DNA from: Bacteriovorax sp. Seq25_V
GTDB lineage: Bacteria > Bdellovibrionota > Bacteriovoracia > Bacteriovoracales > Bacteriovoracaceae
Length of the DNA: 64,000 nucleotides
NCBI RefSeq assembly: GCF_000447795.1
Contig: NZ_AUNI01000015.1
Span: forward strand, 1-64,000
Direction: 5' to 3'
Part shown: positions 1-64,000 of the stretch, piece by piece
Position numbering within the stretch: position 1 is the stretch's first letter
Layout: every line of letters begins with the position of its first letter
Translations under genes and position numbers: made by a program
Notes under the pieces: generated by a model
Databases searched by the model: none
The model's input: the letters and a program-made list of their open reading frames with translations, nothing else
What the model was told of the DNA's origin: nothing

Positions 1-1
1 T

Positions 2-2137
2 TTTGATCAAATTAATAATACTGTTGGTGTGACAAGTGTTAATGGGTCTTCCGGAATAATTACTAAGTCAGAAATTTTTTCAGGTTCAGTACTGAGTGAT
101 ATTGAAGACGTGGATACAACTGGTATTGCAATTGGAAAGATTTTAAAGTGGGATGGTTCAAAATGGATTGTTTCAGATGATCTGTCTGCTGGTGGTACAG
201 GTTCTGTTACAACAACAGAAATCAGTGATGATACGATTGTTGATGCTGATATAAGTGCTTCTGCTGGTATTGCTCAATCAAAGATTTCAGGTCTCACAGC
301 TCTTGCTGTAGCAGTAGGTTCTAATACTACGGCCCTATCTTCAAAAGTTAGTATCGCAACAACTGTAAATGGAAAAGCACTTTCTTCAAACGTTACACTT
401 GTGACAACAGATGTGGCAGAAGGTACAAATTTATATTACACGTCAGCAAGAGCGAAGGCCGATGCGATTTTAAATTCAACGGCGGGAAGTGAAACAGATC
501 AAGCGGCCTCGGTGGCAGCGATGAAAAGTTTTGTTAATACAGCAGACAATTTAAAAGTAGATAAATCAACGACAGTGAATGGTCAGGCGTTATCTTCAAA
601 TGTTGTTTTAGACACAGATGATGTAGCGGAAGGCACAACAAGTTTTTATCATACGACAGCGAGAGCGAGAACGGCAGCGGTTGTAAATTCAACAGCAGGA
701 AGTGAAACAGATCAGGCGGCGTCGGTGGCAGCAATGAAGAGTTATGTGACAGCACAAACTTCAGGTGCGGGAACAGGTGATTTTAAGTCGGATGGTTCGG
801 TTTCTATGAGTGCTGATTTTGACTTAGGAAATAATAAATTAAAACTTAAAAGTGATAATACAAATTACGTTGAACTTAAATCACCAAACTCACTGACCGC
901 AACTTATTCTTTGATTTTTCCTGCGAATGATGGAGTAGCTTCACAGGTTTTAACTACTGATGGAAGTGGGAATCTTTCGTGGGTAAATGCAGCGAGTGGA
1001 AGTGTGACAAGTGTGACGGCGGGAGCACCTTTAGCAAGTAGTGGTGGAGCGACTCCGAATATCTCAATCACGCAAGCGACAACGACTACAAGTGGATATT
1101 TATCGTCCACGGATTGGAATGCATTTAACTCAAAAGTTTCAGGGACAACAACAGTAAATGGAAAAGCACTTTCTTCAAACGTTACGCTTGTGACAACAGA
1201 TGTGGCGGAAGGGACAAATTTATATTACACGTCAGCAAGAGCTAAGGCCGATGCGATTTTAAATTCAACGGCGGGAAGTGAAACAGATCAAGCGGCCTCG
1301 GTGGCAGCGATGAAAAGTTTTGTTAATACGGCAGACAATTTAAAAGTAGATAAATCAACGACAGTGAATGGTCAGGCGTTATCTTCAAATGTTGTTTTAG
1401 ACACAGATGATGTAGCGGAAGGGACAACAAGTTTTTATCATACGACAGCGAGAGCGAGAACAGCAGCGGTTGTGGATTCAACAGCAGGAAGTGAAACAGA
1501 TCAGGCGGCGTCGGTGGCGGCAATGAAGAGTTATGTGACAGCACAAACAGGAAGCATCACTTCTTCACAGTGGACAACTTTAGTATCCAATATTTACTAT
1601 ACTACAGGAAACGTTGGTATCGGAACTAGTACTCCATCTGAGAAACTTGAAGTTAACGGTAATATAAAAGCAACACAGTTATGTATAGGAGCCGATTGTA
1701 AATCAACTTGGCCTTCTGGAGGGGGAGCACCTACAACTTGTCCGTCAGGATTTATAATGGTAGGGACAGCTGGAAAGCCAAATTCGTTTTGTATTGAAGC
1801 AAGTCGACGTGCTACAGTTTCTTATTCTGTAGCTGCTGCAACTTGTGATGGATTAATTGATGGAGATTGGGGACGTGCTCAATTGTGTTCAGTCAGACAG
1901 TGGCAACAAGCATGTAATGATCACAATGATGGAAGTGCACTTGTTGGATTGAATACTTTTGCTGATGCATCTGGTACTGAATGGATGGCCGGTTCAACTA
2001 GTTATCAATCGAGCAATGGCGAAATATATGCAACAGTATCAGCGAATTATACGACTACAGTTGCAGGTTGTTATGCTTATTCCTATATAGCTACGCTTAT
2101 TTCACCTGGGAGTCGAAGTTATAGATGCTGTTATTGA
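2..2137 (+). CDS. Surface fibre / tail-fibre-like adhesin with lectin-like tip (5' partial)
   Basis: The reading frame is open to the left edge, so the gene begins outside the window; the GTG at 29 is only an internal codon. The visible part has Ser/Thr/Ala-rich stalk repeats built on motifs such as DVAEGTNLYYT and ETDQAASVAAMKS. Four related units of about 65 residues occur as two copies of a unit pair. A VGIGTSTPSEKLEVNG motif follows, typical of the junction before the tip in trimeric phage-like fibres. The last ~130 residues form a Cys-rich domain (starts CPSGF, ends YRCCY, 8 Cys) resembling C-type-lectin/FGE-like tip domains. Bdellovibrio is known to make chimeric trimeric fibres (mosaic adhesive trimers) that bind prey. 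A prey-binding or surface-adhesion role is inferred. No phage genes flank it. Confidence 0.75.
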   Translation, partial: FDQINNTVGVTSVNGSSGIITKSEIFSGSVLSDIEDVDTTGIAIGKILKWDGSKWIVSDDLSAGGTGSVTTTEISDDTIVDADISASAGIAQSKISGLTALAVAVGSNTTALSSKVSIATTVNGKALSSNVTLVTTDVAEGTNLYYTSARAKADAILNSTAGSETDQAASVAAMKSFVNTADNLKVDKSTTVNGQALSSNVVLDTDDVAEGTTSFYHTTARARTAAVVNSTAGSETDQAASVAAMKSYVTAQTSGAGTGDFKSDGSVSMSADFDLGNNKLKLKSDNTNYVELKSPNSLTATYSLIFPANDGVASQVLTTDGSGNLSWVNAASGSVTSVTAGAPLASSGGATPNISITQATTTTSGYLSSTDWNAFNSKVSGTTTVNGKALSSNVTLVTTDVAEGTNLYYTSARAKADAILNSTAGSETDQAASVAAMKSFVNTADNLKVDKSTTVNGQALSSNVVLDTDDVAEGTTSFYHTTARARTAAVVDSTAGSETDQAASVAAMKSYVTAQTGSITSSQWTTLVSNIYYTTGNVGIGTSTPSEKLEVNGNIKATQLCIGADCKSTWPSGGGAPTTCPSGFIMVGTAGKPNSFCIEASRRATVSYSVAAATCDGLIDGDWGRAQLCSVRQWQQACNDHNDGSALVGLNTFADASGTEWMAGSTSYQSSNGEIYATVSANYTTTVAGCYAYSYIATLISPGSRSYRCCY
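359..759 (+). repeat. Fibre stalk repeat, copy 1
   Basis: This ~400-bp in-frame direct repeat is nearly identical to 1148-1548, with an offset of exactly 789 bp (263 codons). Each copy contains two diverged sub-units, one with VNGKALSSNV and LYYTSARA, the other with VNGQALSSNV and FYHTTARA. Differences between the copies are mostly single bases. Confidence 0.9.
1148..1548 (+). repeat. Fibre stalk repeat, copy 2
   Basis: Second copy of the ~400-bp stalk unit, close to identical to 359-759. Such near-identity implies recent duplication or gene conversion and offers a substrate for recombination that would change fibre length in steps of 263 codons. Confidence 0.9.
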
Positions 2138-2435
2138 TAGAGTATGAACGATTAACTTTTTTTGTATCACTTTGATTGGTCTCTGAGTCATATATCTTTT
2201 AGGTTGCCTCTATTGTAGTTGTCTTTCTTATCATCATTACAATATTTATCGTTCAGTTTTACAACAGTGGTGTGGGCGAGGTTGCCCATTGCTCTTTGTT
2301 AAATTTCTATACTTTTCATGTAAAACATTCATCTGTTCATCTTCCTTGTTGTTTCATTTTCGTTCCTTGCTATATTGAGTTTATTAAACAAGAAATGAAT
2401 AAATTGAAAATAACTTCAACAATAAAGGAGATTAC
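2138..2435. other. Intergenic region after fibre gene
   Basis: 298 bp, T-rich, with no convincing ORF. No strong terminator hairpin is seen directly after the fibre stop codon. The promoter of the downstream secreted-protein gene presumably lies here but no clear boxes were identified. Confidence 0.4.
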
Positions 2436-3104
2436 ATGAAAAAAACGATTACTGGATTTTTACTATTAAGTACGATTTCGACACTAGCATCAGGAACGCC
2501 AGCTATTGATAAAGCTTGTCTTGAAAATGATAAGAGGATAGCAGTAGAGTTAGATCTATTACAAAATGAAGCAAGTATCGCTTGTAATGATGCAGGAAAT
2601 GTTTCTGAATGTCGCTCTTTAAAAAATGAAATAAAAAGATTAATCAATAAAGGAAACGTTTTAGACTTGATCAATGTTGATAGAGATGAAGATATTACTG
2701 ATGTAGTTTTCTTTAATTGTAGTAAAAAAGTATTAAAGTTTAATACACTTAATTATGGTTCAGGTCTTGGTCTAGCTACAAATGCAAAAATTAATTTTGA
2801 TAAAGAAAAAGATGCAGTTACATTCTTTGGAAATAGTGTCGAATATAAGCTAGAACTTGCCACAGAAAATTTGAATGATAAAAAAATAATTTCATTGGAT
2901 GATAACTATTATTATGGTGTAAGAGCAGCTTCTTTGAAGGTTGACGGTGTTTCTAAAACTGTTTATGCTGAAGATGTAAGAACAGGGTTTGAAAGTATTC
3001 TTTTTTCATATGACTCTGAGAGACGTACGCATGGTTCGACATTTGATTCAACTGCTCAAGTAGTTGATTATGTACAATTATTTACTGAACTGGCAACTCT
3101 CTAA
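2436..3104 (+). CDS. Secreted protein of unknown function
   Basis: 222 residues. The N-terminus (MKKTITGFLLLSTISTLASG) is a typical Sec signal peptide, so the product is predicted to be periplasmic or secreted. The mature part is acidic and mixed alpha/beta, with Cys in an N-terminal helical region (KACLEND, IACNDAG, SECRSL) and one more (FNCSKK). AAAGGAG sits about 5 bases before the ATG. No family was recognised. It stands alone between the fibre gene and a convergent methyltransferase, with its own terminator. Confidence 0.7.
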   Translation: MKKTITGFLLLSTISTLASGTPAIDKACLENDKRIAVELDLLQNEASIACNDAGNVSECRSLKNEIKRLINKGNVLDLINVDRDEDITDVVFFNCSKKVLKFNTLNYGSGLGLATNAKINFDKEKDAVTFFGNSVEYKLELATENLNDKKIISLDDNYYYGVRAASLKVDGVSKTVYAEDVRTGFESILFSYDSERRTHGSTFDSTAQVVDYVQLFTELATL

Positions 3105-3129
3105 AGATTTTAACTTACGATCCTATTAT

Positions 3130-3162
3130 AAAGTCGACGTGTTTTATGCATGTCGACTTTTA
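3130..3162 (+). terminator. Rho-independent terminator after 2436-3104
   Basis: Perfect 9-bp stem (AAAGTCGAC 3130-3138 with GTCGACTTT 3152-3160), 13-nt loop, short T run. It lies 25 bp past the stop codon. Confidence 0.55.
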
Positions 3163-3289
3163 GTGCTATGCCGGAGCCATAGATAGGTTTGTGATTTAAA
3201 CTGATTTTTTAAACGATGAAGCAGCTTGAAATCTATATTCTTCCGCCAGAAATTCAATCCTGTATTGTCTATAAAATCCTAAATTAAAA

Positions 3290-3310
3290 AGGCCCCAGAT
3301 TCTGGAGCCT
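3290..3310 (-). terminator. Terminator of the methyltransferase gene
   Basis: On the minus strand a GGCTCCAGA/TCTGGGGCC hairpin (one G-U pair) is followed by TTTTTAATTT. It begins about 6 bases after the stop codon of the methyltransferase. Confidence 0.75.
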
Positions 3311-3315
3311 AAAAG

Positions 3316-4029
3316 TTATACCTTAGATTTAAAATATAAGTTAAAAGTATAATCTATTACTAATCCCTTGTGTTCTTTGATGATTTCGTCATAAATTTTT
3401 GCAGGAAATTCAATCTTTAAAACAGATTCTAAGTCCTCTCGGTTAGTGAACTCCCATGCTGAATCTATAACTTTGAGTTCAAATCCTTGGTTCTTCCAAA
3501 ATTCATCAGTTTCACTTTGTTTTGAATTAGAGAAATTAAAGCTTCGCTTCACCCAATTGCCAAAAGTTCCTCGCTCAAGATTATTATCGATCATAGCAAA
3601 TGATCCACCTTGTTTAAGAACACGAAATACTTCTTCGATTCCCTTTTCACAGCCGGCTCCCCAAAAATAAGCAAAACGAGCATACGCAAAGTCAATTAAA
3701 TCATCTTCCAAACTTATAGCTTCTGCTGTTCCCTTTAAAATAGAAACATTTTTCAAATTCTCATCAACTAAGCGTTTCATTCCTTTTATACGAGAGTCAT
3801 CATGTGGCTCTACGCCAAACACGTGGTTTGCTTTCTTTGCAAAGAATGGCAAATGAAAACCTGTTCCACAGCCTATATCAAGAACGTTACCAGTCTCCCA
3901 GCCAAACTTTGTTTCAAGGAAAGACTCAATTTTATGATCAGGGTCACACGCTCTATTTTCAAGTTCATAAATATCGCTATCTGTCTGTATATTTGGAGAC
4001 GCATGAGCTCCTGCATTTAAATTTTTCAT
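3316..4029 (-). CDS. SAM-dependent methyltransferase (class I)
   Basis: 237 residues from the chosen start. Motif I for SAM binding is VLDIGCGTGFHLPFF, followed by an acidic strand end (FGVEPHDDS), then a YARFAYFW segment and a VLKQGGSFAMID strand as in Methyltransf_11-type enzymes. The start at 4029 was chosen because GGAGAAGGGA lies 7-8 bases before it; the longer in-frame ATG at 4050 has no ribosome site. The substrate cannot be told from the sequence; small-molecule or quinone-like methylation is typical for the fold. It stands alone, convergent with the secreted-protein gene at 2436. Confidence 0.8.
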   Translation of the reverse strand: MKNLNAGAHASPNIQTDSDIYELENRACDPDHKIESFLETKFGWETGNVLDIGCGTGFHLPFFAKKANHVFGVEPHDDSRIKGMKRLVDENLKNVSILKGTAEAISLEDDLIDFAYARFAYFWGAGCEKGIEEVFRVLKQGGSFAMIDNNLERGTFGNWVKRSFNFSNSKQSETDEFWKNQGFELKVIDSAWEFTNREDLESVLKIEFPAKIYDEIIKEHKGLVIDYTFNLYFKSKV

Positions 4030-4479
4030 ATAATTATCCCTTCTCCACATTTTGTAGAGGTTTGTTATCTAATAAAAAATGGTGATTAGATTCGAGAACT
4101 AGATATTAGGGATTAGAATATTGATAAAATTGTATAGTGACATTTTTTAGTCCTTGTTTAGTTACTTTTTCTATCACCATAGTCTTTTAATGTGAAGAGT
4201 AATTTTATCTTCTTAGAACTGCTCCACATAAATGGGGATAAGAATCTCAATTCTTCAATGATTGCATAGAGTTAGTTAAATTTGTTGGTTGCCGCCAGAA
4301 AGTTAAACACTTAACAAATTTGAATAATAGATGAGAGTACAAATTTCATCCCCATTTAACTGGACCAGTTTGTAATTGTTACAAAAAGTAAATATTTTCC
4401 CGCTAGATATTGTGCTGCACATTATTGATTCCAGAATTAATGTACCAACACAAAGAGAAACACAAAAACTGGAGAGAAC
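4030..4479. other. Intergenic region with nested inverted repeat
   Basis: Divergent 450-bp AT-rich gap between the methyltransferase and the coiled-coil gene. It holds an imperfect 23-bp inverted repeat (4216-4238 with 4349-4371) surrounding a perfect 9-bp one (AAATTTGTT 4278-4286 with AACAAATTT 4313-4321). No ORF is supported. Confidence 0.6.
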
Positions 4480-5274
4480 ATGAAAAAATTTATTCTTGGA
4501 ATGGTCATCGTTACCGCTGCTTCATCGGCCATGGCAGATAGGGGAAGTATCATTATTGGTTTTGGTGACAAAGACAGAGATCTGAAATGTGAGAGAACTC
4601 TTAAAGATGTGAGAAGAGAAAACGTTATGATGAGAAGAGATATACAAGATCTACAGATGTCAAACTCATCACTTTCTTTTGAAGTTTCTTCTTTAAAATC
4701 TGAGCTTCAACAATGTAAATTTTCAGATGATAACAGTGATCGTAACCAACAGATAAAAAAATTAAGAATGAGACTAAAAGATACACAAGATCAACTAGAA
4801 GGAGCAAACGCTCAAATTTCAAGTATGTCTTATATTATTGATTCAAAAAATCAGCAAATCTTAGATCTTGAAGCAAGAGTTAGAGATCTTGAAGATCAAC
4901 TAAATCCTGCTCCTCCATATTTTGATTTAGCTCAATCTGTTATGGCATGTAGAAAAATTTCCAATGCTTCTTATGCAAGTGAATGTGCTTCTTCTGCAAA
5001 AAAGTTTCAGGTGACAGCAGATACAATTAAAGGTTGTACTAAGCTTGGTGATGCTTATTATGCAAAAGAGTGCGTTTCGGAAGCCGGAAAAAATAACGCT
5101 TTTGCTGATCAAGTTTCTGCTTGTACAGATATTAAAAATGATGCATATGCAGTTGAATGTGTGACTTTCGCAGGGAAGGGTAGAGTTTCTGCTGATGTTG
5201 TTCGTTCATGTGTAATGACATCATCAAATGCTTACTATCAGAAGGATTGTGTTGCTCAAATGGGTAACAACTAA
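4480..5274 (+). CDS. Secreted coiled-coil protein with C-terminal Cys repeats
   Basis: 264 residues. Signal peptide 1-19 (cut after AMA). Residues ~30-145 form a long, charged coiled coil with heptad pattern (DLQMSNSSL, LEARVRDLEDQL). A Pro linker (NPAPPYF) leads to a C-terminal ~110-residue domain with about four copies of a ~27-residue unit, each with a Cys, then 9-12 residues with AYY/SYA, then another Cys (ACRKISNASYASEC, GCTKLGDAYYAKEC, ACTDIKNDAYAVEC, SCVMTSSNAYYQKDC). Paired disulfides within each unit are likely. GGAGAG precedes the ATG. No named family; export to the periplasm or surface is inferred. Confidence 0.75.
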   Translation: MKKFILGMVIVTAASSAMADRGSIIIGFGDKDRDLKCERTLKDVRRENVMMRRDIQDLQMSNSSLSFEVSSLKSELQQCKFSDDNSDRNQQIKKLRMRLKDTQDQLEGANAQISSMSYIIDSKNQQILDLEARVRDLEDQLNPAPPYFDLAQSVMACRKISNASYASECASSAKKFQVTADTIKGCTKLGDAYYAKECVSEAGKNNAFADQVSACTDIKNDAYAVECVTFAGKGRVSADVVRSCVMTSSNAYYQKDCVAQMGNN

Positions 5275-5290
5275 TTTAAATTGTTCATGG

Positions 5291-5318
5291 AAAGGGCCAT
5301 CTAGGCCCTTTTTTATTT
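5291..5318 (+). terminator. Terminator after coiled-coil gene
   Basis: AAGGGCC (5292-5298) pairs with GGCCCTT (5304-5310) around a 5-nt loop, followed by TTTTATTTTT. It lies 17 bp after the stop codon and insulates the flagellar cluster downstream. Confidence 0.85.
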
Positions 5319-5439
5319 TTAACATATTGAATTTATAGATGTTTTTATAATCTCGGCAACATCTTCCATCCCTAGAAAAAAAATCTAAAGTTTGAAATAA
5401 TAACGTATCGCATCAATTTCGATGCCATAGGAAATACTA

Positions 5440-6870
5440 ATGTTTGATATGTTAAAAGGATTAAATTCAGTTTCTCTTCCTGGTCAGAATGGACTTGAGG
5501 GAAAGGGTGTGAATCCAGCAGAGGCTGGGGCGCCAGGTGAATTTGAAGCCTTATTAAAGGGCTCTGAGGCAGAATCAAATATTTTACCTGGGCAGGAAGT
5601 AGGTAAGCAAGAAGATTTAATGTCTGTATTAACTGGAAAGTTCAAGGCAGACGCTAAAGATAGCACCGAAGCTAGAATTGCTAAAAGTGGTCAGGATGAC
5701 CTAATGGGTGTTTTAAATTCTTCAGAAGCTCCTTCTGAAAAAATCGCAAAGCTTAAGGCGATGCTTGAGAGTGGAGCGATAACTGAAGAGCAAGTTGTTG
5801 ATGCTGACTTAACTACTGTTGACCCAAAAGTGATACAGACTATTCTAGGTGGAATTAACCAGGAAGGTTTAACTACTGAAGTTCAGGCATTAGGGCAGAA
5901 GACAGATGGACCGCTGGTGATGAAATCAGCGCAGTCAAACCAGGCTCTTGAACAAGTTGCAAAAGAAAACCCTGAAGTCGTAATGTCTAAGGGAGAATCC
6001 AAAGTCACTGGAGAAGAGAAGTTTGATCATCGTTTGATGCAATTGGCGACACCAAAGAAATTTGGAGCCGATGTAAAACCAGTACAAAATCAAGCAATGT
6101 CTCTACATTCATCGCAAGAGTTTTTAACACAGCATGGAGCGAATAAACCTCATGTTGTATCACAGAAACATGCGTTCAATATGTTCCAAAAAGAACAATC
6201 TGTACTTGGAAATGACGGAATTATCAAAAAGAAGTCGATGACAGACTTTAATAAATTTGAGGCTAAGTCTGATTCATTACAACCAGAAAAAATGACTTCA
6301 AAAGAAGACAATCTTAATGTTTTTGAAACACAGACTAATGATATTTTAAAGCCAAGCGCAAAGGTCGAGGGAAGTGTGAGTATTGTTTCAAAAGGAACAG
6401 ATACTCAGGTTATCGATCTAAGTAGTGTTCAAAATAAAGATCAAATAATCAGTGAGATTACAAAATATATTGAAACATCAAAAGTTCAAAATGGTAGAGA
6501 GCTAGAGCTTGTTGTTACTCATAAAGACCTTGGTCAATTTAAAGTTAATGCGCAGAAGTCGGGTAACGGTGAACTAGTTGACTTGAAGATTGTTACTTCG
6601 ACAAATGAGGGAAATAACTTCTTTAATCAACAAGAGACTAATCTTTTAAAGACCTTACACACTAATGGAGTAAAGGTCTCAGATATTAAAATTTCAATGA
6701 ATAGTGCAGAAAATCACTCAAGTGGGAATAATTCTGCCGGTCAAAATAACTCTGGAAATGGTCAAGGATTTGCGAGAGACTATAGTAGTGGGGGACATGG
6801 CTCTCACGACCAGGGTAAGCAAAGAAGACAAGAGCTCTGGGATCAATATAAAGAAAGATTAGGTGCTTAA
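5440..6870 (+). CDS. fliK: Flagellar hook-length control protein FliK
   Basis: 476 residues. The long N-terminal part is low complexity, Gln/Ser/Lys-rich and poorly conserved, as expected for the ruler region. The C-terminal ~110 residues (IIDSV-like VIDLSSVQNKDQII, then LELVVTHKDLGQFKVNAQ, LVDLKIVTSTNEG, LLKTLHTNGVKVSDIKI) match the Flg_hook domain that switches export specificity when the hook is finished. The tail is rich in Gly/Asn/Ser. It is the first gene of a hook cluster; its stop overlaps the flgD start by one base (TAATG), so translation is probably coupled. TAAAGTTT at 5386-5393 matches the -35 box of sigma-28 promoters but no good -10 follows. Confidence 0.85.
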   Translation: MFDMLKGLNSVSLPGQNGLEGKGVNPAEAGAPGEFEALLKGSEAESNILPGQEVGKQEDLMSVLTGKFKADAKDSTEARIAKSGQDDLMGVLNSSEAPSEKIAKLKAMLESGAITEEQVVDADLTTVDPKVIQTILGGINQEGLTTEVQALGQKTDGPLVMKSAQSNQALEQVAKENPEVVMSKGESKVTGEEKFDHRLMQLATPKKFGADVKPVQNQAMSLHSSQEFLTQHGANKPHVVSQKHAFNMFQKEQSVLGNDGIIKKKSMTDFNKFEAKSDSLQPEKMTSKEDNLNVFETQTNDILKPSAKVEGSVSIVSKGTDTQVIDLSSVQNKDQIISEITKYIETSKVQNGRELELVVTHKDLGQFKVNAQKSGNGELVDLKIVTSTNEGNNFFNQQETNLLKTLHTNGVKVSDIKISMNSAENHSSGNNSAGQNNSGNGQGFARDYSSGGHGSHDQGKQRRQELWDQYKERLGA

Positions 6871-7730
6871 TGCCAGGAATCGGTAGACCTCAACAACAAA
6901 CAAATCCATTTGCGAGAATTTCAAAAGCTCCAGCGCAAGCGCCTGGCGCAAAAAAAGTAAATACAAATGGTGTAGGTGAGGCTCTGAATGAGATCGCAGG
7001 GGTTGAAGAGGAAAAGAAATTCGTCGACAAAGAAACTCATAACAAAATGGGGAAAGACGGTTTTCTAAAGTTATTAGCACACCAATTACAAAATCAAGAT
7101 CCGCTCAAGCCAATGGATCAAAAGCAATTCTCTGCTGATCTTGCACAGTTCTCACAATTAGAACAATTAACAAATATGAATGCCAAGTTTGATAAGTTTG
7201 GAGCGAATGCACCTCAAGAGACAAAATTCTATGGTGCAAGTTTTCTTGGAAAAGAAATTGTTACGAGAGGCTCATCTATTCATTATAATGGACAGGATAG
7301 AAATGTGGATATTCCATTCTTTCTCGATCAAGCAGCTACCAACGTAACAGTGAATATTTACGACTCTAAGAAACAACTTATTGGAAAAGTAGGAGCTGAA
7401 AGTTTATCTCGTGGGCAAAACACTCTGAGATGGAATGGAAAGCAACTAGACGGTGTCAGAGCTACTAAAGACAATTATAGAATTGAAGTCGTTGCGTATG
7501 ACGATCAAATGAATAAATTCAAAGCAAAAACAAGTTCTACTGGATTAGTAACTGGTGTTAACTTTGACAAAGGTGAAACCATCCTTACTTTAGCGAATGG
7601 AAAAGAAATATTTCTTCGCGATGTTGATAGCTTTAAGATGCCTTCAAACCAGGCCGTTGAAAGTGTTCCTGCAAGACAAGCGGCGCAAGCTTACCAACAA
7701 AATAGTTCTGACAATTCTTTTAATCAGTAA
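6870..7730 (+). CDS. flgD: Flagellar hook assembly scaffold FlgD
   Basis: 286 residues. The diagnostic FlgD N-terminal block is at residues ~58-105 (KDGFLKLLAHQLQNQDPLKPMD, then FSADLAQFSQLEQL), which caps the growing hook. It is followed by the Tudor/Ig-like FlgD domain (SFLGKEIVTRG, FFLDQAATNVTVNIYD, LRWNGKQLDG, YRIEVVAYD). An N-terminal ~55-residue Gln/Pro/Ala-rich extension is present. The gene overlaps fliK by one base. The hook cap is exported and later lost when HAP1 replaces it. Confidence 0.93.
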   Translation: MPGIGRPQQQTNPFARISKAPAQAPGAKKVNTNGVGEALNEIAGVEEEKKFVDKETHNKMGKDGFLKLLAHQLQNQDPLKPMDQKQFSADLAQFSQLEQLTNMNAKFDKFGANAPQETKFYGASFLGKEIVTRGSSIHYNGQDRNVDIPFFLDQAATNVTVNIYDSKKQLIGKVGAESLSRGQNTLRWNGKQLDGVRATKDNYRIEVVAYDDQMNKFKAKTSSTGLVTGVNFDKGETILTLANGKEIFLRDVDSFKMPSNQAVESVPARQAAQAYQQNSSDNSFNQ

Positions 7731-8222
7731 AAATTTACACGTATAGAGAGATCAGTTCCTCACATTCTTGAATGTGGAGAAAGTTAATTCTTTTCTTATT
7801 AGATCACTAAGAAAAAAATCTTGATAGTGATAGAGCACTTCTTTGTGTCTAAAAGACTTTCTACTTAGTTAAAAAATTATTTGTAAATTTTTTTAAAAAT
7901 ATCTACTGTTTTTTCTCGATTATTTCTTCGTTTTATGTTTTCTCTAAAGAAATGTGATGTTTTTATTTTTGCTAAAGTATCTTTTGTTTCCTTTAAAGTG
8001 TACTTTAGTGATGTTTTAGCTGTTTTGTACTTGGGAGTTTTTTTGTTCGCGAATAAGTTAACGTATGTGAAAATTCAGTTTTACTTTAAATCAAAAAAAG
8101 CTGTAAATAGTGATTAATGTTGTGGTGCGGTAAAAAGTGACTAGTATTGAAATGATGAAAAATAAAAGTGATAATATTATTAATGAATCACTACAATTGA
8201 GTAGTGAGAATGAAAGTAGAAG
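7731..8222. other. Long gap inside the flagellar hook cluster
   Basis: 492 bp, strongly T-rich. Two hairpins follow flgD closely: 7756-7777 (CACATTC/GAATGTG) and 7803-7831 (ATCACTA/TAGTGAT with inner AAGA/TCTT). Neither is followed by a clean T run. A 60-codon ORF at 7935-8117 is Phe/Val-rich without a ribosome site and is not credited. The promoter for the next two flagellar genes is probably here. Confidence 0.4.
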
Positions 8223-8630
8223 ATGACACAAAATAAGGTTTCAAATTTTTTAATCCCTAACGTAAATAAGGTGCCTGGTAATAAGAAGGTTGACCTTAGA
8301 GAGCGTCTTGGTGGAGTTGAGAAAGATGAATTTAAGAATCTTCTAAAAGATCAGATCAGCGATGTTCAGTCGGAACATGGAATCAATCTTTCAATTCATG
8401 CTGCTAAGAGATTACAAGAAAGAAATCTTTCAATGGATAGTAGCGAGTATTTTAAAATTAAAGAAGCGATGGAGAAGTTGAGATCTAAGGGTGGTAGAGA
8501 CTCTTTAGTGATTACTGACAAAGCTGCTTATATTGTAGATGTGCCGGGGAACAAAGTTGTAACGGCCATTGATAAAGGAAGTATACAAGACAACGTATTT
8601 ACAAAAATTGATTCTACTGTCGTAGTTTAA
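8223..8630 (+). CDS. Flagellar operon protein (PF12611/TIGR02530 type)
   Basis: 135 residues, cytoplasmic. The conserved family pattern is visible: INLSIHAAKRLQERNL (helix with HAxxRLxxR), a helical stretch ending EKLRSKGGRDSLVITD, then AAYIVDVPGNKVVTAID and a C-terminal NVFTKIDSTVVV. This family typically sits between flgD and flgE, exactly as here; its biochemical role is not established. The position and conserved ends make the call firm, while function beyond flagellar association is unknown. Confidence 0.85.
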   Translation: MTQNKVSNFLIPNVNKVPGNKKVDLRERLGGVEKDEFKNLLKDQISDVQSEHGINLSIHAAKRLQERNLSMDSSEYFKIKEAMEKLRSKGGRDSLVITDKAAYIVDVPGNKVVTAIDKGSIQDNVFTKIDSTVVV

Positions 8631-8640
8631 TGGTGAAATT

Positions 8641-8690
8641 GGCTGGTCCTTTCCGGAAGCCTCGTGTTTAGCCCGTAGTTGCAAACACAG
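8641..8690 (+). other. Two adjacent hairpins in the flgE leader
   Basis: Hairpin 1: GGCT (8641-8644) with AGCC (8658-8661) plus inner TCC/GGA. Hairpin 2: GTGTTT (8664-8669) with AAACAC (8683-8688) around a 13-nt loop. They lie 60-110 bases before the flgE start, are GC-richer than the surroundings and have no T run, so they are more like a structured leader than a terminator. Confidence 0.4.
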
Positions 8691-8750
8691 TTTTCAATAA
8701 AAAATCCATTTATTCTATCGGCGTAATTTAAAGTCTAGGAGGGACGATAA

Positions 8751-10031
8751 ATGGGTATTTTAAGATCTTTTAACATTGGTGTATCTGGTTTAAACGCAGT
8801 TGGACAGGGAATGGGAGTTATCTCGGATAACATTTCTAACTCTGGAACTAACGGTTTCAAAGCTTCAAGAGCTGAATTTCAAGACGTATTAGCTGTATCT
8901 CTAAAAGGTATCGATGGTGGTGACCAGTTCGGTGCTGGGGTTAAGCTTTCACACATTAAACCTCTAATGTCACAAGGTGATGTTTCGAGAACTGAATCAA
9001 TTACAGACTTAGCAATTAACGGTGACGGTTTCTTTAAAGTTGAAGCGCCATTTGGACCAGGATTCACAAGAGATGGTTCTATGCACTTTGATAAAGAAGG
9101 AAATCTTGTTAATGCTGATGGATATAAAGTTGTTGGTTTCAAAGCTGATGCTGAAGGAAAAGTAACAACAAAAGAAGGTCCAATCAGACTTGGTAATACA
9201 ACAATTGCAGCACAAGCGACACAAAAAGTTAAAGTATCAATGAACTTAGATTCACGTGCTGAAGTAAAACAATTTGACCCATTAAAGCCAGAAGAGACAT
9301 CAAACTTTTCTAATTCAATGACTGTTTATGACAATGTTGGTACAGCAAGACTTGTAACAACTTTCTTTAATAAGACAGCTGATAACAACTGGACATATAG
9401 AGTTATGTCAGATGGTGCAGATGTAAATGGTGGAACACCTGGTGTAATGGTAACTCAAGCTGAAGGTAACCTAATCTTCAACGATAAAGGCCAATTACAA
9501 CAAGAAGTAGAAATATCTAATTCATTTAATTTTAATAAAGGTGCTGCTGCCGATCAAAAAATTGCATTCAACTTTGGTGAGTCAATTTCAGAAGGTGGTG
9601 ACGGAACTGAAGCATCAACTCAGTATGGTTCTGGATCAGCACTTGCAAGACATACGCAAGATGGTTCATCTGCTGCGACACTTGCATCTCTTTCATTCAA
9701 TGATAAAGGGATTCTTACTGCAGTATATGACAATGGTGAAGCAAGAGATATCGCTCAAATTGCTGTTGCAAAATTTGAAAACAACGAAGGTCTTTTCAAA
9801 GTAGGGAAGAACTTATTTAAAGAATCAAGAAACTCAGGACAACCAGCAATGGGGCAACCAGGTGATGCAGGACGTGGTGAAGTTCTTTCGAAATCAATCG
9901 AACTTTCAAACGTTGATATTGCAAATGAGTTCGTAAGCTTAATGACAGCACAAAGAAATTTCCAAGCAAATGCGAAGACGATTGGAACAGCTGATCAAAT
10001 GTTACAAGAAATCTTTAGAATGAAAGGTTAA
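8751..10031 (+). CDS. flgE: Flagellar hook protein FlgE
   Basis: 426 residues. The N-terminus carries the rod/hook signature (FNIGVSGLNAVGQGMGVISDNISNSGTNGFKAS) with the ANxxNxxT-like motif. The FlgE-specific D1 region follows (TESITDLAINGDGFFKVE, GFTRDGSMHFDKEGNLVNADGYKVVG). The C-terminus is the matching amphipathic D0 helix (SNVDIANEFVSLMTAQRNFQANAKTIGTADQMLQEI). AGGAGGG lies 7 bases before the ATG, a very strong ribosome site that fits a structural protein needed in ~100 copies per hook. It is the last gene of the cluster, followed by a terminator. Confidence 0.96.
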   Translation: MGILRSFNIGVSGLNAVGQGMGVISDNISNSGTNGFKASRAEFQDVLAVSLKGIDGGDQFGAGVKLSHIKPLMSQGDVSRTESITDLAINGDGFFKVEAPFGPGFTRDGSMHFDKEGNLVNADGYKVVGFKADAEGKVTTKEGPIRLGNTTIAAQATQKVKVSMNLDSRAEVKQFDPLKPEETSNFSNSMTVYDNVGTARLVTTFFNKTADNNWTYRVMSDGADVNGGTPGVMVTQAEGNLIFNDKGQLQQEVEISNSFNFNKGAAADQKIAFNFGESISEGGDGTEASTQYGSGSALARHTQDGSSAATLASLSFNDKGILTAVYDNGEARDIAQIAVAKFENNEGLFKVGKNLFKESRNSGQPAMGQPGDAGRGEVLSKSIELSNVDIANEFVSLMTAQRNFQANAKTIGTADQMLQEIFRMKG

Positions 10032-10068
10032 TAACCGATAGTTAGTCTTAAAATATCTCTCCAAGCAT

Positions 10069-10093
10069 AAGGGTCAGTTTTCTGGCCCTTTGC
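10069..10093 (+). terminator. Terminator after flgE
   Basis: AAGGGTCAG (10069-10077) pairs with CTGGCCCTT (10082-10090; one G-U pair), 4-nt T loop, then a short TT. Confidence 0.7.
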
Positions 10094-10272
10094 CATTTGT
10101 AGGAGGCATAAAATTTCTAACTGATTGAAAATATGGTTGTGTTGAAATCTATGTTTCTGTTCATAATTGTGCATCTTTCATAGTTTATAAAAAATAAGCT
10201 AAAATTCAAAATTTTCGTATGATTATATACTCAGTTGAATTGGGGTAGAAATTTCCAAGTAGGAGTATCACT

Positions 10273-10629
10273 ATGTATAAATTCTTTATTGTTTCAGTAG
10301 TTAGTTTTTTTGCTTTTGGTGAATGTGTACTTCATTACAATAGAACAGCCTGTGGAGGACAGCATAGAAATGGAAAGACAAATCAGGCAATGAGTTATTT
10401 AAAGTGCTCAGGAGATAAAGAATGTGACAAAACTGTTAGTGCTTCATCTATGGAGCAGTGTCAGGAAGCCGCACTAAAAGCCTGTTCTAATAGAAGATTT
10501 GATATAACAAAGAGAAAGGTAATTACTGCAAAGTGGAATGGTGCAGCGATTAAAGATAAGCATGGTAACGAAGATTTTTGTTTAAAATATGAAAAGAGAG
10601 CTCAAGAATTTGATCAATGTTTAGAATAG
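10273..10629 (+). CDS. Small secreted Cys-rich protein
   Basis: 118 residues. The hydrophobic N-terminus (MYKFFIVSVVSFFAFG) is a probable signal peptide. The mature part holds eight Cys, suggesting four disulfides, and is basic and Lys/Asn-rich in the middle. AGGAG precedes the ATG by about 8 bases. No family recognised. It is convergent with the ferredoxin gene and separated from it by a perfect palindrome. Confidence 0.6.
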   Translation: MYKFFIVSVVSFFAFGECVLHYNRTACGGQHRNGKTNQAMSYLKCSGDKECDKTVSASSMEQCQEAALKACSNRRFDITKRKVITAKWNGAAIKDKHGNEDFCLKYEKRAQEFDQCLE

Positions 10630-10636
10630 AAATATT

Positions 10637-10662
10637 GCTAGGAAGCTTTAAAGCTTCCTAGC
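10637..10662. terminator. Perfect 26-bp palindrome between convergent genes
   Basis: 13-bp arms GCTAGGAAGCTTT / AAAGCTTCCTAGC with no spacer. It sits 7 bp after the + strand stop and 10 bp after the - strand ferredoxin stop, so it probably ends both transcripts. Neither side has a long T run. Confidence 0.6.
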
Positions 10663-10672
10663 TTCACATGAA

Positions 10673-10906
10673 TTATTCGCCATCTTGTCCAATAGCTTCA
10701 ACCGGGCAAGCTTCAAGAGCAGAGATACACTCTTCGAGTTCACTTGCATTTTGTGGCTGAAGTTTTACATACGCATGGCCGTCTTCATCATTCATTGCAA
10801 AGAACCTTTCAGCTTCCATAACACAGGCATCACATGCGATACACTGATCATCAACATAGAACTTTCCAGGTGCGTTTAGTGCAAATTTAGAATTCTTATC
10901 GGCCAT
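10673..10906 (-). CDS. Ferredoxin, single [4Fe-4S] cluster
   Basis: 77 residues, acidic. Cluster ligands are the CIACDAC run (Cys22, Cys25, Cys28) and the distal Cys67 in EACPVEAI; Cys60 may form the usual disulfide or be free. This is the short monocluster ferredoxin pattern used as a low-potential electron carrier in the cytoplasm. It starts 11 bases after the end of the PpiD-like gene on the same strand, with AGGATAGG before its ATG, so the two are likely cotranscribed. No partner oxidoreductase is adjacent. Confidence 0.9.
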   Translation of the reverse strand: MADKNSKFALNAPGKFYVDDQCIACDACVMEAERFFAMNDEDGHAYVKLQPQNASELEECISALEACPVEAIGQDGE

Positions 10907-10917
10907 ATCCTATCCTC

Positions 10918-12384
10918 TTATTGGTTTGGTAATCTCGCAAATTTATTTTGCTTAAATGTATAACTCTCACCAAGCTTTTCGATCATTACTTTCATCGTTT
11001 GAGAAGAGATCATATTTTTTAGTTGTGAAAGATCATAGTCTTTTGAAGTATCTTTACTTGGCCCAGAAGCGACGATGACTACTTTCGTTCCTTCATTAAC
11101 AGTAAAAACACCTTTTTCTTTGCTAAATAACTCGTTCACAAATTCTTGTTTAAATGCTTGATCAGCTCCGAAGCCTTCAAGTTTATTAACTGTGATCCCT
11201 TCTTTTAAGCTTAGGCTATATTTCTTTTTAAGTTCTTTTAAATCTTTTCCTGAATTTAGTCTAGTAGTAACTTCTTCAGTAGCTTTTGTTACAAGGTCTT
11301 TTACATCCTTTTCTTTTTGAATGAATTCCTTAGCAATTTTTGTTTCAAAATCTATTAAGTTAGCTTCTTTTGCTTCTTTCTTTGCCTCTGCAAGAATAAG
11401 GTGATAACCAAATTCTGTTTTTACTGGACCTGAAATTTGTCCTGCTTTCATTGCAAAAAGAGCTTTTTCAAACTCTGGAACCATTTGGCCACGTGATACC
11501 CAGTTAAGGTTTCCACCAGTTGTTTTCCCGCTTGGCTCGTCAGTAAATTTCTTTGCCATTGCCATGAAGTTTTTAACAGTAAGGTCTTTCTTGATATTTT
11601 CTGCTTTTGCTAGAGCATCTTTTTCTTTTCCATCTTTAACTGTAATAAGAATGTGTCTTGCTTGAATTTGTTCTTTTTGACTAAGACTTTCTTTTCTTGA
11701 GTTAAAAGCAGCTTCAACTCTTTTCTTATTAACATCTTGAGCTAAGTAATCTGAAATTTCTTTTTTAGAGATCTCAAGAGTTTTCTTAATATCATCAGCA
11801 TTGATTGTAATGATATCAGTTAATCTCTTATCTTTATAAAGAGTGTTAAGTGTAGTTAAAAGATCTGAAGAGAAAGAAATATCTGTCGCTAGTGCTTGAA
11901 GCTTCTGATCTCTTAGTCTATTTAGTGTATCTGCTTCGAAATCCTCAGGCGTTAGTTGGTTATACGCAAGAAGAGTCTTGTATTTTGAAAGATCAAACTG
12001 TCCATTAGTTAGGAAGTAAGGAGCTTTTTTAATATCTTCTTTAATTGCTTCACTTCCAACTGCCATTCCTGCTTCTTCAGCAAGGATTAGTCTTAGCTTA
12101 GATGAAACAAGGTTTCTAACCGCGCTATCGTATACTTTGTATTGTTCAAGTTCATTAGAAGTTAGTGGTTGTCCACCCTTGAAAATCTGCGCGTAGAATT
12201 GTGACTGTCTTTGAATCTCGGCATTGAATTCTCTTACTTTGATATCATGTGAACCTACTGTTCCAATTGTGTCTGGTGTTCCGGTACCAAAGAATGGTCC
12301 ACTCATCACGAATGAAATTACGATAATCCCGATAAAAAGAGTCAGGAAAATCTGTGATGATTTTTTTTGAAAACTAGATGACAT
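10918..12384 (-). CDS. PpiD/SurA-like peptidyl-prolyl isomerase, membrane-anchored
   Basis: 488 residues from the chosen start. One N-terminal transmembrane segment (IFLTLFIGIIVISFVMSGPFFG) is followed by a SurA_N-type chaperone region with GTVGSHDIKVREFNAEIQRQ. A single parvulin domain follows in the middle (QARHILITVKDG ... FTDEPSGKTTGGNLNWVSRGQMVPEFEKALFAMKAG ... EFGYHLILAE), then a second chaperone region. The topology is that of PpiD, which folds outer-membrane and secreted proteins near the Sec exit. GGAGAAAGAA lies before the ATG at 12384; the ATG at 12396 lacks a ribosome site. It is divergent from the mreC operon. Confidence 0.88.
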   Translation of the reverse strand: MSSSFQKKSSQIFLTLFIGIIVISFVMSGPFFGTGTPDTIGTVGSHDIKVREFNAEIQRQSQFYAQIFKGGQPLTSNELEQYKVYDSAVRNLVSSKLRLILAEEAGMAVGSEAIKEDIKKAPYFLTNGQFDLSKYKTLLAYNQLTPEDFEADTLNRLRDQKLQALATDISFSSDLLTTLNTLYKDKRLTDIITINADDIKKTLEISKKEISDYLAQDVNKKRVEAAFNSRKESLSQKEQIQARHILITVKDGKEKDALAKAENIKKDLTVKNFMAMAKKFTDEPSGKTTGGNLNWVSRGQMVPEFEKALFAMKAGQISGPVKTEFGYHLILAEAKKEAKEANLIDFETKIAKEFIQKEKDVKDLVTKATEEVTTRLNSGKDLKELKKKYSLSLKEGITVNKLEGFGADQAFKQEFVNELFSKEKGVFTVNEGTKVVIVASGPSKDTSKDYDLSQLKNMISSQTMKVMIEKLGESYTFKQNKFARLPNQ

Positions 12385-12511
12385 TTCTTTCTCCATGAAA
12401 AGGTTTGTGGGGATTATTATTATCTAAATAGCTCATATCGTAAAGAATATTGGCAGTTGCTTATAATGAATGTACTCTTTTAATGCTTGTAAAAAAAATT
12501 TTAGGGGAAAT

Positions 12512-13396
12512 ATGAATTTATCGGTCAATGAAGGATCAAAACTAAAGTCAGTTGTGAATGTTTTAGTCCTCTCTTTAGCCCTGTGGGGTGTGTCAAAAAG
12601 GGATGTTAACGTTAAAGAAACGACGATTTTTGAAAATATAATGATGGATACGTTAGCACCGCTCCAAAGAGGTGTAACTTTTACGCATAACAAAATTGTT
12701 TCGTTTTTTGATCATTATTTATTTAATGTAAACGCGTCAAAAATTAATGTGGGGCTTACATCAAAGGTTGCAGAGCTTGAAAAGGAAGTATTCAACCTTG
12801 AGCAGATTAAAGATGAAAACAAGAGACTTAAAGATCTTCTCGAGTTCGGTGAAGAGGTTCAATATAAGAAAATTCTTGCTCAGATTGTAGCGTGGGACTC
12901 ATCAAGTGACTTTCGCGTGATTCGTATTAATAAAGGTTCGTCACATGGAATTCGTCTGCAGTCGACTGTTATTACGGCAAATGGGGTAGTTGGTTATATA
13001 TATCGCTTAACGGAACATTTTGCAGATATTCTAACGATCCTCGACCCAAGTAATAGAGTAGACGTTATTGTTAATAGAACTCGTAGTAATGGAATCCTTG
13101 AAGGCTTTGCAGGTGGGAAATGTATGATGAAATATGTTACTCGTACTGATCCTGTTAGATTAAATGATCTTGTTCTGACTTCAGGTCTTGGAAATATTTA
13201 TCCAAAAGGTTTAAAAGTTGGAATCGTTTCACGTGTTGAACGCGAAAGTTATGGTATCACTCAAAATATTGTTGTTTCACCAACGGTAGATTTTTCAAAG
13301 CTTGAAGAAGTTGCAGTACTAGTTTCCGATGCAAATCAGAAAAAGATGAATGAGTGGCAGGCCCTTGATGAGGCTGACGGAGATGATGAGAAATGA
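12512..13396 (+). CDS. mreC: Rod shape-determining protein MreC
   Basis: 294 residues from the ATG at 12512, which has AGGGGAAA before it; an upstream in-frame ATG at 12470 lacks one. One N-terminal membrane anchor, a coiled coil (VAELEKEVFNLEQIKDENKRLKDLL), then the beta-barrel MreC core (VAWDSSSDFRVIRINKGSSHGI, VVGYIYRLTEHFADILTILDPSNRVDVIV, VLTSGLGNIYPKGLKVGIVS). MreC links cytoplasmic MreB filaments to PBP2/RodA in the periplasm. It is the first gene of a four-gene elongasome operon; mreB is not in the window. It overlaps mreD by 4 bases (ATGA). Confidence 0.95.
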   Translation: MNLSVNEGSKLKSVVNVLVLSLALWGVSKRDVNVKETTIFENIMMDTLAPLQRGVTFTHNKIVSFFDHYLFNVNASKINVGLTSKVAELEKEVFNLEQIKDENKRLKDLLEFGEEVQYKKILAQIVAWDSSSDFRVIRINKGSSHGIRLQSTVITANGVVGYIYRLTEHFADILTILDPSNRVDVIVNRTRSNGILEGFAGGKCMMKYVTRTDPVRLNDLVLTSGLGNIYPKGLKVGIVSRVERESYGITQNIVVSPTVDFSKLEEVAVLVSDANQKKMNEWQALDEADGDDEK

Positions 13397-13929
13397 TGAG
13401 AATTAGATCGCGCGAAATTGTGCCAAGACTTTTTATAACAATTTTAATACTTATAGTACTCGAAGTGATGTCGAGTGCATTTCTACCGTTATTTGGCATC
13501 AGTAAATACATGATTCCCTTTAACGTTTTGATTGTTCTTTTTTTAGGTTTTAAGCTTGAAAATCCCTACCTTGCTTTGATGATTGTTGCAGTTCAGTACT
13601 TTCATTCAATTTTTACTATTGAAGGCTGGGAGATGGGAACTATTGCAGGTGTTCTAATTTGTATCATCATATCTTACTTAAGAGACATTCTGCATTTTAC
13701 AAGTAGTATCGTAACAATTCTTGTTACTCAGATGTTCCAATTTATTTGGTTTGTGATTCTTTCTTCGCTCCTTTATTTGAAGCTTGGGAGCTTTGATTAT
13801 ATCGTCGAAAAATTTTGGCGATTTATTCCTGAAAGTATCGTTATCTCGCTTGTAGCACCATTTTTCTTTTCTGTTCTCGACAAGGTTTGGGGAGTAAGAG
13901 ATGAAGGTCTGATGGGAGATCGTAGTTAA
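13393..13929 (+). CDS. mreD: Rod shape-determining membrane protein MreD
   Basis: 178 residues, almost entirely hydrophobic with about five to six membrane segments and short loops, as in MreD. Sequence conservation in this family is weak, so the call rests on hydropathy, length and position between mreC and the PBP2 gene. A second ATG at 13396 is equally possible. The stop overlaps the mrdA start by one base (TAATG). Confidence 0.88.
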   Translation: MMRIRSREIVPRLFITILILIVLEVMSSAFLPLFGISKYMIPFNVLIVLFLGFKLENPYLALMIVAVQYFHSIFTIEGWEMGTIAGVLICIIISYLRDILHFTSSIVTILVTQMFQFIWFVILSSLLYLKLGSFDYIVEKFWRFIPESIVISLVAPFFFSVLDKVWGVRDEGLMGDRS

Positions 13930-15923
13930 TGTTTGGAGAAGAAGAAGTTGTAAAGTCCCATAAGGGACGAGCAGATATTCTACTAACACTAATTACTCTG
14001 TGTTTTGGAATTATTTTAATTAGACTTTGGTATCTTCAAATCTACCAAGGGGACATGCTTTATCAGTACTCATTGAATAATCGTCTTCGTAAAGAAGTTA
14101 TTACGGCTCCACGCGGAATGATTTTCAGTAGAAATAATCAATTATTAGTTCATAATATTCCGCGTTTTGATGCAATCATTATTCCTCAGTATCTTGTTAA
14201 TAAAAAGCAGACACTTGAAAAACTTTCTAAGATCCTTGATATGGATGTAAAGGATATTGAAGATACACTTGCTAAATTTAGAGGACAGGCCAAGTATCGT
14301 CCAGTTCGTATTAAAAAGAATCTTTCAAAACAAGAAGTTGCTATTATTGAAACTGAGAATGAGAAGATGCCAGGTGTCCAAGTCGAAACCTTTATTTCTC
14401 GTGAATATCGCGATGCAAACGTCGGAAGTCATCTCCTAGGATACATTTCAGAAATATCTCAGAGCCAACTACCAAAATATATTAAGCGTGATAACTATGA
14501 TTATAAACTTGGAGACTTTATTGGTCAGGCAGGAGTCGAAGAAGAGTTTGACCACTATCTCCGTGGAGATGATGGTTATCAGTTTATGGAGGTTGATGCC
14601 AGAGGAAGAATGAAGAGAGTTATTAGTTCAAATAATCTCTTTGCTGGAATCGAAAATAAACCTGCAACCCCCGGGGAGAATATTCGTTTAACTATTGATC
14701 GTGACCTTCAGTTGACTGCTTTTAATGCACTTGAGGGGAAGGTTGGAAGTGTTGTCGCTATTGATGTAAATACTGGTGAAGTACTTTCTATGGTTTCAAG
14801 ACCAAGTTATGACCCGACACAATTTTCACGTGGATTAACTTCGGCGTATTGGGCAAGTCTTGTTAATGATGAGAATAACCCTCTAAGAGATAGAACAATT
14901 CAAGAGCATTATCCTCCGGGATCAACTTATAAGACCTTTACTGCTATTACGGCACTCGAAAAAAAACTTATAAAACCTGATGAGGAGTTAATGTGTGGCC
15001 CAACTTTTAAATTAGGGCGTAGAACTTTCCACGACTGGAAAAAGAATGGACACGGTAAGACCGATGTATATAAATCACTTCGCTCTTCTGTAGACGTTTA
15101 TTTTTATAAACTTGCCGCACAATTTGATGCCGACGACCTTGCTCACTATGCAAAGATGTTTGGACTTGGAGCCAAAACTGAGATTACACTTCCTCGCGAA
15201 ACTTCAGGGTGGATACCAACTAAAGAATGGAAGAAAAAAAGATTTGGAGTTGAATGGCAGTTGGGTGAGAACCTGATCCATGCTATCGGACAGGGTTTCA
15301 ACCTTGTGACACCATTACAGCTCGCACTCAGTTACGCAGCTATTGCAAATAATGGGACTGTGTATCGCCCACAAATTATTAAAGAGATTTTTACGAACTC
15401 AGGAGAAGTTGTTAAATCTTTTGAGCCAGAAGTTGTGAGTAAGGCTGAAGTTAGTCAGGAAACTCTTGATGCTGTTAAGAAAGGTCTTTACGAAGTAGTT
15501 AATGAAAGAAAAGGTACGGCCTGGTGGTATCGTGGACGTGGGATTCGCATGGCCGGGAAAACTGGCACGGCGCAGGTTATTAGTATGACCTCTAAGGAGC
15601 TTTTCTCTAAGTGTGAAGAGATGCCATATCGTAATCGTCACCATGGGTTATTCGTTGCTTTTGCCCCATTTGATAATCCAAAAATTGCTGTCGCTGCTAT
15701 TGTCGAACATGGTTGCCATGGATCGAGTGCTGGAGCACCAATTGTGCGTGATGTGATGGAAACTTATATGAAGAAGTATTATCCAGAAGATTACGAAAGA
15801 TATGCAAAAGAAGATAAGGCGGCTTATCTGGAAATGCTTAGAAAAGAAAAAGAAGAAAAATTAAAAAAAGAAGCTGAAGCAGCTGCAGAAGAGAATACTC
15901 CTGCTCCGTCTGATGATGAATAA
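13929..15923 (+). CDS. mrdA: Penicillin-binding protein 2 (elongation transpeptidase)
   Basis: 664 residues, inner-membrane anchored by a helix near residues 18-38. The PBP dimerisation/pedestal domain follows (APRGMIFSRNNQLLVHN, LGYISEIS, GQAGVEEEFDHYLRGDDG). The transpeptidase domain has the catalytic SxxK in PPGSTYKTF (~residue 332), a second motif SVD in RSSVDVYFYK, and KTG in MAGKTGTAQV (~543). PBP2 cross-links peptidoglycan during lateral growth with RodA. The C-terminal ~50 residues are an unusual Lys/Glu/Ala-rich tail (EKEEKLKKEAEAAAEE) after the domain end. Operon position after mreD supports the call. Confidence 0.96.
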   Translation: MFGEEEVVKSHKGRADILLTLITLCFGIILIRLWYLQIYQGDMLYQYSLNNRLRKEVITAPRGMIFSRNNQLLVHNIPRFDAIIIPQYLVNKKQTLEKLSKILDMDVKDIEDTLAKFRGQAKYRPVRIKKNLSKQEVAIIETENEKMPGVQVETFISREYRDANVGSHLLGYISEISQSQLPKYIKRDNYDYKLGDFIGQAGVEEEFDHYLRGDDGYQFMEVDARGRMKRVISSNNLFAGIENKPATPGENIRLTIDRDLQLTAFNALEGKVGSVVAIDVNTGEVLSMVSRPSYDPTQFSRGLTSAYWASLVNDENNPLRDRTIQEHYPPGSTYKTFTAITALEKKLIKPDEELMCGPTFKLGRRTFHDWKKNGHGKTDVYKSLRSSVDVYFYKLAAQFDADDLAHYAKMFGLGAKTEITLPRETSGWIPTKEWKKKRFGVEWQLGENLIHAIGQGFNLVTPLQLALSYAAIANNGTVYRPQIIKEIFTNSGEVVKSFEPEVVSKAEVSQETLDAVKKGLYEVVNERKGTAWWYRGRGIRMAGKTGTAQVISMTSKELFSKCEEMPYRNRHHGLFVAFAPFDNPKIAVAAIVEHGCHGSSAGAPIVRDVMETYMKKYYPEDYERYAKEDKAAYLEMLRKEKEEKLKKEAEAAAEENTPAPSDDE

Positions 15924-15935
15924 TTAGGAATTTAA

Positions 15936-17048
15936 ATGGACGCTAGTACGATAAAGGATTTTTTTAAAAGATATGATTTCTCATTTTTTGGAATCGCTAT
16001 AGTGATTTTTCTATTTGGGATCATTAATTTATATTCTGCAACTCATGCGTCTCTAAACGACCATCATGCAAATCTATATAAAGTACAACTTGGTTGGTTC
16101 TTTCTTTCTCTCGTCGTAGGTTTTGCGATTAGTTTTATTCAAGCTAAGAATTTTCAACGATTCTCTTGGGCCATTTATTTATTCAATGTTTTTCTTCTCG
16201 TTCTTGTTCTTTTTCTTGGACATCAGGGAATGGGGGCGAGACGTTGGCTTCTTCTGGGTCCTATTAGAGTTCAGCCTTCAGAGTTAATGAAGCTCTCTCT
16301 GGTATTTATACTTGCTCGTTGGTTTTCAAAAAACTCGCCGGATCAGGAAATGGGAATCAAAGAATTGATTGCACCACTATTATTAACACTTGTTCCAACT
16401 GTTCTTACTGTTCTAGAGCCAGATCTTGGTACGGGATTACTCCTGTTACTTATATTTTTTATCATGGCTTTTTTTAGAAAATTAAAATGGAAGAGTTTGG
16501 GAATCATTGCTTTAGTTGGTCTAATTTCTGGTGCGGCGATGTACCAATTTGGTCTTAAAGAATATCAAAGAAATAGAATTAAGACTTTTATTAACCCAAC
16601 TGCAGATGCAAAGGGTACTGGTTATAATGCAATTCAATCTAAGATAGCAATTGGGTCTGGAAAGTTTCTAGGAAAAGGTTTTCGAAAATCTTCTCAAGCT
16701 TCTTTGAACTATCTTCCTGAAAATCATACGGACTTTGTTTTCTCTATCTACAATGAAGAACATGGTTTTTTTGGTTCAATTCTTCTTATTGGATTATATC
16801 TCTTTCTCTTTTATCGTTTCATTTGGCTTTCAATGAATGTGCCTAAGATTTTTGACTCCGTTGTTATTATAGGTTTGATGTCCATTTTCTTTTGGCACAC
16901 ATTTATCAACATGGGTATGGTTATGGGTTTGCTTCCTGTTGTTGGACTCCCTCTTCCTCTAATGTCATATGGAGGGTCATCGCTTCTAACATTTGGTATT
17001 TGTTGCGGTGTTGCGACTTCAATTTCAAACTCTCGAAATATGTTTTAA
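15936..17048 (+). CDS. rodA: RodA peptidoglycan glycosyltransferase (SEDS family)
   Basis: 370 residues with about ten membrane helices. SEDS signatures are present: GMGARRWLLLGPIRVQPSEL, LEPDLGTGLLLLL, LPENHTDFVFSIYNEEHGF (with the Asp required for polymerisation) and VVGLPLPLMSYGGSSL near the C-terminus. RodA polymerises lipid II and works in complex with PBP2, encoded 12 bases upstream. AGGAA lies before the ATG. It closes the mreC-mreD-mrdA-rodA operon. Confidence 0.96.
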   Translation: MDASTIKDFFKRYDFSFFGIAIVIFLFGIINLYSATHASLNDHHANLYKVQLGWFFLSLVVGFAISFIQAKNFQRFSWAIYLFNVFLLVLVLFLGHQGMGARRWLLLGPIRVQPSELMKLSLVFILARWFSKNSPDQEMGIKELIAPLLLTLVPTVLTVLEPDLGTGLLLLLIFFIMAFFRKLKWKSLGIIALVGLISGAAMYQFGLKEYQRNRIKTFINPTADAKGTGYNAIQSKIAIGSGKFLGKGFRKSSQASLNYLPENHTDFVFSIYNEEHGFFGSILLIGLYLFLFYRFIWLSMNVPKIFDSVVIIGLMSIFFWHTFINMGMVMGLLPVVGLPLPLMSYGGSSLLTFGICCGVATSISNSRNMF

Positions 17049-17122
17049 ATGTTAAGATATCCCAATGATTGATTTGGGAAAAGATATACAGCTTTTGAAC
17101 AAAAAGAACGATAATTAGTAGT

Positions 17123-18823
17123 ATGAAAAATTTGTCGATTCTTTTCGTGTATATGTCTTTAATGGCATCAGCTATATTTTATTATTTCGTAGGTGGAGAT
17201 TCTGAGATTGTTTATGTCTCCTTGTTTTTAATAAACTTTTTACTTTGTATTTATCTCTTTCTTACGAGAGAAAAAGCAAATCCTCATGTTAACGTTGATT
17301 TTGAGAATGCTATTCTTACGAGTGCACGTGTCAGTATTATTGCAACTGATCTTAATGGTGTCATTACTCACTTTTCTAAAGGAGCTGAGAATCTTCTTGG
17401 GTACAGTAAAGAAGAAATGGTTGGGAAGCAAACTCCTGCGATCATTCACGATGTCTCTGAAGTCGTGAAGAGAACAAAAGAGCTCAATGCAGAGCTTGAT
17501 GAGAATGCGGAACCTGGCTTTATGACTTTTGTAAGAAAAGTTTATCAAGAGGATAAAGATGAGAATGAGTGGACTTATATTCGAAAAGATGGCTACCGAT
17601 TTCCTGTTATTCTCTCAGTCACACCCATAAAAAACAAACGTAACAATATTATTGGTTTTCTCGGAATTGCGACAGATATATCCCAGACAAAAGAAAGGGA
17701 AAGAGAGCTTGAACTTGCTAATCAGAAAGCTCTTGAATCAGGACAAGTCAAAACTCGTTTTCTCGCAAATATGAGTCATGAAATTCGTACTCCATTAAAT
17801 GGAATTATTGGAATGGGAGAGATTCTTGTTGGGACAAAGCTTGATCATGAGCAAGAATCCTTTGTTAAATATATTCTATCCTCAAGCGAGCAGCTTCAAA
17901 TTCTTTTGAATGATATTCTTGACTTCTCTAAGATAGAGCTTGGAAGTATTAGTTTGAATAAGAAAATATCTCGAATTGATACTTTCAATACAGATATCAA
18001 AAGTATTCTGGCTGCATTCACTAAAGATAAAAGAATTAGAGCAAACTTTATTGAAAAAGAGCTCCCTATATCGGTGAAGATAGATGAGCATCGATTAAGA
18101 CAAGTTCTTTCTAATCTTATCGTGAATGCATGTAAATTCACTCAAGAAGGAAAGATTGAAGTTATTTCCTCTTATGATGATGGTTGTTTGATTTATGAAA
18201 TTAATGATACAGGGGTTGGTATTGACGCTCAGTATTTGGAAAAGATCTTTCAACCTTTCACACAACTGGAAAATAACGACAATAGAAGATTTGGTGGAAT
18301 TGGACTTGGACTTTCAATTGTAAAAGAGCTTCTTGATCTTATGGATGCAGAGATTTCAGTGGAGAGTGAAATTGATGTGGGAACAAGGTTTAAAGTAAAA
18401 GTTCATTGTGAAAGCTTTGATTTTTTTGAGGAGGAGCAGTTTAAAACAAGTATTGCTTCAAGTCTTTCTAATGTAAAAATTCTAATCGTTGAAGATAATC
18501 ATATTAATCAAAAAGTTATTGCAAAAGTTTTAGAAAAAGCGGGTGCTAGTTACGATGTTGTCCAAAATGGTCGCGATGCGGTAATTGCCGTTAAAGAGCG
18601 TAACTATGACTTAGTGTTGATGGACTTTCAGATGCCTGAGCTTGATGGACCAAATGCGACTAAAGAGATTAGAAAGTTTAATACCGATATTGCTATCATT
18701 GCCCTGACGGCCAACGCATTTGAAGAAGACAAGAAGGCATGCTTGCTTTCGGGAATGAATGACTTTGTTGCTAAGCCAGTACGGCCTTCCGCTCTCATTA
18801 ACACTATCAAACGAAATATCTAA
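17123..18823 (+). CDS. Hybrid sensor histidine kinase (PAS-HisKA-HATPase-REC)
   Basis: 566 residues. Two N-terminal membrane helices with almost no periplasmic loop, then a PAS domain (ARVSIIATDLNGVITHFSKGAENLLGYS) with a PAC-like end. HisKA carries the phospho-acceptor His219 in MSHEIRTPLNGIIGMG. The HATPase has VNACKFTQ (N box), NDTGVGID (G1) and GIGLGLSIVKEL (G2). A C-terminal receiver carries the phospho-acceptor Asp501 in LVLMDFQMPELDG and Lys in VAKPVRPSA. The signal is probably intracellular or membrane-derived. No output regulator is adjacent, so phosphotransfer must reach an unlinked Hpt or regulator. Ribosome site is weak. Confidence 0.92.
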   Translation: MKNLSILFVYMSLMASAIFYYFVGGDSEIVYVSLFLINFLLCIYLFLTREKANPHVNVDFENAILTSARVSIIATDLNGVITHFSKGAENLLGYSKEEMVGKQTPAIIHDVSEVVKRTKELNAELDENAEPGFMTFVRKVYQEDKDENEWTYIRKDGYRFPVILSVTPIKNKRNNIIGFLGIATDISQTKERERELELANQKALESGQVKTRFLANMSHEIRTPLNGIIGMGEILVGTKLDHEQESFVKYILSSSEQLQILLNDILDFSKIELGSISLNKKISRIDTFNTDIKSILAAFTKDKRIRANFIEKELPISVKIDEHRLRQVLSNLIVNACKFTQEGKIEVISSYDDGCLIYEINDTGVGIDAQYLEKIFQPFTQLENNDNRRFGGIGLGLSIVKELLDLMDAEISVESEIDVGTRFKVKVHCESFDFFEEEQFKTSIASSLSNVKILIVEDNHINQKVIAKVLEKAGASYDVVQNGRDAVIAVKERNYDLVLMDFQMPELDGPNATKEIRKFNTDIAIIALTANAFEEDKKACLLSGMNDFVAKPVRPSALINTIKRNI

Positions 18824-18891
18824 AAATGGATAAATGGTGGCATTAAACTTGCTCTTATATTGGTAAATATCCAATAAAAGGGCTTAATTTG

Positions 18892-19125
18892 ATGAAAAAA
18901 CTGTTTAAAATTATGACACTTGTATCAATTCTGACTTTTCAGTCTCAGGCTTTCTCTAGAGAATTGAAGAGAGAAGTGGTTTTTGAGCAACTTAAAAATG
19001 ACCTTTGGACGATGGGTTTAAATTTTGATTATGCCGATGGAACAAGGTTTGTTATCCCTGCAGATACAGATGATTCTGGCCATGAGCCTCTCCCTGAAGA
19101 GATTTCAAAGGTTTTAGAGATTTAG
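18892..19125 (+). CDS. Small secreted protein of unknown function
   Basis: 77 residues from the ATG at 18892 (a TTG directly before it is the alternative). A signal peptide (KKLFKIMTLVSILTFQSQAFS) is followed by ~55 acidic residues with GLNFDYADGTRF and a PADTDDSGHEPLPEEI segment. No Cys in the mature part. A short inverted repeat (TATTGG/CCAATA, 18858-18875) lies just upstream. Family not recognised. Confidence 0.5.
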   Translation: MKKLFKIMTLVSILTFQSQAFSRELKREVVFEQLKNDLWTMGLNFDYADGTRFVIPADTDDSGHEPLPEEISKVLEI

Positions 19126-19134
19126 TACTAAAGT

Positions 19135-19179
19135 TTGACTAATCGTAAAAACCCTCGCTATAGTATTAAAGCCATACTA
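19135..19179 (+). promoter_or_regulatory. Sigma-70-type promoter with overlapping dyad, marR gene
   Basis: TTGACT (19135-19140), 18-bp spacer, TATAGT (19159-19164). The dyad TAGTAT (19161-19166) / ATACTA (19174-19179) with 7-bp spacing overlaps the -10 and start region, the usual place and form of a MarR autoregulatory operator. Promoter and operator roles are inferred from spacing. Confidence 0.6.
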
Positions 19180-19192
19180 ATTAGGAGATGGA

Positions 19193-19678
19193 ATGAAGCG
19201 AATTTCAAGCATTGGTGGCCTTTTAAAGAAAATTTATCGATTATATAGTAATCAGCTACTTTCTATTCTTCAAGAGAAGGGTTTTACAGATCTGAGACCA
19301 AGCTTTCTTGAGATCCTGTTATTTGTTTGTGAAAATAATGGGCCAAGTATCAAGGAAATTGGGAGTGCTTGTGGGCTTAAGAAGCAAACAATGACAAGTC
19401 ATCTCAATGAGCTACAGAAGCGTGGTTATATCACGAGACAATCAAGTGAATTTGATAAGAGAGAACAAAAAGTTTTTCTGACAGATTTTGGTGAGAAATT
19501 CAAATTTACTCTAATGGAAGGCCTAGAAAAAGTAGAAGCAGACTACTCAAAATTTCTAGGTGATCTTGAGATGGATAGAATTAATTCAACACTTGAAAAT
19601 ATGCATTCTAAACTTTTGCCTCGTGAGGATAATTCTCTTCGCTCTAAAGTTCAGTTAAACTTATCCCTAGATTTCTAG
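19193..19678 (+). CDS. MarR-family transcriptional regulator
   Basis: 161 residues. Winged-helix core: a helical dimer region (LLKKIYRLYSNQLLSILQEKGF), the DNA-recognition helix-turn-helix (PSIKEIGSACGLKKQTMTSHLNELQKRGYI) and the wing with the DKRE motif (SSEFDKREQKVFLTDFGEKF). MarR proteins bind as dimers and release DNA on ligand or thiol modification. AGGAGA lies 6 bases before the ATG. The dyad over its own promoter suggests autorepression. No divergent target gene lies next to it, so its regulon is not evident; the single Cys in the core (CENN and SACGL region) could allow redox sensing. Confidence 0.88.
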   Translation: MKRISSIGGLLKKIYRLYSNQLLSILQEKGFTDLRPSFLEILLFVCENNGPSIKEIGSACGLKKQTMTSHLNELQKRGYITRQSSEFDKREQKVFLTDFGEKFKFTLMEGLEKVEADYSKFLGDLEMDRINSTLENMHSKLLPREDNSLRSKVQLNLSLDF

Positions 19679-19694
19679 ATTTTTGATAGGTTTC

Positions 19695-19730
19695 AAAAAA
19701 AAACGACATGCTAAATAGCATGTCGATATT
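19695..19730. terminator. Bidirectional terminator, marR / rhodanese
   Basis: CGACATGCTA (19704-19713) pairs with TAGCATGTCG (19716-19725), 2-nt spacer. On the minus strand the stem is followed by nine T, on the plus strand by ATATTT, so it serves both convergent genes. Confidence 0.85.
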
Positions 19731-19754
19731 TAACTTCTAATTTAAATTAAGATA

Positions 19755-20261
19755 TTAAGCCGCAGCCATCTTTGAGCCTGACTGACTTGCTGGCCAAAAT
19801 TGATAGCCACCTGAAATATTGTTCACATTGAAATAACCTTTCTTAACAAGTAATTCACATGCTCGAATGGAACGAAGTCCTGTTTCAGAAATTACCATGA
19901 TTGGTGTCGTTTTATTCTGAATTTCAGCGTAGCGGTGATCGAGTTCTTCGAAAGGAATATGTACAGCACCTTCAAGCTTGAGTGGTTGAAGATATTCAGC
20001 ACGAGATACATCGAGAATAATATAATCCATATCTGCATTCTCATAGATTTCATGAGCACGCTCTGGTGTCAGATCATTATATGGAAGACCCATTAGAATC
20101 ATATTATCATCGATGAATTGACCGTTTTTAACTCTAATAAGATGATTTCTTTGAAGTGCTAGTGAGTAATCTAGCTTCTCATCAATTTTAGTAATATTTC
20201 TTTCAATATTAGTCAGTCTATTATTGATAAATTCAAGCATTTGATAAAATTTTAAGTCCAT
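19755..20261 (-). CDS. Rhodanese-domain protein with N-terminal helix
   Basis: 168 residues from the ATG at 20261, chosen because GGAGG lies 7 bases before it; the open frame extends further upstream without a ribosome site. The first ~40 residues are a predicted coiled coil (LEFINNRLTNIERNITKIDEKLD). The rhodanese domain follows (LTPERAHEIYENADMDYIILDVSRAEYLQPLKLEGAVHIPFEEL ... GLRSIRACELLVKKGYFNVNNISGGYQFW). At the active-site loop, where a catalytic Cys is expected (CxxGxR), the sequence reads VISETGLRS, so the Cys is replaced. It is therefore likely a non-catalytic, binding-type rhodanese. Confidence 0.8.
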   Translation of the reverse strand: MDLKFYQMLEFINNRLTNIERNITKIDEKLDYSLALQRNHLIRVKNGQFIDDNMILMGLPYNDLTPERAHEIYENADMDYIILDVSRAEYLQPLKLEGAVHIPFEELDHRYAEIQNKTTPIMVISETGLRSIRACELLVKKGYFNVNNISGGYQFWPASQSGSKMAAA

Positions 20262-20276
20262 TCTTGGCCTCCGAGT

Positions 20277-20306
20277 AATTCTTCCAACGTGCTTGTCGGA
20301 AGAATT
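20277..20306 (-). other. 9-bp hairpin just upstream of the rhodanese ribosome site
   Basis: AATTCTTCC (20277-20285) pairs perfectly with GGAAGAATT (20298-20306), 12-nt loop. It lies 30 bp past the stop of the upstream membrane-protein gene and about 10 bases before the GGAGG site, with no T run. It may terminate the upstream gene or modulate the downstream one. Confidence 0.5.
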
Positions 20307-20335
20307 GAGGTGGAAGTGAGCTTGAGGACAGGTGA

Positions 20336-21244
20336 TTAGAAAATTGGGTAAAAATTTCCGTACTGGATATTCCCAGTAACAACAGTTGTTAAGAAGCATG
20401 AAGTAAAGAGAATAGCACCTTCGTAAATTCCATACCCTAGTTCAACTTCATTGTTAATGTTGTGATCTCTATCATCTGACTTCGCTGGTAGGTCATCCTG
20501 AATCCTAAAGATAAAGATGAGACCTTTTCTAAATATTGGAACAATAATTAGTGAAAGAAGTAGTTTTAAAATTACTTGAATTGAGTACCACTTAATGTCA
20601 GTAATTTCATGGTTTAGTGCCGATGAGATGATTAGACATTGTCCCCAAAGAAATCCTGTATATGAAAGTGCGATCGCTAAATTCTTTTGAACAAGTAAAC
20701 GATTGAAAGAGAGCTTAGAGATAATGGCGTAGGCCTTAGTCGAAAAGCCGACGAGTACCATGGCGAAAAGCCAGAGGAAAAATGTCATGATAATCGACGA
20801 GTGAGATACCTTAACGACTGCATTTAAAATGAATGCGAGTCCAATTGAATGCGAAAAGCAAATAATTGCATAAGCGTAATTCTTTCTTCTTAGAACCTCG
20901 TCAGAATACTCAAAATTGTAGAGAACAATTGATTCAATAATATAGATACTTCCAAGATATAGAATAATAACAATTGTAGACTCAATTAACATTTTAAATA
21001 GTGCAAGGTAGATTCCATCAGAGAGGTTAAGGTAGAAATTTGAGTAAATAATCCCAATACCAATAATCCTAGAGAAAAGATGAATTGTGTCTGATGAGTT
21101 TTTCGAAGGGAAAAACTTCTTTGTAATTTGGTGTCTAATCGAAGGATAGAGTAGAGCGTGTGCATATTTATAAATGTAGATGATGGCACACACTAGGAAA
21201 GTAAAAACAATCCTTAAAATTAGTTTATCATATAATTCATTCAT
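20336..21244 (-). CDS. Multi-pass membrane protein, possibly DUF350-like
   Basis: 302 residues with about eight hydrophobic helices. A segment near the C-terminal half (QKNLAIALSYTGFLWGQCLIISSAL) and the ending ELGYGIYEGAILFTSCFL resemble DUF350/YjfL membrane repeats, which come in pairs; the match is judged by eye and is tentative. Overlaps the upstream gene by 8 bases (ATGAATGA), so the two are translationally coupled. Function unknown. Confidence 0.6.
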   Translation of the reverse strand: MNELYDKLILRIVFTFLVCAIIYIYKYAHALLYPSIRHQITKKFFPSKNSSDTIHLFSRIIGIGIIYSNFYLNLSDGIYLALFKMLIESTIVIILYLGSIYIIESIVLYNFEYSDEVLRRKNYAYAIICFSHSIGLAFILNAVVKVSHSSIIMTFFLWLFAMVLVGFSTKAYAIISKLSFNRLLVQKNLAIALSYTGFLWGQCLIISSALNHEITDIKWYSIQVILKLLLSLIIVPIFRKGLIFIFRIQDDLPAKSDDRDHNINNEVELGYGIYEGAILFTSCFLTTVVTGNIQYGNFYPIF

Positions 21245-21920
21245 TTACTTTTTGCTCCCACTTAGGAATTTTAAAATAACTTTTAGCGGTGTCGATAAAA
21301 GTTTCGCGCATATTATCTGCTTCAAGGAATCCTTGGCTTTCAAGATCTGTGATACTTCCGTCAGTTCCAAATTCACTCTCGGGTCCATAGTAAGGCTTTG
21401 AGTCACTTTGAAAAATCTTCATACGCTGATAGAAATCTAGTGTTGGTCTAAAGTCTCCCCATCCAAATAATGTAGGGAAGTTCTTATAAGTACGGTGAAA
21501 CTTCCATACCTTCGCACCATAGTTGGTAATATCCCAAGTACCATAAGCTGGATCACCAATAAAAAGTGAACCTGGAGGCATTGGGACTGATGATGTTCTA
21601 AAGTCACGTTCGCTTCGACGAAATAGAGACATTCCTTTGTTGCGTAAATTTTGTTCCCAAAATTCTTTGCTTGTTCGAATAACGACCTCTTCAGGTGATT
21701 TAAAAGCGTGAATGATTACATAACGGTGATAATAAGTTTTAATTAAAAAACCTGCAGAAAAATATTCTTTTAAAACGACAGAAATCGGCGCTCCTCTAAA
21801 AAGTGAAGAGAAATATTTTTCATTAGCTAGGTAATGAGTTTTTTTCTCTGATGGAGAAAAACTTTTAGATATACCTAGATAGATAAGAATAAGTAAAACG
21901 TATAGGGATATTTTATTCAT
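21237..21920 (-). CDS. Secreted or membrane-anchored protein of unknown function
   Basis: 227 residues. The N-terminal hydrophobic stretch (ISLYVLLILIYLGIS) is a signal peptide or anchor. The mature part is aromatic-rich and basic, with FIGDPAYGTWDITNYGAKVWKFHRTY and a FGWGDFRPTL block that look like a folded extracytoplasmic domain. No Cys. Coupled by an 8-base overlap to the downstream membrane protein, so the pair probably works together in the envelope. No family recognised. Confidence 0.6.
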   Translation of the reverse strand: MNKISLYVLLILIYLGISKSFSPSEKKTHYLANEKYFSSLFRGAPISVVLKEYFSAGFLIKTYYHRYVIIHAFKSPEEVVIRTSKEFWEQNLRNKGMSLFRRSERDFRTSSVPMPPGSLFIGDPAYGTWDITNYGAKVWKFHRTYKNFPTLFGWGDFRPTLDFYQRMKIFQSDSKPYYGPESEFGTDGSITDLESQGFLEADNMRETFIDTAKSYFKIPKWEQKVNE

Positions 21921-21960
21921 ACAATAGGATTATTATACGTGTTTTGAGAGTAATAGGCTA

Positions 21961-21984
21961 AAAAAAAAGGAGCACTAGGCTCCC
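21961..21984 (-). terminator. Terminator of the HD gene, containing its stop codon
   Basis: On the minus strand GGAGC/GCTCC closes a 5-nt loop and is followed by nine T. The stop codon (TAG, complement of 21975-21977) lies in the loop region, so the hairpin begins inside the last codons. Confidence 0.8.
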
Positions 21985-23288
21985 TCAATAATTTTTCTAA
22001 TGTCTGCAATGTTTTGCTCAGAAAGTTCGCTGTAGTCGCAGTGGAGGCGATTAATAGCATGAGAACCTGCAAACTTTTGAAAGAGGTCAGTCGCTTCGTT
22101 AATATCTAAATACTTTAGCGAATTACTCATCTTTTGAGTTCTAACTACTTTCATTGTGTATTCAGATTTAGAAGAACCTTTATCTGCAGTATAGTATTTT
22201 GAAAGTCTTCCTTTTGAAGAACATCTAATATACTCGACGTTAATATTTTCAAGGTATTTTTGAACCTCTTCAAGTGTTCCAAGTTGACCAGCATTAAATG
22301 ATTCAAAAATCTTTTCTGGTGTTTGGTTTTTAACAACGGCCTGAGCATACTTATTGTTGGAGTGACGAAGTACCTTCATTAAGTGGTAGTCGTCATGTTC
22401 AATATACTTTTCGATATCAGCTGGAATTCGATACTCGTCTGGAGCGTCTTTAAAATATCTAATTAACAATTGTTCAAGGCATACAGCACGATAGTGGAAG
22501 TAAACCATAACGAACATGTGATAACGGCTTAGGAGGAAATCATCAAAAGTAATGACTGCTCTTTCTGAAATTCCTAGAGTAGCAACTCCATCTGTGATTG
22601 CAGGTTCAAGATTATCAAGTAACCAGTCAAGATCATAGCTTCCATAACTAACACCACAGAAGTAGCTATCTCTTAAAAGATAGTCCATTCTATCGCAATC
22701 AAGTTCACTCGAAACAAGTTGGTGAAGAAGAGGAAAGTAGTTCACCTTATCAAGTGTGAAGTATTCTGGAGTTTGTGTGTGGCCAGTGATGAGGTCTGCA
22801 ATATAGCGTCTTTCAACACCAAAAGATTTCTCAACTTCTTTAAAGCTTTCAGCAAAAGAACTATCGGCAATCGCCTTGATTGTATAGTCTTCGTGGCTTG
22901 CTTGTCTGTCTCTTGATTTATCTTTTGCAGATAGAAACATCTCTGGAATTTTAAGTTCACTTAATTGAGGCATTACTGATTCAGTTGAGTGACTTAGTGG
23001 TGCGTGACCGATATCATGAAGAAGACAAGCAAGCTTGAATGTTTGCTTAACCCTTAAATGATCTTTCGTAATTATCTTTCCTCTGAATAATTTATCAAAG
23101 GCCATATTTCCAATATTCATAACACCTATCGAGTGAATGAATCTTGTATGTGTCGCACCAGGAAAAACATATTCTGAGAATCCAAGTTGTTTAATATTTC
23201 TTAGACGTTGAAAAAACTCAGCTTTTAAGATTGGTTCTTCTTCTTTTAAAATGTGAATTGAGCCATGGACCGGATCTCTTACTTCCAT
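21975..23288 (-). CDS. HD-superfamily (d)NTP phosphohydrolase, COG1078/SAMHD1-like
   Basis: 437 residues. The family N-terminus is clear: RDPVHGSIHI, FFQRLRNIKQLGFSEYVFPGATHTRFIHSIGVMNIG, then the HD motif in LACLLHDIGHAPLSHSTE with a metal-binding His further on. LVSSELDCDRMDYLLRDSYFCGVSYG is the second signature. Members hydrolyse dNTPs or related nucleotides in the cytoplasm; the exact substrate cannot be fixed here. Metal ligands (H, HD, D) are intact. The C-terminal half is helical and variable. It ends in a strong terminator; the glutaredoxin gene lies just upstream on the same strand (8-base gap), so they may be cotranscribed. Confidence 0.88.
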   Translation of the reverse strand: MEVRDPVHGSIHILKEEEPILKAEFFQRLRNIKQLGFSEYVFPGATHTRFIHSIGVMNIGNMAFDKLFRGKIITKDHLRVKQTFKLACLLHDIGHAPLSHSTESVMPQLSELKIPEMFLSAKDKSRDRQASHEDYTIKAIADSSFAESFKEVEKSFGVERRYIADLITGHTQTPEYFTLDKVNYFPLLHQLVSSELDCDRMDYLLRDSYFCGVSYGSYDLDWLLDNLEPAITDGVATLGISERAVITFDDFLLSRYHMFVMVYFHYRAVCLEQLLIRYFKDAPDEYRIPADIEKYIEHDDYHLMKVLRHSNNKYAQAVVKNQTPEKIFESFNAGQLGTLEEVQKYLENINVEYIRCSSKGRLSKYYTADKGSSKSEYTMKVVRTQKMSNSLKYLDINEATDLFQKFAGSHAINRLHCDYSELSEQNIADIRKIIEGA

Positions 23289-23296
23289 TATTCTTC

Positions 23297-23551
23297 CTAG
23301 TTTTTTTCTAAATTATTTTGGTTTTGTTCAAGCCAACGAGCAATATCCGCTGATTCAAACATTGGTTTGTTATCAATGTAGAGACATGGAACAGTTCTTC
23401 TTCCAGTGTCATTCACAAGTCGATCAAGATTATCTTCATCCTTAAGGATGTTTTTATAATCAACTTTAATATTTAAGTTATCAATTACTCTCAACACAAG
23501 CTGACAGTAAGGACAAGCGTCGTAATAAAATAGTTCAAGCTTATGCTTCAT
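23297..23551 (-). CDS. Glutaredoxin-like protein
   Basis: 84 residues from the ATG at 23551, which has AGGGA before it; the frame extends upstream through the terminator of the preceding gene and that part is not credited. The active site CPYC is at residues 13-16 in FYYDACPYCQ. TVPCLYIDNKPMFESADIARWLE gives the cis-Pro (VP) and the GSH-binding SADI segment. The fold and the CPYC dithiol site match small bacterial glutaredoxins that reduce protein disulfides and mixed GSH disulfides. The additional Cys after the cis-Pro is unusual but seen in some members. Confidence 0.88.
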   Translation of the reverse strand: MKHKLELFYYDACPYCQLVLRVIDNLNIKVDYKNILKDEDNLDRLVNDTGRRTVPCLYIDNKPMFESADIARWLEQNQNNLEKN

Positions 23552-23561
23552 TGGTTTCCCT

Positions 23562-23590
23562 AAAAAAAGAAAGCGGCCGAAGGCCGCCAT
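23562..23590 (-). terminator. Terminator of the histone-like gene
   Basis: GCGGCC-TTC-GGCCGC hairpin on the minus strand followed by TTTCTTTTTTT. One of the most GC-rich stems in the window; lies between the histone-like stop codon (23612) and the glutaredoxin start, so part of the transcript may read on into glutaredoxin. Confidence 0.88.
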
Positions 23591-23611
23591 CATCGTATTT
23601 AATCTTTAGAC

Positions 23612-24514
23612 TTAGTAATCGTCATCGTCATCGCCAGCTAAACCTTTAGCATAAAGTTCATCTTCATCAAGAAGATCATCTTCTTCTTCCTCATCTTCAG
23701 GTTTATCGAAACCATCGTTATATCCCCATCCATAATCAGAATCATCATCTTCTTCTGAGTCTTCATCATTTGGATTATATTCTTCCTCTAAAGATGGACC
23801 TGGATCTCTGTATTCAGAAGATGCCTCAGTTCCTTCTAGTTCGTCATCGATTTCTTCAGTTATGATTTCAGCAGCAATTTCTTGCTTAATTTCTTGTTCA
23901 TAAGACTGAAGACTCGCTTGAAGAGCTGGATCAAGCTTTACCTTGTTCTTTTTCTTGTATTCAGCAATTGCTTGTTCTCTGCTTAATTTTTTTTCTTCAG
24001 CAGTTTCTTTTTTTGCCGGAGCAGCTTTCTTCGCTGTTTCTTTTTTTACTGGAGCAGCTTTTTTAGCTGTTGCTTTTTTCGCAGGGGCAGCTTTCTTAGC
24101 TGTTGCTTTTTTGGCTGGAGCAGCTTTTTTAGCTGTAGCTTTCTTCGCTGGAGTAGCTTTTTTAGCCGTTGCTTTTTTTACAGTAGCTTTCTTCGCAACT
24201 TTCTTAGCTGCTTTCTTTGCTGGAGCTTTTTTAGCTGTAGCTTTCTTCGCAACTTTCTTAGTTACTTTCTTTGCTGGAGCTTTTTTAGCTGTAGCTTTCT
24301 TTGCAACTTTCTTAGTTACTTTTTTTGCTGCTTTTTTTACAGTAGCTTTCTTTGCAACTTTCTTAGCTGCTTTCTTTGCTGGAGCTTTTTTAGCTGTAGC
24401 TTTCTTTGCAACTTTCTTAGTTACTTTTTTTGCTGCTTTCTTTGCTGGAGCTTTTTTAGCTACTTTCTTCGTTGTTTTAGTAGTGGCTTTTTTAGCCGCT
24501 TTTTTCTTCGCCAT
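23612..24514 (-). CDS. Histone H1-like Lys/Ala-rich protein with acidic tail
   Basis: 300 residues. Residues 2-~180 are tandem AKK, KKVAKKA and PAKKA repeats, as in eukaryotic H1 tails, bacterial Hc1/HctB and AlgP. About 35 residues of mixed helix follow (REQAIAEYKKKNKVKLDPALQASLQSYEQEI). The last ~85 residues are strongly acidic (EEYNPNDEDSEEDDD, DEEEEDDLLDEDEL, DDDDDY). It is thus a two-sided polyampholyte. The basic part should bind and condense DNA; the acidic tail may tune this by competing with DNA. Nucleoid compaction in the attack phase is a plausible role. AT-rich codons AAA/GCT/GCA make the DNA repetitive. Confidence 0.85.
   Translation of the reverse strand: MAKKKAAKKATTKTTKKVAKKAPAKKAAKKVTKKVAKKATAKKAPAKKAAKKVAKKATVKKAAKKVTKKVAKKATAKKAPAKKVTKKVAKKATAKKAPAKKAAKKVAKKATVKKATAKKATPAKKATAKKAAPAKKATAKKAAPAKKATAKKAAPVKKETAKKAAPAKKETAEEKKLSREQAIAEYKKKNKVKLDPALQASLQSYEQEIKQEIAAEIITEEIDDELEGTEASSEYRDPGPSLEEEYNPNDEDSEEDDDSDYGWGYNDGFDKPEDEEEEDDLLDEDELYAKGLAGDDDDDY
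24000..24500 (-). repeat. Tandem degenerate repeats encoding AKK/PAKKA units
   Basis: Short in-frame repeats (units of about 12-75 bp; e.g. the GCTTTCTTTGCTGGAGC block recurs) inside the histone-like gene. They are substrates for slippage and recombination; the repeat number may vary between strains. Confidence 0.8.
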
Positions 24515-24598
24515 GGTGATTGTCCTTGTTAAGAAAATAATTATGATAATACTTCGTCAGTATATATAAAATATTTAAATATTTTCAAGCGTTTTTAA

Positions 24599-27265
24599 TC
24601 AGAATTTTAAATCAGGGCCAAATTCGTTCAATTGGTTCCCTTCGAGCATATTCTTAATTCCTAGATTAGAATAATCATCTGGTGGTGAGCCTGAAAATGG
24701 GCTTGCCGGCGTTGTTGGGTGCTCGTGATAAATCTTATCTGAACCACTACCATTGTAGCCACTATTTTGATCAACTAGAGTGCTCATTGCGACAAACTTC
24801 GTTGAGTAGTGATTACGTCTCATATTTAGTGGGACGTAATTTGGGTTTAGTGGGTTTTGAAAAGTTCCGTCAGGCGAGGCCCCCTGGTTCTCCCCAGGTA
24901 CATAAGCTGTTGAAATTTGTGAGTTTGTGAGGTCGCCTTTCTTTGTAAATTTGAAGATGTGAAAGTCTTTAGTCGTAGCATTGCTACTGATTTCAAAAAG
25001 GTATTCACCAATCGCTTCAGAGAGTGGAAGGATATTACAAGTTGTTGGCCCTGCAGCACTATTTCCGCGGAAAAAGAAGTCAAACTTCGCTGCAATACTG
25101 ATATTGTCGCATTCTGCTGGATTCGCTACAGGAATTGGCTTCATTCCTCCTGCTTCATAGATTGAATTTGCGGCGTCAGCATAACCTGAGCCTGCTGTTG
25201 TTGGAGCACTTCTAATGGCGTCAGCAGCGATCTTGAGAGCGTCTGTGTAAGCGGTAACTGAGGCATCAAGGCTGTCGACATAGTCTCTCATAATGGACGA
25301 AACAGTTTCCTTACTATTATACAGAAGTTTTGGCCCAAAAAGAGGGGCGTAGAGAGCATAGAAGTCACCATCGATCTTCTTAAGAGTAGGCTTTGATTCT
25401 GTTTCTCCATTCTCTTCAAAAGTAGGGACTAGGTAGTTTGCAATATCATATGGAGTTGGCGCATGGACGTTGTTAAGCGAGTCTTCAATTTCTTGTGCAG
25501 ACATTGTTGCAGAAGACTCTGTTCCGACAAGATTTTGTTTAAATGCTCTATATTGTTCTTTATCATAGAGCCCAGCCGATTCGGTTGTAGGGACTGTTGG
25601 GCTACTGTAGAAGGCGGTTGTCGGTATTTGCGTTCCTGTATTTACGGCCGGAAGAGTGTAGACAAGATTTGGTACAGCAAATTTAAGTTTAGCCCCTGAA
25701 CCGTCAGGTGTTCCGCCAATTACTTCGTTTGCCTTATCTGCTTCGTTGACACCAATATAAAATTCAGACGACTCTGGAATTGGACGACCTTTTACATCTG
25801 CACTAATTCCACCTGGGTTAAATCCAAAGAGGTAGTTCGAACTGATCCCAATTCCACTTGGAGATGGTCTGCGAGGCTGTAGCTGCTTCCACTGCGAAGG
25901 CTCAGTTCCTTTTCCTTTGAATAGTGCCGGACCAATTCTTCCCCCATAAGGCTTTGCAGCCGCATAGGCCTTAAGATTGATTCCACCGTCACGGATAAAA
26001 GGGTTCAGCAGACCAATAAATTTCGCCTCGCCTTTAATTGCGTAGTATGTGAGAACTTGTGGGTTCTTCATGAAGCCAATAATATAGCCAGGAACCGGCA
26101 TCGCCGTTTTAGAAGAAAAGCATGAGGCCTCTGTCGTTACGTCTCCAGCATCTGGAATACCATACTCATCTAGACTTCCAGAAAGAGAAGCAAACGTCGT
26201 GAAGAAAGTTGCATAATTAGCAAGCATTGGAATAAGGTCGACGTAATATTTATTCGTTGGTCCTTCACCATCTGGATATTCAAAACCCGTGTCTTTTGGG
26301 ATTAAGAATTCTGAAAGAGAACCGGCCATTGGCGTGTAGGCATTAGGGCGAAGCTCAGTAATTCTTAAACTACCCGCGAAGCCGTCTTGATTTTTATACT
26401 TACCACCACCAAGACTTTTGAATGCTGCTTGAAAGGCTTTGGCTGGCCTTTCATTAATTGGAAATCCAAAAGACTCATCATCACTGACGAGACGATTTAG
26501 GCTATTGGCACATCCATCTTGGCAGATTTCGTCTACAGGGGGACGATTAGTAATCATTTCAAGATTTCTCATGCGCAGAGCAAGCTCTGTTGCTTTTATC
26601 CAAGCTCCAATTTTATTTCCCGCTACAATTGGAACGTCAGACATCGCTTGAGTTCCGGTTGAGAAAGCGTAACTCATGGCTGCTGCGAAGTTATAGTTTG
26701 AACGATCCGAACAGTTCTTTGCTTTGGTTTGTGCGAAAGTATCAACGGCTGCTTCAAAGTATTCACTGACGTTTGCCAGAGCAGCAACTTTAAACCTTGG
26801 AAGGCCTGGAACTTGATAAACGGCACAGATATTGTGAGTTGAACCAAAGTGAATACAAGTTGAAGGAAGATTGAAACGGTCCCCCGTTGAAGTTCCAGTT
26901 TCATCGAATCTTCTGAGGCGAAAGTCAACTCCCGAACCAGTCCAGTCTCCTGCGTTTGCAAGGTGAGTTTTTGGATTTGAGATCTGGCCCATAACATAAT
27001 ATTTAAACATCCACTCTTTGAAGACATTTCTCATTTCCCAATTAAGGTAGCCAATATTTGAAAGTTGTCGCGCTTGTACGGCAGCACCTGACCAAGCAGC
27101 AGAGTCGATAGAGTTTTGAAGATTGATCTTGGCCTTAACAAAGAGACCAATGTTCACGATGAATGCGATCAGCGTAAAGATAACAATGAGGAGGACGGAT
27201 AGAAAGATACTCAACTGTCCTTTGTCGTTATTAGCTAAGGAATTTTTTTCCCTTATTTCATTCAT
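24599..27265 (-). CDS. TadE/TadG-like protein (PF13400 type), large and orphan
   Basis: 888 residues. Near the N-terminus a GQLSIFLSVLLIVIFTLIAFIVNIGLFVKAKINLQNSIDSAAWSGA block is the TadG-like pseudopilin signature (G, hydrophobic helix, then DSAA and LSN). The rest is a large extracytoplasmic region with many Pro/Gly/Thr segments and several Cys (e.g. CIHFGSTHNIC, DEICQDGC). TadG-type proteins are minor pilins or secreted anchors of Flp pilus systems; no other tad/flp genes are nearby. It stands alone between the histone-like gene and a structured intergenic region. Confidence 0.75.
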   Translation of the reverse strand: MNEIREKNSLANNDKGQLSIFLSVLLIVIFTLIAFIVNIGLFVKAKINLQNSIDSAAWSGAAVQARQLSNIGYLNWEMRNVFKEWMFKYYVMGQISNPKTHLANAGDWTGSGVDFRLRRFDETGTSTGDRFNLPSTCIHFGSTHNICAVYQVPGLPRFKVAALANVSEYFEAAVDTFAQTKAKNCSDRSNYNFAAAMSYAFSTGTQAMSDVPIVAGNKIGAWIKATELALRMRNLEMITNRPPVDEICQDGCANSLNRLVSDDESFGFPINERPAKAFQAAFKSLGGGKYKNQDGFAGSLRITELRPNAYTPMAGSLSEFLIPKDTGFEYPDGEGPTNKYYVDLIPMLANYATFFTTFASLSGSLDEYGIPDAGDVTTEASCFSSKTAMPVPGYIIGFMKNPQVLTYYAIKGEAKFIGLLNPFIRDGGINLKAYAAAKPYGGRIGPALFKGKGTEPSQWKQLQPRRPSPSGIGISSNYLFGFNPGGISADVKGRPIPESSEFYIGVNEADKANEVIGGTPDGSGAKLKFAVPNLVYTLPAVNTGTQIPTTAFYSSPTVPTTESAGLYDKEQYRAFKQNLVGTESSATMSAQEIEDSLNNVHAPTPYDIANYLVPTFEENGETESKPTLKKIDGDFYALYAPLFGPKLLYNSKETVSSIMRDYVDSLDASVTAYTDALKIAADAIRSAPTTAGSGYADAANSIYEAGGMKPIPVANPAECDNISIAAKFDFFFRGNSAAGPTTCNILPLSEAIGEYLFEISSNATTKDFHIFKFTKKGDLTNSQISTAYVPGENQGASPDGTFQNPLNPNYVPLNMRRNHYSTKFVAMSTLVDQNSGYNGSGSDKIYHEHPTTPASPFSGSPPDDYSNLGIKNMLEGNQLNEFGPDLKF

Positions 27266-27624
27266 GTTTGATTGTTTTCCTCAGTGTTTTTATTGCACCA
27301 CTATCGTAACTTAGGGCCATCTTGCCGTCAAACAAAGTGTCTTTTTAATGCTTTGCGCATTGGTCGGCTTGGCCTGGCTCTTGAAGTGTAATAACTGCCA
27401 GGGATGGGACTGGGTCAATGGATTTCGTAGCACGTTGGTTCACCGGTCAAAGCTGTCATGTATGACATATCTAAAAAAAGCATTTTGCTTTTCAAAAAAG
27501 TTCTCTACCCGGATCGTCGAGGGGCGATCTGGGTGCCTTTTGAAAATGGGAGAGTGCGTGAAGAACTAATTGCCCGCTAGGAGAGAATCGTCGAGACAAG
27601 CTATAATAGGGGATAAGGAGTGAT
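27266..27624. other. GC-richer intergenic region with hairpin and a frame-split ORF
   Basis: 359 bp between divergent genes. A 10-bp hairpin (27507-27516 with 27525-27534, one mismatch, 8-nt loop) stands out. In two adjacent frames, 27418-27465 and 27458-27580, plausible peptide sequences (MDFVARWFTG; LYPDRRGAIWVPFENGRVREEL) would join if one base were removed near 27460. TATAAT at 27602-27607 may be the -10 box of the next gene. Confidence 0.35.
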
Positions 27625-28053
27625 TTGAACGTGAATAAAAATCATTATATCGATTCAAGAGGATACAAGTATAAGAATGCTCACTTAGAGTTTTTCTGCC
27701 CACTATGTGGAACTCAAAGAGCGGTAATTACAAATCCTCATCTTTCAGCAAAAAATTATTTACAGATTTTTCTCATTACAGTGGCAATCACTGCATGCAC
27801 TTACTTTATCTGGGAATTGAAGGGAATCTTTTCATTCTTCTTGGTATGGGCGTGTTTTGAAGCCTCTTTGCGTGTGAATTTTAGAAAAGAGGTTCCGTGT
27901 CCTCATTGTGGCTTTGATGCTTCTTGGTATAAGAAAGATGTCAAAGTCGCACGTACTAAAGTTCATGAATTTTGGGTTCAAAGGGGAATTGACCCAAATG
28001 CAAAGCTTGAGAAAATACACACACAACAGGATATGCAGGGTGGCGAAGCATAA
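27625..28053 (+). CDS. Membrane protein with split zinc ribbon
   Basis: 142 residues. Start is TTG at 27625 (AAGGAG 4 bases before) or GTG at 27631 (10 bases). CPLCGTQ (residues ~30-36) and CPHCGFD (~90-96) are the two halves of a zinc ribbon, separated by two membrane helices (LQIFLITVAITACTYFIW and IFSFFLVWACFEASL). The zinc site would therefore lie on one side of the membrane with the helical hairpin inserted in it. Such split ribbons occur in various small uncharacterised membrane proteins. Function unknown. It is divergent from the TadG-like gene. Confidence 0.7.
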   Translation: MNVNKNHYIDSRGYKYKNAHLEFFCPLCGTQRAVITNPHLSAKNYLQIFLITVAITACTYFIWELKGIFSFFLVWACFEASLRVNFRKEVPCPHCGFDASWYKKDVKVARTKVHEFWVQRGIDPNAKLEKIHTQQDMQGGEA

Positions 28054-28276
28054 TTTGCACGCCCTCTGTATATTTTTGAATTCATCTTATTTTCACCTCT
28101 CTTAATTCAAACACTTGACGCACTAGTATCCTTACTCATTCTTGCACAGGTAGAAATTGCTTCAAAAAGGGCTAATTTCATACTATGTTAGCTCTCAAAC
28201 AAGCAAATAATAACAACCTTGCGGTTTTGAGAAGAATCTAAAGTTGTACTTCTCATACGCGAAGAACGGAGGAATT

Positions 28277-28732
28277 ATGAGTGTTAACAAGGTTATTTTA
28301 GTTGGACGTTTAGGACAAGATCCAGAATTAAAGTACACTCCATCAAGTATGGCAGTTTGTAACTTCACACTTGCAACAAGTGAATCATGGAGTGACAAGA
28401 GTGGACAAAAACAAGAAAGAACAGAATGGCACAGAGTTGTAGTTTGGGGAAAACTAGCTGAGCTTTGTGGACAATATCTTGCAAAAGGTCGTCAAGCTTA
28501 TATCGAAGGTTCTCTTCAAACAAGATCTTGGGACGATAAAGATGGTAACAAGAGATATACGACAGAAATTAATGCAAGAACTGTACAGTTCCTAGGTGGA
28601 GCAACTACAGGTGCAGGTCAAGCAACTTCTGCTGGTAACTACCAACAACAATCATCAAGCAACGATATGATGGATCAAAGTTATGACATCACTTCTGATG
28701 CATCTTTTACTGCTGATGATATTCCGTTTTAA
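28277..28732 (+). CDS. ssb: Single-stranded DNA-binding protein
   Basis: 151 residues from the ATG at 28277, chosen because GGAGGAATT lies before it. The OB-fold is typical: [89 protein letters not shown] Gly/Gln/Ser-rich linker leads to the acidic tail ending DDIPF, the docking peptide for replication and repair partners. It coats single-stranded DNA in replication, recombination and repair. It is monocistronic with its own terminator. Confidence 0.98.
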
Positions 28733-28791
28733 CGAGCACATGTTTAAAAGTGTTAAATAATAATTAACTTTTAAATATAGAGATCAACTAT

Positions 28792-28820
28792 AGAGGGGCT
28801 TTCGCCCCTTTTCTTTTTGT
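28792..28820 (+). terminator. Terminator after ssb
   Basis: AGGGGC (28794-28799) pairs with GCCCCT (28804-28809) around TTTC, followed by TTTCTTTTTG. Confidence 0.9.
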
Positions 28821-28910
28821 TAAATCAATATAAATAAATTCCCTGGACTCTTATTCAACACATGCATATATTTTTTTGTTAAATAAAATGTAAAAAATAA
28901 GGAATAAGTG

Positions 28911-29543
28911 ATGAGCTATATTGTAAAAATAATCGTTCTTGCTGAACCTTTAGGGGAGAGGCTACCCCTAGTTGTAGATTCTAAAACTGGCATTCCGAAT
29001 ACATTAGTAAACCAATATTTGATTCGTAGAAGAAGAGGAATAGTTTCTTTTGGTACGGTTAAAAAGGAAGCGCAAGATAGTTTGGATAAATTGGAAAGAG
29101 AAAGGCAACAAGTTGAGAAAGAGGCAAAGAAAGCGAAAGAAGCAGCAGAAGTAGCAAGAAGAGCCGCAGAGGAAGCAACCGAAAAGGCAGCTGAGGCACA
29201 AAGAAATGCCGATAAAAAGAAGAAAGAATATGATGACCAGAATAATGGTGGGACGTATCCAATCAATCCTAACTATGAAGATGGACAAAGTGGACCAATT
29301 TCACTAGAGGTTTTAGCATGTATTAAAGCTGATTGTAGATTGGTTAGACCAGGGAGAGATACTGAGCTAAATGGTTATAGAATTAATTTAAGCGGAAAAA
29401 GTTTGGCTGTTATAAAAGAAGAAATTTCTTGCGAGAAAGGAATCTGCACAGAAAGTAAGAATGATAACCCATTTGGATTATCTGGAAAAATACCAAGCGC
29501 AATGGGCGATGATATAACAAATCCAGGTAAGTCTGAACCCTAA
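28911..29543 (+). CDS. Coiled-coil protein of unknown function, integrase-like N-terminus
   Basis: 210 residues from the ATG at 28911 (AAGGAA before it). Residues ~12-60 (LGERLPLVVDSKTGIPNTLV, NQYLIRRRR) resemble the first ~45 residues of many tyrosine recombinases, but no catalytic domain follows. Residues ~60-110 are a highly charged Ala/Glu/Lys coiled coil (KEAKKAKEAAEVARRAAEEATEKAAE). A C-terminal region has four Cys in pairs (ACIKADC, SCEKGIC). No signal peptide. Function unknown; a domesticated recombinase fragment fused to new sequence is one reading. Confidence 0.5.
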   Translation: MSYIVKIIVLAEPLGERLPLVVDSKTGIPNTLVNQYLIRRRRGIVSFGTVKKEAQDSLDKLERERQQVEKEAKKAKEAAEVARRAAEEATEKAAEAQRNADKKKKEYDDQNNGGTYPINPNYEDGQSGPISLEVLACIKADCRLVRPGRDTELNGYRINLSGKSLAVIKEEISCEKGICTESKNDNPFGLSGKIPSAMGDDITNPGKSEP

Positions 29544-29544
29544 T

Positions 29545-29582
29545 TTTTACAAAAGATCTTCAAGCCAGACTTGAAGATCTGC
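29545..29582 (-). terminator. Terminator embedded in the protease 3' end
   Basis: AGATCTTCAAG (29554-29564) pairs perfectly with CTTGAAGATCT (29570-29580), 5-nt loop. On the minus strand the stem encodes residues near DLQVWLEDLL and is followed by TTTTGTAAAAATT, containing the TAA stop. It also lies 10 bp after the stop of the plus-strand gene and can end both transcripts. Confidence 0.75.
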
Positions 29583-30392
29583 TAGTCTCGTGTGCGCATG
29601 AAAGTATGTTTTTACTGGAACAAGGTGCGCCGAAAAGGAATTTATTCCAATCAGTTTATTACCAAAAAAAATACCTCCACCTGAGTCTCCCGGAGCAAGA
29701 CTAGCTTTATTACTATTTGACATAGAGCCAAGAGTTAGTAAGTAGTAGGTATCTATCTTTTCTGATTTATACTCCTCTAAAAATACCTCGTCTATGTCCT
29801 CTATTTGAATTTGGTCAACAAAAGCACTTTTAATTTTTTGGGCGTCAACGAAGCGGCCATCCTTATTAAGTTCCTTACCTCCACCGGTAATGACAAGAGA
29901 GTTTGAAAAATTAGTGTCAGTAAGGTTCAGTACAGCAGTGTTAACATCTTTAATTTCTTCATAAAACTCTATTAGGGCGATGTCATAAGAACTTATTGAA
30001 GCTTCTTCGTTAGTCGATTTGCCTTCTTCAATTCTTTGAACTTCGTCCGTGTAAGTTTTGTGAATAAAAGTGTTTTTAACAGGGTATTCTTTACTGTTTC
30101 CTAGGTGATTTGTGATTATATTTTTGTATCCTGGGAAGTAGTTTAAGTAGACATTTGTACCTTCAGAATACAGACAGTGTGCAGCGGTTAATATCTTGTT
30201 TTTCCCTACTTTTACACCTGAACAATGACCATTATTTAATGTGACAGTTGTTGAGAGTGGATGGTTTTCCTTTGAGTCTCCACCCACAATATATGAAGAG
30301 GTCATTTTATATTCATTATCACTTATGGGACTTTTTTGCCCACAGGATGAGACAATAACAGCGAGTATAAATAGTAAAAGTAAGTTCTTCAT
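29547..30392 (-). CDS. Trypsin-like serine protease, lipoprotein
   Basis: 281 residues. Lipobox SSC with Cys17 (VIVSSCG), so the mature protein is lipid-anchored. The peptidase S1 domain starts at IVGG (~35). Triad: His72 in TAAHC, Asp137 in SYDIALIEF, Ser237 in PGDSGGG. The conserved N-terminal IVGG implies activation by a propeptide cut at residues 34-35. Length fits one protease domain only. Its last nine codons form the stem of its terminator. Role in prey digestion or surface processing is inferred. Confidence 0.9.
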   Translation of the reverse strand: MKNLLLLFILAVIVSSCGQKSPISDNEYKMTSSYIVGGDSKENHPLSTTVTLNNGHCSGVKVGKNKILTAAHCLYSEGTNVYLNYFPGYKNIITNHLGNSKEYPVKNTFIHKTYTDEVQRIEEGKSTNEEASISSYDIALIEFYEEIKDVNTAVLNLTDTNFSNSLVITGGGKELNKDGRFVDAQKIKSAFVDQIQIEDIDEVFLEEYKSEKIDTYYLLTLGSMSNSNKASLAPGDSGGGIFFGNKLIGINSFSAHLVPVKTYFHAHTRLADLQVWLEDLL

Positions 30393-30785
30393 TTAGCAAA
30401 TTTAACATAGCTACGATTTTAAATTAGGCTTCGTGAAAAAACTATTGATGTGTATAAAGTTTGTACGATATGCTGTGACTGCTCAGTAAGGTGTTAGAAA
30501 AATGATGATTAATCGACCCATCGAGCGAATCCGATCTTTCTTATGAGCCCTGTCTTGAAGATAATATTATAAAGATTAATTTGCTTTTTTTGTTACTATT
30601 ATGAATTCAGTCGTTAGTTTAAATAAGTCATCTATTGCCATGAAATTTTTTTCACGAGAAATAACGGTAGGTCAAAGAACAAAATAAATTATCTAACACT
30701 ATAGAGTGTCTATAAAACAGGGGCTAAATCAATTTATTAAGCATTAATATTATGTTTTCGAACACTCAACAGTAGCATATATATG
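30393..30785. other. Intergenic region, no feature found
   Basis: 393 AT-rich bases between two minus-strand genes. No supported ORF, no strong hairpin, and no clear promoter boxes were identified. Confidence 0.4.
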
Positions 30786-31235
30786 TTAATCCTTTATTAA
30801 TCTTTTTAAGAAGAATCCAAAAATAAGAAAAAAGCAAATCTTTAGTGCAATGTCAGTTGTAGATGTTGGGAGATAATGAAGATAGCTATAAGAGATCTCA
30901 TTTGTGTCTAGATATTTAAACGAGTAGTACGAAGCAACAGTCATAACAACATCTGCAAGTAAAAAATAGAAGCAAAAATCTCTAAATGGTTTTTTAGCAA
31001 CTGAAAGCTTATGAATATAATGAGTACTAAACATTCTGATTAGATTAAAAATCAGTTCTAATAAAACAAGGACGAAAAAAGGCTTACTGATTAGACTTAA
31101 AGTACTGTAAAATACTTTTGGTAATGTGAGTCCAAATGTAGCCACGATAAACACAATAGTTGTGTAGAGAGGGATGTCTTCCCGTTTAAAAGATTTTCTA
31201 AAGCTTACTAAACCCACTTTAATTTTTTTAAGCAT
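30786..31235 (-). CDS. Small multi-pass membrane protein of unknown function
   Basis: 149 residues with four predicted membrane helices (IPLYTTIVFIVATFGLTLP, SKPFFVLVLLELIFNLI, FRDFCFYFLLADVVMTVAS, DIALKICFFLIFGFFL) and a basic N-terminus, ending in KRLIKD. No family recognised. Isolated, with long gaps on both sides. Confidence 0.5.
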   Translation of the reverse strand: MLKKIKVGLVSFRKSFKREDIPLYTTIVFIVATFGLTLPKVFYSTLSLISKPFFVLVLLELIFNLIRMFSTHYIHKLSVAKKPFRDFCFYFLLADVVMTVASYYSFKYLDTNEISYSYLHYLPTSTTDIALKICFFLIFGFFLKRLIKD

Positions 31236-31454
31236 GACAACTCACTTTATAGAGTATTTGTATTCAATTTCAAATATTTATTAAACTTGTAAACAGTAAA
31301 CATATTTTTAGAATATCATAAAATGTTAAATAACTCCTGAAAATTTACCGAACGTGACGAGTTCTTTAACAAAAGCAGTTTGTCTTCAGGGGGAAGTTCA
31401 TTGATTTCAATGGTTTATGTCCCTGTTTAACAAAAGATATGCAGAGAACCTTTC

Positions 31455-31498
31455 TAACGAATAGCTAAAATATAAAACTAAATTTTAGCTATTCGTTA
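31455..31498. repeat. Perfect 17-bp inverted repeat
   Basis: TAACGAATAGCTAAAAT (31455-31471) and its exact reverse complement (31482-31498), 10-nt loop. It is the longest perfect hairpin stem noticed in the window and is not followed by a T run on either strand. Confidence 0.75.
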
Positions 31499-31509
31499 AA
31501 ACGGAATAT

Positions 31510-31527
31510 CATCTTTCATGAAAGATG
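31510..31527. repeat. Perfect 18-bp palindrome
   Basis: CATCTTTCATGAAAGATG has no spacer and lies 12 bp after the 17-bp inverted repeat. The compact, spacer-free form is typical of an operator for a dimeric regulator; that role is not shown. Confidence 0.6.
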
Positions 31528-31621
31528 TGTTAATTTAACCAATGACCTTTTTATTCGATTTAGCATAGCAAAATAATTTTCTCTGATTCATTAATTAGTT
31601 CAAACCGAGATACGAAAATTC

Positions 31622-32497
31622 CTAATACGCAAATTTTTCGGCATTTATATATTCCTTGTAGAGGACATCAAATTTTTTTCTTTCTATTGTACAAGTAAAT
31701 TTTGAATTGTTGAAAAAGGAAATAAATTGGGCAGTTTCTTTTTGTATTGAATCAATGTAATCGGAGAAACCAGCTTGAGCAGTTAATGTTAAGTATTTTT
31801 GAGGATAGAATTTCTCAAGCCTAAGGAGGTACAATTTTACAATTAATGCAGATTCTAAAAGTCTATTTACTGGATATTCCATAGAAATGTTGTCACAGTG
31901 CAAAACTTTATTTTTAAATTCATTTGCTACAAATAGATAATACTGTAAATGTGTCAAATATAAGTGACTAAAAATGATAGGATCCTTGCTTTTTATTTTT
32001 TGGAAATAGCCGATGAAGTTATCTTCAAAAAAAATTAACTCATTTATAGAAAAAAGATCTGGTAGAGTAGGTAAATCTTTGTCAAATTGAAATGTTATAA
32101 TTTTATTTTTATCAAAGTCAAAATATGACTGAGTATTTAGTAGAGAAATATCTACCTTTGTTAACAAATATAAATTAATCATTGATTCATAATAGAGATT
32201 GCTTTTCATTGCCCGATCAAATTTAGGAGTGCTAGCGTTATCAAAATATTGACAATAGGCCCACTCTTTTCTTTTCTCTTGTGGAAATTTTTTAATCGTT
32301 TCTTTATAGATTGATGCATACTTACTTTCTGGGGTAAGGTCTTCTCGCCTTCTGAGACAATCTTTACTTTCTTGATCAGTAAGCAATGGGATTTTCGTTT
32401 TATATTTAAAGACGGTTTTCTCTTCATATTCTCTTTTCTGAGGGCTTGAACAAGATAAAAGTGAAAATAGAATGATAAAAATTTGAAGCATATACAT
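31622..32497 (-). CDS. Lipoprotein of unknown function
   Basis: 291 residues from the ATG at 32497. Lipobox LLSC at ~15 (FIILFSLLSCSS) predicts lipid anchoring; the first 20 residues of the longer frame (KFISIYYISKQNLSKRSS) would break a normal signal peptide. The mature part is helical with many Lys, Tyr and Phe and a few Cys (KDCLRRRED, AYCQYFDNAS, LHCDNIS, FTCTIERK). No family recognised. No other gene within 200 bases on the same strand. Confidence 0.6.
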   Translation of the reverse strand: MYMLQIFIILFSLLSCSSPQKREYEEKTVFKYKTKIPLLTDQESKDCLRRREDLTPESKYASIYKETIKKFPQEKRKEWAYCQYFDNASTPKFDRAMKSNLYYESMINLYLLTKVDISLLNTQSYFDFDKNKIITFQFDKDLPTLPDLFSINELIFFEDNFIGYFQKIKSKDPIIFSHLYLTHLQYYLFVANEFKNKVLHCDNISMEYPVNRLLESALIVKLYLLRLEKFYPQKYLTLTAQAGFSDYIDSIQKETAQFISFFNNSKFTCTIERKKFDVLYKEYINAEKFAY

Positions 32498-32706
32498 GAT
32501 AGATGATCTCTTAGATAAATTTTGTTTGCTTATATAGTATATGCTTATAAATTTCAACTTTTAGTTTTTTATATAGTATTTAAATTCCTGAAATTACATC
32601 CTTATACCGAGTGAAATTCTCTAGTATTGATTCTGCCTATTTCATACTTCCGCTTTTTTAGACTATAATTATTGTTGAGTGAGATTAACTTCAAGGAGGA
32701 AGTAAG

Positions 32707-33186
32707 ATGAAAAAATTAGCAGTAGTTTTTGCACTTGTTTTTGGTGCAAGTGTATTCGCAGGAGATGGATCAAGTGGGTGTGGTCCAGGTTGGTATGTTT
32801 TCAAAAAGAACTCTTTAGTGTCATCTTCTTTAAGAGCAACGACAAACGGTTTTTTATTTCCAGCAGTAACACTGGGTATGACTTTTGGTACGTCAAACTG
32901 TACGAAACACTCAATCGTTAAAACGGAAGAGAAGAGCTTATACTTTGTAACTCAAAACTACATTGAACTTAAAACAGAAGTTGCAAAAGGTAATGGAGAG
33001 TTCCTACAAGCGTTTGGTCAAACAATCGGTTGCAAAAATAAAGATCTTCCATACTTCTCTAAAAAACTTCAAGACAAGTACCAAGATGTTTTCAAGGACA
33101 AAGCATCTAATGAAGAAGTGCTAATGGAAACTTATAAAGTTATTCTAACTGACCCAACTCTTGTTCAATCTTGTTCACTTTCTTAA
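32707..33186 (+). CDS. DUF3015 family secreted protein
   Basis: 159 residues. Signal peptide (KKLAVVFALVFGASVFAG). The mature N-terminus has the family pattern GCGPGWYVFKKNS ... TNGFLFPAVTLGMTFGTSNCTKH, followed by a helical part with SLYFVTQNYIELKTEVAKGNGEFLQAFGQTIGC. Function unknown. AAGGAGG precedes the ATG, one of the strongest ribosome sites here. It overlaps the following DUF4105 gene by 26 bases; DUF3015 and DUF4105 genes are often paired, so they probably form a two-gene unit. Confidence 0.85.
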   Translation: MKKLAVVFALVFGASVFAGDGSSGCGPGWYVFKKNSLVSSSLRATTNGFLFPAVTLGMTFGTSNCTKHSIVKTEEKSLYFVTQNYIELKTEVAKGNGEFLQAFGQTIGCKNKDLPYFSKKLQDKYQDVFKDKASNEEVLMETYKVILTDPTLVQSCSLS

Positions 33187-34951
33187 AATATTTCTAATTA
33201 CGATCATAATTCCTGCGTATATTTATGCGCAGGATAGTGGTCATAATTCTAAGACGTGGCAGCGTCTTTTGTTCTTTGAAAATGGAAAGTTTAAGGCTTA
33301 CCATAGTGACTGGTTTTATCTTTCTAAAAAAGAAAGTCTAGAAAAAGAATGGCAGCTTTCACTAAAAGCAATAAGAAATGATCTCAAGGTTGGTCGAGAA
33401 GGAAAGAAATTTGCATGTGCTTTTCCGGCCCGTTACGAATTCATAAAAAAATATCATCCCGAGTTTAAAAATGTAGAATGTCGAGAGTTTAAAGATTGGG
33501 CAAAAGAGCTTGCTGTAAAAGATATTTATCTCGTCTATGCTTCTAGTTATGTTTCAAACCCAGCTTCAATGTTTGGGCATTCTTTTCTGAGGCTCTCAAG
33601 AGGTGGGCTTGGCAGAAGTAGTGCTTTAAATGATTATAGCGTTGGCTTCATGGCCCTCACAAATAATGATGACAACTCCTTTACTTACGCAGTTAAGGGA
33701 ATCACTGGCGGTTATGTTGGTAACTATGAAGTGAAACCATTTTATATGAATGTCGGACTTTATCAAAATGCCGAAGATAGGGATCTGTGGCAGTACAAAC
33801 TCGATTTATCTAAGGAGCAAGTCGAGTTTTTTGTAAAGGCTTTGTGGGAGCTATCCCAGAATACTGGTTTTAGTTATTACTTCTTTGACGAGAATTGCTC
33901 GAGCCAACTTTTAAAAACGCTACAAATAGTTAATGAAGATTTTAATTTCTTTGATGGACGAAGCTATCTCTTTGCTCATCCTATCGAAACAATTAAGTGG
34001 GCCAAGAATTCAATTCGAAAAGAAGAAGACCTTTTCTACCCAGCAATTAATAAGGTGTTAAGAAAGAGACTACGTGAAATGAGTGAAGATGAGCGAGGTC
34101 GTTACGTCTTACTGAAATCAGATGTTACAACTATTAACGAAGAAAACTCTGTAAAGGTTCTCGATGCACTCATCGATTTTTATAAGTTTGAAAGTTATAA
34201 AAGTAATTCAAATCTTGATACTGAAAAGCAAAAGAGAATGAATGAGATTTTAAAAAGAAGAGCGGCTTTAAGAGTCAGCTCAAATACTTTCTCATATGAT
34301 ATTAATAAGGAAGAGGACCCGATTCTTTTCCATGATCCAAATAGTCTATCTCTTGGGGTAGCGCAAATTGATAATCGAACTTACGGATTGCTAGAGTATA
34401 AATTAGGTTATCAGGGTCTAACTGATGGCCCTCGTGGGCATGATGGATTCTCATATATTGACTATCTTGGTATTAAGTCAAAATTTAATGATAAATCATT
34501 TAAGCTCACAGAGATAAACTTGGTAGAGATAAACTCTCTTGCTCCGTTTCTCCTTGAGGCCCAAACATATTCCTGGAATTTTAAGATGGACTTCATGCGC
34601 AGGGATTTCTTATTAGATGAGAATTATCTAAACCTTGGTGGAGCTTTGGGAGTCAGTGTATTTCGTGGTGACTCAATCTTCTTTTCATTTTTCGGTGCCG
34701 AAGGACTAATTGGAAAAGATACTTCAAGACTTGATCCTTTTGTAAAATTAGGACTACGCCTAAGAGTTAATAATCTTATTCTCTTATTGGAAAATAAAAA
34801 TATCTATTATCAAGAGAATATCCTCCCTAGTCTTAGGTTTTCTAGCTCCTACGAATTTGAAAACAGCAATGTTTTAAAGTTAGAAATTGAAAATAAAAGA
34901 GGATTTAAAGATCAGTTAGAATACAAAGCTGCATTGCAAATACGATTCTAG
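33161..34951 (+). CDS. DUF4105 (Lnb N-terminal domain) periplasmic protein
   Basis: 596 residues. The best start is a TTG at 33161, 26 bases before the end of the DUF3015 gene; no later ATG fits a signal peptide (FLKIFLITIIIPAYIYAQ). The DUF4105 domain spans ~40-290: VYASSYVSNPASMFGHSFLRLS holds a His, and FDENCSSQLLK a Cys, in the order His then Cys of permuted papain-like (NlpC/P60-type) enzymes. The C-terminal ~250 residues are rich in alternating hydrophobic strands (YLGIKSKF, LILLLENKNIYY, SLRFSSSYEF) ending in LQIRF, typical of an outer-membrane beta barrel. A hydrolase or acyl-transfer role in the envelope is inferred. Confidence 0.8.
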   Translation: MFNLVHFLKIFLITIIIPAYIYAQDSGHNSKTWQRLLFFENGKFKAYHSDWFYLSKKESLEKEWQLSLKAIRNDLKVGREGKKFACAFPARYEFIKKYHPEFKNVECREFKDWAKELAVKDIYLVYASSYVSNPASMFGHSFLRLSRGGLGRSSALNDYSVGFMALTNNDDNSFTYAVKGITGGYVGNYEVKPFYMNVGLYQNAEDRDLWQYKLDLSKEQVEFFVKALWELSQNTGFSYYFFDENCSSQLLKTLQIVNEDFNFFDGRSYLFAHPIETIKWAKNSIRKEEDLFYPAINKVLRKRLREMSEDERGRYVLLKSDVTTINEENSVKVLDALIDFYKFESYKSNSNLDTEKQKRMNEILKRRAALRVSSNTFSYDINKEEDPILFHDPNSLSLGVAQIDNRTYGLLEYKLGYQGLTDGPRGHDGFSYIDYLGIKSKFNDKSFKLTEINLVEINSLAPFLLEAQTYSWNFKMDFMRRDFLLDENYLNLGGALGVSVFRGDSIFFSFFGAEGLIGKDTSRLDPFVKLGLRLRVNNLILLLENKNIYYQENILPSLRFSSSYEFENSNVLKLEIENKRGFKDQLEYKAALQIRF

Positions 34952-34992
34952 ACCTCATTATTCTATTTTTTCCTAGTATATATTCTGATATA

Positions 34993-35024
34993 TTGACTCC
35001 GTACTATGGTACGGGGTGTAGAAC
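34993..35024 (+). promoter_or_regulatory. MerR-type operator-promoter of the ars operon
   Basis: TTGACT (-35, 34993-34998), then a dyad CCGTAC-TATG-GTACGG (34999-35014) filling an overlong 20-bp spacer, then TAGAAC (-10, 35019-35024). The dyad between -35 and -10 with 19-20 bp spacing is the hallmark of MerR-family promoters, and the dyad half-sites match the classic mer operator CCGTAC. The -10 ends one base before the ATG at 35025. Confidence 0.85.
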
Positions 35025-35444
35025 ATGAGAATGGATGAAATCTTAACAATTGGTAAATTAGCAGAAGCGGCAGAGGTTAATGTTGAAACAATTCGCTTCT
35101 ATGAGAGAAAAGGAATTTTAAAGCAGCCGAAGAAGATTGGAAGCTTTAGGCAATATTCAAACGACTATGTTACGAGAATACGTTTTATAAAAAGATCTCA
35201 GGAACTTGGGTTTACGTTGAATGAAGCTAAAGAACTTTTGGATTTGAAAATAAAAAATCAAGCTAAGTGCAGTGATGTTCTATCTAAAACTCAGGAAAAA
35301 ATATCTGTAATAAATCAAAAAATTACTGATCTTAAAAAAATGAAAAAATCATTGGAGAGTTTGGCCAATTGCTGTGTGGATGAGAATCAGCCCTTGAGTG
35401 ATTGTCCGATACTTGATTGTTTTGTGACTAAAAAGGAAAAATAA
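35025..35444 (+). CDS. MerR-family metal(loid)-responsive regulator
   Basis: 139 residues (137 from the second ATG at 35031). The MerR helix-turn-helix is LTIGKLAEAAEVNVETIRFYERKGIL, with FRQYSNDYVTRIRFIKRSQELGFTLNEAKELL behind it. Cys at 82 (KCSDV), 116-117 (NCC), 127 (DCPIL) and 132 match the metal-binding layout of MerR/ZntR (Cys on the dimer helix and loop). The CC pair and the following CPI resemble Zn/Cd/Pb sensors more than the monothiol CueR. It should bind the dyad in its own promoter and, on metal binding, activate the operon. ArsR would be the usual ars regulator; this one replaces it. Confidence 0.9.
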   Translation: MRMDEILTIGKLAEAAEVNVETIRFYERKGILKQPKKIGSFRQYSNDYVTRIRFIKRSQELGFTLNEAKELLDLKIKNQAKCSDVLSKTQEKISVINQKITDLKKMKKSLESLANCCVDENQPLSDCPILDCFVTKKEK

Positions 35445-35876
35445 ATGAAGAAAAACGTTCTATTTCTATGTACTGGAAACTCTTGTCGCTCTCAAATGGC
35501 CGAAGGCTGGGGGAAGTATCTCAAAGGTGATGTTTTTAATTTTTACTCCGCAGGAACAAAAAAGCATGGCCTGAATCCAAATGCTGTCAAAGTAATGCAA
35601 GAGGTGGGAATTGATATAAGCGGCCACGAATCAAATACTACCGATGAATTAAATGACGTGAAGATGGATTTTGTCTTTACCGTATGTTCTGATGCTCATG
35701 AGAATTGTCCTTATTTTCCAGGTGGAAAGATTATTCATGTTGGTTTTGATGATCCCCCAAGATTGACTCAAGGGCTTAGTGAAGAAGAACAGATTTTGCC
35801 TGTCTACCGTCGTGTTCGTGATGAAATTAAAGAAATGATTACTAATATAGAAAAACTAATGGATGAAAAAAAATGA
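35445..35876 (+). CDS. arsC: Thioredoxin-dependent arsenate reductase
   Basis: 143 residues, low-molecular-weight phosphatase fold. P-loop CTGNSCRS carries Cys9 and Cys14, and the redox pair Cys81/Cys88 lies in TVCSDAHENCP; these sit one position before the classic Cys10/15/82/89 of Staphylococcus ArsC. The DPP motif (FDDPPRL) supplies the acid. It reduces arsenate to arsenite with electrons from thioredoxin. The start abuts the MerR-gene stop without a gap, so they are cotranscribed and coupled. No arsenite exporter is present nearby. Confidence 0.95.
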   Translation: MKKNVLFLCTGNSCRSQMAEGWGKYLKGDVFNFYSAGTKKHGLNPNAVKVMQEVGIDISGHESNTTDELNDVKMDFVFTVCSDAHENCPYFPGGKIIHVGFDDPPRLTQGLSEEEQILPVYRRVRDEIKEMITNIEKLMDEKK

Positions 35877-35960
35877 GTCATGAATCTCAGCTGTCGGTGT
35901 CTTAATTGAGGTTCCCGTCATGTTAAGTCTTGTGAAAATTTCTAATAAATGGAGATACTA

Positions 35961-36641
35961 GTGGATTATTTAGTTAAAGAGAATTTTAATTTAGTTCCAG
36001 AGGGAGTGAAGGTCTCACAGCATAAACCTAGAATCTTAATGTTGTATGGCTCTTTGAGAGACCGCTCCTATTCTCGCTTGCTCGCAGAAGAGGCAGGAAG
36101 AATTTTAGAGTTCATGGGTGCGGAGGTTAAATTTTTTAATCCAGAAGGCCTGCCGATGTATGATTATGATCGTTCGGTAGATCACCCAAAGGTGAAAGAA
36201 CTCCGAGAGTTGAGTCTGTGGTCAGAAGGGCAAGTATGGTCATCTCCTGAACTTCACGGAAATATTTCAGGACTTCTTAAATCTCAAATTGACTGGATTC
36301 CACTTACTCTCGGAGCTGTTCGACCTACACAGGGACGAACTCTCGCCGTTATGCAAGTCTGTGGTGGATCACAAAGTTTTAATGCTGTTAATAATATGAG
36401 AATCCTGGGGAGATGGATGAGAATGATCACAATTCCTAATCAATCATCTGTGGCCAAGGCCTATCAAGAATTTAATGATGATGGAACTATGAAGGATTCA
36501 GGCTTTAGAGATCGTGTTGTTGATGTGATGGAGGAACTAATGCGTTTTACATTTCTTACTCGTGATAATGCAGAATTTTTAGTTGATCGTTATAGTGAAA
36601 GAAAAGAGAAAGCGATTAAAGCGGACTTAAACAAAATGTAA
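35961..36641 (+). CDS. arsH: ArsH-type NADPH-dependent FMN reductase
   Basis: 226 residues from the GTG at 35961, chosen because GGAG lies 6 bases before it; the ATG at 35949 has no ribosome site. The flavodoxin-like FMN loop is [16 protein letters not shown], and [21 protein letters not shown] plus [24 protein letters not shown] are ArsH signatures. ArsH reduces O2 or quinones and can oxidise trivalent organoarsenicals. It follows arsC in the same operon after 84 bases and ends in a terminator shared with the convergent secG. Confidence 0.92.
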
Positions 36642-36643
36642 TT

Positions 36644-36675
36644 CAAAAAAAGGCCTCTATTGAGGCCTTTGTTAT
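36644..36675. terminator. Bidirectional terminator, arsH / secG
   Basis: AGGCCTC (36651-36657) pairs with GAGGCCT (36662-36668) around TATT. The minus strand is followed by seven T, the plus strand by TTGTTATTT. Confidence 0.85.
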
Positions 36676-37026
36676 TTACTGAGCTTGTGCTGGAGTTTCT
36701 GTTGCTGGCGCTGCAGGAGCTGCCGTTGGTGCAGGAGCTGCGGCATCAGAATTTAGTGGAGCAGCGATTGGCGCCTCACTATCAAGAAGAGACTTAGACT
36801 CTTTACCTGATTGCATTTTTGCTAGGATTAAACAGTTACCAATAAAGATAATAGTTAAAACAACAGTAATTTTTGAAAGAATATTTCCTTGTTGTGAACC
36901 AGAGAATACAGCATCAGATGCTCCACCCATTAGACCTGCTTCAGCACCTTTTCCAAATTGAAGAAGAACTAGAACAATTAATAATACAGAAATAACTGCG
37001 TGGAAAACCATTAAACTTGTAACCAT
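36676..37026 (-). CDS. secG: SecG translocase subunit
   Basis: 116 residues. Two membrane helices: LMVFHAVISVLLIVLVLLQ and ILSKITVVLTIIFIGNCLIL, separated by GKGAEAGLMGGASDAVFSGSQQG, the SecG signature with conserved GG and Gly-rich turn. SecG assists SecYEG in protein export. The last ~35 residues are an added Ala/Pro/Thr-rich tail (PAPTAAPAAPATETPAQAQ) absent from most SecG proteins. Monocistronic here; in many relatives it follows tpiA, which is elsewhere in this window. Confidence 0.95.
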   Translation of the reverse strand: MVTSLMVFHAVISVLLIVLVLLQFGKGAEAGLMGGASDAVFSGSQQGNILSKITVVLTIIFIGNCLILAKMQSGKESKSLLDSEAPIAAPLNSDAAAPAPTAAPAAPATETPAQAQ

Positions 37027-37248
37027 ATATAATCCTTTAAAAGTTAGACAAATAAAATAAATATCAATAGTTATAACAAAATCAGTACTCGATTACAATA
37101 ACCTCGAGTGTTGCGATGAGCCGAAATTATTATTCATTGAAATATATGTAAAAACAGTAGATTAGCTCATTTCTTTGAATGGATGGCCACACTCAATTCA
37201 TAAAGTCTTTATGTTTACCTATTAGAATCAATATTAAGGGAGGTATTT

Positions 37249-37677
37249 ATGGAATACCACACAAAGAAAAGATTCAACGTGCGACCAAATGAGTTATTTG
37301 AGGACTTTTCCAATTTCGCGAAAATGCAGTCCTGGATGATCAAGGATGACTCGATGAGAACTAATATTAATGCTGATTTTAGCCCAGGTGGAAAATATCA
37401 CTTTGAAATGGTTTCTGATATTGGAGACATCTCACACTATTATGGAGAGTACACATCGATTTATCCAAATCGCCACATTGATATGGTTTGGAATGATGGA
37501 GAGGTTAAAGACACGCTGGTAACTTTGGATTTTGTTGAAAATGAGCGACACGGGACTACGCTCTTGTTGACCCATGCAAATTTGCCGACGGCGATTTCAG
37601 TGAAACATCATAAAGAGTTTTGGAGAAATTGTTTGGAGCACTTGGATGCTTACGTAAAGAAAGTGAATGCGGCTTAA
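37249..37677 (+). CDS. SRPBCC / AHSA1-like (START-fold) protein
   Basis: 142 residues. The AHSA1 pattern is visible: FNVRPNELFEDFSNFAKMQSWM at the start, FSPGGKYHFEM in the middle, GEYTSIYPNRHIDMVWNDGEV, then LTHANLP and a C-terminal helix EFWRNCLEHLDAYV. The START-like fold forms a hydrophobic ligand pocket; ligands differ among members. GGAGG lies 5-6 bases before the ATG. Ligand unknown. Confidence 0.85.
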   Translation: MEYHTKKRFNVRPNELFEDFSNFAKMQSWMIKDDSMRTNINADFSPGGKYHFEMVSDIGDISHYYGEYTSIYPNRHIDMVWNDGEVKDTLVTLDFVENERHGTTLLLTHANLPTAISVKHHKEFWRNCLEHLDAYVKKVNAA

Positions 37678-37734
37678 TCTTACAAATAATGACTCTTACT
37701 AGACGAGGAGGGTACTTCATTAGAACATTAAAGG

Positions 37735-38625
37735 ATGAAAAAAATAATTCCAATGATGTTTTGTATGAGTGCCCTTGCGGGGAATGTAAATCAAGTAAAT
37801 TCTTTCTCTAGAAGTCTTGAGAAGTTGCTTTTAATGGATGCGAGTCATCTCAAGGAAATTGCTCCAAAGATAAGTATAAAGAAGCCAACGGCTTTTCAGC
37901 GTTGGCAGATGGAAAGAACTGGCGCGGAGGCTACTTACAATGATTTTACAAATACTATAGTTTTAAAAGATAGTTACTTTGTTGGTGATCGTATTGTTGG
38001 TATTGATGATATGAAAGCTAATGAAAAGTATCGCTTCTTTGTTTTTGCTTCAACTGCTTTTCACGAACTATCTCACGCTGATTTTGATGTTTCGGTTGAA
38101 AATGGAAGTGGAAGTATTAAGTATCTTCTCGAGCGAAAAATAATGCCGTGGTTTAAGTCGAAATTTCCTTCATTCAATTCTAAAATTGCAACCCACGAGC
38201 TCTTTGGTTATACGGCCGGAGATACAATCTTTAATTTAAATCAAAAGATTCAAGATATTATGATAAATCACGGACTCAAGTACCCTGCAATGGAGTGCTT
38301 CCCGGCCAAGGCTTTAGAAAAAATTGGAGCAAGACTTGGTTTTGAAAATGGGATTGAATTTAAGCCGGTATTCCAAAATCAAGATTTCTCTGACATATTT
38401 GTGCCAGATGCTGTTTTTGTAAAAGGAAAAGATATCAATCTTAAGACAGCAAACTTTCCAAAAGAGTATCGAAAAGAACTTTATGACTATTTTGTTTCAA
38501 CATATGATCTCCCAGTCGATACGGAGGAGTTGATTCATAAAATGAATAATTCACATTTTAAAACCACTTTAGAAGAGTGTTACAAAGATTATGGCAAAGG
38601 TAGTTCGTCACAAGGACGCGAATAG
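37735..38625 (+). CDS. Secreted zincin-like metalloprotease
   Basis: 296 residues. Signal peptide 1-15 (MKKIIPMMFCMSALAG). HExxH zinc motif at 110-114 in FHELSHADFD; a downstream THELFGYTAGD (155) may supply the third Glu ligand. Ser/Lys-rich without long membrane segments. A secreted zinc peptidase is likely but the family is not recognised and the third ligand is inferred. It overlaps the following GNAT gene by 35 bases, so the two are cotranscribed. No activation domain is evident. Confidence 0.6.
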   Translation: MKKIIPMMFCMSALAGNVNQVNSFSRSLEKLLLMDASHLKEIAPKISIKKPTAFQRWQMERTGAEATYNDFTNTIVLKDSYFVGDRIVGIDDMKANEKYRFFVFASTAFHELSHADFDVSVENGSGSIKYLLERKIMPWFKSKFPSFNSKIATHELFGYTAGDTIFNLNQKIQDIMINHGLKYPAMECFPAKALEKIGARLGFENGIEFKPVFQNQDFSDIFVPDAVFVKGKDINLKTANFPKEYRKELYDYFVSTYDLPVDTEELIHKMNNSHFKTTLEECYKDYGKGSSSQGRE

Positions 38626-39430
38626 TTTTTTAAAAATGAGTCAGTCTTTTCTTGAGCAAAATGAGTCCATTAATAATTTGGTTCTAGGTCTCTCTATATC
38701 TTTATCTAAAAGTGAATATGAAGATAACGGTGGTGAATTATTTTATTCAATTATCCACCAAGATGAAGTTGTTGGCTGCGCGATCCGCACAGGTGAAGAA
38801 CGACCTTTTTCCGTTACTCAAATAAAAAAAGAATTTCTTCCTGTCCTGATAAAGAAGCTACGTAGTGATGAAATAAAACTTCAAGGTGTTGTTGGCTTTA
38901 AACAGACAGTAAAAGATTTTGTAAGTTTCTATGGTCATAAAGTAAAGATGAATCTTGATCAGGGACTTTATGAATTATCGCAAGTTACTTTCCCAAAAAA
39001 TGTAAAGGGAAGTGTAAGAGAGGCGACAATGGAAGATCTTGAAGTATGCACGGAACTTCTTCGAGGATTTCTACTAGATTGTTTTGATGATGAAGCCGCT
39101 CCCCATGCAGAAAAAATGATGACTCGAAACCTCAAATACGGAAAAGTCTTTCTATGGATAAGTGAAGAAAATATTCCTGTCGCTATGGCCGCGCGAATTC
39201 GCGAAGGAATTCGAGGCGCGGGAATTTCTCTTGTCTACACTCCTCCAGAAGCAAGAGGGAGAGGATTTGCCAGTGCTGTTGTTGCGAGTCTTTCTCAAGC
39301 CCTACTAAATGACGGATTTGATATTTGCTACTTGCATACCGATCTTTCAAATCCTATCTCGAATTCAATTTATCAAAAAATTGGATATCAAAAGGTTTGT
39401 GAGTTCATTCACTACGATTTCTTAGTTTAA
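38591..39430 (+). CDS. GNAT-family N-acetyltransferase
   Basis: 279 residues. The C-terminal half holds the acetyl-CoA motif: AGISLVYTPPEARGRGFASAVVASLSQ (R/Q-x-x-G-x-G/A as RGRGFA), followed by LHTDLSNPISNSIYQKIGYQKVCE. The N-terminal half is a related but degenerate domain (SISLSKSEYEDN, YSIIHQDEVVGCAIRTGEE). Start is the ATG at 38591, inside the upstream gene; an internal ATG at 38636 has no ribosome site. Substrate unknown. Confidence 0.85.
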   Translation: MAKVVRHKDANSFLKMSQSFLEQNESINNLVLGLSISLSKSEYEDNGGELFYSIIHQDEVVGCAIRTGEERPFSVTQIKKEFLPVLIKKLRSDEIKLQGVVGFKQTVKDFVSFYGHKVKMNLDQGLYELSQVTFPKNVKGSVREATMEDLEVCTELLRGFLLDCFDDEAAPHAEKMMTRNLKYGKVFLWISEENIPVAMAARIREGIRGAGISLVYTPPEARGRGFASAVVASLSQALLNDGFDICYLHTDLSNPISNSIYQKIGYQKVCEFIHYDFLV

Positions 39431-39459
39431 GTTGGCACACAAGATGCATTGTAAAATGC

Positions 39460-40947
39460 ATGTACAAAAAAATACCACTTCTATTCCTCTTGCTTATCAG
39501 CTTGATGACGAGAGCAAATCTCCATATATGTAGTTTTGCTTTCAATTCTACAGATGAGAGAGATGCCTTATTTCAGGAGCTTAAACCTCTTGGGGCGACA
39601 CTGACGGAATTTGTTCCAATAGAATCAAAGGACCCACGCTGGTTTGAGCAAGCATGTAGAAGTGTCAAAAAATGTGACATTACAGTATTTTCTGGACACT
39701 TCGGGGGAGTATTTTTTGGAGAGGGAAGCTCAATTACCTTATCGATGGCGGAGCTACTACAGGCCAAGAAAGACGGTTATTGTTCAAGTGTTTTGACTGA
39801 ATCTAAAACAGTGATGCTTATGGGCTGCAACACAATGGCATCAAAGAAAAAAGATCACAGAAACATTCATGAATATCTAAATGTTTTAATTAATGATGGA
39901 TTTCCTCTTGATCTCGCAGAAAGAGTTGCTGCAACGAGATATCTTAATTATGGAGAAAGTAACGAGGAGATCATGAATTCTATATTCTCTAAGGCTGACA
40001 TAGTGTTGGGGTTTGAAAGCACTGGACCACTTGGCAGATATGCTGGTCCACAGGTTAGAACAGCAATTCGAAAATCTAGTAAAGATAAAAAAATGTCACA
40101 TGGATTTGATGTCAAAGAATTTAAAAAAGCATTTAAAGGAACAAGCTTAAGGGTCTCAACTCCTAAGCTAAGTAACTCTGTTGACTGGAAGGAAAATGCA
40201 CTTACTTTTGATGCTTCTAAAGCAGAGGTTGCTTGGAGAAATATTCTAAGTCAGGAAAATAGAAAAAAATATATCGACTTTATCGTTAGAAATCAAAAAA
40301 ATATGTACTTGAAGCATTTGATTCGATACGACCTCGAGCTACAGGATAGTCTAAAAGGTATAGTCAAAGAAAAATTAAAAATATCAAAAGGTCTTTCTTC
40401 AATACAGCTTGAAATGATCAATTTTCTTCGTACTCATCGACTAGTTACTAAGTATGAATATGATGATTTTTTTGAGGATATTGTAAGCTCTGTCATGCGA
40501 GATGAAATTGATTACGTAAGAGCCGCTCAAATTTGTAAAATTTATAAATCCCATTCATCTGAAATGAAGGATCTAGAGGAAAGAGGAATCATAGCTGATG
40601 TCACAGGTCTATACTCGAACTATATAAATTCTTGTAAAGATCTAAAAAGCCAAAAACTAAAACCAGTCATGAGTACTCTTAGTTCATGTTTGGCCACTAA
40701 AAGTAAAAGTGATTGGAGTTGTTTAACATCCAATCAAGCTCAGTTAGATGTTAATTCCTGTCTGATCGCGGCAAGTCGAAATACAGATGTTGAAAATGCT
40801 GATGATATGCTTTGGTACTGTTACTCAAAAATGAGAGTCCGAGCTCAATTAAATAGAGCTCAGTGTTTACAACTTACAGATAATTTTAAAATTCTTGGAA
40901 ATAAATTGAAAATGAATTGGAATTGCTTAAATAGAATTAAATATTAG
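39460..40947 (+). CDS. Secreted caspase-like (clan CD) protein
   Basis: 495 residues. Signal peptide to ~19 (LLFLLLISLMTRA). In the N-terminal domain, DITVFSGHFGGVFFG (His80) and KTVMLMGCNTMASK (Cys123) match the CHAT/caspase pattern of a beta strand ending in SGH followed ~40 residues later by a strand ending in xCN. The rest (~200-495) is helical with paired Cys, e.g. SSCLATK, DWSCLTS, VNSCLIAA, LWYCYSKM, AQCLQL and NWNCLN. AGGAG is near the stop of the next gene start, 8 bases on. A secreted cysteine protease, possibly for prey, is inferred; no activity is shown. Confidence 0.6.
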   Translation: MYKKIPLLFLLLISLMTRANLHICSFAFNSTDERDALFQELKPLGATLTEFVPIESKDPRWFEQACRSVKKCDITVFSGHFGGVFFGEGSSITLSMAELLQAKKDGYCSSVLTESKTVMLMGCNTMASKKKDHRNIHEYLNVLINDGFPLDLAERVAATRYLNYGESNEEIMNSIFSKADIVLGFESTGPLGRYAGPQVRTAIRKSSKDKKMSHGFDVKEFKKAFKGTSLRVSTPKLSNSVDWKENALTFDASKAEVAWRNILSQENRKKYIDFIVRNQKNMYLKHLIRYDLELQDSLKGIVKEKLKISKGLSSIQLEMINFLRTHRLVTKYEYDDFFEDIVSSVMRDEIDYVRAAQICKIYKSHSSEMKDLEERGIIADVTGLYSNYINSCKDLKSQKLKPVMSTLSSCLATKSKSDWSCLTSNQAQLDVNSCLIAASRNTDVENADDMLWYCYSKMRVRAQLNRAQCLQLTDNFKILGNKLKMNWNCLNRIKY

Positions 40948-40955
40948 GAGAAGTT

Positions 40956-41576
40956 ATGAAAAAATCAATTTTAATCGCCATGTTGATCTGTACTAATAGC
41001 TATGCAGAAGGACTCTTTGCTGATGGATTTCAACCTTCAAACTTAGGTGAGGCCATTCAACACGTAGGGAGCCGTATTAGAAGTGCTCATAGTGGCGGAG
41101 GAAAGGTTGACCTCTCAGCACTTGAGAAAATGACAGATGAACAAAGAGATAAGGCCTTCATGTACCATGAAGACAATCCAAAGCGTCGTGAAAATGATCC
41201 TCGCCGTGAAACCGTGAGGATGCTTGAAGAGTTTAAAGAAGATGTTATTGCAAAGTATGAAGAGTCTGATCGTCGTGAAGAAATTTTAAATGAAGTTTCA
41301 GATAGCGTTAAAACATATAATAGAAGAATTGAAGGCGGCTACTATCGTTATGCTTACGAGAGAATTGATAGTTGTTTAAATGAGTGTTACCACGAAACTG
41401 AATCACTTGGAATTACTTGTTATGAAAATGACCTTGATAGAAGAGTAGGTTGTAATGACATGGCCTCATGGAACCCTCAAAGACTTCTATGTAAGTATGA
41501 AAGTTCAAAAGAATATGACAAGTGTCGCGATGATGCAGGTTGGGCATATCAGGTTTGCCAGTCAAAGTGTTTCTAA
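40956..41576 (+). CDS. Secreted Cys-rich protein of unknown function
   Basis: 206 residues. Signal peptide (KKSILIAMLICTNSYA). A charged helical middle (RRENDPRRETVRMLEEFKEDVIAKYEESDRREEI) leads to a Cys-rich C-terminal ~80 residues (DSCLNECYHETESLGITC, GCNDMASW, LCKYESSKEYDKCR, VCQSKCF). It starts 8 bases after the caspase-like gene with AGGAGAAG before the ATG, so they are almost surely cotranscribed and may act together. No family recognised. Confidence 0.6.
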   Translation: MKKSILIAMLICTNSYAEGLFADGFQPSNLGEAIQHVGSRIRSAHSGGGKVDLSALEKMTDEQRDKAFMYHEDNPKRRENDPRRETVRMLEEFKEDVIAKYEESDRREEILNEVSDSVKTYNRRIEGGYYRYAYERIDSCLNECYHETESLGITCYENDLDRRVGCNDMASWNPQRLLCKYESSKEYDKCRDDAGWAYQVCQSKCF

Positions 41577-41589
41577 TCTAAGAAAATAT

Positions 41590-41622
41590 ACGAGCACATG
41601 ATAATTTCATGTGCTTTTCCTT
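41590..41622. terminator. Bidirectional terminator, Cys-rich gene / ppc
   Basis: AGCACATGA (41593-41601) pairs perfectly with TCATGTGCT (41607-41615), 5-nt loop, then TTTTCCTTTTA on the plus strand. It lies 16 bp after the plus-strand stop and 7 bp after the ppc stop. Confidence 0.85.
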
Positions 41623-43941
41623 TTATCCTGTCGTCATCATTCCACACGCAATCGCAGTCACAGTTTCTCTTAATAACTGATAATCTTTATTTTTCAAGGC
41701 CCTTATTTGTAATAGGTTGATTGGATGAATCATACGAGAGCGAAGCTGAATACTCTCGCCAAGCCAAGGTCTAAAGAAGAGTAGGTCTCTTTGTCCAGAA
41801 ACTTCAATGAAAAACTTTTTAGCAAGCATTAGTTCATTTTCGACGATCTGATAAACTTCATCGGCGTGCGATCTATCCATGAACTCATTAAGATAGGCCT
41901 TGAAAACCTCTATTTCAATCTTTGCTAAACTAAAACCAAGAGTGTTGATAAATGATCTTAGATAATCTGAGCTTTGATAAGAGTCTTTGATGACTTTCTT
42001 TGAGCTCACATCGATATCTCTCCAAGCTGTTCCAACCCCAAACCAATTTGGGAGTAAGCCTCTCGTTTGTGTCCAGCAAAGGATCCATGGAATCGCTCGA
42101 AGTTTTAATTCAGTTGAAGTTGTCTTCTGTCTCTTTGATGGTCTTGATCCAATTTTTAAGTGATCAAGGTAGAGATAGGGAGTCGCAGCCTTAATAGCGT
42201 GAACAAACTTATCATTATCAAAAAGGTTCTTATAAACTGCTGTTGATAGCTTTGCCATTTCATCCATCGTTGAAATAAACTTTGCATCCATTTTCTGATT
42301 TTTAATTTCATTAAGTTCAGTAGTTATTTTTGCGACCTGACTTTGAAGAATTAGGGAATCCCCAAAAGTACGAGCAACCATCTCACCTTGAATAGTAACT
42401 TTATATATATTTAGCGCACTTTTAGGCCACCAACGAATCTGTTCTTTTAGTGATCCTCCTCCACGAGCAATACTTCCCCCTGAACCGTGAAAGAAAACTG
42501 GCGTTAACTTCTTTGCCAGCAAATTTTCATCAATGGCATTAATTGCCTTCGCAATAAGCCATTTCCCAGAAAATACTCCACTTTCTTTTGAAGAGTCTGA
42601 ATAGCCAAGCATAACTTCAAAGCGAGAGTGCCACTTGTTTTGATGATGTTTTAGTAGTGTCGGGTTTTTCTTAAAAACTTCATTTAGAATGTTGTGGGCA
42701 TTCGAAAGAGCTTTCTGTGTTTCAAACAGGGGAACTACAGGAATATAAAGTTCCTTCAGCGCTTTCTTAACGAGGTCTAGCCCTGCTTGATAATCAGAGG
42801 CCTCTTCGCACATACTAAGAATAAAGCCACGCACATACCACTTACTTCTCTCGCCAATTGAAATCTCTTGTAGGTACTTGAGCATTTTATAGATTTCAAA
42901 ATTTTTATCTTTGAGTGCCTCATGAACAAGAGAAGAGTCCTCACGAACTTCCAGAGGTAGGACAAGAGTCGGGTAGAGCCAAACAATACTTTTAATTTTT
43001 TCCAGATATGGTGATTGGTTTTTAATTTCTTTTTCAAAGAGTTTGCAATACTTAGAAAAACTATCTTTTAAAAGAGCTATCCTTCTTCCGTCAAGCTTCT
43101 TGATCTCTTTAACACTTGCAAAGAGCTTCACAAGTTTTTGTGATTCTTTTTCAAGCGCCTTGAGCGGAAGATCAGTCTGTTTTAAAAGCTTGAGATGTTT
43201 ATTATAGTGAGAAGAAACATAGCGAAGTAGAATGTCCCTTGAAAGCTGTAGAGAGTCTCTCATCGTCTGGTGATTAACAAAAGGGTGACCATCTTTATCT
43301 CCACCAACCCAACTTCTAAAATGTACTGTAATTCCTCGTTGTTGCATTTTAACTTGCAGATCCAGAATTTTCTTATCTAAAACGATATTGTAAATATGTG
43401 AGGCCTCATCAAATACCGTCGGTTTCTTCGTCGACGCCATTGACGAGCGAAGAATAAGATTAAGATGAAATTTAAGTTCTGAAATAAACGTATCTTCAAT
43501 CCCTTCTAAAAAGGCGATAAGTAGTGCTTCTGTCGAATTAAATAACTTCATCAGCTTTTCTGAGCGTGCTTCCGTTGGGTGAGCAGTAAAAACATAGATG
43601 ATTGCATAGGGAGAGCTCTGTAGCTCTTTTTTACGTTTGTCGCTTGCTAGGCGATGGTGACGGTAAGCATTTTCAGCACGGTTTACTAGTTCGAGATAGA
43701 CACCATAAGCATGGCAAAGATTAATCGCCTCAGCGTCACTTAGTTTATAAATCTTTTTTAAGCTTTCTTGGAGATGTACACTTTTTTCTTTTGATGTTGA
43801 GGCTAGATTATTCTTGAATTCGACTCGAAGCTTTTCAACGAGGGTGTAGATTTTGTTACCGTAGACATTTCTAATTTCTTCACCAAGTGAAGCACCGATT
43901 ATTTTGACAAGATCTTTTAGTTCCTGAGGAAGGTTTTGCAC
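41623..43941 (-). CDS. ppc: Phosphoenolpyruvate carboxylase-like protein, divergent
   Basis: 772 residues, shorter than the usual ~880-970. Conserved blocks: FTAHPTEARSEK (His121), WVGGDKDGHPFV, MLGYSDSSKESGVF, GSRPSKRQ, RAIPWILCWTQTRGLLPNWFG, and K and R residues corresponding to E. coli Lys773 (SLAKIEIEVF) and Arg832 (IQLRSRMIHP). The glycine loop reads FHGSGGSIARGGG, so the first Arg (E. coli Arg587) is Ser487. The C-terminus reads GMMTTG instead of GMRNTG, losing Asn881. PEPC makes oxaloacetate from PEP and bicarbonate. Activity and aspartate control may be altered. Confidence 0.85.
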   Translation of the reverse strand: MQNLPQELKDLVKIIGASLGEEIRNVYGNKIYTLVEKLRVEFKNNLASTSKEKSVHLQESLKKIYKLSDAEAINLCHAYGVYLELVNRAENAYRHHRLASDKRKKELQSSPYAIIYVFTAHPTEARSEKLMKLFNSTEALLIAFLEGIEDTFISELKFHLNLILRSSMASTKKPTVFDEASHIYNIVLDKKILDLQVKMQQRGITVHFRSWVGGDKDGHPFVNHQTMRDSLQLSRDILLRYVSSHYNKHLKLLKQTDLPLKALEKESQKLVKLFASVKEIKKLDGRRIALLKDSFSKYCKLFEKEIKNQSPYLEKIKSIVWLYPTLVLPLEVREDSSLVHEALKDKNFEIYKMLKYLQEISIGERSKWYVRGFILSMCEEASDYQAGLDLVKKALKELYIPVVPLFETQKALSNAHNILNEVFKKNPTLLKHHQNKWHSRFEVMLGYSDSSKESGVFSGKWLIAKAINAIDENLLAKKLTPVFFHGSGGSIARGGGSLKEQIRWWPKSALNIYKVTIQGEMVARTFGDSLILQSQVAKITTELNEIKNQKMDAKFISTMDEMAKLSTAVYKNLFDNDKFVHAIKAATPYLYLDHLKIGSRPSKRQKTTSTELKLRAIPWILCWTQTRGLLPNWFGVGTAWRDIDVSSKKVIKDSYQSSDYLRSFINTLGFSLAKIEIEVFKAYLNEFMDRSHADEVYQIVENELMLAKKFFIEVSGQRDLLFFRPWLGESIQLRSRMIHPINLLQIRALKNKDYQLLRETVTAIACGMMTTG

Positions 43942-44005
43942 ATAAACTCCATAAATAGATTTAAGCTATTTTACGAAGTTTATTGCAATTTAGTTAGGGG
44001 GAAAT

Positions 44006-44302
44006 TTATTTAAAACGATCTTTTTTCCAGACCATAAGCTGATCTTGAATTTGTTGATCAAGCATTCGATAAAGTGATTGAATGTCAGATCCAGTTCCAT
44101 CGGCAGCAAAACTCTTAATTGAGCTTTGCACTTCGATTAAACCAGTAAATCCTTCATCTTCTTTAGAAAATTTAAGATTGATGAGTGAATCAATCGGACA
44201 TAGTTGGAAAAGATCGTTGATGAGACGATTAATATGTCCCATTTCACTTGGTACTAGATCAAAGCCAATAGCTTCAACAGTAATGCCTTCGTTATTTTCC
44301 AT
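44006..44302 (-). CDS. Small protein, possibly HPF/RaiA-like ribosome-associated
   Basis: 98 residues. The layout beta-alpha-beta-beta-beta-alpha, with an N-terminal VEAIGFDLVPSEMGHINRLINDLF, strands INLKFSKED and LIEVQSSIKSFAADG, and a C-terminal helix DIQSLYRMLDQQIQDQLMVWKKDRF, resembles HPF/RaiA hibernation factors, where the final helix carries the AID...K..RQ.. pattern. The match is by eye. It overlaps the tpiA stop by 11 bases and is cotranscribed with the glycolytic genes. If HPF-like it would dimerise or inactivate ribosomes in non-growing cells. Confidence 0.4.
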   Translation of the reverse strand: MENNEGITVEAIGFDLVPSEMGHINRLINDLFQLCPIDSLINLKFSKEDEGFTGLIEVQSSIKSFAADGTGSDIQSLYRMLDQQIQDQLMVWKKDRFK

Positions 44303-45017
44303 ATAATCCCATGAAACTCTCAGCTTTTAGAGATGCTCCACCAACAAGTCCACCGTCGATATCAGCACAAGAGAATAATTCTTTGGCATTATCTGGTTTA
44401 ACACTTCCACCATAAAGGATAAGTGTTTCTTCTGCATTAAGTTCTGTTTCTTCTTTTAGGAATTTTCTTACGAACTCATGAGTTTCTTGTGCTTGCGCTG
44501 GAGTAGCTGTTACTCCAGTTCCAATTGCCCAAACTGGCTCATAAGCAACAATGACATCAGAAGATGAAACACCTTGAAGACCTTTTTTTAATTGTTCCCC
44601 AAGAACAGCTTCAATTTTTCCTGATTCTCTCTCTTCAAGAGTTTCACCAATACAGAAGATTACTTTGAGATTATTTACGAGGGCCTTTTTAACTTTTAAA
44701 TTAAGTTCCTCGTGAGTTTCTTTAAAGATTGCTCTTCTTTCACTGTGACCTAGGATAACGAATTCGCAGCCTAGCTCTTTTAATGAAGTAGGAGATACTT
44801 CTCCCGTAAATGCTCCTGAGTTTTCATATGAACAATTTTGAGCACCAGTCTTGAAATTCTTTGGAGCTAATTCAATCAATTTTGAAAGGTGTAGTGCTTG
44901 AGGAGCAATCCACGCTTCATCAGTGAAGTTTGATGCTTTTACAGTAGTAAAGAAAGCTTCGATGTCACCAAGTGACTGATTCATTTTCCAATTTCCAACG
45001 ACTAGTGTTTTTCTCAT
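44292..45017 (-). CDS. tpiA: Triosephosphate isomerase
   Basis: 241 residues. Catalytic Lys in VGNWKMNQ, His in ILGHSERRA, Glu in VAYEPVWAIGTG, plus the phosphate-binding YGGSVKPDN. It interconverts dihydroxyacetone phosphate and glyceraldehyde 3-phosphate. It follows pgk after 2 bases, in one operon with gap and pgk, and overlaps the next small gene by 11 bases. Confidence 0.97.
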   Translation of the reverse strand: MRKTLVVGNWKMNQSLGDIEAFFTTVKASNFTDEAWIAPQALHLSKLIELAPKNFKTGAQNCSYENSGAFTGEVSPTSLKELGCEFVILGHSERRAIFKETHEELNLKVKKALVNNLKVIFCIGETLEERESGKIEAVLGEQLKKGLQGVSSSDVIVAYEPVWAIGTGVTATPAQAQETHEFVRKFLKEETELNAEETLILYGGSVKPDNAKELFSCADIDGGLVGGASLKAESFMGLYGK

Positions 45018-45019
45018 GT

Positions 45020-46216
45020 TTATTCCAATCCAAATCTAAGGGCTGCGATACCCGGAAGGTTACCTTTTTCGATATATTCTAAGCTTGCTCCACCACCAGT
45101 AGAAACATGTCCCATCTTGCTTGCAAGACCGGCCTTGTTTACTGCACTTACAGAATCACCGCCACCAACAAGTGTGAAGCAATCAGAAGGAGCGTCACTT
45201 AGAATCTTCGCGATTCCAAATGTTCCTTTACTATATGTTTCATTTTCAAATAGTCCCATCGGGCCATTCCATAAAACAGTCTTCGCCCCTGATAATTTTT
45301 CTTTGTAGATATCAAGAGTTTTTGGTCCGATATCAAGCCCCATAAGTCCTTCAGGAATATTTCTGTTCTCAACAACTTGAGGTTCTCCACCAAATTCTTT
45401 TGAACATAGGTGATCAACTGGAAGAACTATTTTATGCCCTGATTTCTCTCTAAGGATTTTCTTTGCTAGAGCAATATCTTCGTCATTGCAAAGTGAAGTA
45501 CCGATATCGTACCCACTTGCTTTTAAGAATGGATACGCCATTGCACCACCAATAAGAAGGTGAGTTACGTTAGAGAGAAGTCTTTCGATGATTTTGATTT
45601 TATCGCTTACTTTTGCTCCACCAACGATTGCAACAAATGGAGTTTTTGGTGATTCAACGATTTTAGATAGGGCACTGATCTCTCTCTTAAGAAGAAGTCC
45701 ACCGTATGCTCTATTTTTAAAGAATGCATTGATCTCATAAGTTGAAGCGTGCTTTCTGTGAGCTGCACCAAAGGCGTCGTTCACATAGATATCTCCATAC
45801 TCAGCAAGTTTTTTTGCAAATTCTCTATCATTCTTTTCTTCTTCTTCGTGAAACCTTACGTTTTGAAGAAGAAGAATTTTAGTTTCACCAAGATTTAGTA
45901 GCGTTTTAATTGATCTATCAAGAGCTGACTCTGATAAAACAACGTCAGTATCTAATTTTTCTGCAAGATACTTTGCAACTGGCTCAAGTGAGTATTTCGC
46001 TACCGGTTTTCCATCAGGTCTACCAAGGTGAGACATAAGAACTAGTTTTGAAGCTCCATTGTTAAAGATGTACTTGATTGTCTCAAGAGCTTCATCAATT
46101 CTCGTCGTATCAGTGATGATCGACGGATCATTCTTATCAAGCGGAACGTTGAAGTCAAATCTTGCGATTACTTTTTTATCTGTTAGATCTGCCTGATCAA
46201 TGAATTTAAGTGCCAT
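45020..46216 (-). CDS. pgk: Phosphoglycerate kinase
   Basis: 398 residues, monomeric two-domain fold. KKVIARFDFNVPLD near the N-terminus holds the substrate Arg and Asp; further motifs are LVLMSHLGRP, LLQNVRFHEEEE, DAFGAAHRKHAS, the hinge PFVAIVGGAKVSDKI and the ATP-site ends GPMGLFEN and VGGGDSVSAVNK. It makes ATP and 3-phosphoglycerate in glycolysis. It abuts gap (2-base gap) and tpiA (2-base gap), so the three enzymes are one transcription unit. Confidence 0.97.
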   Translation of the reverse strand: MALKFIDQADLTDKKVIARFDFNVPLDKNDPSIITDTTRIDEALETIKYIFNNGASKLVLMSHLGRPDGKPVAKYSLEPVAKYLAEKLDTDVVLSESALDRSIKTLLNLGETKILLLQNVRFHEEEEKNDREFAKKLAEYGDIYVNDAFGAAHRKHASTYEINAFFKNRAYGGLLLKREISALSKIVESPKTPFVAIVGGAKVSDKIKIIERLLSNVTHLLIGGAMAYPFLKASGYDIGTSLCNDEDIALAKKILREKSGHKIVLPVDHLCSKEFGGEPQVVENRNIPEGLMGLDIGPKTLDIYKEKLSGAKTVLWNGPMGLFENETYSKGTFGIAKILSDAPSDCFTLVGGGDSVSAVNKAGLASKMGHVSTGGGASLEYIEKGNLPGIAALRFGLE

Positions 46217-46218
46217 TA

Positions 46219-47235
46219 TTATTTCGCTCCCATAAGAATTGCGAGGTCGATTACTCTATTTGAGAATCCTGCTTCGTTGTCATACCATGCAACTACTTTT
46301 ACATTTGTTCCACCGATTACGTTTGTAAGCTTAGCATCTACGCATGAAGATTCTCTCATTCCCATATAATCAACTGAGACAAGCTCTTCTTCTTCGTATG
46401 CAAGGATTCCCTTCAGGGCACCATTACTTGCTTCAAGCATTGCCTGATTAACTTCTTCAATCGTAGTTGGAGTTTTAACTGTTACATTAAGATCAACAAG
46501 AGAAACGTTTGGAGTTGGTACTCTTACTGCGAATCCATCAAGCTTTCCTTTTAGTTCAGGAATAACAAGACCAACAGCTTTCGCTGCACCAGTAGTTGTT
46601 GGGATCATTGATACCGCTGCTGCTCTCGCTCTTCTGTAATCTTTGTGAGAAGCATCTAGGATTCTCTGATCGCCTGTATATGAGTGAACCGTTGTCATGA
46701 AACCTGACTCAATTCCAAACTTGTCATTAAGAATTTTTGCTACAGGAGCAAGACAGTTAGTTGTACATGAAGCATTTGAAACAATATTATGCTCTTCTGG
46801 ATTGTAGAGGTCAGAGTTGATTCCCATGACGATTGTTTCATCAACATCTTTACCTGGGCAACAAAGGATAACTTTTTTAACCGTTCCTCTAAGGTGCTTT
46901 GAAAGAGATTTTTTATCTTTGAAGATACCTGTCGAATCAATTACTAAATCAACTTCATCTTTTGACCATGGAATCTCTGCAGGGTCACGATACTTGTGGA
47001 AAGTAATTTTGTGTCCATCAATATCAAGAGTATCTCCATCGTCGATACTAACTTTCTTATCAAATCTTCCAAAAACTGAATCATATTTAAGTAGGTGAAC
47101 ATAACCTTCTGGCTCTCCTGGAGAGTTAACTGCTACTACTTCTAATTCACTGATGTTACGACTAAAAATTTCTCTTAGAACTGTTCTACCAATTCTTCCA
47201 AGTCCGTTGATTCCGACTCTGATTTTCTGAGACAT
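46219..47235 (-). CDS. gap: Glyceraldehyde-3-phosphate dehydrogenase
   Basis: 338 residues from the ATG at 47235, chosen because GGAG lies 6 bases before it; the ATG at 47247 has none. NAD-binding motif VGINGLGRIGR, catalytic Cys in SNASCTTNCLAP, and THSYTGDQ-like VHSYTGDQRILDASH, then VRVPTPNVSLVDL and the C-terminal AWYDNEAGFSNRV. First gene of the gap-pgk-tpiA operon. The NAD-type loop is consistent with glycolytic use. Confidence 0.97.
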   Translation of the reverse strand: MSQKIRVGINGLGRIGRTVLREIFSRNISELEVVAVNSPGEPEGYVHLLKYDSVFGRFDKKVSIDDGDTLDIDGHKITFHKYRDPAEIPWSKDEVDLVIDSTGIFKDKKSLSKHLRGTVKKVILCCPGKDVDETIVMGINSDLYNPEEHNIVSNASCTTNCLAPVAKILNDKFGIESGFMTTVHSYTGDQRILDASHKDYRRARAAAVSMIPTTTGAAKAVGLVIPELKGKLDGFAVRVPTPNVSLVDLNVTVKTPTTIEEVNQAMLEASNGALKGILAYEEEELVSVDYMGMRESSCVDAKLTNVIGGTNVKVVAWYDNEAGFSNRVIDLAILMGAK

Positions 47236-47364
47236 ACTTGACTCCATTAGGTGATTATTAAACTGAAATTAGCCATAATATGCCATAATTGAGCTAGTTT
47301 GCCTACCCAAAGGGTTGTCTTTTACCACCTGCAAAAAAATAAATTTCAATCGTATAATTAAGAG

Positions 47365-48324
47365 ATGGAAACGGCTTCAACTGTTAAACATTATAAGACT
47401 AAAGATGACTACCTGCAAAAGAGGGTGGCTAGGCCATCAGCGACTTCAGGAGCGGAGCTTGCAAAAGATGCGAAAGCACCAGTCGAGGCAGAGAAGGTCG
47501 ACATTTCTAAGAAGGCCAAAGATCTCAAAAACTCAATAAAAGAAGATGGAAAAGAAATAGGAAGAGCATCGAAGCATCTTCTAAAAGATGCGGGAGTTTC
47601 ACTGGCCAAGGCGATTGTGAGCCCTCTTCCAATTCCTAGTATTAGCTTGGGCGGAGGAGCTGAAACTCCTGTTGCGGCCAAGGCCGAAAAGGCGGCACCT
47701 GTTAAAGAGAAGTCCGATGTACCAATTAATAAACCTGGTATTTTTCTCATCTCAGGTCTCGAACTTGGAACCTTCTCAAGTGATGATCAGGGGCTTCCAG
47801 AGCTTGCTTCAGCGATTACTGGCGCGGAACATTTTTCTTGGAAGGACGAAGATAAGGTGATGGAAGAGATTCTTCGAAGAACAAAGGATCAGCCAATAAT
47901 ACTTATTGGACATTCTCTTGGTGGGGATGCTGCAGTTAATATCGCAAATAACCTCAATACGCTGAAGGGAGGTTTTAGGAAGGTGAACCTTCTTGTGACT
48001 CTTGATAGTGTTGGCTTTGGAAATGATATTATTCCCCAGAACGTAGGGAAGAATTTGAATTTTATCAGTGATGATGACTACTTCTTTAATGACGGTCCGA
48101 ATATTGCGCGTGATTCAAAACGAACGACTGTGGATAATATTTTAAGGAGTGAGGGGCATCGAGCGATTGATGAGGCTTCTGATGTTCATTTTGAAATCAT
48201 GGAAAATATCGACTCGGTAATGAGTGAGTTCAAAAAGAATAAGAAATTTCAAAGACTTAGTGAACTATATGAGTCTTTTAAGAAGACTGAAAAAAATAGT
48301 GAAGCTATTGAGCCGAAGGTCTAG
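47365..48324 (+). CDS. Alpha/beta hydrolase (lipase-like) with long N-terminal region
   Basis: 319 residues. The nucleophile elbow GHSLGG places Ser184; a putative acid is in TLDSVGFG (~212) and the His in EGHRAIDEASDVHFE (~280). The N-terminal ~125 residues are Lys/Ala/Pro-rich and disordered-looking (KDAKAPVEAEKVDIS, TPVAAKAEKAAPVKEK) and lack a signal peptide, so export, if any, is not Sec-dependent. Lipase class 3-like. Substrate unknown. Divergent from gap. The region after the gene can fold with the next gene's start. Confidence 0.7.
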   Translation: METASTVKHYKTKDDYLQKRVARPSATSGAELAKDAKAPVEAEKVDISKKAKDLKNSIKEDGKEIGRASKHLLKDAGVSLAKAIVSPLPIPSISLGGGAETPVAAKAEKAAPVKEKSDVPINKPGIFLISGLELGTFSSDDQGLPELASAITGAEHFSWKDEDKVMEEILRRTKDQPIILIGHSLGGDAAVNIANNLNTLKGGFRKVNLLVTLDSVGFGNDIIPQNVGKNLNFISDDDYFFNDGPNIARDSKRTTVDNILRSEGHRAIDEASDVHFEIMENIDSVMSEFKKNKKFQRLSELYESFKKTEKNSEAIEPKV

Positions 48325-48335
48325 GCATGCTATAG

Positions 48336-48369
48336 ATTGCTCTTTCTAATCATTTAGATAGAGAGCAAT
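48336..48369 (+). other. Hairpin ending directly at the TTG start of the next gene
   Basis: ATTGCTCT (48336-48343) pairs with AGAGCAAT (48362-48369), with an inner TCTA/TAGA pairing. The TTG start is at 48370, so any Shine-Dalgarno-like GAGAG lies within the stem. It is also 9 bases after the upstream stop and could end that transcript. Confidence 0.5.
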
Positions 48370-49335
48370 TTGAAAAAAATATCAATTCTACTATTTCTTT
48401 TACTTTCGATTAATTCTTGTGGGCCACAAGAGTCGAACACTCATGTAGAAATTAACACATCTTCTATTGTTGGTGGAGAACTCGTTGAAAAAGATGAGTT
48501 TAAGGCCGTGGTTGCTCTTGTTCGAAATGGTGATTTTCACTGCTCAGGTGTTTTAATTGCTGAAGACGTCGTTCTTACAGCGGCTCATTGTCTTGGTGGT
48601 TTTGCTGCTGAATCAATAAGAGTTTACGTCGGAGATGGAGAGAAGCGTCCAGCTCTTCGCGCATTTTTACGTGGTCAACATGAAGTTGAAAGAGTTATCT
48701 TTCACCCAAGCCTTAAGTGGAATGAGCGTCGTGGATTCGTCAACTTTGGTGATTATAATGCCAATGATGTGGGACTCGTTTTTTTAAAAGAACCTATTAC
48801 AGATGTTGAGCCTCTGAAAATTCTAGAAAATCTAAGTGTTGTAAAAAACTATTTGAAGAAAGGTCAGACTACGACAGTTGTTGGATATGGATATGATGGT
48901 GAAGATAAGCCTGTTTTCACAAATGTCACACCTGAATATGGCCTAAAGAGAAAAGTCGATATCATGATTAAAAACTTTAATAATCATGAAGTCGATATTA
49001 GAGATGATGGTAAAGACTCGTGTTATATTGATAGTGGTGGACCAGCCCTTGTTAACGTAGATGGCGAATACCAAGTTCTAGCTCTTGTTAGTGGGTCAAA
49101 TGGTCTCTGTGGAGAAAATGAATTCCCAGTTTATTACTCTTTAGTTTTTGATTCTATCTGTTGGATTGCAAAAGAAACAGATATGAAGTTTACAGATCTA
49201 TTTAGAAATTGTGATCGCTATCAACTAATACAAAATAAGTGCGAAGAATTACCGCCAAAGCCTGCTGCTCAATGTGCATCTAATTTATCAGAACTTATTT
49301 TTGAAACCCAAATACTTGATTTGCATTCTCTTTAG
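48370..49335 (+). CDS. Trypsin-like serine protease, lipoprotein, with Ile in the oxyanion position
   Basis: 321 residues; start TTG at 48370, since no ATG precedes the signal peptide. Lipobox SINSCG with Cys17. S1 domain: IVGGE at 33, His73 in TAAHC, Asp133 in ANDVGLVF, Ser222 in SCYIDSGGPAL. The residue two before Ser, normally Gly193 of the oxyanion hole, is Ile220. The C-terminal ~40 residues (Cys-containing, NKCEELPPKPAAQC) extend past the domain. It may be inactive or have altered specificity. Tail-to-tail overlap with tatD by 41 bases. Confidence 0.85.
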   Translation: MKKISILLFLLLSINSCGPQESNTHVEINTSSIVGGELVEKDEFKAVVALVRNGDFHCSGVLIAEDVVLTAAHCLGGFAAESIRVYVGDGEKRPALRAFLRGQHEVERVIFHPSLKWNERRGFVNFGDYNANDVGLVFLKEPITDVEPLKILENLSVVKNYLKKGQTTTVVGYGYDGEDKPVFTNVTPEYGLKRKVDIMIKNFNNHEVDIRDDGKDSCYIDSGGPALVNVDGEYQVLALVSGSNGLCGENEFPVYYSLVFDSICWIAKETDMKFTDLFRNCDRYQLIQNKCEELPPKPAAQCASNLSELIFETQILDLHSL

Positions 49336-50107
49336 TTATTCTTAAAATTTCTTCTACCGGAACGTCTTTAATCTCAGCAATAGCTTTCGCGATAAAAGGA
49401 AGATAAAAGGGAGCATTCTCTTTTCCACGATATGGAATAGGTGTGAGAAATGGCGCATCTGTTTCAATTAAAATACGTTCAAGAGGAGTAATTCTTAATA
49501 CGTCTCTAACATTCTCAGCATTTTTAAAAGTAATTATGCCGTTGAAGCCAAGGTGAAAGCCTTGGTCGAGACAAAATTGTGCTAATTCAATAGATGAAGT
49601 GAAACTATGAATAACTCCTTTTCTCTTGAGTTTGGCTGAGAATTTTAACAGAGTATTCTTGGTATCTTCATCGGCATCACGTGTGTGAATAACAACAGGA
49701 AGATCCTTATCGGAGGCTAATTGCAAGAAAGATTCAAATGCCTCAATTTGAATCTCTTTCGGTGACTTATTGTAGTGATAATCAAGACCAATTTCACCTA
49801 CGGCAACTATCTTCGGCTCATTCAGATTTGATTCTACTTTTTGCAGAACTTCCTTTGAGAAAAATTTAGCATCATGTGGGTGGATTCCTTGCGTTCCATA
49901 AACACAGTCGTGCTCTCTTGTTAGCTCAATAACAGTATCAAGATTATCTGGAGAAACAGCGATCGTAATTATTTTTTCGACGTGATATTCATTGGACTTG
50001 CTAACAATTTCTTCTGTTGATAAATCTTTTAAATAGTCGAGATGACAGTGGGTCTCAATGAGACCCACTGGAAATTTAGGAATATCTTTCGATTTCTTAT
50101 CACTCAT
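49295..50107 (-). CDS. tatD: TatD-family metal-dependent DNase
   Basis: 270 residues, TIM-barrel amidohydrolase. Metal ligands: THCHLD (HxH), GEIGLDYHY (Glu), VIHTRDA (His), GVIHSFTS (His) and ETDAPFL (Asp). TatD proteins are 3'-5' exonucleases or deoxyribonucleases. It is the last gene of a run of minus-strand housekeeping genes and its end overlaps the convergent serine protease by 41 bases. Spacing from the VKOR gene upstream is 3 bases, so cotranscription is likely. Confidence 0.93.
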   Translation of the reverse strand: MSDKKSKDIPKFPVGLIETHCHLDYLKDLSTEEIVSKSNEYHVEKIITIAVSPDNLDTVIELTREHDCVYGTQGIHPHDAKFFSKEVLQKVESNLNEPKIVAVGEIGLDYHYNKSPKEIQIEAFESFLQLASDKDLPVVIHTRDADEDTKNTLLKFSAKLKRKGVIHSFTSSIELAQFCLDQGFHLGFNGIITFKNAENVRDVLRITPLERILIETDAPFLTPIPYRGKENAPFYLPFIAKAIAEIKDVPVEEILRITKENANQVFGFQK

Positions 50108-50110
50108 ATA

Positions 50111-51256
50111 TTATTTTTTTGCTCTTTTTAAGATCTCATCCATAATCGCGTAGTAATCGCTTAATGGTCTTACACCTTCAATCTTAACACCATTTAGAAG
50201 AGTAGTAGGTGTTGATCTTACAGAGAATGTATCTGCTTGATTAATCATTTTCACAACACTTTCTTTTGTCTCTGGTTTTGTCATACACTCAGTTACACCC
50301 AATTTGTTGGCATAATTATTAATCCACGTTGTCGATAGCTTTTCTTGATCTGCAAAGATGTCATCGTGAATTGGACCAAATTTTGCTGGATCTGCACAAG
50401 AAGCCATGTAAGCCGCCTGACATGCATAAGTGTGAAGAGGTCTCTCCATATTTGGATTACAATTGTGATCTAGTGGGTAGAAGAAATATTGAATATTAAT
50501 TTTGCCCTTGTATTTTTCAGCGATTTTTTCAACAACTGTTGTTAGAGCTTTACACGCAGGACACTGAAAGTCCGAGAAAATTGAAAATTGAATTGGAGCA
50601 TCTTCAAATTTTTCTGTCGCACTAGCTAATCTGAATGGAGATGGTGTTCCAGGGGTTCCAAGATTAGGAAGACCATAGAACATCTTAACAAGACTTTGAC
50701 TCATTTGAATCTTCTTTGATTCCCAGCTTTGCACAGATGAGTAAGTAATTCCTGCCACCGCAAGAGTTACGATTGCGTAAATGCTGATGAACTTAAAATT
50801 TAACCCTCGAATCTCACCAACTTTGATCAACATAAAAAGAGCGCCAAATGAGGCCAGGTAATAAAGAGTACAAAATGGACAAAGGTGACCAAGTCCAATT
50901 AGTGAATAAAGGAAAAGTACCACACATCCAAAAGCATTAACTCCTAGAACTGTTAAAAGAGCACTTTCAACTTCATCATTATTATATAGGAATGTAAGCA
51001 TTACAAAGGCACCCATAAGTGCACCAAAGATTGAGATAGGAATCCCTGCAATATTTCCAAATGGAGATAGTGTTGTAGCATCACAGTTAAAAAATGAGTT
51101 GATGTTACAAATTGATCCCGCTTCAAACCCTGTTGGATACTTTGCGCTAAAGTAGTGTGAAGTTAAGTAGATTGAAAAAATCGTCATGAGAGCACCCAGG
51201 ACGAAGAAAAGCATCTTCTGGTTTAATGTCGCTTTTTCGAAAAAAGTTTTTTTCAT
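50111..51256 (-). CDS. VKOR-DsbA fusion for disulfide bond formation
   Basis: 381 residues. The N-terminal VKOR domain (~15-150) has about four membrane helices, loop Cys50 and Cys58, and the active-site CPFC at 126-129. A fifth helix (~157-175) leads to a DsbA-like thioredoxin domain with CPAC at 232-235 (SDFQCPACKAL) and a cis-Pro in TPTTLLNG. VKOR reoxidises the attached DsbA and passes electrons to quinone. This explains how the many Cys-containing secreted proteins in this window get disulfides. Operon with pgeF, rluD and neighbours. Confidence 0.95.
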   Translation of the reverse strand: MKKTFFEKATLNQKMLFFVLGALMTIFSIYLTSHYFSAKYPTGFEAGSICNINSFFNCDATTLSPFGNIAGIPISIFGALMGAFVMLTFLYNNDEVESALLTVLGVNAFGCVVLFLYSLIGLGHLCPFCTLYYLASFGALFMLIKVGEIRGLNFKFISIYAIVTLAVAGITYSSVQSWESKKIQMSQSLVKMFYGLPNLGTPGTPSPFRLASATEKFEDAPIQFSIFSDFQCPACKALTTVVEKIAEKYKGKINIQYFFYPLDHNCNPNMERPLHTYACQAAYMASCADPAKFGPIHDDIFADQEKLSTTWINNYANKLGVTECMTKPETKESVVKMINQADTFSVRSTPTTLLNGVKIEGVRPLSDYYAIMDEILKRAKK

Positions 51257-51260
51257 AATT

Positions 51261-51830
51261 TTATCCTTTCCTTAGAATATTCCAGTTTCTTAAATCAGTT
51301 TTATTTCTTCGATAACTATTATACCTGTGATCTGAAAAAGTGCACGCATTACTGTATTGGACCACTGCATTTGGATACTTGTCCAAGATTTGTTCTGTCG
51401 CTTCTTTTTCCAAGGAGAAGTGGTACCTTCCATCTTTGGTAATGAACTTATCTTTTTCAAAGTAATTTAAAAAATCGTCAGAAACTTGATAGGCGTCCAC
51501 CCCAATATGTGGACCGATAAAGAATTGAGTAGGTAGTATCTTTCGTATGAGATCATTCTTTATAATTTTATTTTCAAGTCCGCGCCAACCTGCATGGATA
51601 AGGGCATGTCCTTTTTTGCCAATTATTGCAATCGGTAGGCAGTCTGCAGTCTTTATCGCCAATGTACACTGACCACATGTGCAGACAACTCCATCTGCAT
51701 CAAGTAGCTCTTCATGGCAGTCAAAAATAATATTACCATGAACTTGATTTACGGCCTTGAAGCTTATTTGTGGTCTGTCTGAGTAAACCTCGAAGATATA
51801 CGAATCAATTTCTTTTTGAATGATCTTCAT
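51261..51830 (-). CDS. pgeF: Purine nucleoside phosphorylase / YfiH-laccase domain protein
   Basis: 189 residues, shorter than the ~240 typical of the family. Signatures: VNQVHG, AIKTADCLPIAI (Cys ligand of Zn), ALIHAGWRGLENKI, and a C-terminal SDHRYNSYRRNKT. YfiH proteins cleave purine nucleosides, and the E. coli one edits L-Ser in peptidoglycan precursors. The shortness lies in the N-terminal strand region. The start codon lies inside rluD (26-base overlap), so translation is coupled. Confidence 0.85.
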   Translation of the reverse strand: MKIIQKEIDSYIFEVYSDRPQISFKAVNQVHGNIIFDCHEELLDADGVVCTCGQCTLAIKTADCLPIAIIGKKGHALIHAGWRGLENKIIKNDLIRKILPTQFFIGPHIGVDAYQVSDDFLNYFEKDKFITKDGRYHFSLEKEATEQILDKYPNAVVQYSNACTFSDHRYNSYRRNKTDLRNWNILRKG

Positions 51831-52806
51831 CTCTTTGCTCTCTTGCTAGTTTTAGCACGTCTTTAAAAATTTGAGGCGGCTCAACTTCAAAGAATAATTT
51901 TTCACCTGTAATTGGATGAACAAGGCCTAGTATTTTTGCATGCAGGAATGGATATTCATACTCACAGATAATATTGCTGATTTCTGGAGAGACTCTTTGT
52001 ATATGCTGTTTTGGATTTCCGTAAATAGGATCACACAGAATTGCTCTATTAAGTAGGGAAGAGAGATGAACTCTAATTTGATGAGTTCGTCCTGTTTCAA
52101 GTTTTAGTTCGACATGAGAAAGATTGTTGAAGTAATCGAGAACTTTATAATGAGTAATTGCTTCTTTTCCTCCACGAACATTTGCTGCCATCTTTAATCT
52201 ATTCGTAGGATGTCTACCAATTGTAGATTCGAGTTTTCCTCCAATAGGGAGAGTATTTCCCATCACAATCGCCTCATAGTAGCGGTCGATATCGTGAGTT
52301 GAAAAAAGTTTTACAAGGCCTTCGTGACATTTCTGGGTTTTTGCAACGACCATGATCCCACTTGTTCCTTTGTCTAGGCGATGAACAATTCCTGGTCTTT
52401 TTTGATCTCCAACACCTTTTATATCTTTACAGTGATAGAGAATGGCATTTACGAGAGTTCCGTCATAATTACCTGGTGCTGGATGGGTAACCATTCCCGC
52501 GGGTTTATTCACAAAGACAAGATGTTCATCTTCGAAAATAATTTCAAGTGGAATGTTTTGTGGTTCAGCGTCAGCGGGTCTTGGCGGTGGTATCGTGACT
52601 GAGACCGTTGTCGCAACCTTTGGCATTTTCTTTAATTCTATTTTTGTGGTCGCTGTAATCTGTCCTTTTTCGAAAAGGTCTTTTAAAAAAGAGCGACTAG
52701 TATCGGTGATTTTTTCTGATAGGAATTGATCAAGTCTTTTGTAGTTTTTAATGTCATCTTCGGTGATTGATATTTCAATCACCGTATCTTTCTCATTAGA
52801 AGACAT
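51805..52806 (-). CDS. RluA/RluD-family rRNA pseudouridine synthase
   Basis: 333 residues. S4-type N-terminal region (KRLDQFLSEKITDTSRSFLKDLFEKGQI), then the catalytic block VHRLDKGTSGIMVVAK with the catalytic Asp, and TGRTHQIRVHL. RluD modifies U1911/1915/1917 of 23S rRNA; which position this paralogue modifies cannot be fixed. It sits after the J-domain/HTH gene (3-base gap) and before pgeF (overlap). Confidence 0.92.
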   Translation of the reverse strand: MSSNEKDTVIEISITEDDIKNYKRLDQFLSEKITDTSRSFLKDLFEKGQITATTKIELKKMPKVATTVSVTIPPPRPADAEPQNIPLEIIFEDEHLVFVNKPAGMVTHPAPGNYDGTLVNAILYHCKDIKGVGDQKRPGIVHRLDKGTSGIMVVAKTQKCHEGLVKLFSTHDIDRYYEAIVMGNTLPIGGKLESTIGRHPTNRLKMAANVRGGKEAITHYKVLDYFNNLSHVELKLETGRTHQIRVHLSSLLNRAILCDPIYGNPKQHIQRVSPEISNIICEYEYPFLHAKILGLVHPITGEKLFFEVEPPQIFKDVLKLAREQRDEDHSKRN

Positions 52807-52809
52807 GAC

Positions 52810-53460
52810 TTAAAGATTTTCCTTCAGTTTTTTTACGCGATTAAGAAATGAATTTGCTACAAGCTCTGGGTTAAGTTTTAAGCATTTTGCATATTGGTAA
52901 ACAAAACCACGGATGTAAACAGTTGCTGGCATTTTTGCTACATCTTCTTCTTCAATATATTGAAGGTAGGTTTTAGAAATCTTTGTCATCTCTGCGAGAC
53001 GAACTAGATCAACGTTCTTGTACTCTCTAACTCGCTTAAGAAATTCTCCGGTGAACTCTTCACATTGTTCAATTTCTTTTTCGAATTCAGCATCTTCTTT
53101 GTAATCAAGTCCATAGCGTTTCTTTGCAACGATCTTATTAATTTCACCAGAACTTTTATTTTGCTTGAATTCTTCAACTTGATCAGCACTCACTCCCAAA
53201 GAGTGACTCGATGAATCGGCATTGATGCCTCTCACATTGTTGTACTGCTTTCTTTTTTCTGGGTCAGATAGAATATTATAAGCTTCTTCAATTAGTTCGA
53301 GAATCTTAGTAGCCTCATCCTGAGAGAGAAGAGAGTAAAGTGCTAAACTGTCACCAGAGTAGGCATTCTTCGCTCTAGTGTATGCTTGGTAAATTTCTTC
53401 ACCATTTGCATTCACGCTTACTTCGAGTACTTCATAGTAATTTTTAATTTGTTCATTCAT
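52810..53460 (-). CDS. Degenerate J-domain plus RodZ-like HTH protein
   Basis: 216 residues. N-terminal ~75 residues are a J-domain (YYEVLEVSVNANGEEIYQAYTRAKNAYSGDS ... EAYNILSDPEKRKQYN) in which the HPD that stimulates Hsp70 is replaced by SGD, so it probably does not activate DnaK. The C-terminal ~75 residues are a RodZ/HTH_25 helix-turn-helix (GEFLKRVREYKNVDLVRLAEMTKISKTYLQYIEEED ... VYIRGFVYQYAKCLKL). No membrane anchor. It follows the MinD/FlhG-like gene by 12 bases. A scaffold or DNA-binding role with the ATPase is inferred. Confidence 0.8.
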   Translation of the reverse strand: MNEQIKNYYEVLEVSVNANGEEIYQAYTRAKNAYSGDSLALYSLLSQDEATKILELIEEAYNILSDPEKRKQYNNVRGINADSSSHSLGVSADQVEEFKQNKSSGEINKIVAKKRYGLDYKEDAEFEKEIEQCEEFTGEFLKRVREYKNVDLVRLAEMTKISKTYLQYIEEEDVAKMPATVYIRGFVYQYAKCLKLNPELVANSFLNRVKKLKENL

Positions 53461-53472
53461 TCTATTATTTCC

Positions 53473-54438
53473 CTAGACGTTTTTCTTCGATAGATTAAGC
53501 ACTCGATGAATTATGCTTTCAAAGTTCTTAACGAGTGAAGAACCTGGAAACTCTAAAATCAGCGGTCTTTTCTTCTTCACACTTTGCCAAACTGTCGCGT
53601 CGTACTCAAGGAAGCCAACGTAATCAAGGTTTAGTCCAAAGTATTTCTTCGAGATGATCTTCATTGAGAAACCGATATCAATATCAGCTTGAGTTCTACA
53701 CTGATTAATAATCAGTTTTGGAGAGTATGCCTCGATTTCATTCTTAAGGCGTTGTCCCATTACTGGATCAATCTTCATTGCCTTCTCGATAATTTCAGAT
53801 GGTGTATTTTTCTCAGACATCTTACTATTTAGAACTTTATCTACAATTGGAGAAATCTCAAGGAAGTCTTCCATTAGAGCAAGTTTTCTGTGAAATACAG
53901 ACTTGATAAAACGATATGTATTCTCAATTGAAGTTGGTTCTGGAAGTGTAACAAGAATCCCCTGATCTGCAGATAGGAAGAAGTCTAGTGTGTTACTTGT
54001 CGTTCCTGCACCTAAGTCGAGAAGAATATAGTCGGCGTCAAGCTCTCTTAAATGTGAGATAAGTTTACTCTTATGTACTTGTCTTAGGTTTGCAATCCCA
54101 AGTTCATCCTGAGCACCACTAATTAGTTTAAGATTTGGAAGTAGTGTAGGAGTTAGAAGTTCATCAAGCTTTGTATGAGATTTTGCAAAGTAGTCTGAAA
54201 GCGTCTTTTCTGGAATTGGTACACCAAGACATGTGTGAAGGTTCGCCCCTCCAAGATCCATGTCAATGATAACAACTTTCATTCCAAGTAGAGAAAGGCA
54301 AATTGCCAAGTTGGAAGTTACTAAACTCTTTCCAACCCCACCTTTTCCACCACCGATGGCCCAAATTTTCTGTGATCCATTTTGAGTGCCAAGTAGGTCA
54401 CTGGCCTCTTTTATATATGAACTTGTATTATCCGTCAC
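53473..54438 (-). CDS. MinD/ParA/FlhG-like P-loop ATPase
   Basis: 321 residues from the GTG at 54438, chosen because AAGGAG lies 8 bases before it; an ATG at 54444 has the site too close. Walker A with deviant Lys is GGGKGGVGKSLVTSN. Walker A', VIIDMDLGGANLHTCLG, is typical of FlhG/YlxH rather than MinD. Further: YILLDLGAG (Walker B). FlhG counts flagella and, with FlhF, places them; some members act on pili. The next gene on the same strand is the J-domain/HTH protein, a conserved-looking pair. No FlhF in the window. Confidence 0.85.
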   Translation of the reverse strand: MTDNTSSYIKEASDLLGTQNGSQKIWAIGGGKGGVGKSLVTSNLAICLSLLGMKVVIIDMDLGGANLHTCLGVPIPEKTLSDYFAKSHTKLDELLTPTLLPNLKLISGAQDELGIANLRQVHKSKLISHLRELDADYILLDLGAGTTSNTLDFFLSADQGILVTLPEPTSIENTYRFIKSVFHRKLALMEDFLEISPIVDKVLNSKMSEKNTPSEIIEKAMKIDPVMGQRLKNEIEAYSPKLIINQCRTQADIDIGFSMKIISKKYFGLNLDYVGFLEYDATVWQSVKKKRPLILEFPGSSLVKNFESIIHRVLNLSKKNV

Positions 54439-54591
54439 AAGCATTACTCCTTAATGATATAAGTCATCCATATTATAGACTTATTTGAAAGGCCTCGAAA
54501 ACCTTTTTCCTTGGTTTTTTGCCAAGCGCAATGACGAATCACGCTAAAAAGAAGAAAAGATTATAGTTTTACTACAGTAATGGAAGAAGAT

Positions 54592-55233
54592 ATGGAAATT
54601 AAAGAAGTTTTGTTGAAAAGAAGTGATTTGCATCTGCTAAGAAAGGCATGGCACATCGTGACAGGTTTGACTGGTCTAGCAATTTATTTTTCTTTAGACG
54701 TCCCAGCGAAGAGCGTTGGCCAGATTCTTCTGATTTTTGGGCTTGCTAGTATTGCTTTTGAACTGCTTCGTTTGAAAGTTGAATCAGTTAATAAACTGGT
54801 TGTGACATATATGGGACTTTTTATGAGGGAGAGTGAGAAGAACTCAATCAGTGGTCTTCCATTTTATGCCCTTGGGGTTGGTCTTTCTCTTACATTTTTT
54901 GAAGAGCCAATAGCTATTATCTCTACTTTATTTCTAGTTTTTTCCGATCCAATTTCATCTGCATTTGGAATTAAGTTTGGAACTCAAAAAATCTATGGAA
55001 ATAAATCTCTTGAAGGAAGCGTTGCAGGTTTCATTACATGTTTTATCGTTGTAATGGTTTATGGATTACTTTTCTTTCCTGTAAATATTAATTTATTCGC
55101 ATTTGCTTTAATTGCTTCAACTGCAGGTTGTTTTGCTGAACTTCTTTCAACGAAAATTGACGACAACCTAATGATTCCTGTAGTTTCAGGAGTTGCGATG
55201 ACTATTACAAATTGGATAATTCCTATCGTCTAA
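54592..55233 (+). CDS. CTP-dependent lipid kinase (DGK1/SEC59/VTE5 family)
   Basis: 213 residues from the ATG at 54592 (GGAAGAAGAT before it); ATG 54580 is the alternative. About six membrane helices. The family motif is the cytoplasmic SDPISSAFGIKFG then IYGNKSLEGSVAGFITC. Such enzymes use CTP to phosphorylate diacylglycerol, dolichol or phytol; the substrate here is not defined. It is divergent from the MinD-like gene and its stop overlaps the convergent LON-domain gene by 4 bases. Confidence 0.85.
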   Translation: MEIKEVLLKRSDLHLLRKAWHIVTGLTGLAIYFSLDVPAKSVGQILLIFGLASIAFELLRLKVESVNKLVVTYMGLFMRESEKNSISGLPFYALGVGLSLTFFEEPIAIISTLFLVFSDPISSAFGIKFGTQKIYGNKSLEGSVAGFITCFIVVMVYGLLFFPVNINLFAFALIASTAGCFAELLSTKIDDNLMIPVVSGVAMTITNWIIPIV

Positions 55234-55916
55234 TTTGCAACTCGATCGTTATCGAAGTTATTCATTGAATTGAAGTCGCGGATAGCATCTGTGACTAATT
55301 GATTTTCATGAAATGGATTTTCTTTTTCAAAAATTAAGCTGAGAAGATTTAATACTTCATTCTTGTCTTTCATTTCGAGTAGTAGCTGCTTGGTTGCAAT
55401 ATCTTTAATAAGAAAGGTGCAGACATAATCGATAATAGTATCTGGACCGTTGAGCGAAAGAATAAACTGCTCTTTTTCTCCTGGGTCCTTGATTGCTTCT
55501 TCTAGCCAGTTGTAGAGTAGGGACTTAAAGTACTTGAACTTTATTTGGTCAAATAGCAGTGTCTGAGCATCGTTCACGAATTCAATTTCTGCAGAATAGA
55601 CTTGATAGGGAATGTTGCACTTAGATTCGATAAGACGTGCCTTACCAATTCCTCTCAGTAAAACCTTGAGGCTTCCATCTTCAAGTCTATCGAGAACGAT
55701 AGGCATACCAATAGAGCAAATTTGAGATGGGATAGGGCGACCGTCACTTGATTCTTCTTCTCTACTCAATGAGACAGCAATAGGAGTTTGCTCCTTAAGA
55801 GATTTTTCTATCATTAACTCAAAGTCCTTATCTACAAAGTAGAGAGGTAGAGACGTCGAGGGATAAAACACGACGTTAGATAGGGTAATAACCGGTATAT
55901 CAGCGATCTGTTTCAT
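55230..55916 (-). CDS. LON N-terminal substrate-binding domain protein
   Basis: 228 residues. The LON domain begins ADIPVITLSNVVFYPSTSLPLYFVDKDFELMIEKSL, followed by SQICSIGMPIVLDRLEDGSLKVLLRGIGKARLIE. There is no AAA+ or protease domain, so this is the free-standing type that may bind substrates or act as an adaptor. The ~90-residue helical C-terminus is as usual for such stand-alone proteins. Divergent from manA. Confidence 0.9.
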   Translation of the reverse strand: MKQIADIPVITLSNVVFYPSTSLPLYFVDKDFELMIEKSLKEQTPIAVSLSREEESSDGRPIPSQICSIGMPIVLDRLEDGSLKVLLRGIGKARLIESKCNIPYQVYSAEIEFVNDAQTLLFDQIKFKYFKSLLYNWLEEAIKDPGEKEQFILSLNGPDTIIDYVCTFLIKDIATKQLLLEMKDKNEVLNLLSLIFEKENPFHENQLVTDAIRDFNSMNNFDNDRVAN

Positions 55917-56051
55917 AGACCTATCTTAAATGACTTTGCTCAGTTTATTTCGAGAAGTTGTTATTTTAGGTGTTTAGCATATGGGCTTGTACTTTGGTCT
56001 GTAAGTTTCTAAAATAAGAATTACTAGAAAGACGATATTTAGGAGAAGTAT

Positions 56052-56972
56052 TTGAAATTATATCCACTACGACCATATCTGACTCATAAGATTTGGGGCG
56101 GAACTAGATTAATAGACCTCAAGAAGCCCGAATTATTAGGCAATATTACATCAGCGGAGCCTCTAGGAGAGACTTGGGAAGTGTCTCGACACAAAGATGG
56201 GATCAGCGAAACCCTTGATGGAAACAAGCTAAATGAAATCTTTTCATCTGAGGAGTTACCATACCTCGTGAAGTTTATTGATACCTCTGACAACTTATCT
56301 ATTCAAGTTCATCCTGGTGATGAGTATGCAAAGAAGCATGAAGGTGATAGTGGAAAGAGTGAGTGCTGGTTGATTCTTGATGCTCCAGAGGGAGAGGGGA
56401 TCTATCTTGGTCTTAAAGATGGTGTTGATAAAAAACAGCTAGAAGAAGAAATTAGAAAGTCTGGTCAGGTTAATGAATTATTAAATTTTTATCCTGTTAA
56501 GGCCGGTGATTTTTTCTTTGTACGTTCTGGCTCAATTCACGCAATTGGAAAAGATGTATTGATGTGTGAAATTCAACAGAGCTCTGGGGTGACTTATCGA
56601 GTATGGGACTGGAATCGTCTTGATAATGGCAAACCAAGAGAACTTCATATTGATAAGGCTCTTGATGTTATTAATTTTGAAGCAGAAAAAAATACTCTGC
56701 AGGCTTTTGATCATATGAGTGGAAACTTTTCAAAGTCATCTGTCGTTCTTACTGAGCATCGCGACTTTAAAGTAGAGTTGGTTAATGGGGAAGCTTTAGA
56801 AGAGAGAGTTGTTAGTGCTAATGGTGAACGTGCCTTGTCAGTTATTGTATTGAGTGGGCAAATTACAGCTGATGACACGAAAATGAATAGCTATGAGAGT
56901 ATGATAGTAAAAGAATGTAAAAATTTAAAAATTAAGAACGTGCAAAAATCATCTTATATCATTGTTTCTTAA
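56052..56972 (+). CDS. manA: Mannose-6-phosphate isomerase, type I (class I)
   Basis: 306 residues; start TTG at 56052 with AGGAG 6 bases before it. Zn ligands and signature: LRPYLTHKIWGG, YLVKFIDTSDNLSIQVHPGDEYAKKHEG (His-x-Pro and Glu), KSECWLIL, AGDFFFVRSGSIHAIGKDVLMCEIQQSSGVTYRVWDW. It interconverts fructose 6-phosphate and mannose 6-phosphate, for polysaccharide or glycolipid synthesis. No other mannose-pathway gene is near. It is followed 10 bases later by a lipoprotein gene. Confidence 0.94.
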   Translation: MKLYPLRPYLTHKIWGGTRLIDLKKPELLGNITSAEPLGETWEVSRHKDGISETLDGNKLNEIFSSEELPYLVKFIDTSDNLSIQVHPGDEYAKKHEGDSGKSECWLILDAPEGEGIYLGLKDGVDKKQLEEEIRKSGQVNELLNFYPVKAGDFFFVRSGSIHAIGKDVLMCEIQQSSGVTYRVWDWNRLDNGKPRELHIDKALDVINFEAEKNTLQAFDHMSGNFSKSSVVLTEHRDFKVELVNGEALEERVVSANGERALSVIVLSGQITADDTKMNSYESMIVKECKNLKIKNVQKSSYIIVS

Positions 56973-56982
56973 TTGAAGGGTA

Positions 56983-57783
56983 ATGATGAAAAAGACTCTG
57001 ATCTTATTATTTTCGTTTGGTCTCATCTCTTGTACGAAAGAGGCAGAGGTAAAGTTTAAAGATAGTAGTTACTATATAGATATGAGTTCTGCAAAACTTA
57101 CTGAGACTAAAATTGATAAATGGAAAGTCGGACCCTTGAGAAAGCAGTTGGTATCAAAAGGCGTTACAAATTCAATTCAGTTTCCACAATTTGATAGAGA
57201 AAGCCTTGATCGTTTAATTACAGATTTTGGTGTGAACTCCTGGCTTGTGAGAGTAAGGCGTCGCGCTTACTCAGTAAATACAACTGTTGGTTATATGTAT
57301 ATTCCACTGGTTGTTCCAGGGACTCAGGCAGAAAATAAGTTTCGTCGTCACCAAATTAAGGGGGGAGTATTTTCTCTTTTTTACTCTGCTGCGGCTGTTT
57401 CTAAAAGATTTGAAAATTTTGAATGTCCTGCTTTTAATCATGACCGCTTAATTACCGAGGCTAACATTTCTAAATCAAGTGACAAGAATGAAGTTCTTTA
57501 TAATGGAGTAACGGATAATGTTATTGTCCAGGCTCCTGTTACCGAATTTAATTATGCTGGAAATATTTTAAATGCGGGCGAGACCCTGGTGGGGGATTAC
57601 GATGTGGATCTCGCCCTGTATAACCATAAATTTAAAGAAAGAAAAAGTAACTTCGTCACCCTAAATTCTTACGTCTCAGTTAAACGAGAATCAAGAATCA
57701 CAATCAATGGATGCGAAGGGTTTAAAATACCACCGAAAGAGGAAGACGTTGATCGTGCTAAGCTCTTTCGTTGGTCAAGGTAA
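56983..57783 (+). CDS. Lipoprotein of unknown function
   Basis: 266 residues. Lipobox LISC at ~17 (SFGLISCTK). The mature part has mixed beta strands with many Lys, Asn and Tyr, a YMYIPLVVPGTQAENKF stretch and two Cys (NFECPAF, TINGCEGF). A 10-base gap to manA and a ribosome site (AAGGGTAATG) suggest cotranscription. No family recognised. Its stop codon abuts that of the next convergent gene. Confidence 0.6.
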   Translation: MMKKTLILLFSFGLISCTKEAEVKFKDSSYYIDMSSAKLTETKIDKWKVGPLRKQLVSKGVTNSIQFPQFDRESLDRLITDFGVNSWLVRVRRRAYSVNTTVGYMYIPLVVPGTQAENKFRRHQIKGGVFSLFYSAAAVSKRFENFECPAFNHDRLITEANISKSSDKNEVLYNGVTDNVIVQAPVTEFNYAGNILNAGETLVGDYDVDLALYNHKFKERKSNFVTLNSYVSVKRESRITINGCEGFKIPPKEEDVDRAKLFRWSR

Positions 57784-58116
57784 TTATAGGTTTTGGCAAT
57801 TTAAAGGAAATGTTACTTCATGACCTTTTCTCGATTTGATAGCGATGAAGTCATTGAGTTCACTGAATTTATTTTTGTCACCGATATGGATCGTATGTTT
57901 TTCACCAGATAAGTAAAAGATTTTTTCAACACCCTTCCCAAGGTCACGTGTTCTTTGTGCCATTGTTTGTGCCGGATATCTTCCATCAATAGTAAGATTA
58001 TTATCTTTGATTTTAACGATAAAATTTTCTCTCGCTGTCTTGCACTCTACTTTCATTACAGGTGCTGCGAAAACAGAAAGATTTGTTAGAAGTAGTGTAA
58101 AAGTTAATAGTTTCAT
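57784..58116 (-). CDS. Small secreted protein of unknown function
   Basis: 110 residues. Signal peptide 1-17 (LLTFTLLLTNLSVFA). The mature part is a likely small beta-sandwich (VECKTARENFIVKIKDNNLTIDG, KIFYLSGEKHTIHIGDK, HEVTFPLNCQNL) with two Cys at its ends that could form a disulfide. No family recognised. Tail-to-tail with the lipoprotein gene, with no bases between the stop codons. Confidence 0.6.
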   Translation of the reverse strand: MKLLTFTLLLTNLSVFAAPVMKVECKTARENFIVKIKDNNLTIDGRYPAQTMAQRTRDLGKGVEKIFYLSGEKHTIHIGDKNKFSELNDFIAIKSRKGHEVTFPLNCQNL

Positions 58117-58299
58117 ATTTCCCCCGATATATTTAAACTCACTAATATATAAGCAAGAGGGGTGCCATCTTTGATAATGGAAAATCAGGTGCTTATGCTG
58201 TGGAAATTGTTTAAAAAGTAGACAGTATAAAAATTGTGCACATTTTTTGATTGGCAGAGTTAGTTAACTCAATTATTCAACTAAAGAAAAAAAGTTTGC

Positions 58300-59772
58300 A
58301 TGACGAAAAGACATAAACCTATGAAATATTTAAATAAACAATCATTGAAGCACAAAATTTTGATCTATACGATTGTGATCAGTTCAGTGATGTCTACTAT
58401 ATTCACTTTAAGTTCTCTCTTTCTTGATTACCGTCTTGGTGTAGGAAAAATGGATGAGAGAATTAAAAATATCGAGATCACAACACTTGGTTCTTTAAAA
58501 GGATCTCTGTGGGACTTAAATATTAATCTTATAAAGGTACAGCTCAATGACCTCTTTCAGCTCGAAGGAATTACCGAGATTCAACTTGTCGACGAGAATA
58601 ATATTAATCTTGTTCATCTGAAAAAAGAAGAAAAAGAAAGAGAGCTCTTTGATTCGAGCTTCTTAAATAAGTATCCTCTTTACTTTGATGTCGATGGAGA
58701 GAAGGTTTATGGTGGAACCTTCTTTCTTCGTTTTACTCGTAATCACATTCTTGAAGAGATCGTACATCGTGCATTAATCGTATTTCTCACGCAAGCTGCG
58801 AAAACTTTTGTCGTGTCTTTTTTATTACTACTTTTATATGAAAAATTAATAACTCATGACCTCGTTTCTATTTCTCAATATTTTAAGAAGCTTGATATTG
58901 CCACGACTGAAACAGTCGAAGGATTTAAGAATAAGCGTGAAAACGAAGATGAGATATCTATTATCCAAAATCAGATCGAAAATATTTCACGAAAACTTGT
59001 TGATTTAAACATTGAAAACAAAAAATTACTTGATCAAGCTAATAAAGAGAAAAAGCTTCAGGAAGCGAAAGCATTAAATGCGGCAAGACTAGCTTCCCTA
59101 GGAGAAATGGCCGCAGGTATCGCCCATGAGATTAATAATCCTCTGACTATTATCAAGTCTGGAATCTATGCGGTAGAAAAGAAAATTAAAAGAGAGCATG
59201 AGAACGATTTAAATTTTCAAGGTGATGTAAATTTTGAAAGAATTAATAATGGTGTTAATCGTATCTCAAAAATTATCAAAAATATGAAAAAAATATCTCG
59301 TGATGGAAGTCATGAAGAGATTGCGAGTCTTAAGTTAAAAGATGCCCTCATTGATTCATTTGATTACTTTCATGAAAAACTAAGAAGTTTGGATATTGAG
59401 TTTAAAGTTGCGGATATTCCTGAGCAGTATATAACTGTCAGCGAAGTTGAATTTGCACAAGTTTTGATGAATTTGTTAAACAATGCCCTCGATGCAATCA
59501 ACGACAACGATGAGAAGTGGATTAGTATCGACTTTAAGTCACTGGACCAATTCTTAGAAATTAGAATTACAGATTCGGGAAAGGGGATTGATGAGGCGAC
59601 TCTTGATAAAATCTTCGCCCCTTTTTTCACAACGAAAGAAATAGGGAAGGGAACTGGTCTCGGTTTAAGTATATCTAAGGAATCAATTGAGAAGATGGGT
59701 GGAAGTCTCTACTACGATAGCGAAAGCGCCAATACGACTTTTGTCTTAAGAGTAAGACTTAGTCCTCAATAA
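58300..59772 (+). CDS. Sensor histidine kinase with extracytoplasmic domain
   Basis: 490 residues. Membrane helix ~18-40, an extracytoplasmic domain (GVGKMDERIKNIEITTLGSLKGSLWDLNINLIKVQ), second helix ~155-180 (ALIVFLTQAAKTFVVSFLLLLL). HisKA carries His276 in LGEMAAGIAHEINNPLTIIKSG. HATPase: NLLNNALDAINDND (N box), ITDSGKGID (G1), GKGTGLGLSISKE (G2). No receiver or PAS domain. The response regulator is not encoded next to it. The 3' end overlaps the convergent DUF5522 gene by 14 bases. Confidence 0.92.
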   Translation: MTKRHKPMKYLNKQSLKHKILIYTIVISSVMSTIFTLSSLFLDYRLGVGKMDERIKNIEITTLGSLKGSLWDLNINLIKVQLNDLFQLEGITEIQLVDENNINLVHLKKEEKERELFDSSFLNKYPLYFDVDGEKVYGGTFFLRFTRNHILEEIVHRALIVFLTQAAKTFVVSFLLLLLYEKLITHDLVSISQYFKKLDIATTETVEGFKNKRENEDEISIIQNQIENISRKLVDLNIENKKLLDQANKEKKLQEAKALNAARLASLGEMAAGIAHEINNPLTIIKSGIYAVEKKIKREHENDLNFQGDVNFERINNGVNRISKIIKNMKKISRDGSHEEIASLKLKDALIDSFDYFHEKLRSLDIEFKVADIPEQYITVSEVEFAQVLMNLLNNALDAINDNDEKWISIDFKSLDQFLEIRITDSGKGIDEATLDKIFAPFFTTKEIGKGTGLGLSISKESIEKMGGSLYYDSESANTTFVLRVRLSPQ

Positions 59773-60007
59773 ACTCAGAATATTTCCACAAAATTTCATC
59801 TGCGGTTAAGTCACTAAGTTTAAGGTCGTCTCTATTAATAGAGACTTCTGTTGGGGTGTCTTCATCAACGACTTTACCAAAACCAAATGGACAGTGGCGG
59901 CACCCTGATTTGCAGCAGAACCCTCTTTTGCGATGATATGCTTCTGTGAAGACAAGATTGCCATCTGGATCAGTATAGAAATCTTCTGGGGTTAGATTAG
60001 TTGACAA
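59759..60007 (-). CDS. DUF5522 family Cys-rich protein
   Basis: 82 residues from a TTG at 60007, chosen because AGAGGA lies 6 bases before it; an ATG at 60040 lies inside a hairpin and has no ribosome site. The family motif is DFYTDPDGNLVFTEAYHRKRGFCCKSGCRHCPFGF, with CC, Cys and HCP probably binding a metal ion. The rest is a short acidic tail. Function unknown; widely conserved in Bacteroidota and some predators. Confidence 0.85.
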   Translation of the reverse strand: MSTNLTPEDFYTDPDGNLVFTEAYHRKRGFCCKSGCRHCPFGFGKVVDEDTPTEVSINRDDLKLSDLTADEILWKYSEFIED

Positions 60008-60013
60008 TAGTAG

Positions 60014-60051
60014 TCCTCTAAAAAAATTTAGGCCCTTCATTCAAAGGGCCT
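60014..60051 (-). promoter_or_regulatory. Attenuator-like hairpin in the DUF5522 leader
   Basis: AGGCCCTT (60030-60037) pairs with AAGGGCCT (60044-60051), 6-nt loop. On the minus strand it is followed by AAATTTTTTTAGAGGA, i.e. a T run and then the ribosome site of the DUF5522 gene (start 60007). A transcription terminator directly before a ribosome site is attenuator-like. It might instead terminate plus-strand transcription, where the T run is short. Confidence 0.5.
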
Positions 60052-60248
60052 TTCGTGTGTGTGTGAATGTTTTTATCCTAAAAACGAAGCAGGTTATATC
60101 CCCTAGGTATAGGAAACACAAGAAATAAAAGTTATTTTTATTGGATTTTGCAGTGTGGTAGATAACACAGTCTTGTAACTGCTTAGAAACTCTAATATCA
60201 TAGATATTGTTTATTAGAAAAATTAATTCAAAATTAGTGAGGAAGGCT

Positions 60249-61910
60249 ATGGAAAGACCTTGGTTAGCACATTATCAGGCAGGAGTGCCAGAAGAAATTA
60301 ATGCGGACGCATACAATTCAATCCCTGAGATATTAGAGGAAAGTTTTGAAAAATTCTCAGCAAGTGACGCTTTTCACTGCATGGGAAAATCTCTTACTTA
60401 TAGTGATATGGACTACCTCTCACGTAAGTTTGCTTCATATCTTCAAAATAATCTTGGATTAAAAAGAGGTGATAGGGTCGCAATCATGATGCCAAATATT
60501 CTTCAGTATCCAGTTGCGATGTTTGGGATTTTAAGAGCAGGTATGGTTTGTGTTAACGTTAACCCACTTTATACGGCAAGAGAACTTGAGCACCAGTTAA
60601 AAGACTCGGGTTCTAAAGCAATTATTATCTTTGAAAACTCAGCAAATGTTCTAGCTGAAGTTTTAAGTAAAACAGATGTCGAGCATGTACTCGTAACTCA
60701 AATTGGGGATATGTTAAAATTTCCAAAATCTTTACTTGTTAACTTTGTGATTAAGCATGTGAAGAAAATGGTTCCGAAGTGGACGATTAAGGGATCAATA
60801 CCATTCTTAAAAGCTCTTGATGAAGGGGATGAATCAAAATTTACTAGAGCTGAGATTAAAAATGATGAGACTGCATTTCTTCAATATACTGGTGGAACAA
60901 CTGGTGTGTCTAAGGGAGCTGATCTTACTCATAGAAATATTGTTGCAAATCTTAAGCAAGCTAAGGCTTGGATTTCTCCAATTACGAAAGAGGGGCAGGA
61001 GATTATTATTACTCCACTTCCGCTTTATCATATCTTCTCATTGACTGCGAATTGTTTTACTTTCTCTACACTTGGTGGAAAAAATATTCTCATCACAAAC
61101 CCAAGAGATATTCCTGGATTTGTTAAAGAATTAAAGAAACACAAGTTCACAGCTTTCACAGGTGTTAACACGCTTTTTAATGGGTTATTGAATAATCCTG
61201 AATTTTCTACAATTGACTTTTCTTCACTGAAGTTAACTCTTGGTGGAGGAATGGCCGTGCAAAGAGCTGTTGCAGAAAAGTGGAAGAAAGTAACTGGAAC
61301 TCCACTAATTGAAGCTTATGGTCTTACTGAAACTTCTCCAGCTGCTTGTATTAATCCAATGGATCTAAAAGATTACAATGGAAGTATTGGCCTGCCTGTT
61401 TCTTCAACAGAAGTATGTATTAAAGATGATGAAGAAAACACTCTTGGAGTTGGAGAGATTGGTGAAATCTGTATTAAAGGACCTCAGGTTATGAGAGGTT
61501 ACTGGAACCGTCCTGAGGAGACTGTAAAGGTTATGACTAAGGATGGATTTTTTAAGTCTGGTGATATTGGGCTAATGAATGAGCAAGGTTTTTTCAAGAT
61601 CGTTGATAGAAAGAAAGATATGATTCTTGTCTCTGGATTCAACGTTTATCCAAATGAAATTGAAGATGTTATTGTTCAACATCCAAAAGTTTTTGAATGT
61701 GCAGCTGTTGGTGTTCCTGATCCAAAGAGTGGTGAGATTGTGAAGATCTTCGTTGTTAAAAATGACGAGTCACTAACAGAAGAAGAACTGAAGGCATTCT
61801 GTAAGGAAAACCTAACAGGATATAAGGTTCCAAAGCTCTATGAGTTTAGAGCAGAGCTTCCGAAGTCAAATGTTGGTAAAATTCTAAGAAAAGACTTAAG
61901 AAATCAGTAA
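60249..61910 (+). CDS. fadD: Long-chain-fatty-acid-CoA ligase (FadD-like)
   Basis: 553 residues from the ATG at 60249, chosen because GAGGAAGG lies before it; it aligns with the known FadD N-terminus (WLAHYQAGVPEEINADAYNS). Motifs: YTGGTTGVSKGADLTHRN (P-loop/AMP), YGLTETSPAA, SGDIGLMN and DRKKDMILVSGFNVYPNEIED, plus the final catalytic Lys in NVGKILRKDLR. It activates fatty acids for beta-oxidation or lipid synthesis, peripheral to the inner membrane. Prey lipids are a likely substrate. Terminator follows. Confidence 0.95.
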   Translation: MERPWLAHYQAGVPEEINADAYNSIPEILEESFEKFSASDAFHCMGKSLTYSDMDYLSRKFASYLQNNLGLKRGDRVAIMMPNILQYPVAMFGILRAGMVCVNVNPLYTARELEHQLKDSGSKAIIIFENSANVLAEVLSKTDVEHVLVTQIGDMLKFPKSLLVNFVIKHVKKMVPKWTIKGSIPFLKALDEGDESKFTRAEIKNDETAFLQYTGGTTGVSKGADLTHRNIVANLKQAKAWISPITKEGQEIIITPLPLYHIFSLTANCFTFSTLGGKNILITNPRDIPGFVKELKKHKFTAFTGVNTLFNGLLNNPEFSTIDFSSLKLTLGGGMAVQRAVAEKWKKVTGTPLIEAYGLTETSPAACINPMDLKDYNGSIGLPVSSTEVCIKDDEENTLGVGEIGEICIKGPQVMRGYWNRPEETVKVMTKDGFFKSGDIGLMNEQGFFKIVDRKKDMILVSGFNVYPNEIEDVIVQHPKVFECAAVGVPDPKSGEIVKIFVVKNDESLTEEELKAFCKENLTGYKVPKLYEFRAELPKSNVGKILRKDLRNQ

Positions 61911-61916
61911 AAATTA

Positions 61917-61950
61917 CAATAAAGGCCTCTTTTTGAGGCCTTTTTTTTTA
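61917..61950 (+). terminator. Terminator after fadD
   Basis: AAAGGCCTC (61921-61929) pairs with GAGGCCTTT (61935-61943) around a T loop, then T run. Confidence 0.92.
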
Positions 61951-62035
61951 GGTTTTTGTTAGATAAATACATTCTTCTAGACCAATTAGATAAATCTTTA
62001 TATGTATGGCTCAATTTTAATATAGGGGGGCTTTC

Positions 62036-62533
62036 ATGAAATTATTTATCGCTGGGTTAGTAGCTGGACTACTTTCTTTATCTATTCTTGCTTCGGGTCT
62101 CGACCTTGATGTTGCAAGACAACAAGTTTCTAAAACTTATGCTGAAGCAAGAGCTCTTTCAGAGTTTGGATACTCAGATTACACGCTTTACATGGGATCT
62201 CTTGGAGCTTCTACAGAGGATTCAATTTACTCTGCAATTTTAAATGAATATACAGGCTATAATGCTCCACACAAGTACCTTGATGTAAGAGAAGTTTCTA
62301 TTGCTGATGCGGCTAGTACAATTGAAACTAGTTTCGCGAATATTTCGAAGAAAAATGGAGCTAGAGAATTACTAAATTCTTTAAAAGCTGATTTAGTTGA
62401 TCTGATCAAGAAGAATGATCTATCAATTTACAAAATTGAGCATGAAGGTGGATTTGCTGGCTGTAAAGAGACGGCTCTTGTAGATCATAGCGCTTACAAA
62501 ATTCTTATTTTTGGGTCTTGTTGGTCAGAATAA
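62036..62533 (+). CDS. Secreted protein of unknown function
   Basis: 165 residues. Signal peptide 1-20 (LFIAGLVAGLLSLSILASG). The mature part is helical and Ser/Ala-rich (VARQQVSKTYAEARALSEFGYS), then a small domain with two Cys (GFAGCKETA, FGSCWSE), the second at the very end. GGGGGG precedes the ATG. No family recognised. Its 3' end overlaps the convergent gene by 9 bases. Confidence 0.6.
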   Translation: MKLFIAGLVAGLLSLSILASGLDLDVARQQVSKTYAEARALSEFGYSDYTLYMGSLGASTEDSIYSAILNEYTGYNAPHKYLDVREVSIADAASTIETSFANISKKNGARELLNSLKADLVDLIKKNDLSIYKIEHEGGFAGCKETALVDHSAYKILIFGSCWSE

Positions 62534-63073
62534 TTTTTTTAATTCTTCAATTGTTTGCTGGTTATACAGGTTTACTCGTAAGCTTGTATAAGCAGCGTTC
62601 TTTACGACATCATTCTCAAATTCTTTTTTAGTCGCACCAGAAATCGCGTCGACCATTTCAGTAGGGTGACCAACCTTTTTAAAAATTTCAGGGTTCAAAG
62701 CAAGGATCATATCGAGTTTTTGATAATCTTTATCCGTAAATCTTGCATGATATTTTTTTGTTAAGCCAGGAATAGACTTCAACTTAACTAGTACCTTATC
62801 TTGATTATAAAAGAGCGTAAAAATTACGGGAAGACATTCACTATTACAGCCTGTGGTTGTCGTTATTTCTCTGATATAGCCGATAGTTTTATTCTTAGAG
62901 TTTTTAGCAACAAGTAGTTCCGTATTGATTGGATTATCACTAATTGGATCAGGAATTTTTTTAGAATCTGTTTTAGCTAAATCAAGGAAAACCCCTTGGT
63001 AAAATTTTAGTTTCTCAGGGCCCGGATTGGCAAAAATAGATAAAGAAATTAGTGCAAAAATAATTGTTCTCAT
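62525..63073 (-). CDS. Secreted protein with SGAT-type (FMN-binding-like) motif
   Basis: 182 residues. Signal peptide (RTIIFALISLSIFA). The C-terminal part has VDAISGATKKEFENDVVKNAAYTSLRV, the D..SGAT motif where flavinyltransferase ApbE attaches FMN to the Thr in FMN-binding domains (RnfG/NqrC-type). The middle holds a small pair of Cys (TTGCNSECLPV) that could bind metal or form a disulfide. A covalent-flavin periplasmic carrier is inferred, not shown. No ApbE nearby. Overlaps the convergent gene by 9 bases. Confidence 0.6.
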   Translation of the reverse strand: MRTIIFALISLSIFANPGPEKLKFYQGVFLDLAKTDSKKIPDPISDNPINTELLVAKNSKNKTIGYIREITTTTGCNSECLPVIFTLFYNQDKVLVKLKSIPGLTKKYHARFTDKDYQKLDMILALNPEIFKKVGHPTEMVDAISGATKKEFENDVVKNAAYTSLRVNLYNQQTIEELKKLF

Positions 63074-63265
63074 TAGCTAATAATAACCTTAACGTCTGTG
63101 ACTAGGCCAATAGGTAAATCTTTTATGAGTGTCTAAGGATTTGACAGTGTCTAAAATTTTCACCTATTTAGTTGATGTGTCATCATGATATCAGTAGCTT
63201 AACTGTTTGATTTGATGAAGTGAGTTGGCCCAGCTCTTGCTTATATATCTGTACTTGGGGGAAGT

Positions 63266-64000
63266 ATGAATATTAGCAAAATCTGCACAGCAATTTTTAT
63301 TTTCATCTGTTCATTTCAGATGGCATTTGCTGCACCAATTAGAGATTTAAGTTCAATCAATACAATGGACGCGGAAGAGGTTATTGGGCGCCTTGTTGAA
63401 TTTAAAAATGCAGTAAGAGGAAACCCAAGTTGTGTTGAAAGTGAAGAGGAAGAGTCTAGTGTAGATGAAGCCTTAACTACAGAAGCACCATCTTACTATA
63501 GTTATTTAGAAACATTTAAGCAAAACTCATGTACTGCAACTTCCAATACAGTAGAAGAGCAGTTTCAATCTACTCCAAAAAAGTGCAAGAGCGAACCAAG
63601 TTTTGTAGAAAGATTAGTTAAAGAAATTTCAGAAGTTAAGATTGAAGATAATGAAGAATTAGATATCGCAAAATTTAGATCAATGATTCAAGTAGTTGTT
63701 GAAAGAGCGAATAAATATAAGAGAATGGTTGAGGATTTCCTAATCTCAAGTGCTGATGAGCAAGAAAAACGTGATGTTGTACTTGCTTATATGGATAGTG
63801 TTGTTGTTGCAATGAGAGATGTTTTCGTTGTTTTAAGGCCACATTCTTCTCTTTCTGGTTATTTTGCAGCTAATTTCTTTGTGAAAATTCCTTCTGGTTT
63901 ATTTGAAGAATATACTGATGACTTCGACTACTTAAAACTAGGTAAGAATCCTTCAACAGATCCATACTTTTTTAATGTTAATGATAATGGTGATTACCTT
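63266..64000 (+). CDS. Secreted protein of unknown function (3' partial)
   Basis: Open from the ATG at 63266 to the right edge (245 codons seen, no stop). TTGGGGGAAGT before the ATG is a strong ribosome site. Signal peptide to ~22 (ISKICTAIFIFICSFQMAFA). The mature part has acidic stretches (ESEEEESSVDE, EIKIEDNEELD), three Cys in the N-terminal half, and helical segments (FRSMIQVVVERANKYKRMVEDFL). No family recognised in the visible part. Cut by the window edge. Confidence 0.6.
   Translation, partial: MNISKICTAIFIFICSFQMAFAAPIRDLSSINTMDAEEVIGRLVEFKNAVRGNPSCVESEEEESSVDEALTTEAPSYYSYLETFKQNSCTATSNTVEEQFQSTPKKCKSEPSFVERLVKEISEVKIEDNEELDIAKFRSMIQVVVERANKYKRMVEDFLISSADEQEKRDVVLAYMDSVVVAMRDVFVVLRPHSSLSGYFAANFFVKIPSGLFEEYTDDFDYLKLGKNPSTDPYFFNVNDNGDYL

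What the first reader, a model, noticed from the sequence alone, without database searches (positions are those of the whole stretch)
39460..40947. Secreted caspase/CHAT-like candidate in a predator
The His80/Cys123 spacing and flanking strands fit clan-CD cysteine proteases, and the protein has a Sec signal and a Cys-rich helical C-terminal half. Such secreted caspase-like enzymes are not a standard part of bacterial predation models. The following small Cys-rich secreted gene, 8 bases away, could be its inhibitor, activator or partner. This is the best candidate for an undescribed pair in the window.
Basis: partly seen in the sequence, partly recalled or inferred. Interest (0 to 1): 0.65.

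Follow-up and report, generated by a model that had tools for sequence, protein, structure and literature searches.

The report
Exported caspase-fold enzyme, unnamed family
The gene encodes an exported cysteine protease-like enzyme with the caspase fold, from a widespread family that Pfam and NCBIfam do not recognise and that is common in Bdellovibrio relatives; the neighbouring small gene is not its partner but an independent resident of the same spot.

Summary
The ORF (39460-40947, 495 aa) is real and carries His80 and Cys123 as stated. The fold call is right: a 63-sequence AlphaFold2 model (pLDDT 93.6, pTM 0.89) has the caspase strand order, with His on the loop after strand 3 and Cys on the loop after strand 4. 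Of the top 50 structural matches, 49 are CHAT, C11, legumain, caspase or metacaspase (Z 9.0-11.9). In 127 relatives His is kept in 126/127 and Cys in 126/126. Two further cysteine pairs (24-72, 66-108) are kept or lost together, which indicates two disulfides and, with the signal peptide, an exported enzyme. The family occurs in 94 of 369 phylum genomes, in 17 of 24 Bdellovibrio genomes, and in Burkholderiales as tandem pairs. No Pfam or NCBIfam model recognises the window protein. The "pair" idea fails: the small Cys-rich gene sits at the same secG-tpi spot in a same-genus genome without the protease, and no protease relative examined has it. Catalysis, specificity and any role in predation are inferred, not shown; occurrence in Burkholderiales argues against a predation-only role.

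The parts
39460..40947 (+). ORF of the caspase-fold exported enzyme (495 aa)
   Evidence: relatives
39460..39516 (+). predicted Sec signal peptide, residues 1-19 (cleavage inferred after TRA)
   Evidence: sequence; family-wide hydrophobic N-terminus
39517..40170 (+). caspase-fold catalytic domain, residues 20-237 (strands 22-27, 47-50, 74-78, 117-121, 181-185, 230-233)
   Evidence: model; structural matches
39697..39699 (+). His80 codon, predicted catalytic His on the loop after strand 3
   Evidence: 126/127 conserved
39826..39828 (+). Cys123 codon, predicted nucleophile on the loop after strand 4
   Evidence: 126/126 conserved
39529..39531 (+). Cys24, inferred disulfide with Cys72
   Evidence: 124 both / 3 neither / 0 discordant
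39673..39675 (+). Cys72, inferred disulfide with Cys24
39655..39657 (+). Cys66, inferred disulfide with Cys108
   Evidence: 110 both / 12 neither / 2 discordant
39781..39783 (+). Cys108, inferred disulfide with Cys66
40171..40533 (+). helical companion region, residues 238-358, homologous to the helical region of the rest of the family
   Evidence: hhalign 96% probability, E 1.5e-9; helical in model
40534..40944 (+). Cys-rich helical tail, residues 359-495, 8 Cys invariant in 7 aligned clade members
40956..41576 (+). neighbouring small Cys-rich secreted ORF; considered as partner and rejected
41592..41616 (+). terminator-like hairpin after the small ORF; none found between the two genes, so co-transcription is possible
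   Evidence: pattern match only

Best explanation
The protein is a Sec-exported, disulfide-stabilised cysteine endopeptidase of the caspase-hemoglobinase fold (clan CD), in a family that no Pfam or NCBIfam model recognises. After signal cleavage the N-terminal domain is held by two disulfides (24-72, 66-108). His80 on the loop after strand 3 activates Cys123 on the loop after strand 4, and Cys123 attacks a peptide bond. The helical C-terminal region, conserved across the family and in this clade ending in a Cys-rich tail, most likely governs substrate access or binding. It acts in the periplasm or outside the cell. Shown: sequence, conservation, homology of the helical region. Predicted: fold, export. 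Inferred: disulfides, catalysis, the role of the tail and the site of action. The substrate and any role in predation are unknown.
For: Domain model pLDDT 93.6, pTM 0.89, six-strand caspase order. VIA-align: SAVED-CHAT Z 11.9 (rmsd 3.3, 162 aligned), iotapain C11 Z 11.1 (3.6, 171), legumain Z 10.5 (3.3, 168), procaspase-6 Z 10.0 (3.7, 165); 49 of 50 rows are clan CD or CHAT. The full-length model agrees: SAVED-CHAT Z 12.0. Foldseek's best hits for the domain are caspase-6 zymogen (E 1.2e-3, prob 0.99) and caspase-3. The family profile against PDB: 9 of 11 weak hits are caspases, and in the best one His and Cys are in register. His 126/127, Cys 126/126, including 19 divergent members found without a motif filter. 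Cys pair co-retention, Fisher p 3e-6 and 6e-15, rows not phylogenetically independent. Helical region homologous across the family.
Against: No sequence-profile match to any clan CD family: Pfam and NCBIfam none, hhalign to small C14, CHAT and C11 alignments not significant, best PDB profile hit only E 0.036. Foldseek alone is not decisive: Rossmann-like proteins follow at E 4.5e-3. Model coordinates could not be measured, so the His-Cys distance is untested. No substrate pocket was identified. One natural His-to-Glu member exists (L099/L025).
Confidence: 0.74

Rival explanations
1. Caspase fold but not a protease: a transferase/ligase (as some legumains) or a binding protein that keeps the dyad for another reaction.
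For: Several top structural matches are legumain-type enzymes including peptide ligases; a natural His-to-Glu copy exists beside an intact paralogue in G033.
Against: His and Cys are otherwise near invariant, as expected for a hydrolase; clan CD members with an intact dyad are usually peptidases (established knowledge).
Confidence: 0.14
2. A prey-directed enzyme: exported into the prey periplasm to digest or disable prey proteins during predation. This is a narrower version of the best explanation, not exclusive with it.
For: Host falls in a Bacteriovoracaceae-like family; 17 of 24 Bdellovibrio genomes carry the family; exported; B. bacteriovorus upregulates predicted secreted proteases during prey exit (PMC12546842).
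Against: Absent in 5 other genomes of the same genus and in 7 of 24 Bdellovibrio genomes; present as tandem pairs in Burkholderiales such as Ramlibacter and Piscinibacter, not known as obligate predators (the lifestyle is from general knowledge); the two papers read do not name a caspase-like enzyme.
Confidence: 0.25
3. Dedicated pair: the small Cys-rich gene 8 bases downstream is the inhibitor, activator or substrate of the enzyme.
For: 8-base spacing, same strand, both with signal-like N-termini and Cys-rich, no terminator-like site between them.
Against: Relatives of the small gene occur only in G001 and G004, which lack the protease; none near any protease relative examined; in G001 it occupies the same secG-tpi spot without the protease.
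Confidence: 0.04
4. Self-directed protease for envelope quality control or cell death of its own cell.
For: Caspase homologues in bacteria are often discussed in connection with stress or cell death (PMC3501461).
Against: Predicted to be exported, no recurrent neighbours of any kind, no PADLOC match; patchy distribution.
Confidence: 0.12

Closest known systems
SAVED-CHAT protease (PDB 8tl0)
   Same: Best structural match of the domain (Z 11.9-12.0); His/Cys dyad fold
   Different: Not matched by the CHAT Pfam model; this protein is predicted to be exported and disulfide-bonded and has no SAVED sensor
C11 clostripain family, e.g. iotapain (6nag) and clostripain (9cip)
   Same: Secreted bacterial clan CD cysteine proteases; Z 11.1 and 9.5
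   Different: No PF03415 match; hhalign not significant; C-terminal helical region shared with its own family only
C13 legumain / asparaginyl endopeptidase
   Same: Caspase fold; Z about 10.5; extracytoplasmic, with a helical C-terminal part
   Different: No sequence match; solved examples are eukaryotic; specificity residues not established here
C14 caspases, metacaspases, bacterial orthocaspases
   Same: Strand order and dyad placement; Foldseek best hit is caspase-6 zymogen; weak PDB profile hits are nearly all caspases
   Different: No PF00656 match; Cys motif GCNT rather than the QAC of caspases; two conserved extra Cys pairs

Membership tests
Clan CD (caspase-hemoglobinase fold) | six-stranded sheet with catalytic His on the loop after strand 3 and Cys on the loop after strand 4 (as described in PMC4357240) | tested here: met
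   AF2 domain model places His80 after strand 74-78 and Cys123 after strand 117-121; 49 of 50 structural rows clan CD/CHAT. A predicted, not solved, structure
Clan CD (caspase-hemoglobinase fold) | conserved His/Cys dyad | tested here: met
   His 126/127, Cys 126/126
Clan CD (caspase-hemoglobinase fold) | cysteine peptidase activity | not testable with these tools
   needs purified protein
C14 (PF00656) | match to the family's sequence profile | tested here: not met
   no match at E 10; own genome has none
C14 (PF00656) | P1 Asp or Arg/Lys pocket residues | not tested
   model coordinates and residue mapping not available
CHAT (PF12770) | match to the family's sequence profile | tested here: not met
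   own genome none; hhalign to a two-sequence CHAT alignment not significant
CHAT (PF12770) | fold similarity to a solved CHAT protease | tested here: met
   8tl0 Z 11.9, rmsd 3.3, 162 aligned
C11 clostripain (PF03415) | match to the family's sequence profile | tested here: not met
   hhalign not significant
C11 clostripain (PF03415) | secreted, self-processing enzyme | tested here: inconclusive
   export signal present; self-processing not testable here
C13 legumain | fold similarity | tested here: met
   Z 10.5, rmsd 3.2-3.4
C13 legumain | sequence profile match | tested here: not met
   no Pfam family at E 10 for the full protein

The most novel reading that the evidence does not exclude
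A separate clan CD peptidase family that evolved for the extracytoplasmic space, with two conserved disulfides and a helical regulatory region, and that many Bdellovibrio-type predators use inside the prey.
Probability: 0.2. Interest if true: 0.72.

Novelty: new variant of a known kind. Interest (0 to 1): 0.5.

Why it matters
It adds to clan CD a widespread bacterial group that Pfam and NCBIfam do not recognise, so it is likely to be annotated as hypothetical. It gives concrete, mutable residues (His80, Cys123, two Cys pairs) and shows that most Bdellovibrio genomes encode a likely exported cysteine protease, whereas the exported proteases described in the review read here are mainly serine enzymes.

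Tried and rejected
Dedicated pair with 40956-41576: rejected on distribution and synteny. Conserved operon: clustering of neighbours in about 88 loci gave no recurrent neighbour next to the gene (the largest clusters are spurious or at scattered distances); only local synteny (L016 with L036; L040 with L056 and L057). Foreign base composition: GC of the gene 0.349 against 0.364 for the window, no signal. Membership of C14, CHAT or C11 by sequence: not met. NCBIfam, PADLOC: none. Foldseek on the full model: no significant match, with helical repeat proteins prominent in the list; hence the domain-only model. Promoter scan: 16 sites against 15.8 expected, no information. Literature: no paper held has both 'Bdellovibrio' and 'clostripain'; the two with 'caspase-like' are about other subjects.

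Full report
Observation. It has a plausible Sec signal, a helical C-terminal half and 8 Cys in residues 359-489. The next ORF (40956-41576) starts after 8 intervening bases.

Family. A protein search of 97 related genomes (own included) found the gene in 8, none of them the 5 other genomes of the same genus. A profile search found the domain in 94 of 369 genomes of the phylum and 47 of 182 genera, and in 17 of 24 genomes of the genus that contains B. bacteriovorus kdesi (G177 identified by matching size and coordinates with L041). A scan of GTDB species genomes found 128 relatives, of which the 80 kept are in Bdellovibrionota, a few MAGs labelled Deltaproteobacteria, and Burkholderiales. In the Burkholderiales most loci hold two adjacent copies, which fall largely into two clades in the tree, so the duplication looks old (quick tree only). 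The window protein lies in a clade of 8 with support 99, close to a group that holds the kdesi protein.

Catalytic residues. Over 127 rows His80 is His in 126 and Cys123 is Cys in 126 of 126. The species scan was seeded with motifs that contain these residues, so its rows are biased. The BLAST and profile finds are not seeded in that way: 14 domain rows (His 13, Cys 14) and 19 divergent rows (His in all, Cys in all 18 that cover it). The one exception is His to Glu in L025/L099, whose genome also has an intact copy.

Fold. The domain model with 63 sequences has pLDDT 93.6 and pTM 0.89 and shows the caspase order of six strands, with the dyad on the loops after strands 3 and 4, as in the clan CD review (PMC4357240). 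VIA-align rows are almost all clan CD or CHAT, Z 9.0-11.9 over 150-175 residues. Foldseek alone gives caspase-6 zymogen first, at E 1.2e-3, with Rossmann-like folds not far behind. Sequence profiles give only a hint: weak PDB hits that are nearly all caspases, the best with His and Cys in register. Pfam, NCBIfam and hhalign to C14, CHAT and C11 do not match. So it looks and probably works like a clan CD enzyme but is not a sequence member of the families tested.

Export and disulfides. Cys24 and Cys72 are both present in 124 rows, both absent in 3, never discordant. Cys66 and Cys108 are both present in 110, both absent in 12, discordant in 2. No other pairing of these four shows association. 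The rows are related, so the p-values overstate the case. The loss of 66 and 108 recurs in separate branches (L112/L114, and several of L120-L133); the loss of 24 and 72 is one branch (L029, L123). This fits two disulfides and an exported protein, and leaves Cys123 free.

Helical region. The region after the domain is homologous across the family (hhalign 96.3%, E 1.5e-9). Other branches carry HEAT repeats or, in L029 and L123, a WD40 propeller. In this clade it ends in a tail with 8 Cys that are invariant in 7 aligned members. A role in substrate access is inference.

The neighbour. The small gene has relatives only in G001 and G004, of the same genus, both without the protease. In G001 it lies between tpi and secG, the same interval as in the window, with no protease. 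In G002, G003 and G005 that interval holds other genes, so it is a variable spot. All 8 Cys of its mature part are conserved in the three sequences, so it is a real gene, but not a partner conserved with the enzyme.

What is known. Secreted bacterial caspase homologues have been inferred before (PMC3501461), and secreted C11 proteases are solved (titles). Neither the Bdellovibrio predation proteome paper (PMC12546842, main text only) nor the review of its secreted enzymes (PMC7174725) mentions a caspase or cysteine protease. The own genome has no C14, CHAT or C11 match. I therefore rate it a new variant of a known kind. That the host is a predator rests on its placement near Bacteriovoracaceae and was not tested.

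Noticed in passing
window 36676-45017 (secG to tpi): In this genus the interval between secG and tpi holds different genes in most of the five genomes compared, so it looks like a variable insertion spot.
   Followed up: partly
window 37735-38625: A 296-aa protein with a signal-like N-terminus and an HExxH motif (FHELSHAD), no Pfam family; relatives only in G019 and G007 of 57 other genomes searched.
   Followed up: partly
window 39444-39461: Inverted repeat ATGCATTGTAAAATGCAT overlapping the start codon of the enzyme gene; the only ATGCAT pair with 3-8 bases between in the window.
   Followed up: no
L079-L114, e.g. L108:5875-9333: Burkholderiales carry two adjacent copies of the family gene, with His and Cys intact in both, falling largely into two clades.
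   Followed up: partly
L025/L099 (G033:C47): A family member with His changed to Glu, in a genome that also has an intact copy.
   Followed up: no
L029:7872-10085 and L123: Family members whose C-terminal region is a WD40-type propeller, and that have lost Cys24 and Cys72.
   Followed up: no
window 40956-41576: The small Cys-rich secreted protein has a strikingly conserved N-terminal stretch (GLFADGFQPSNLGEAI-HVGSRIRSAHSGG) in three species, more conserved than its middle part.
   Followed up: partly
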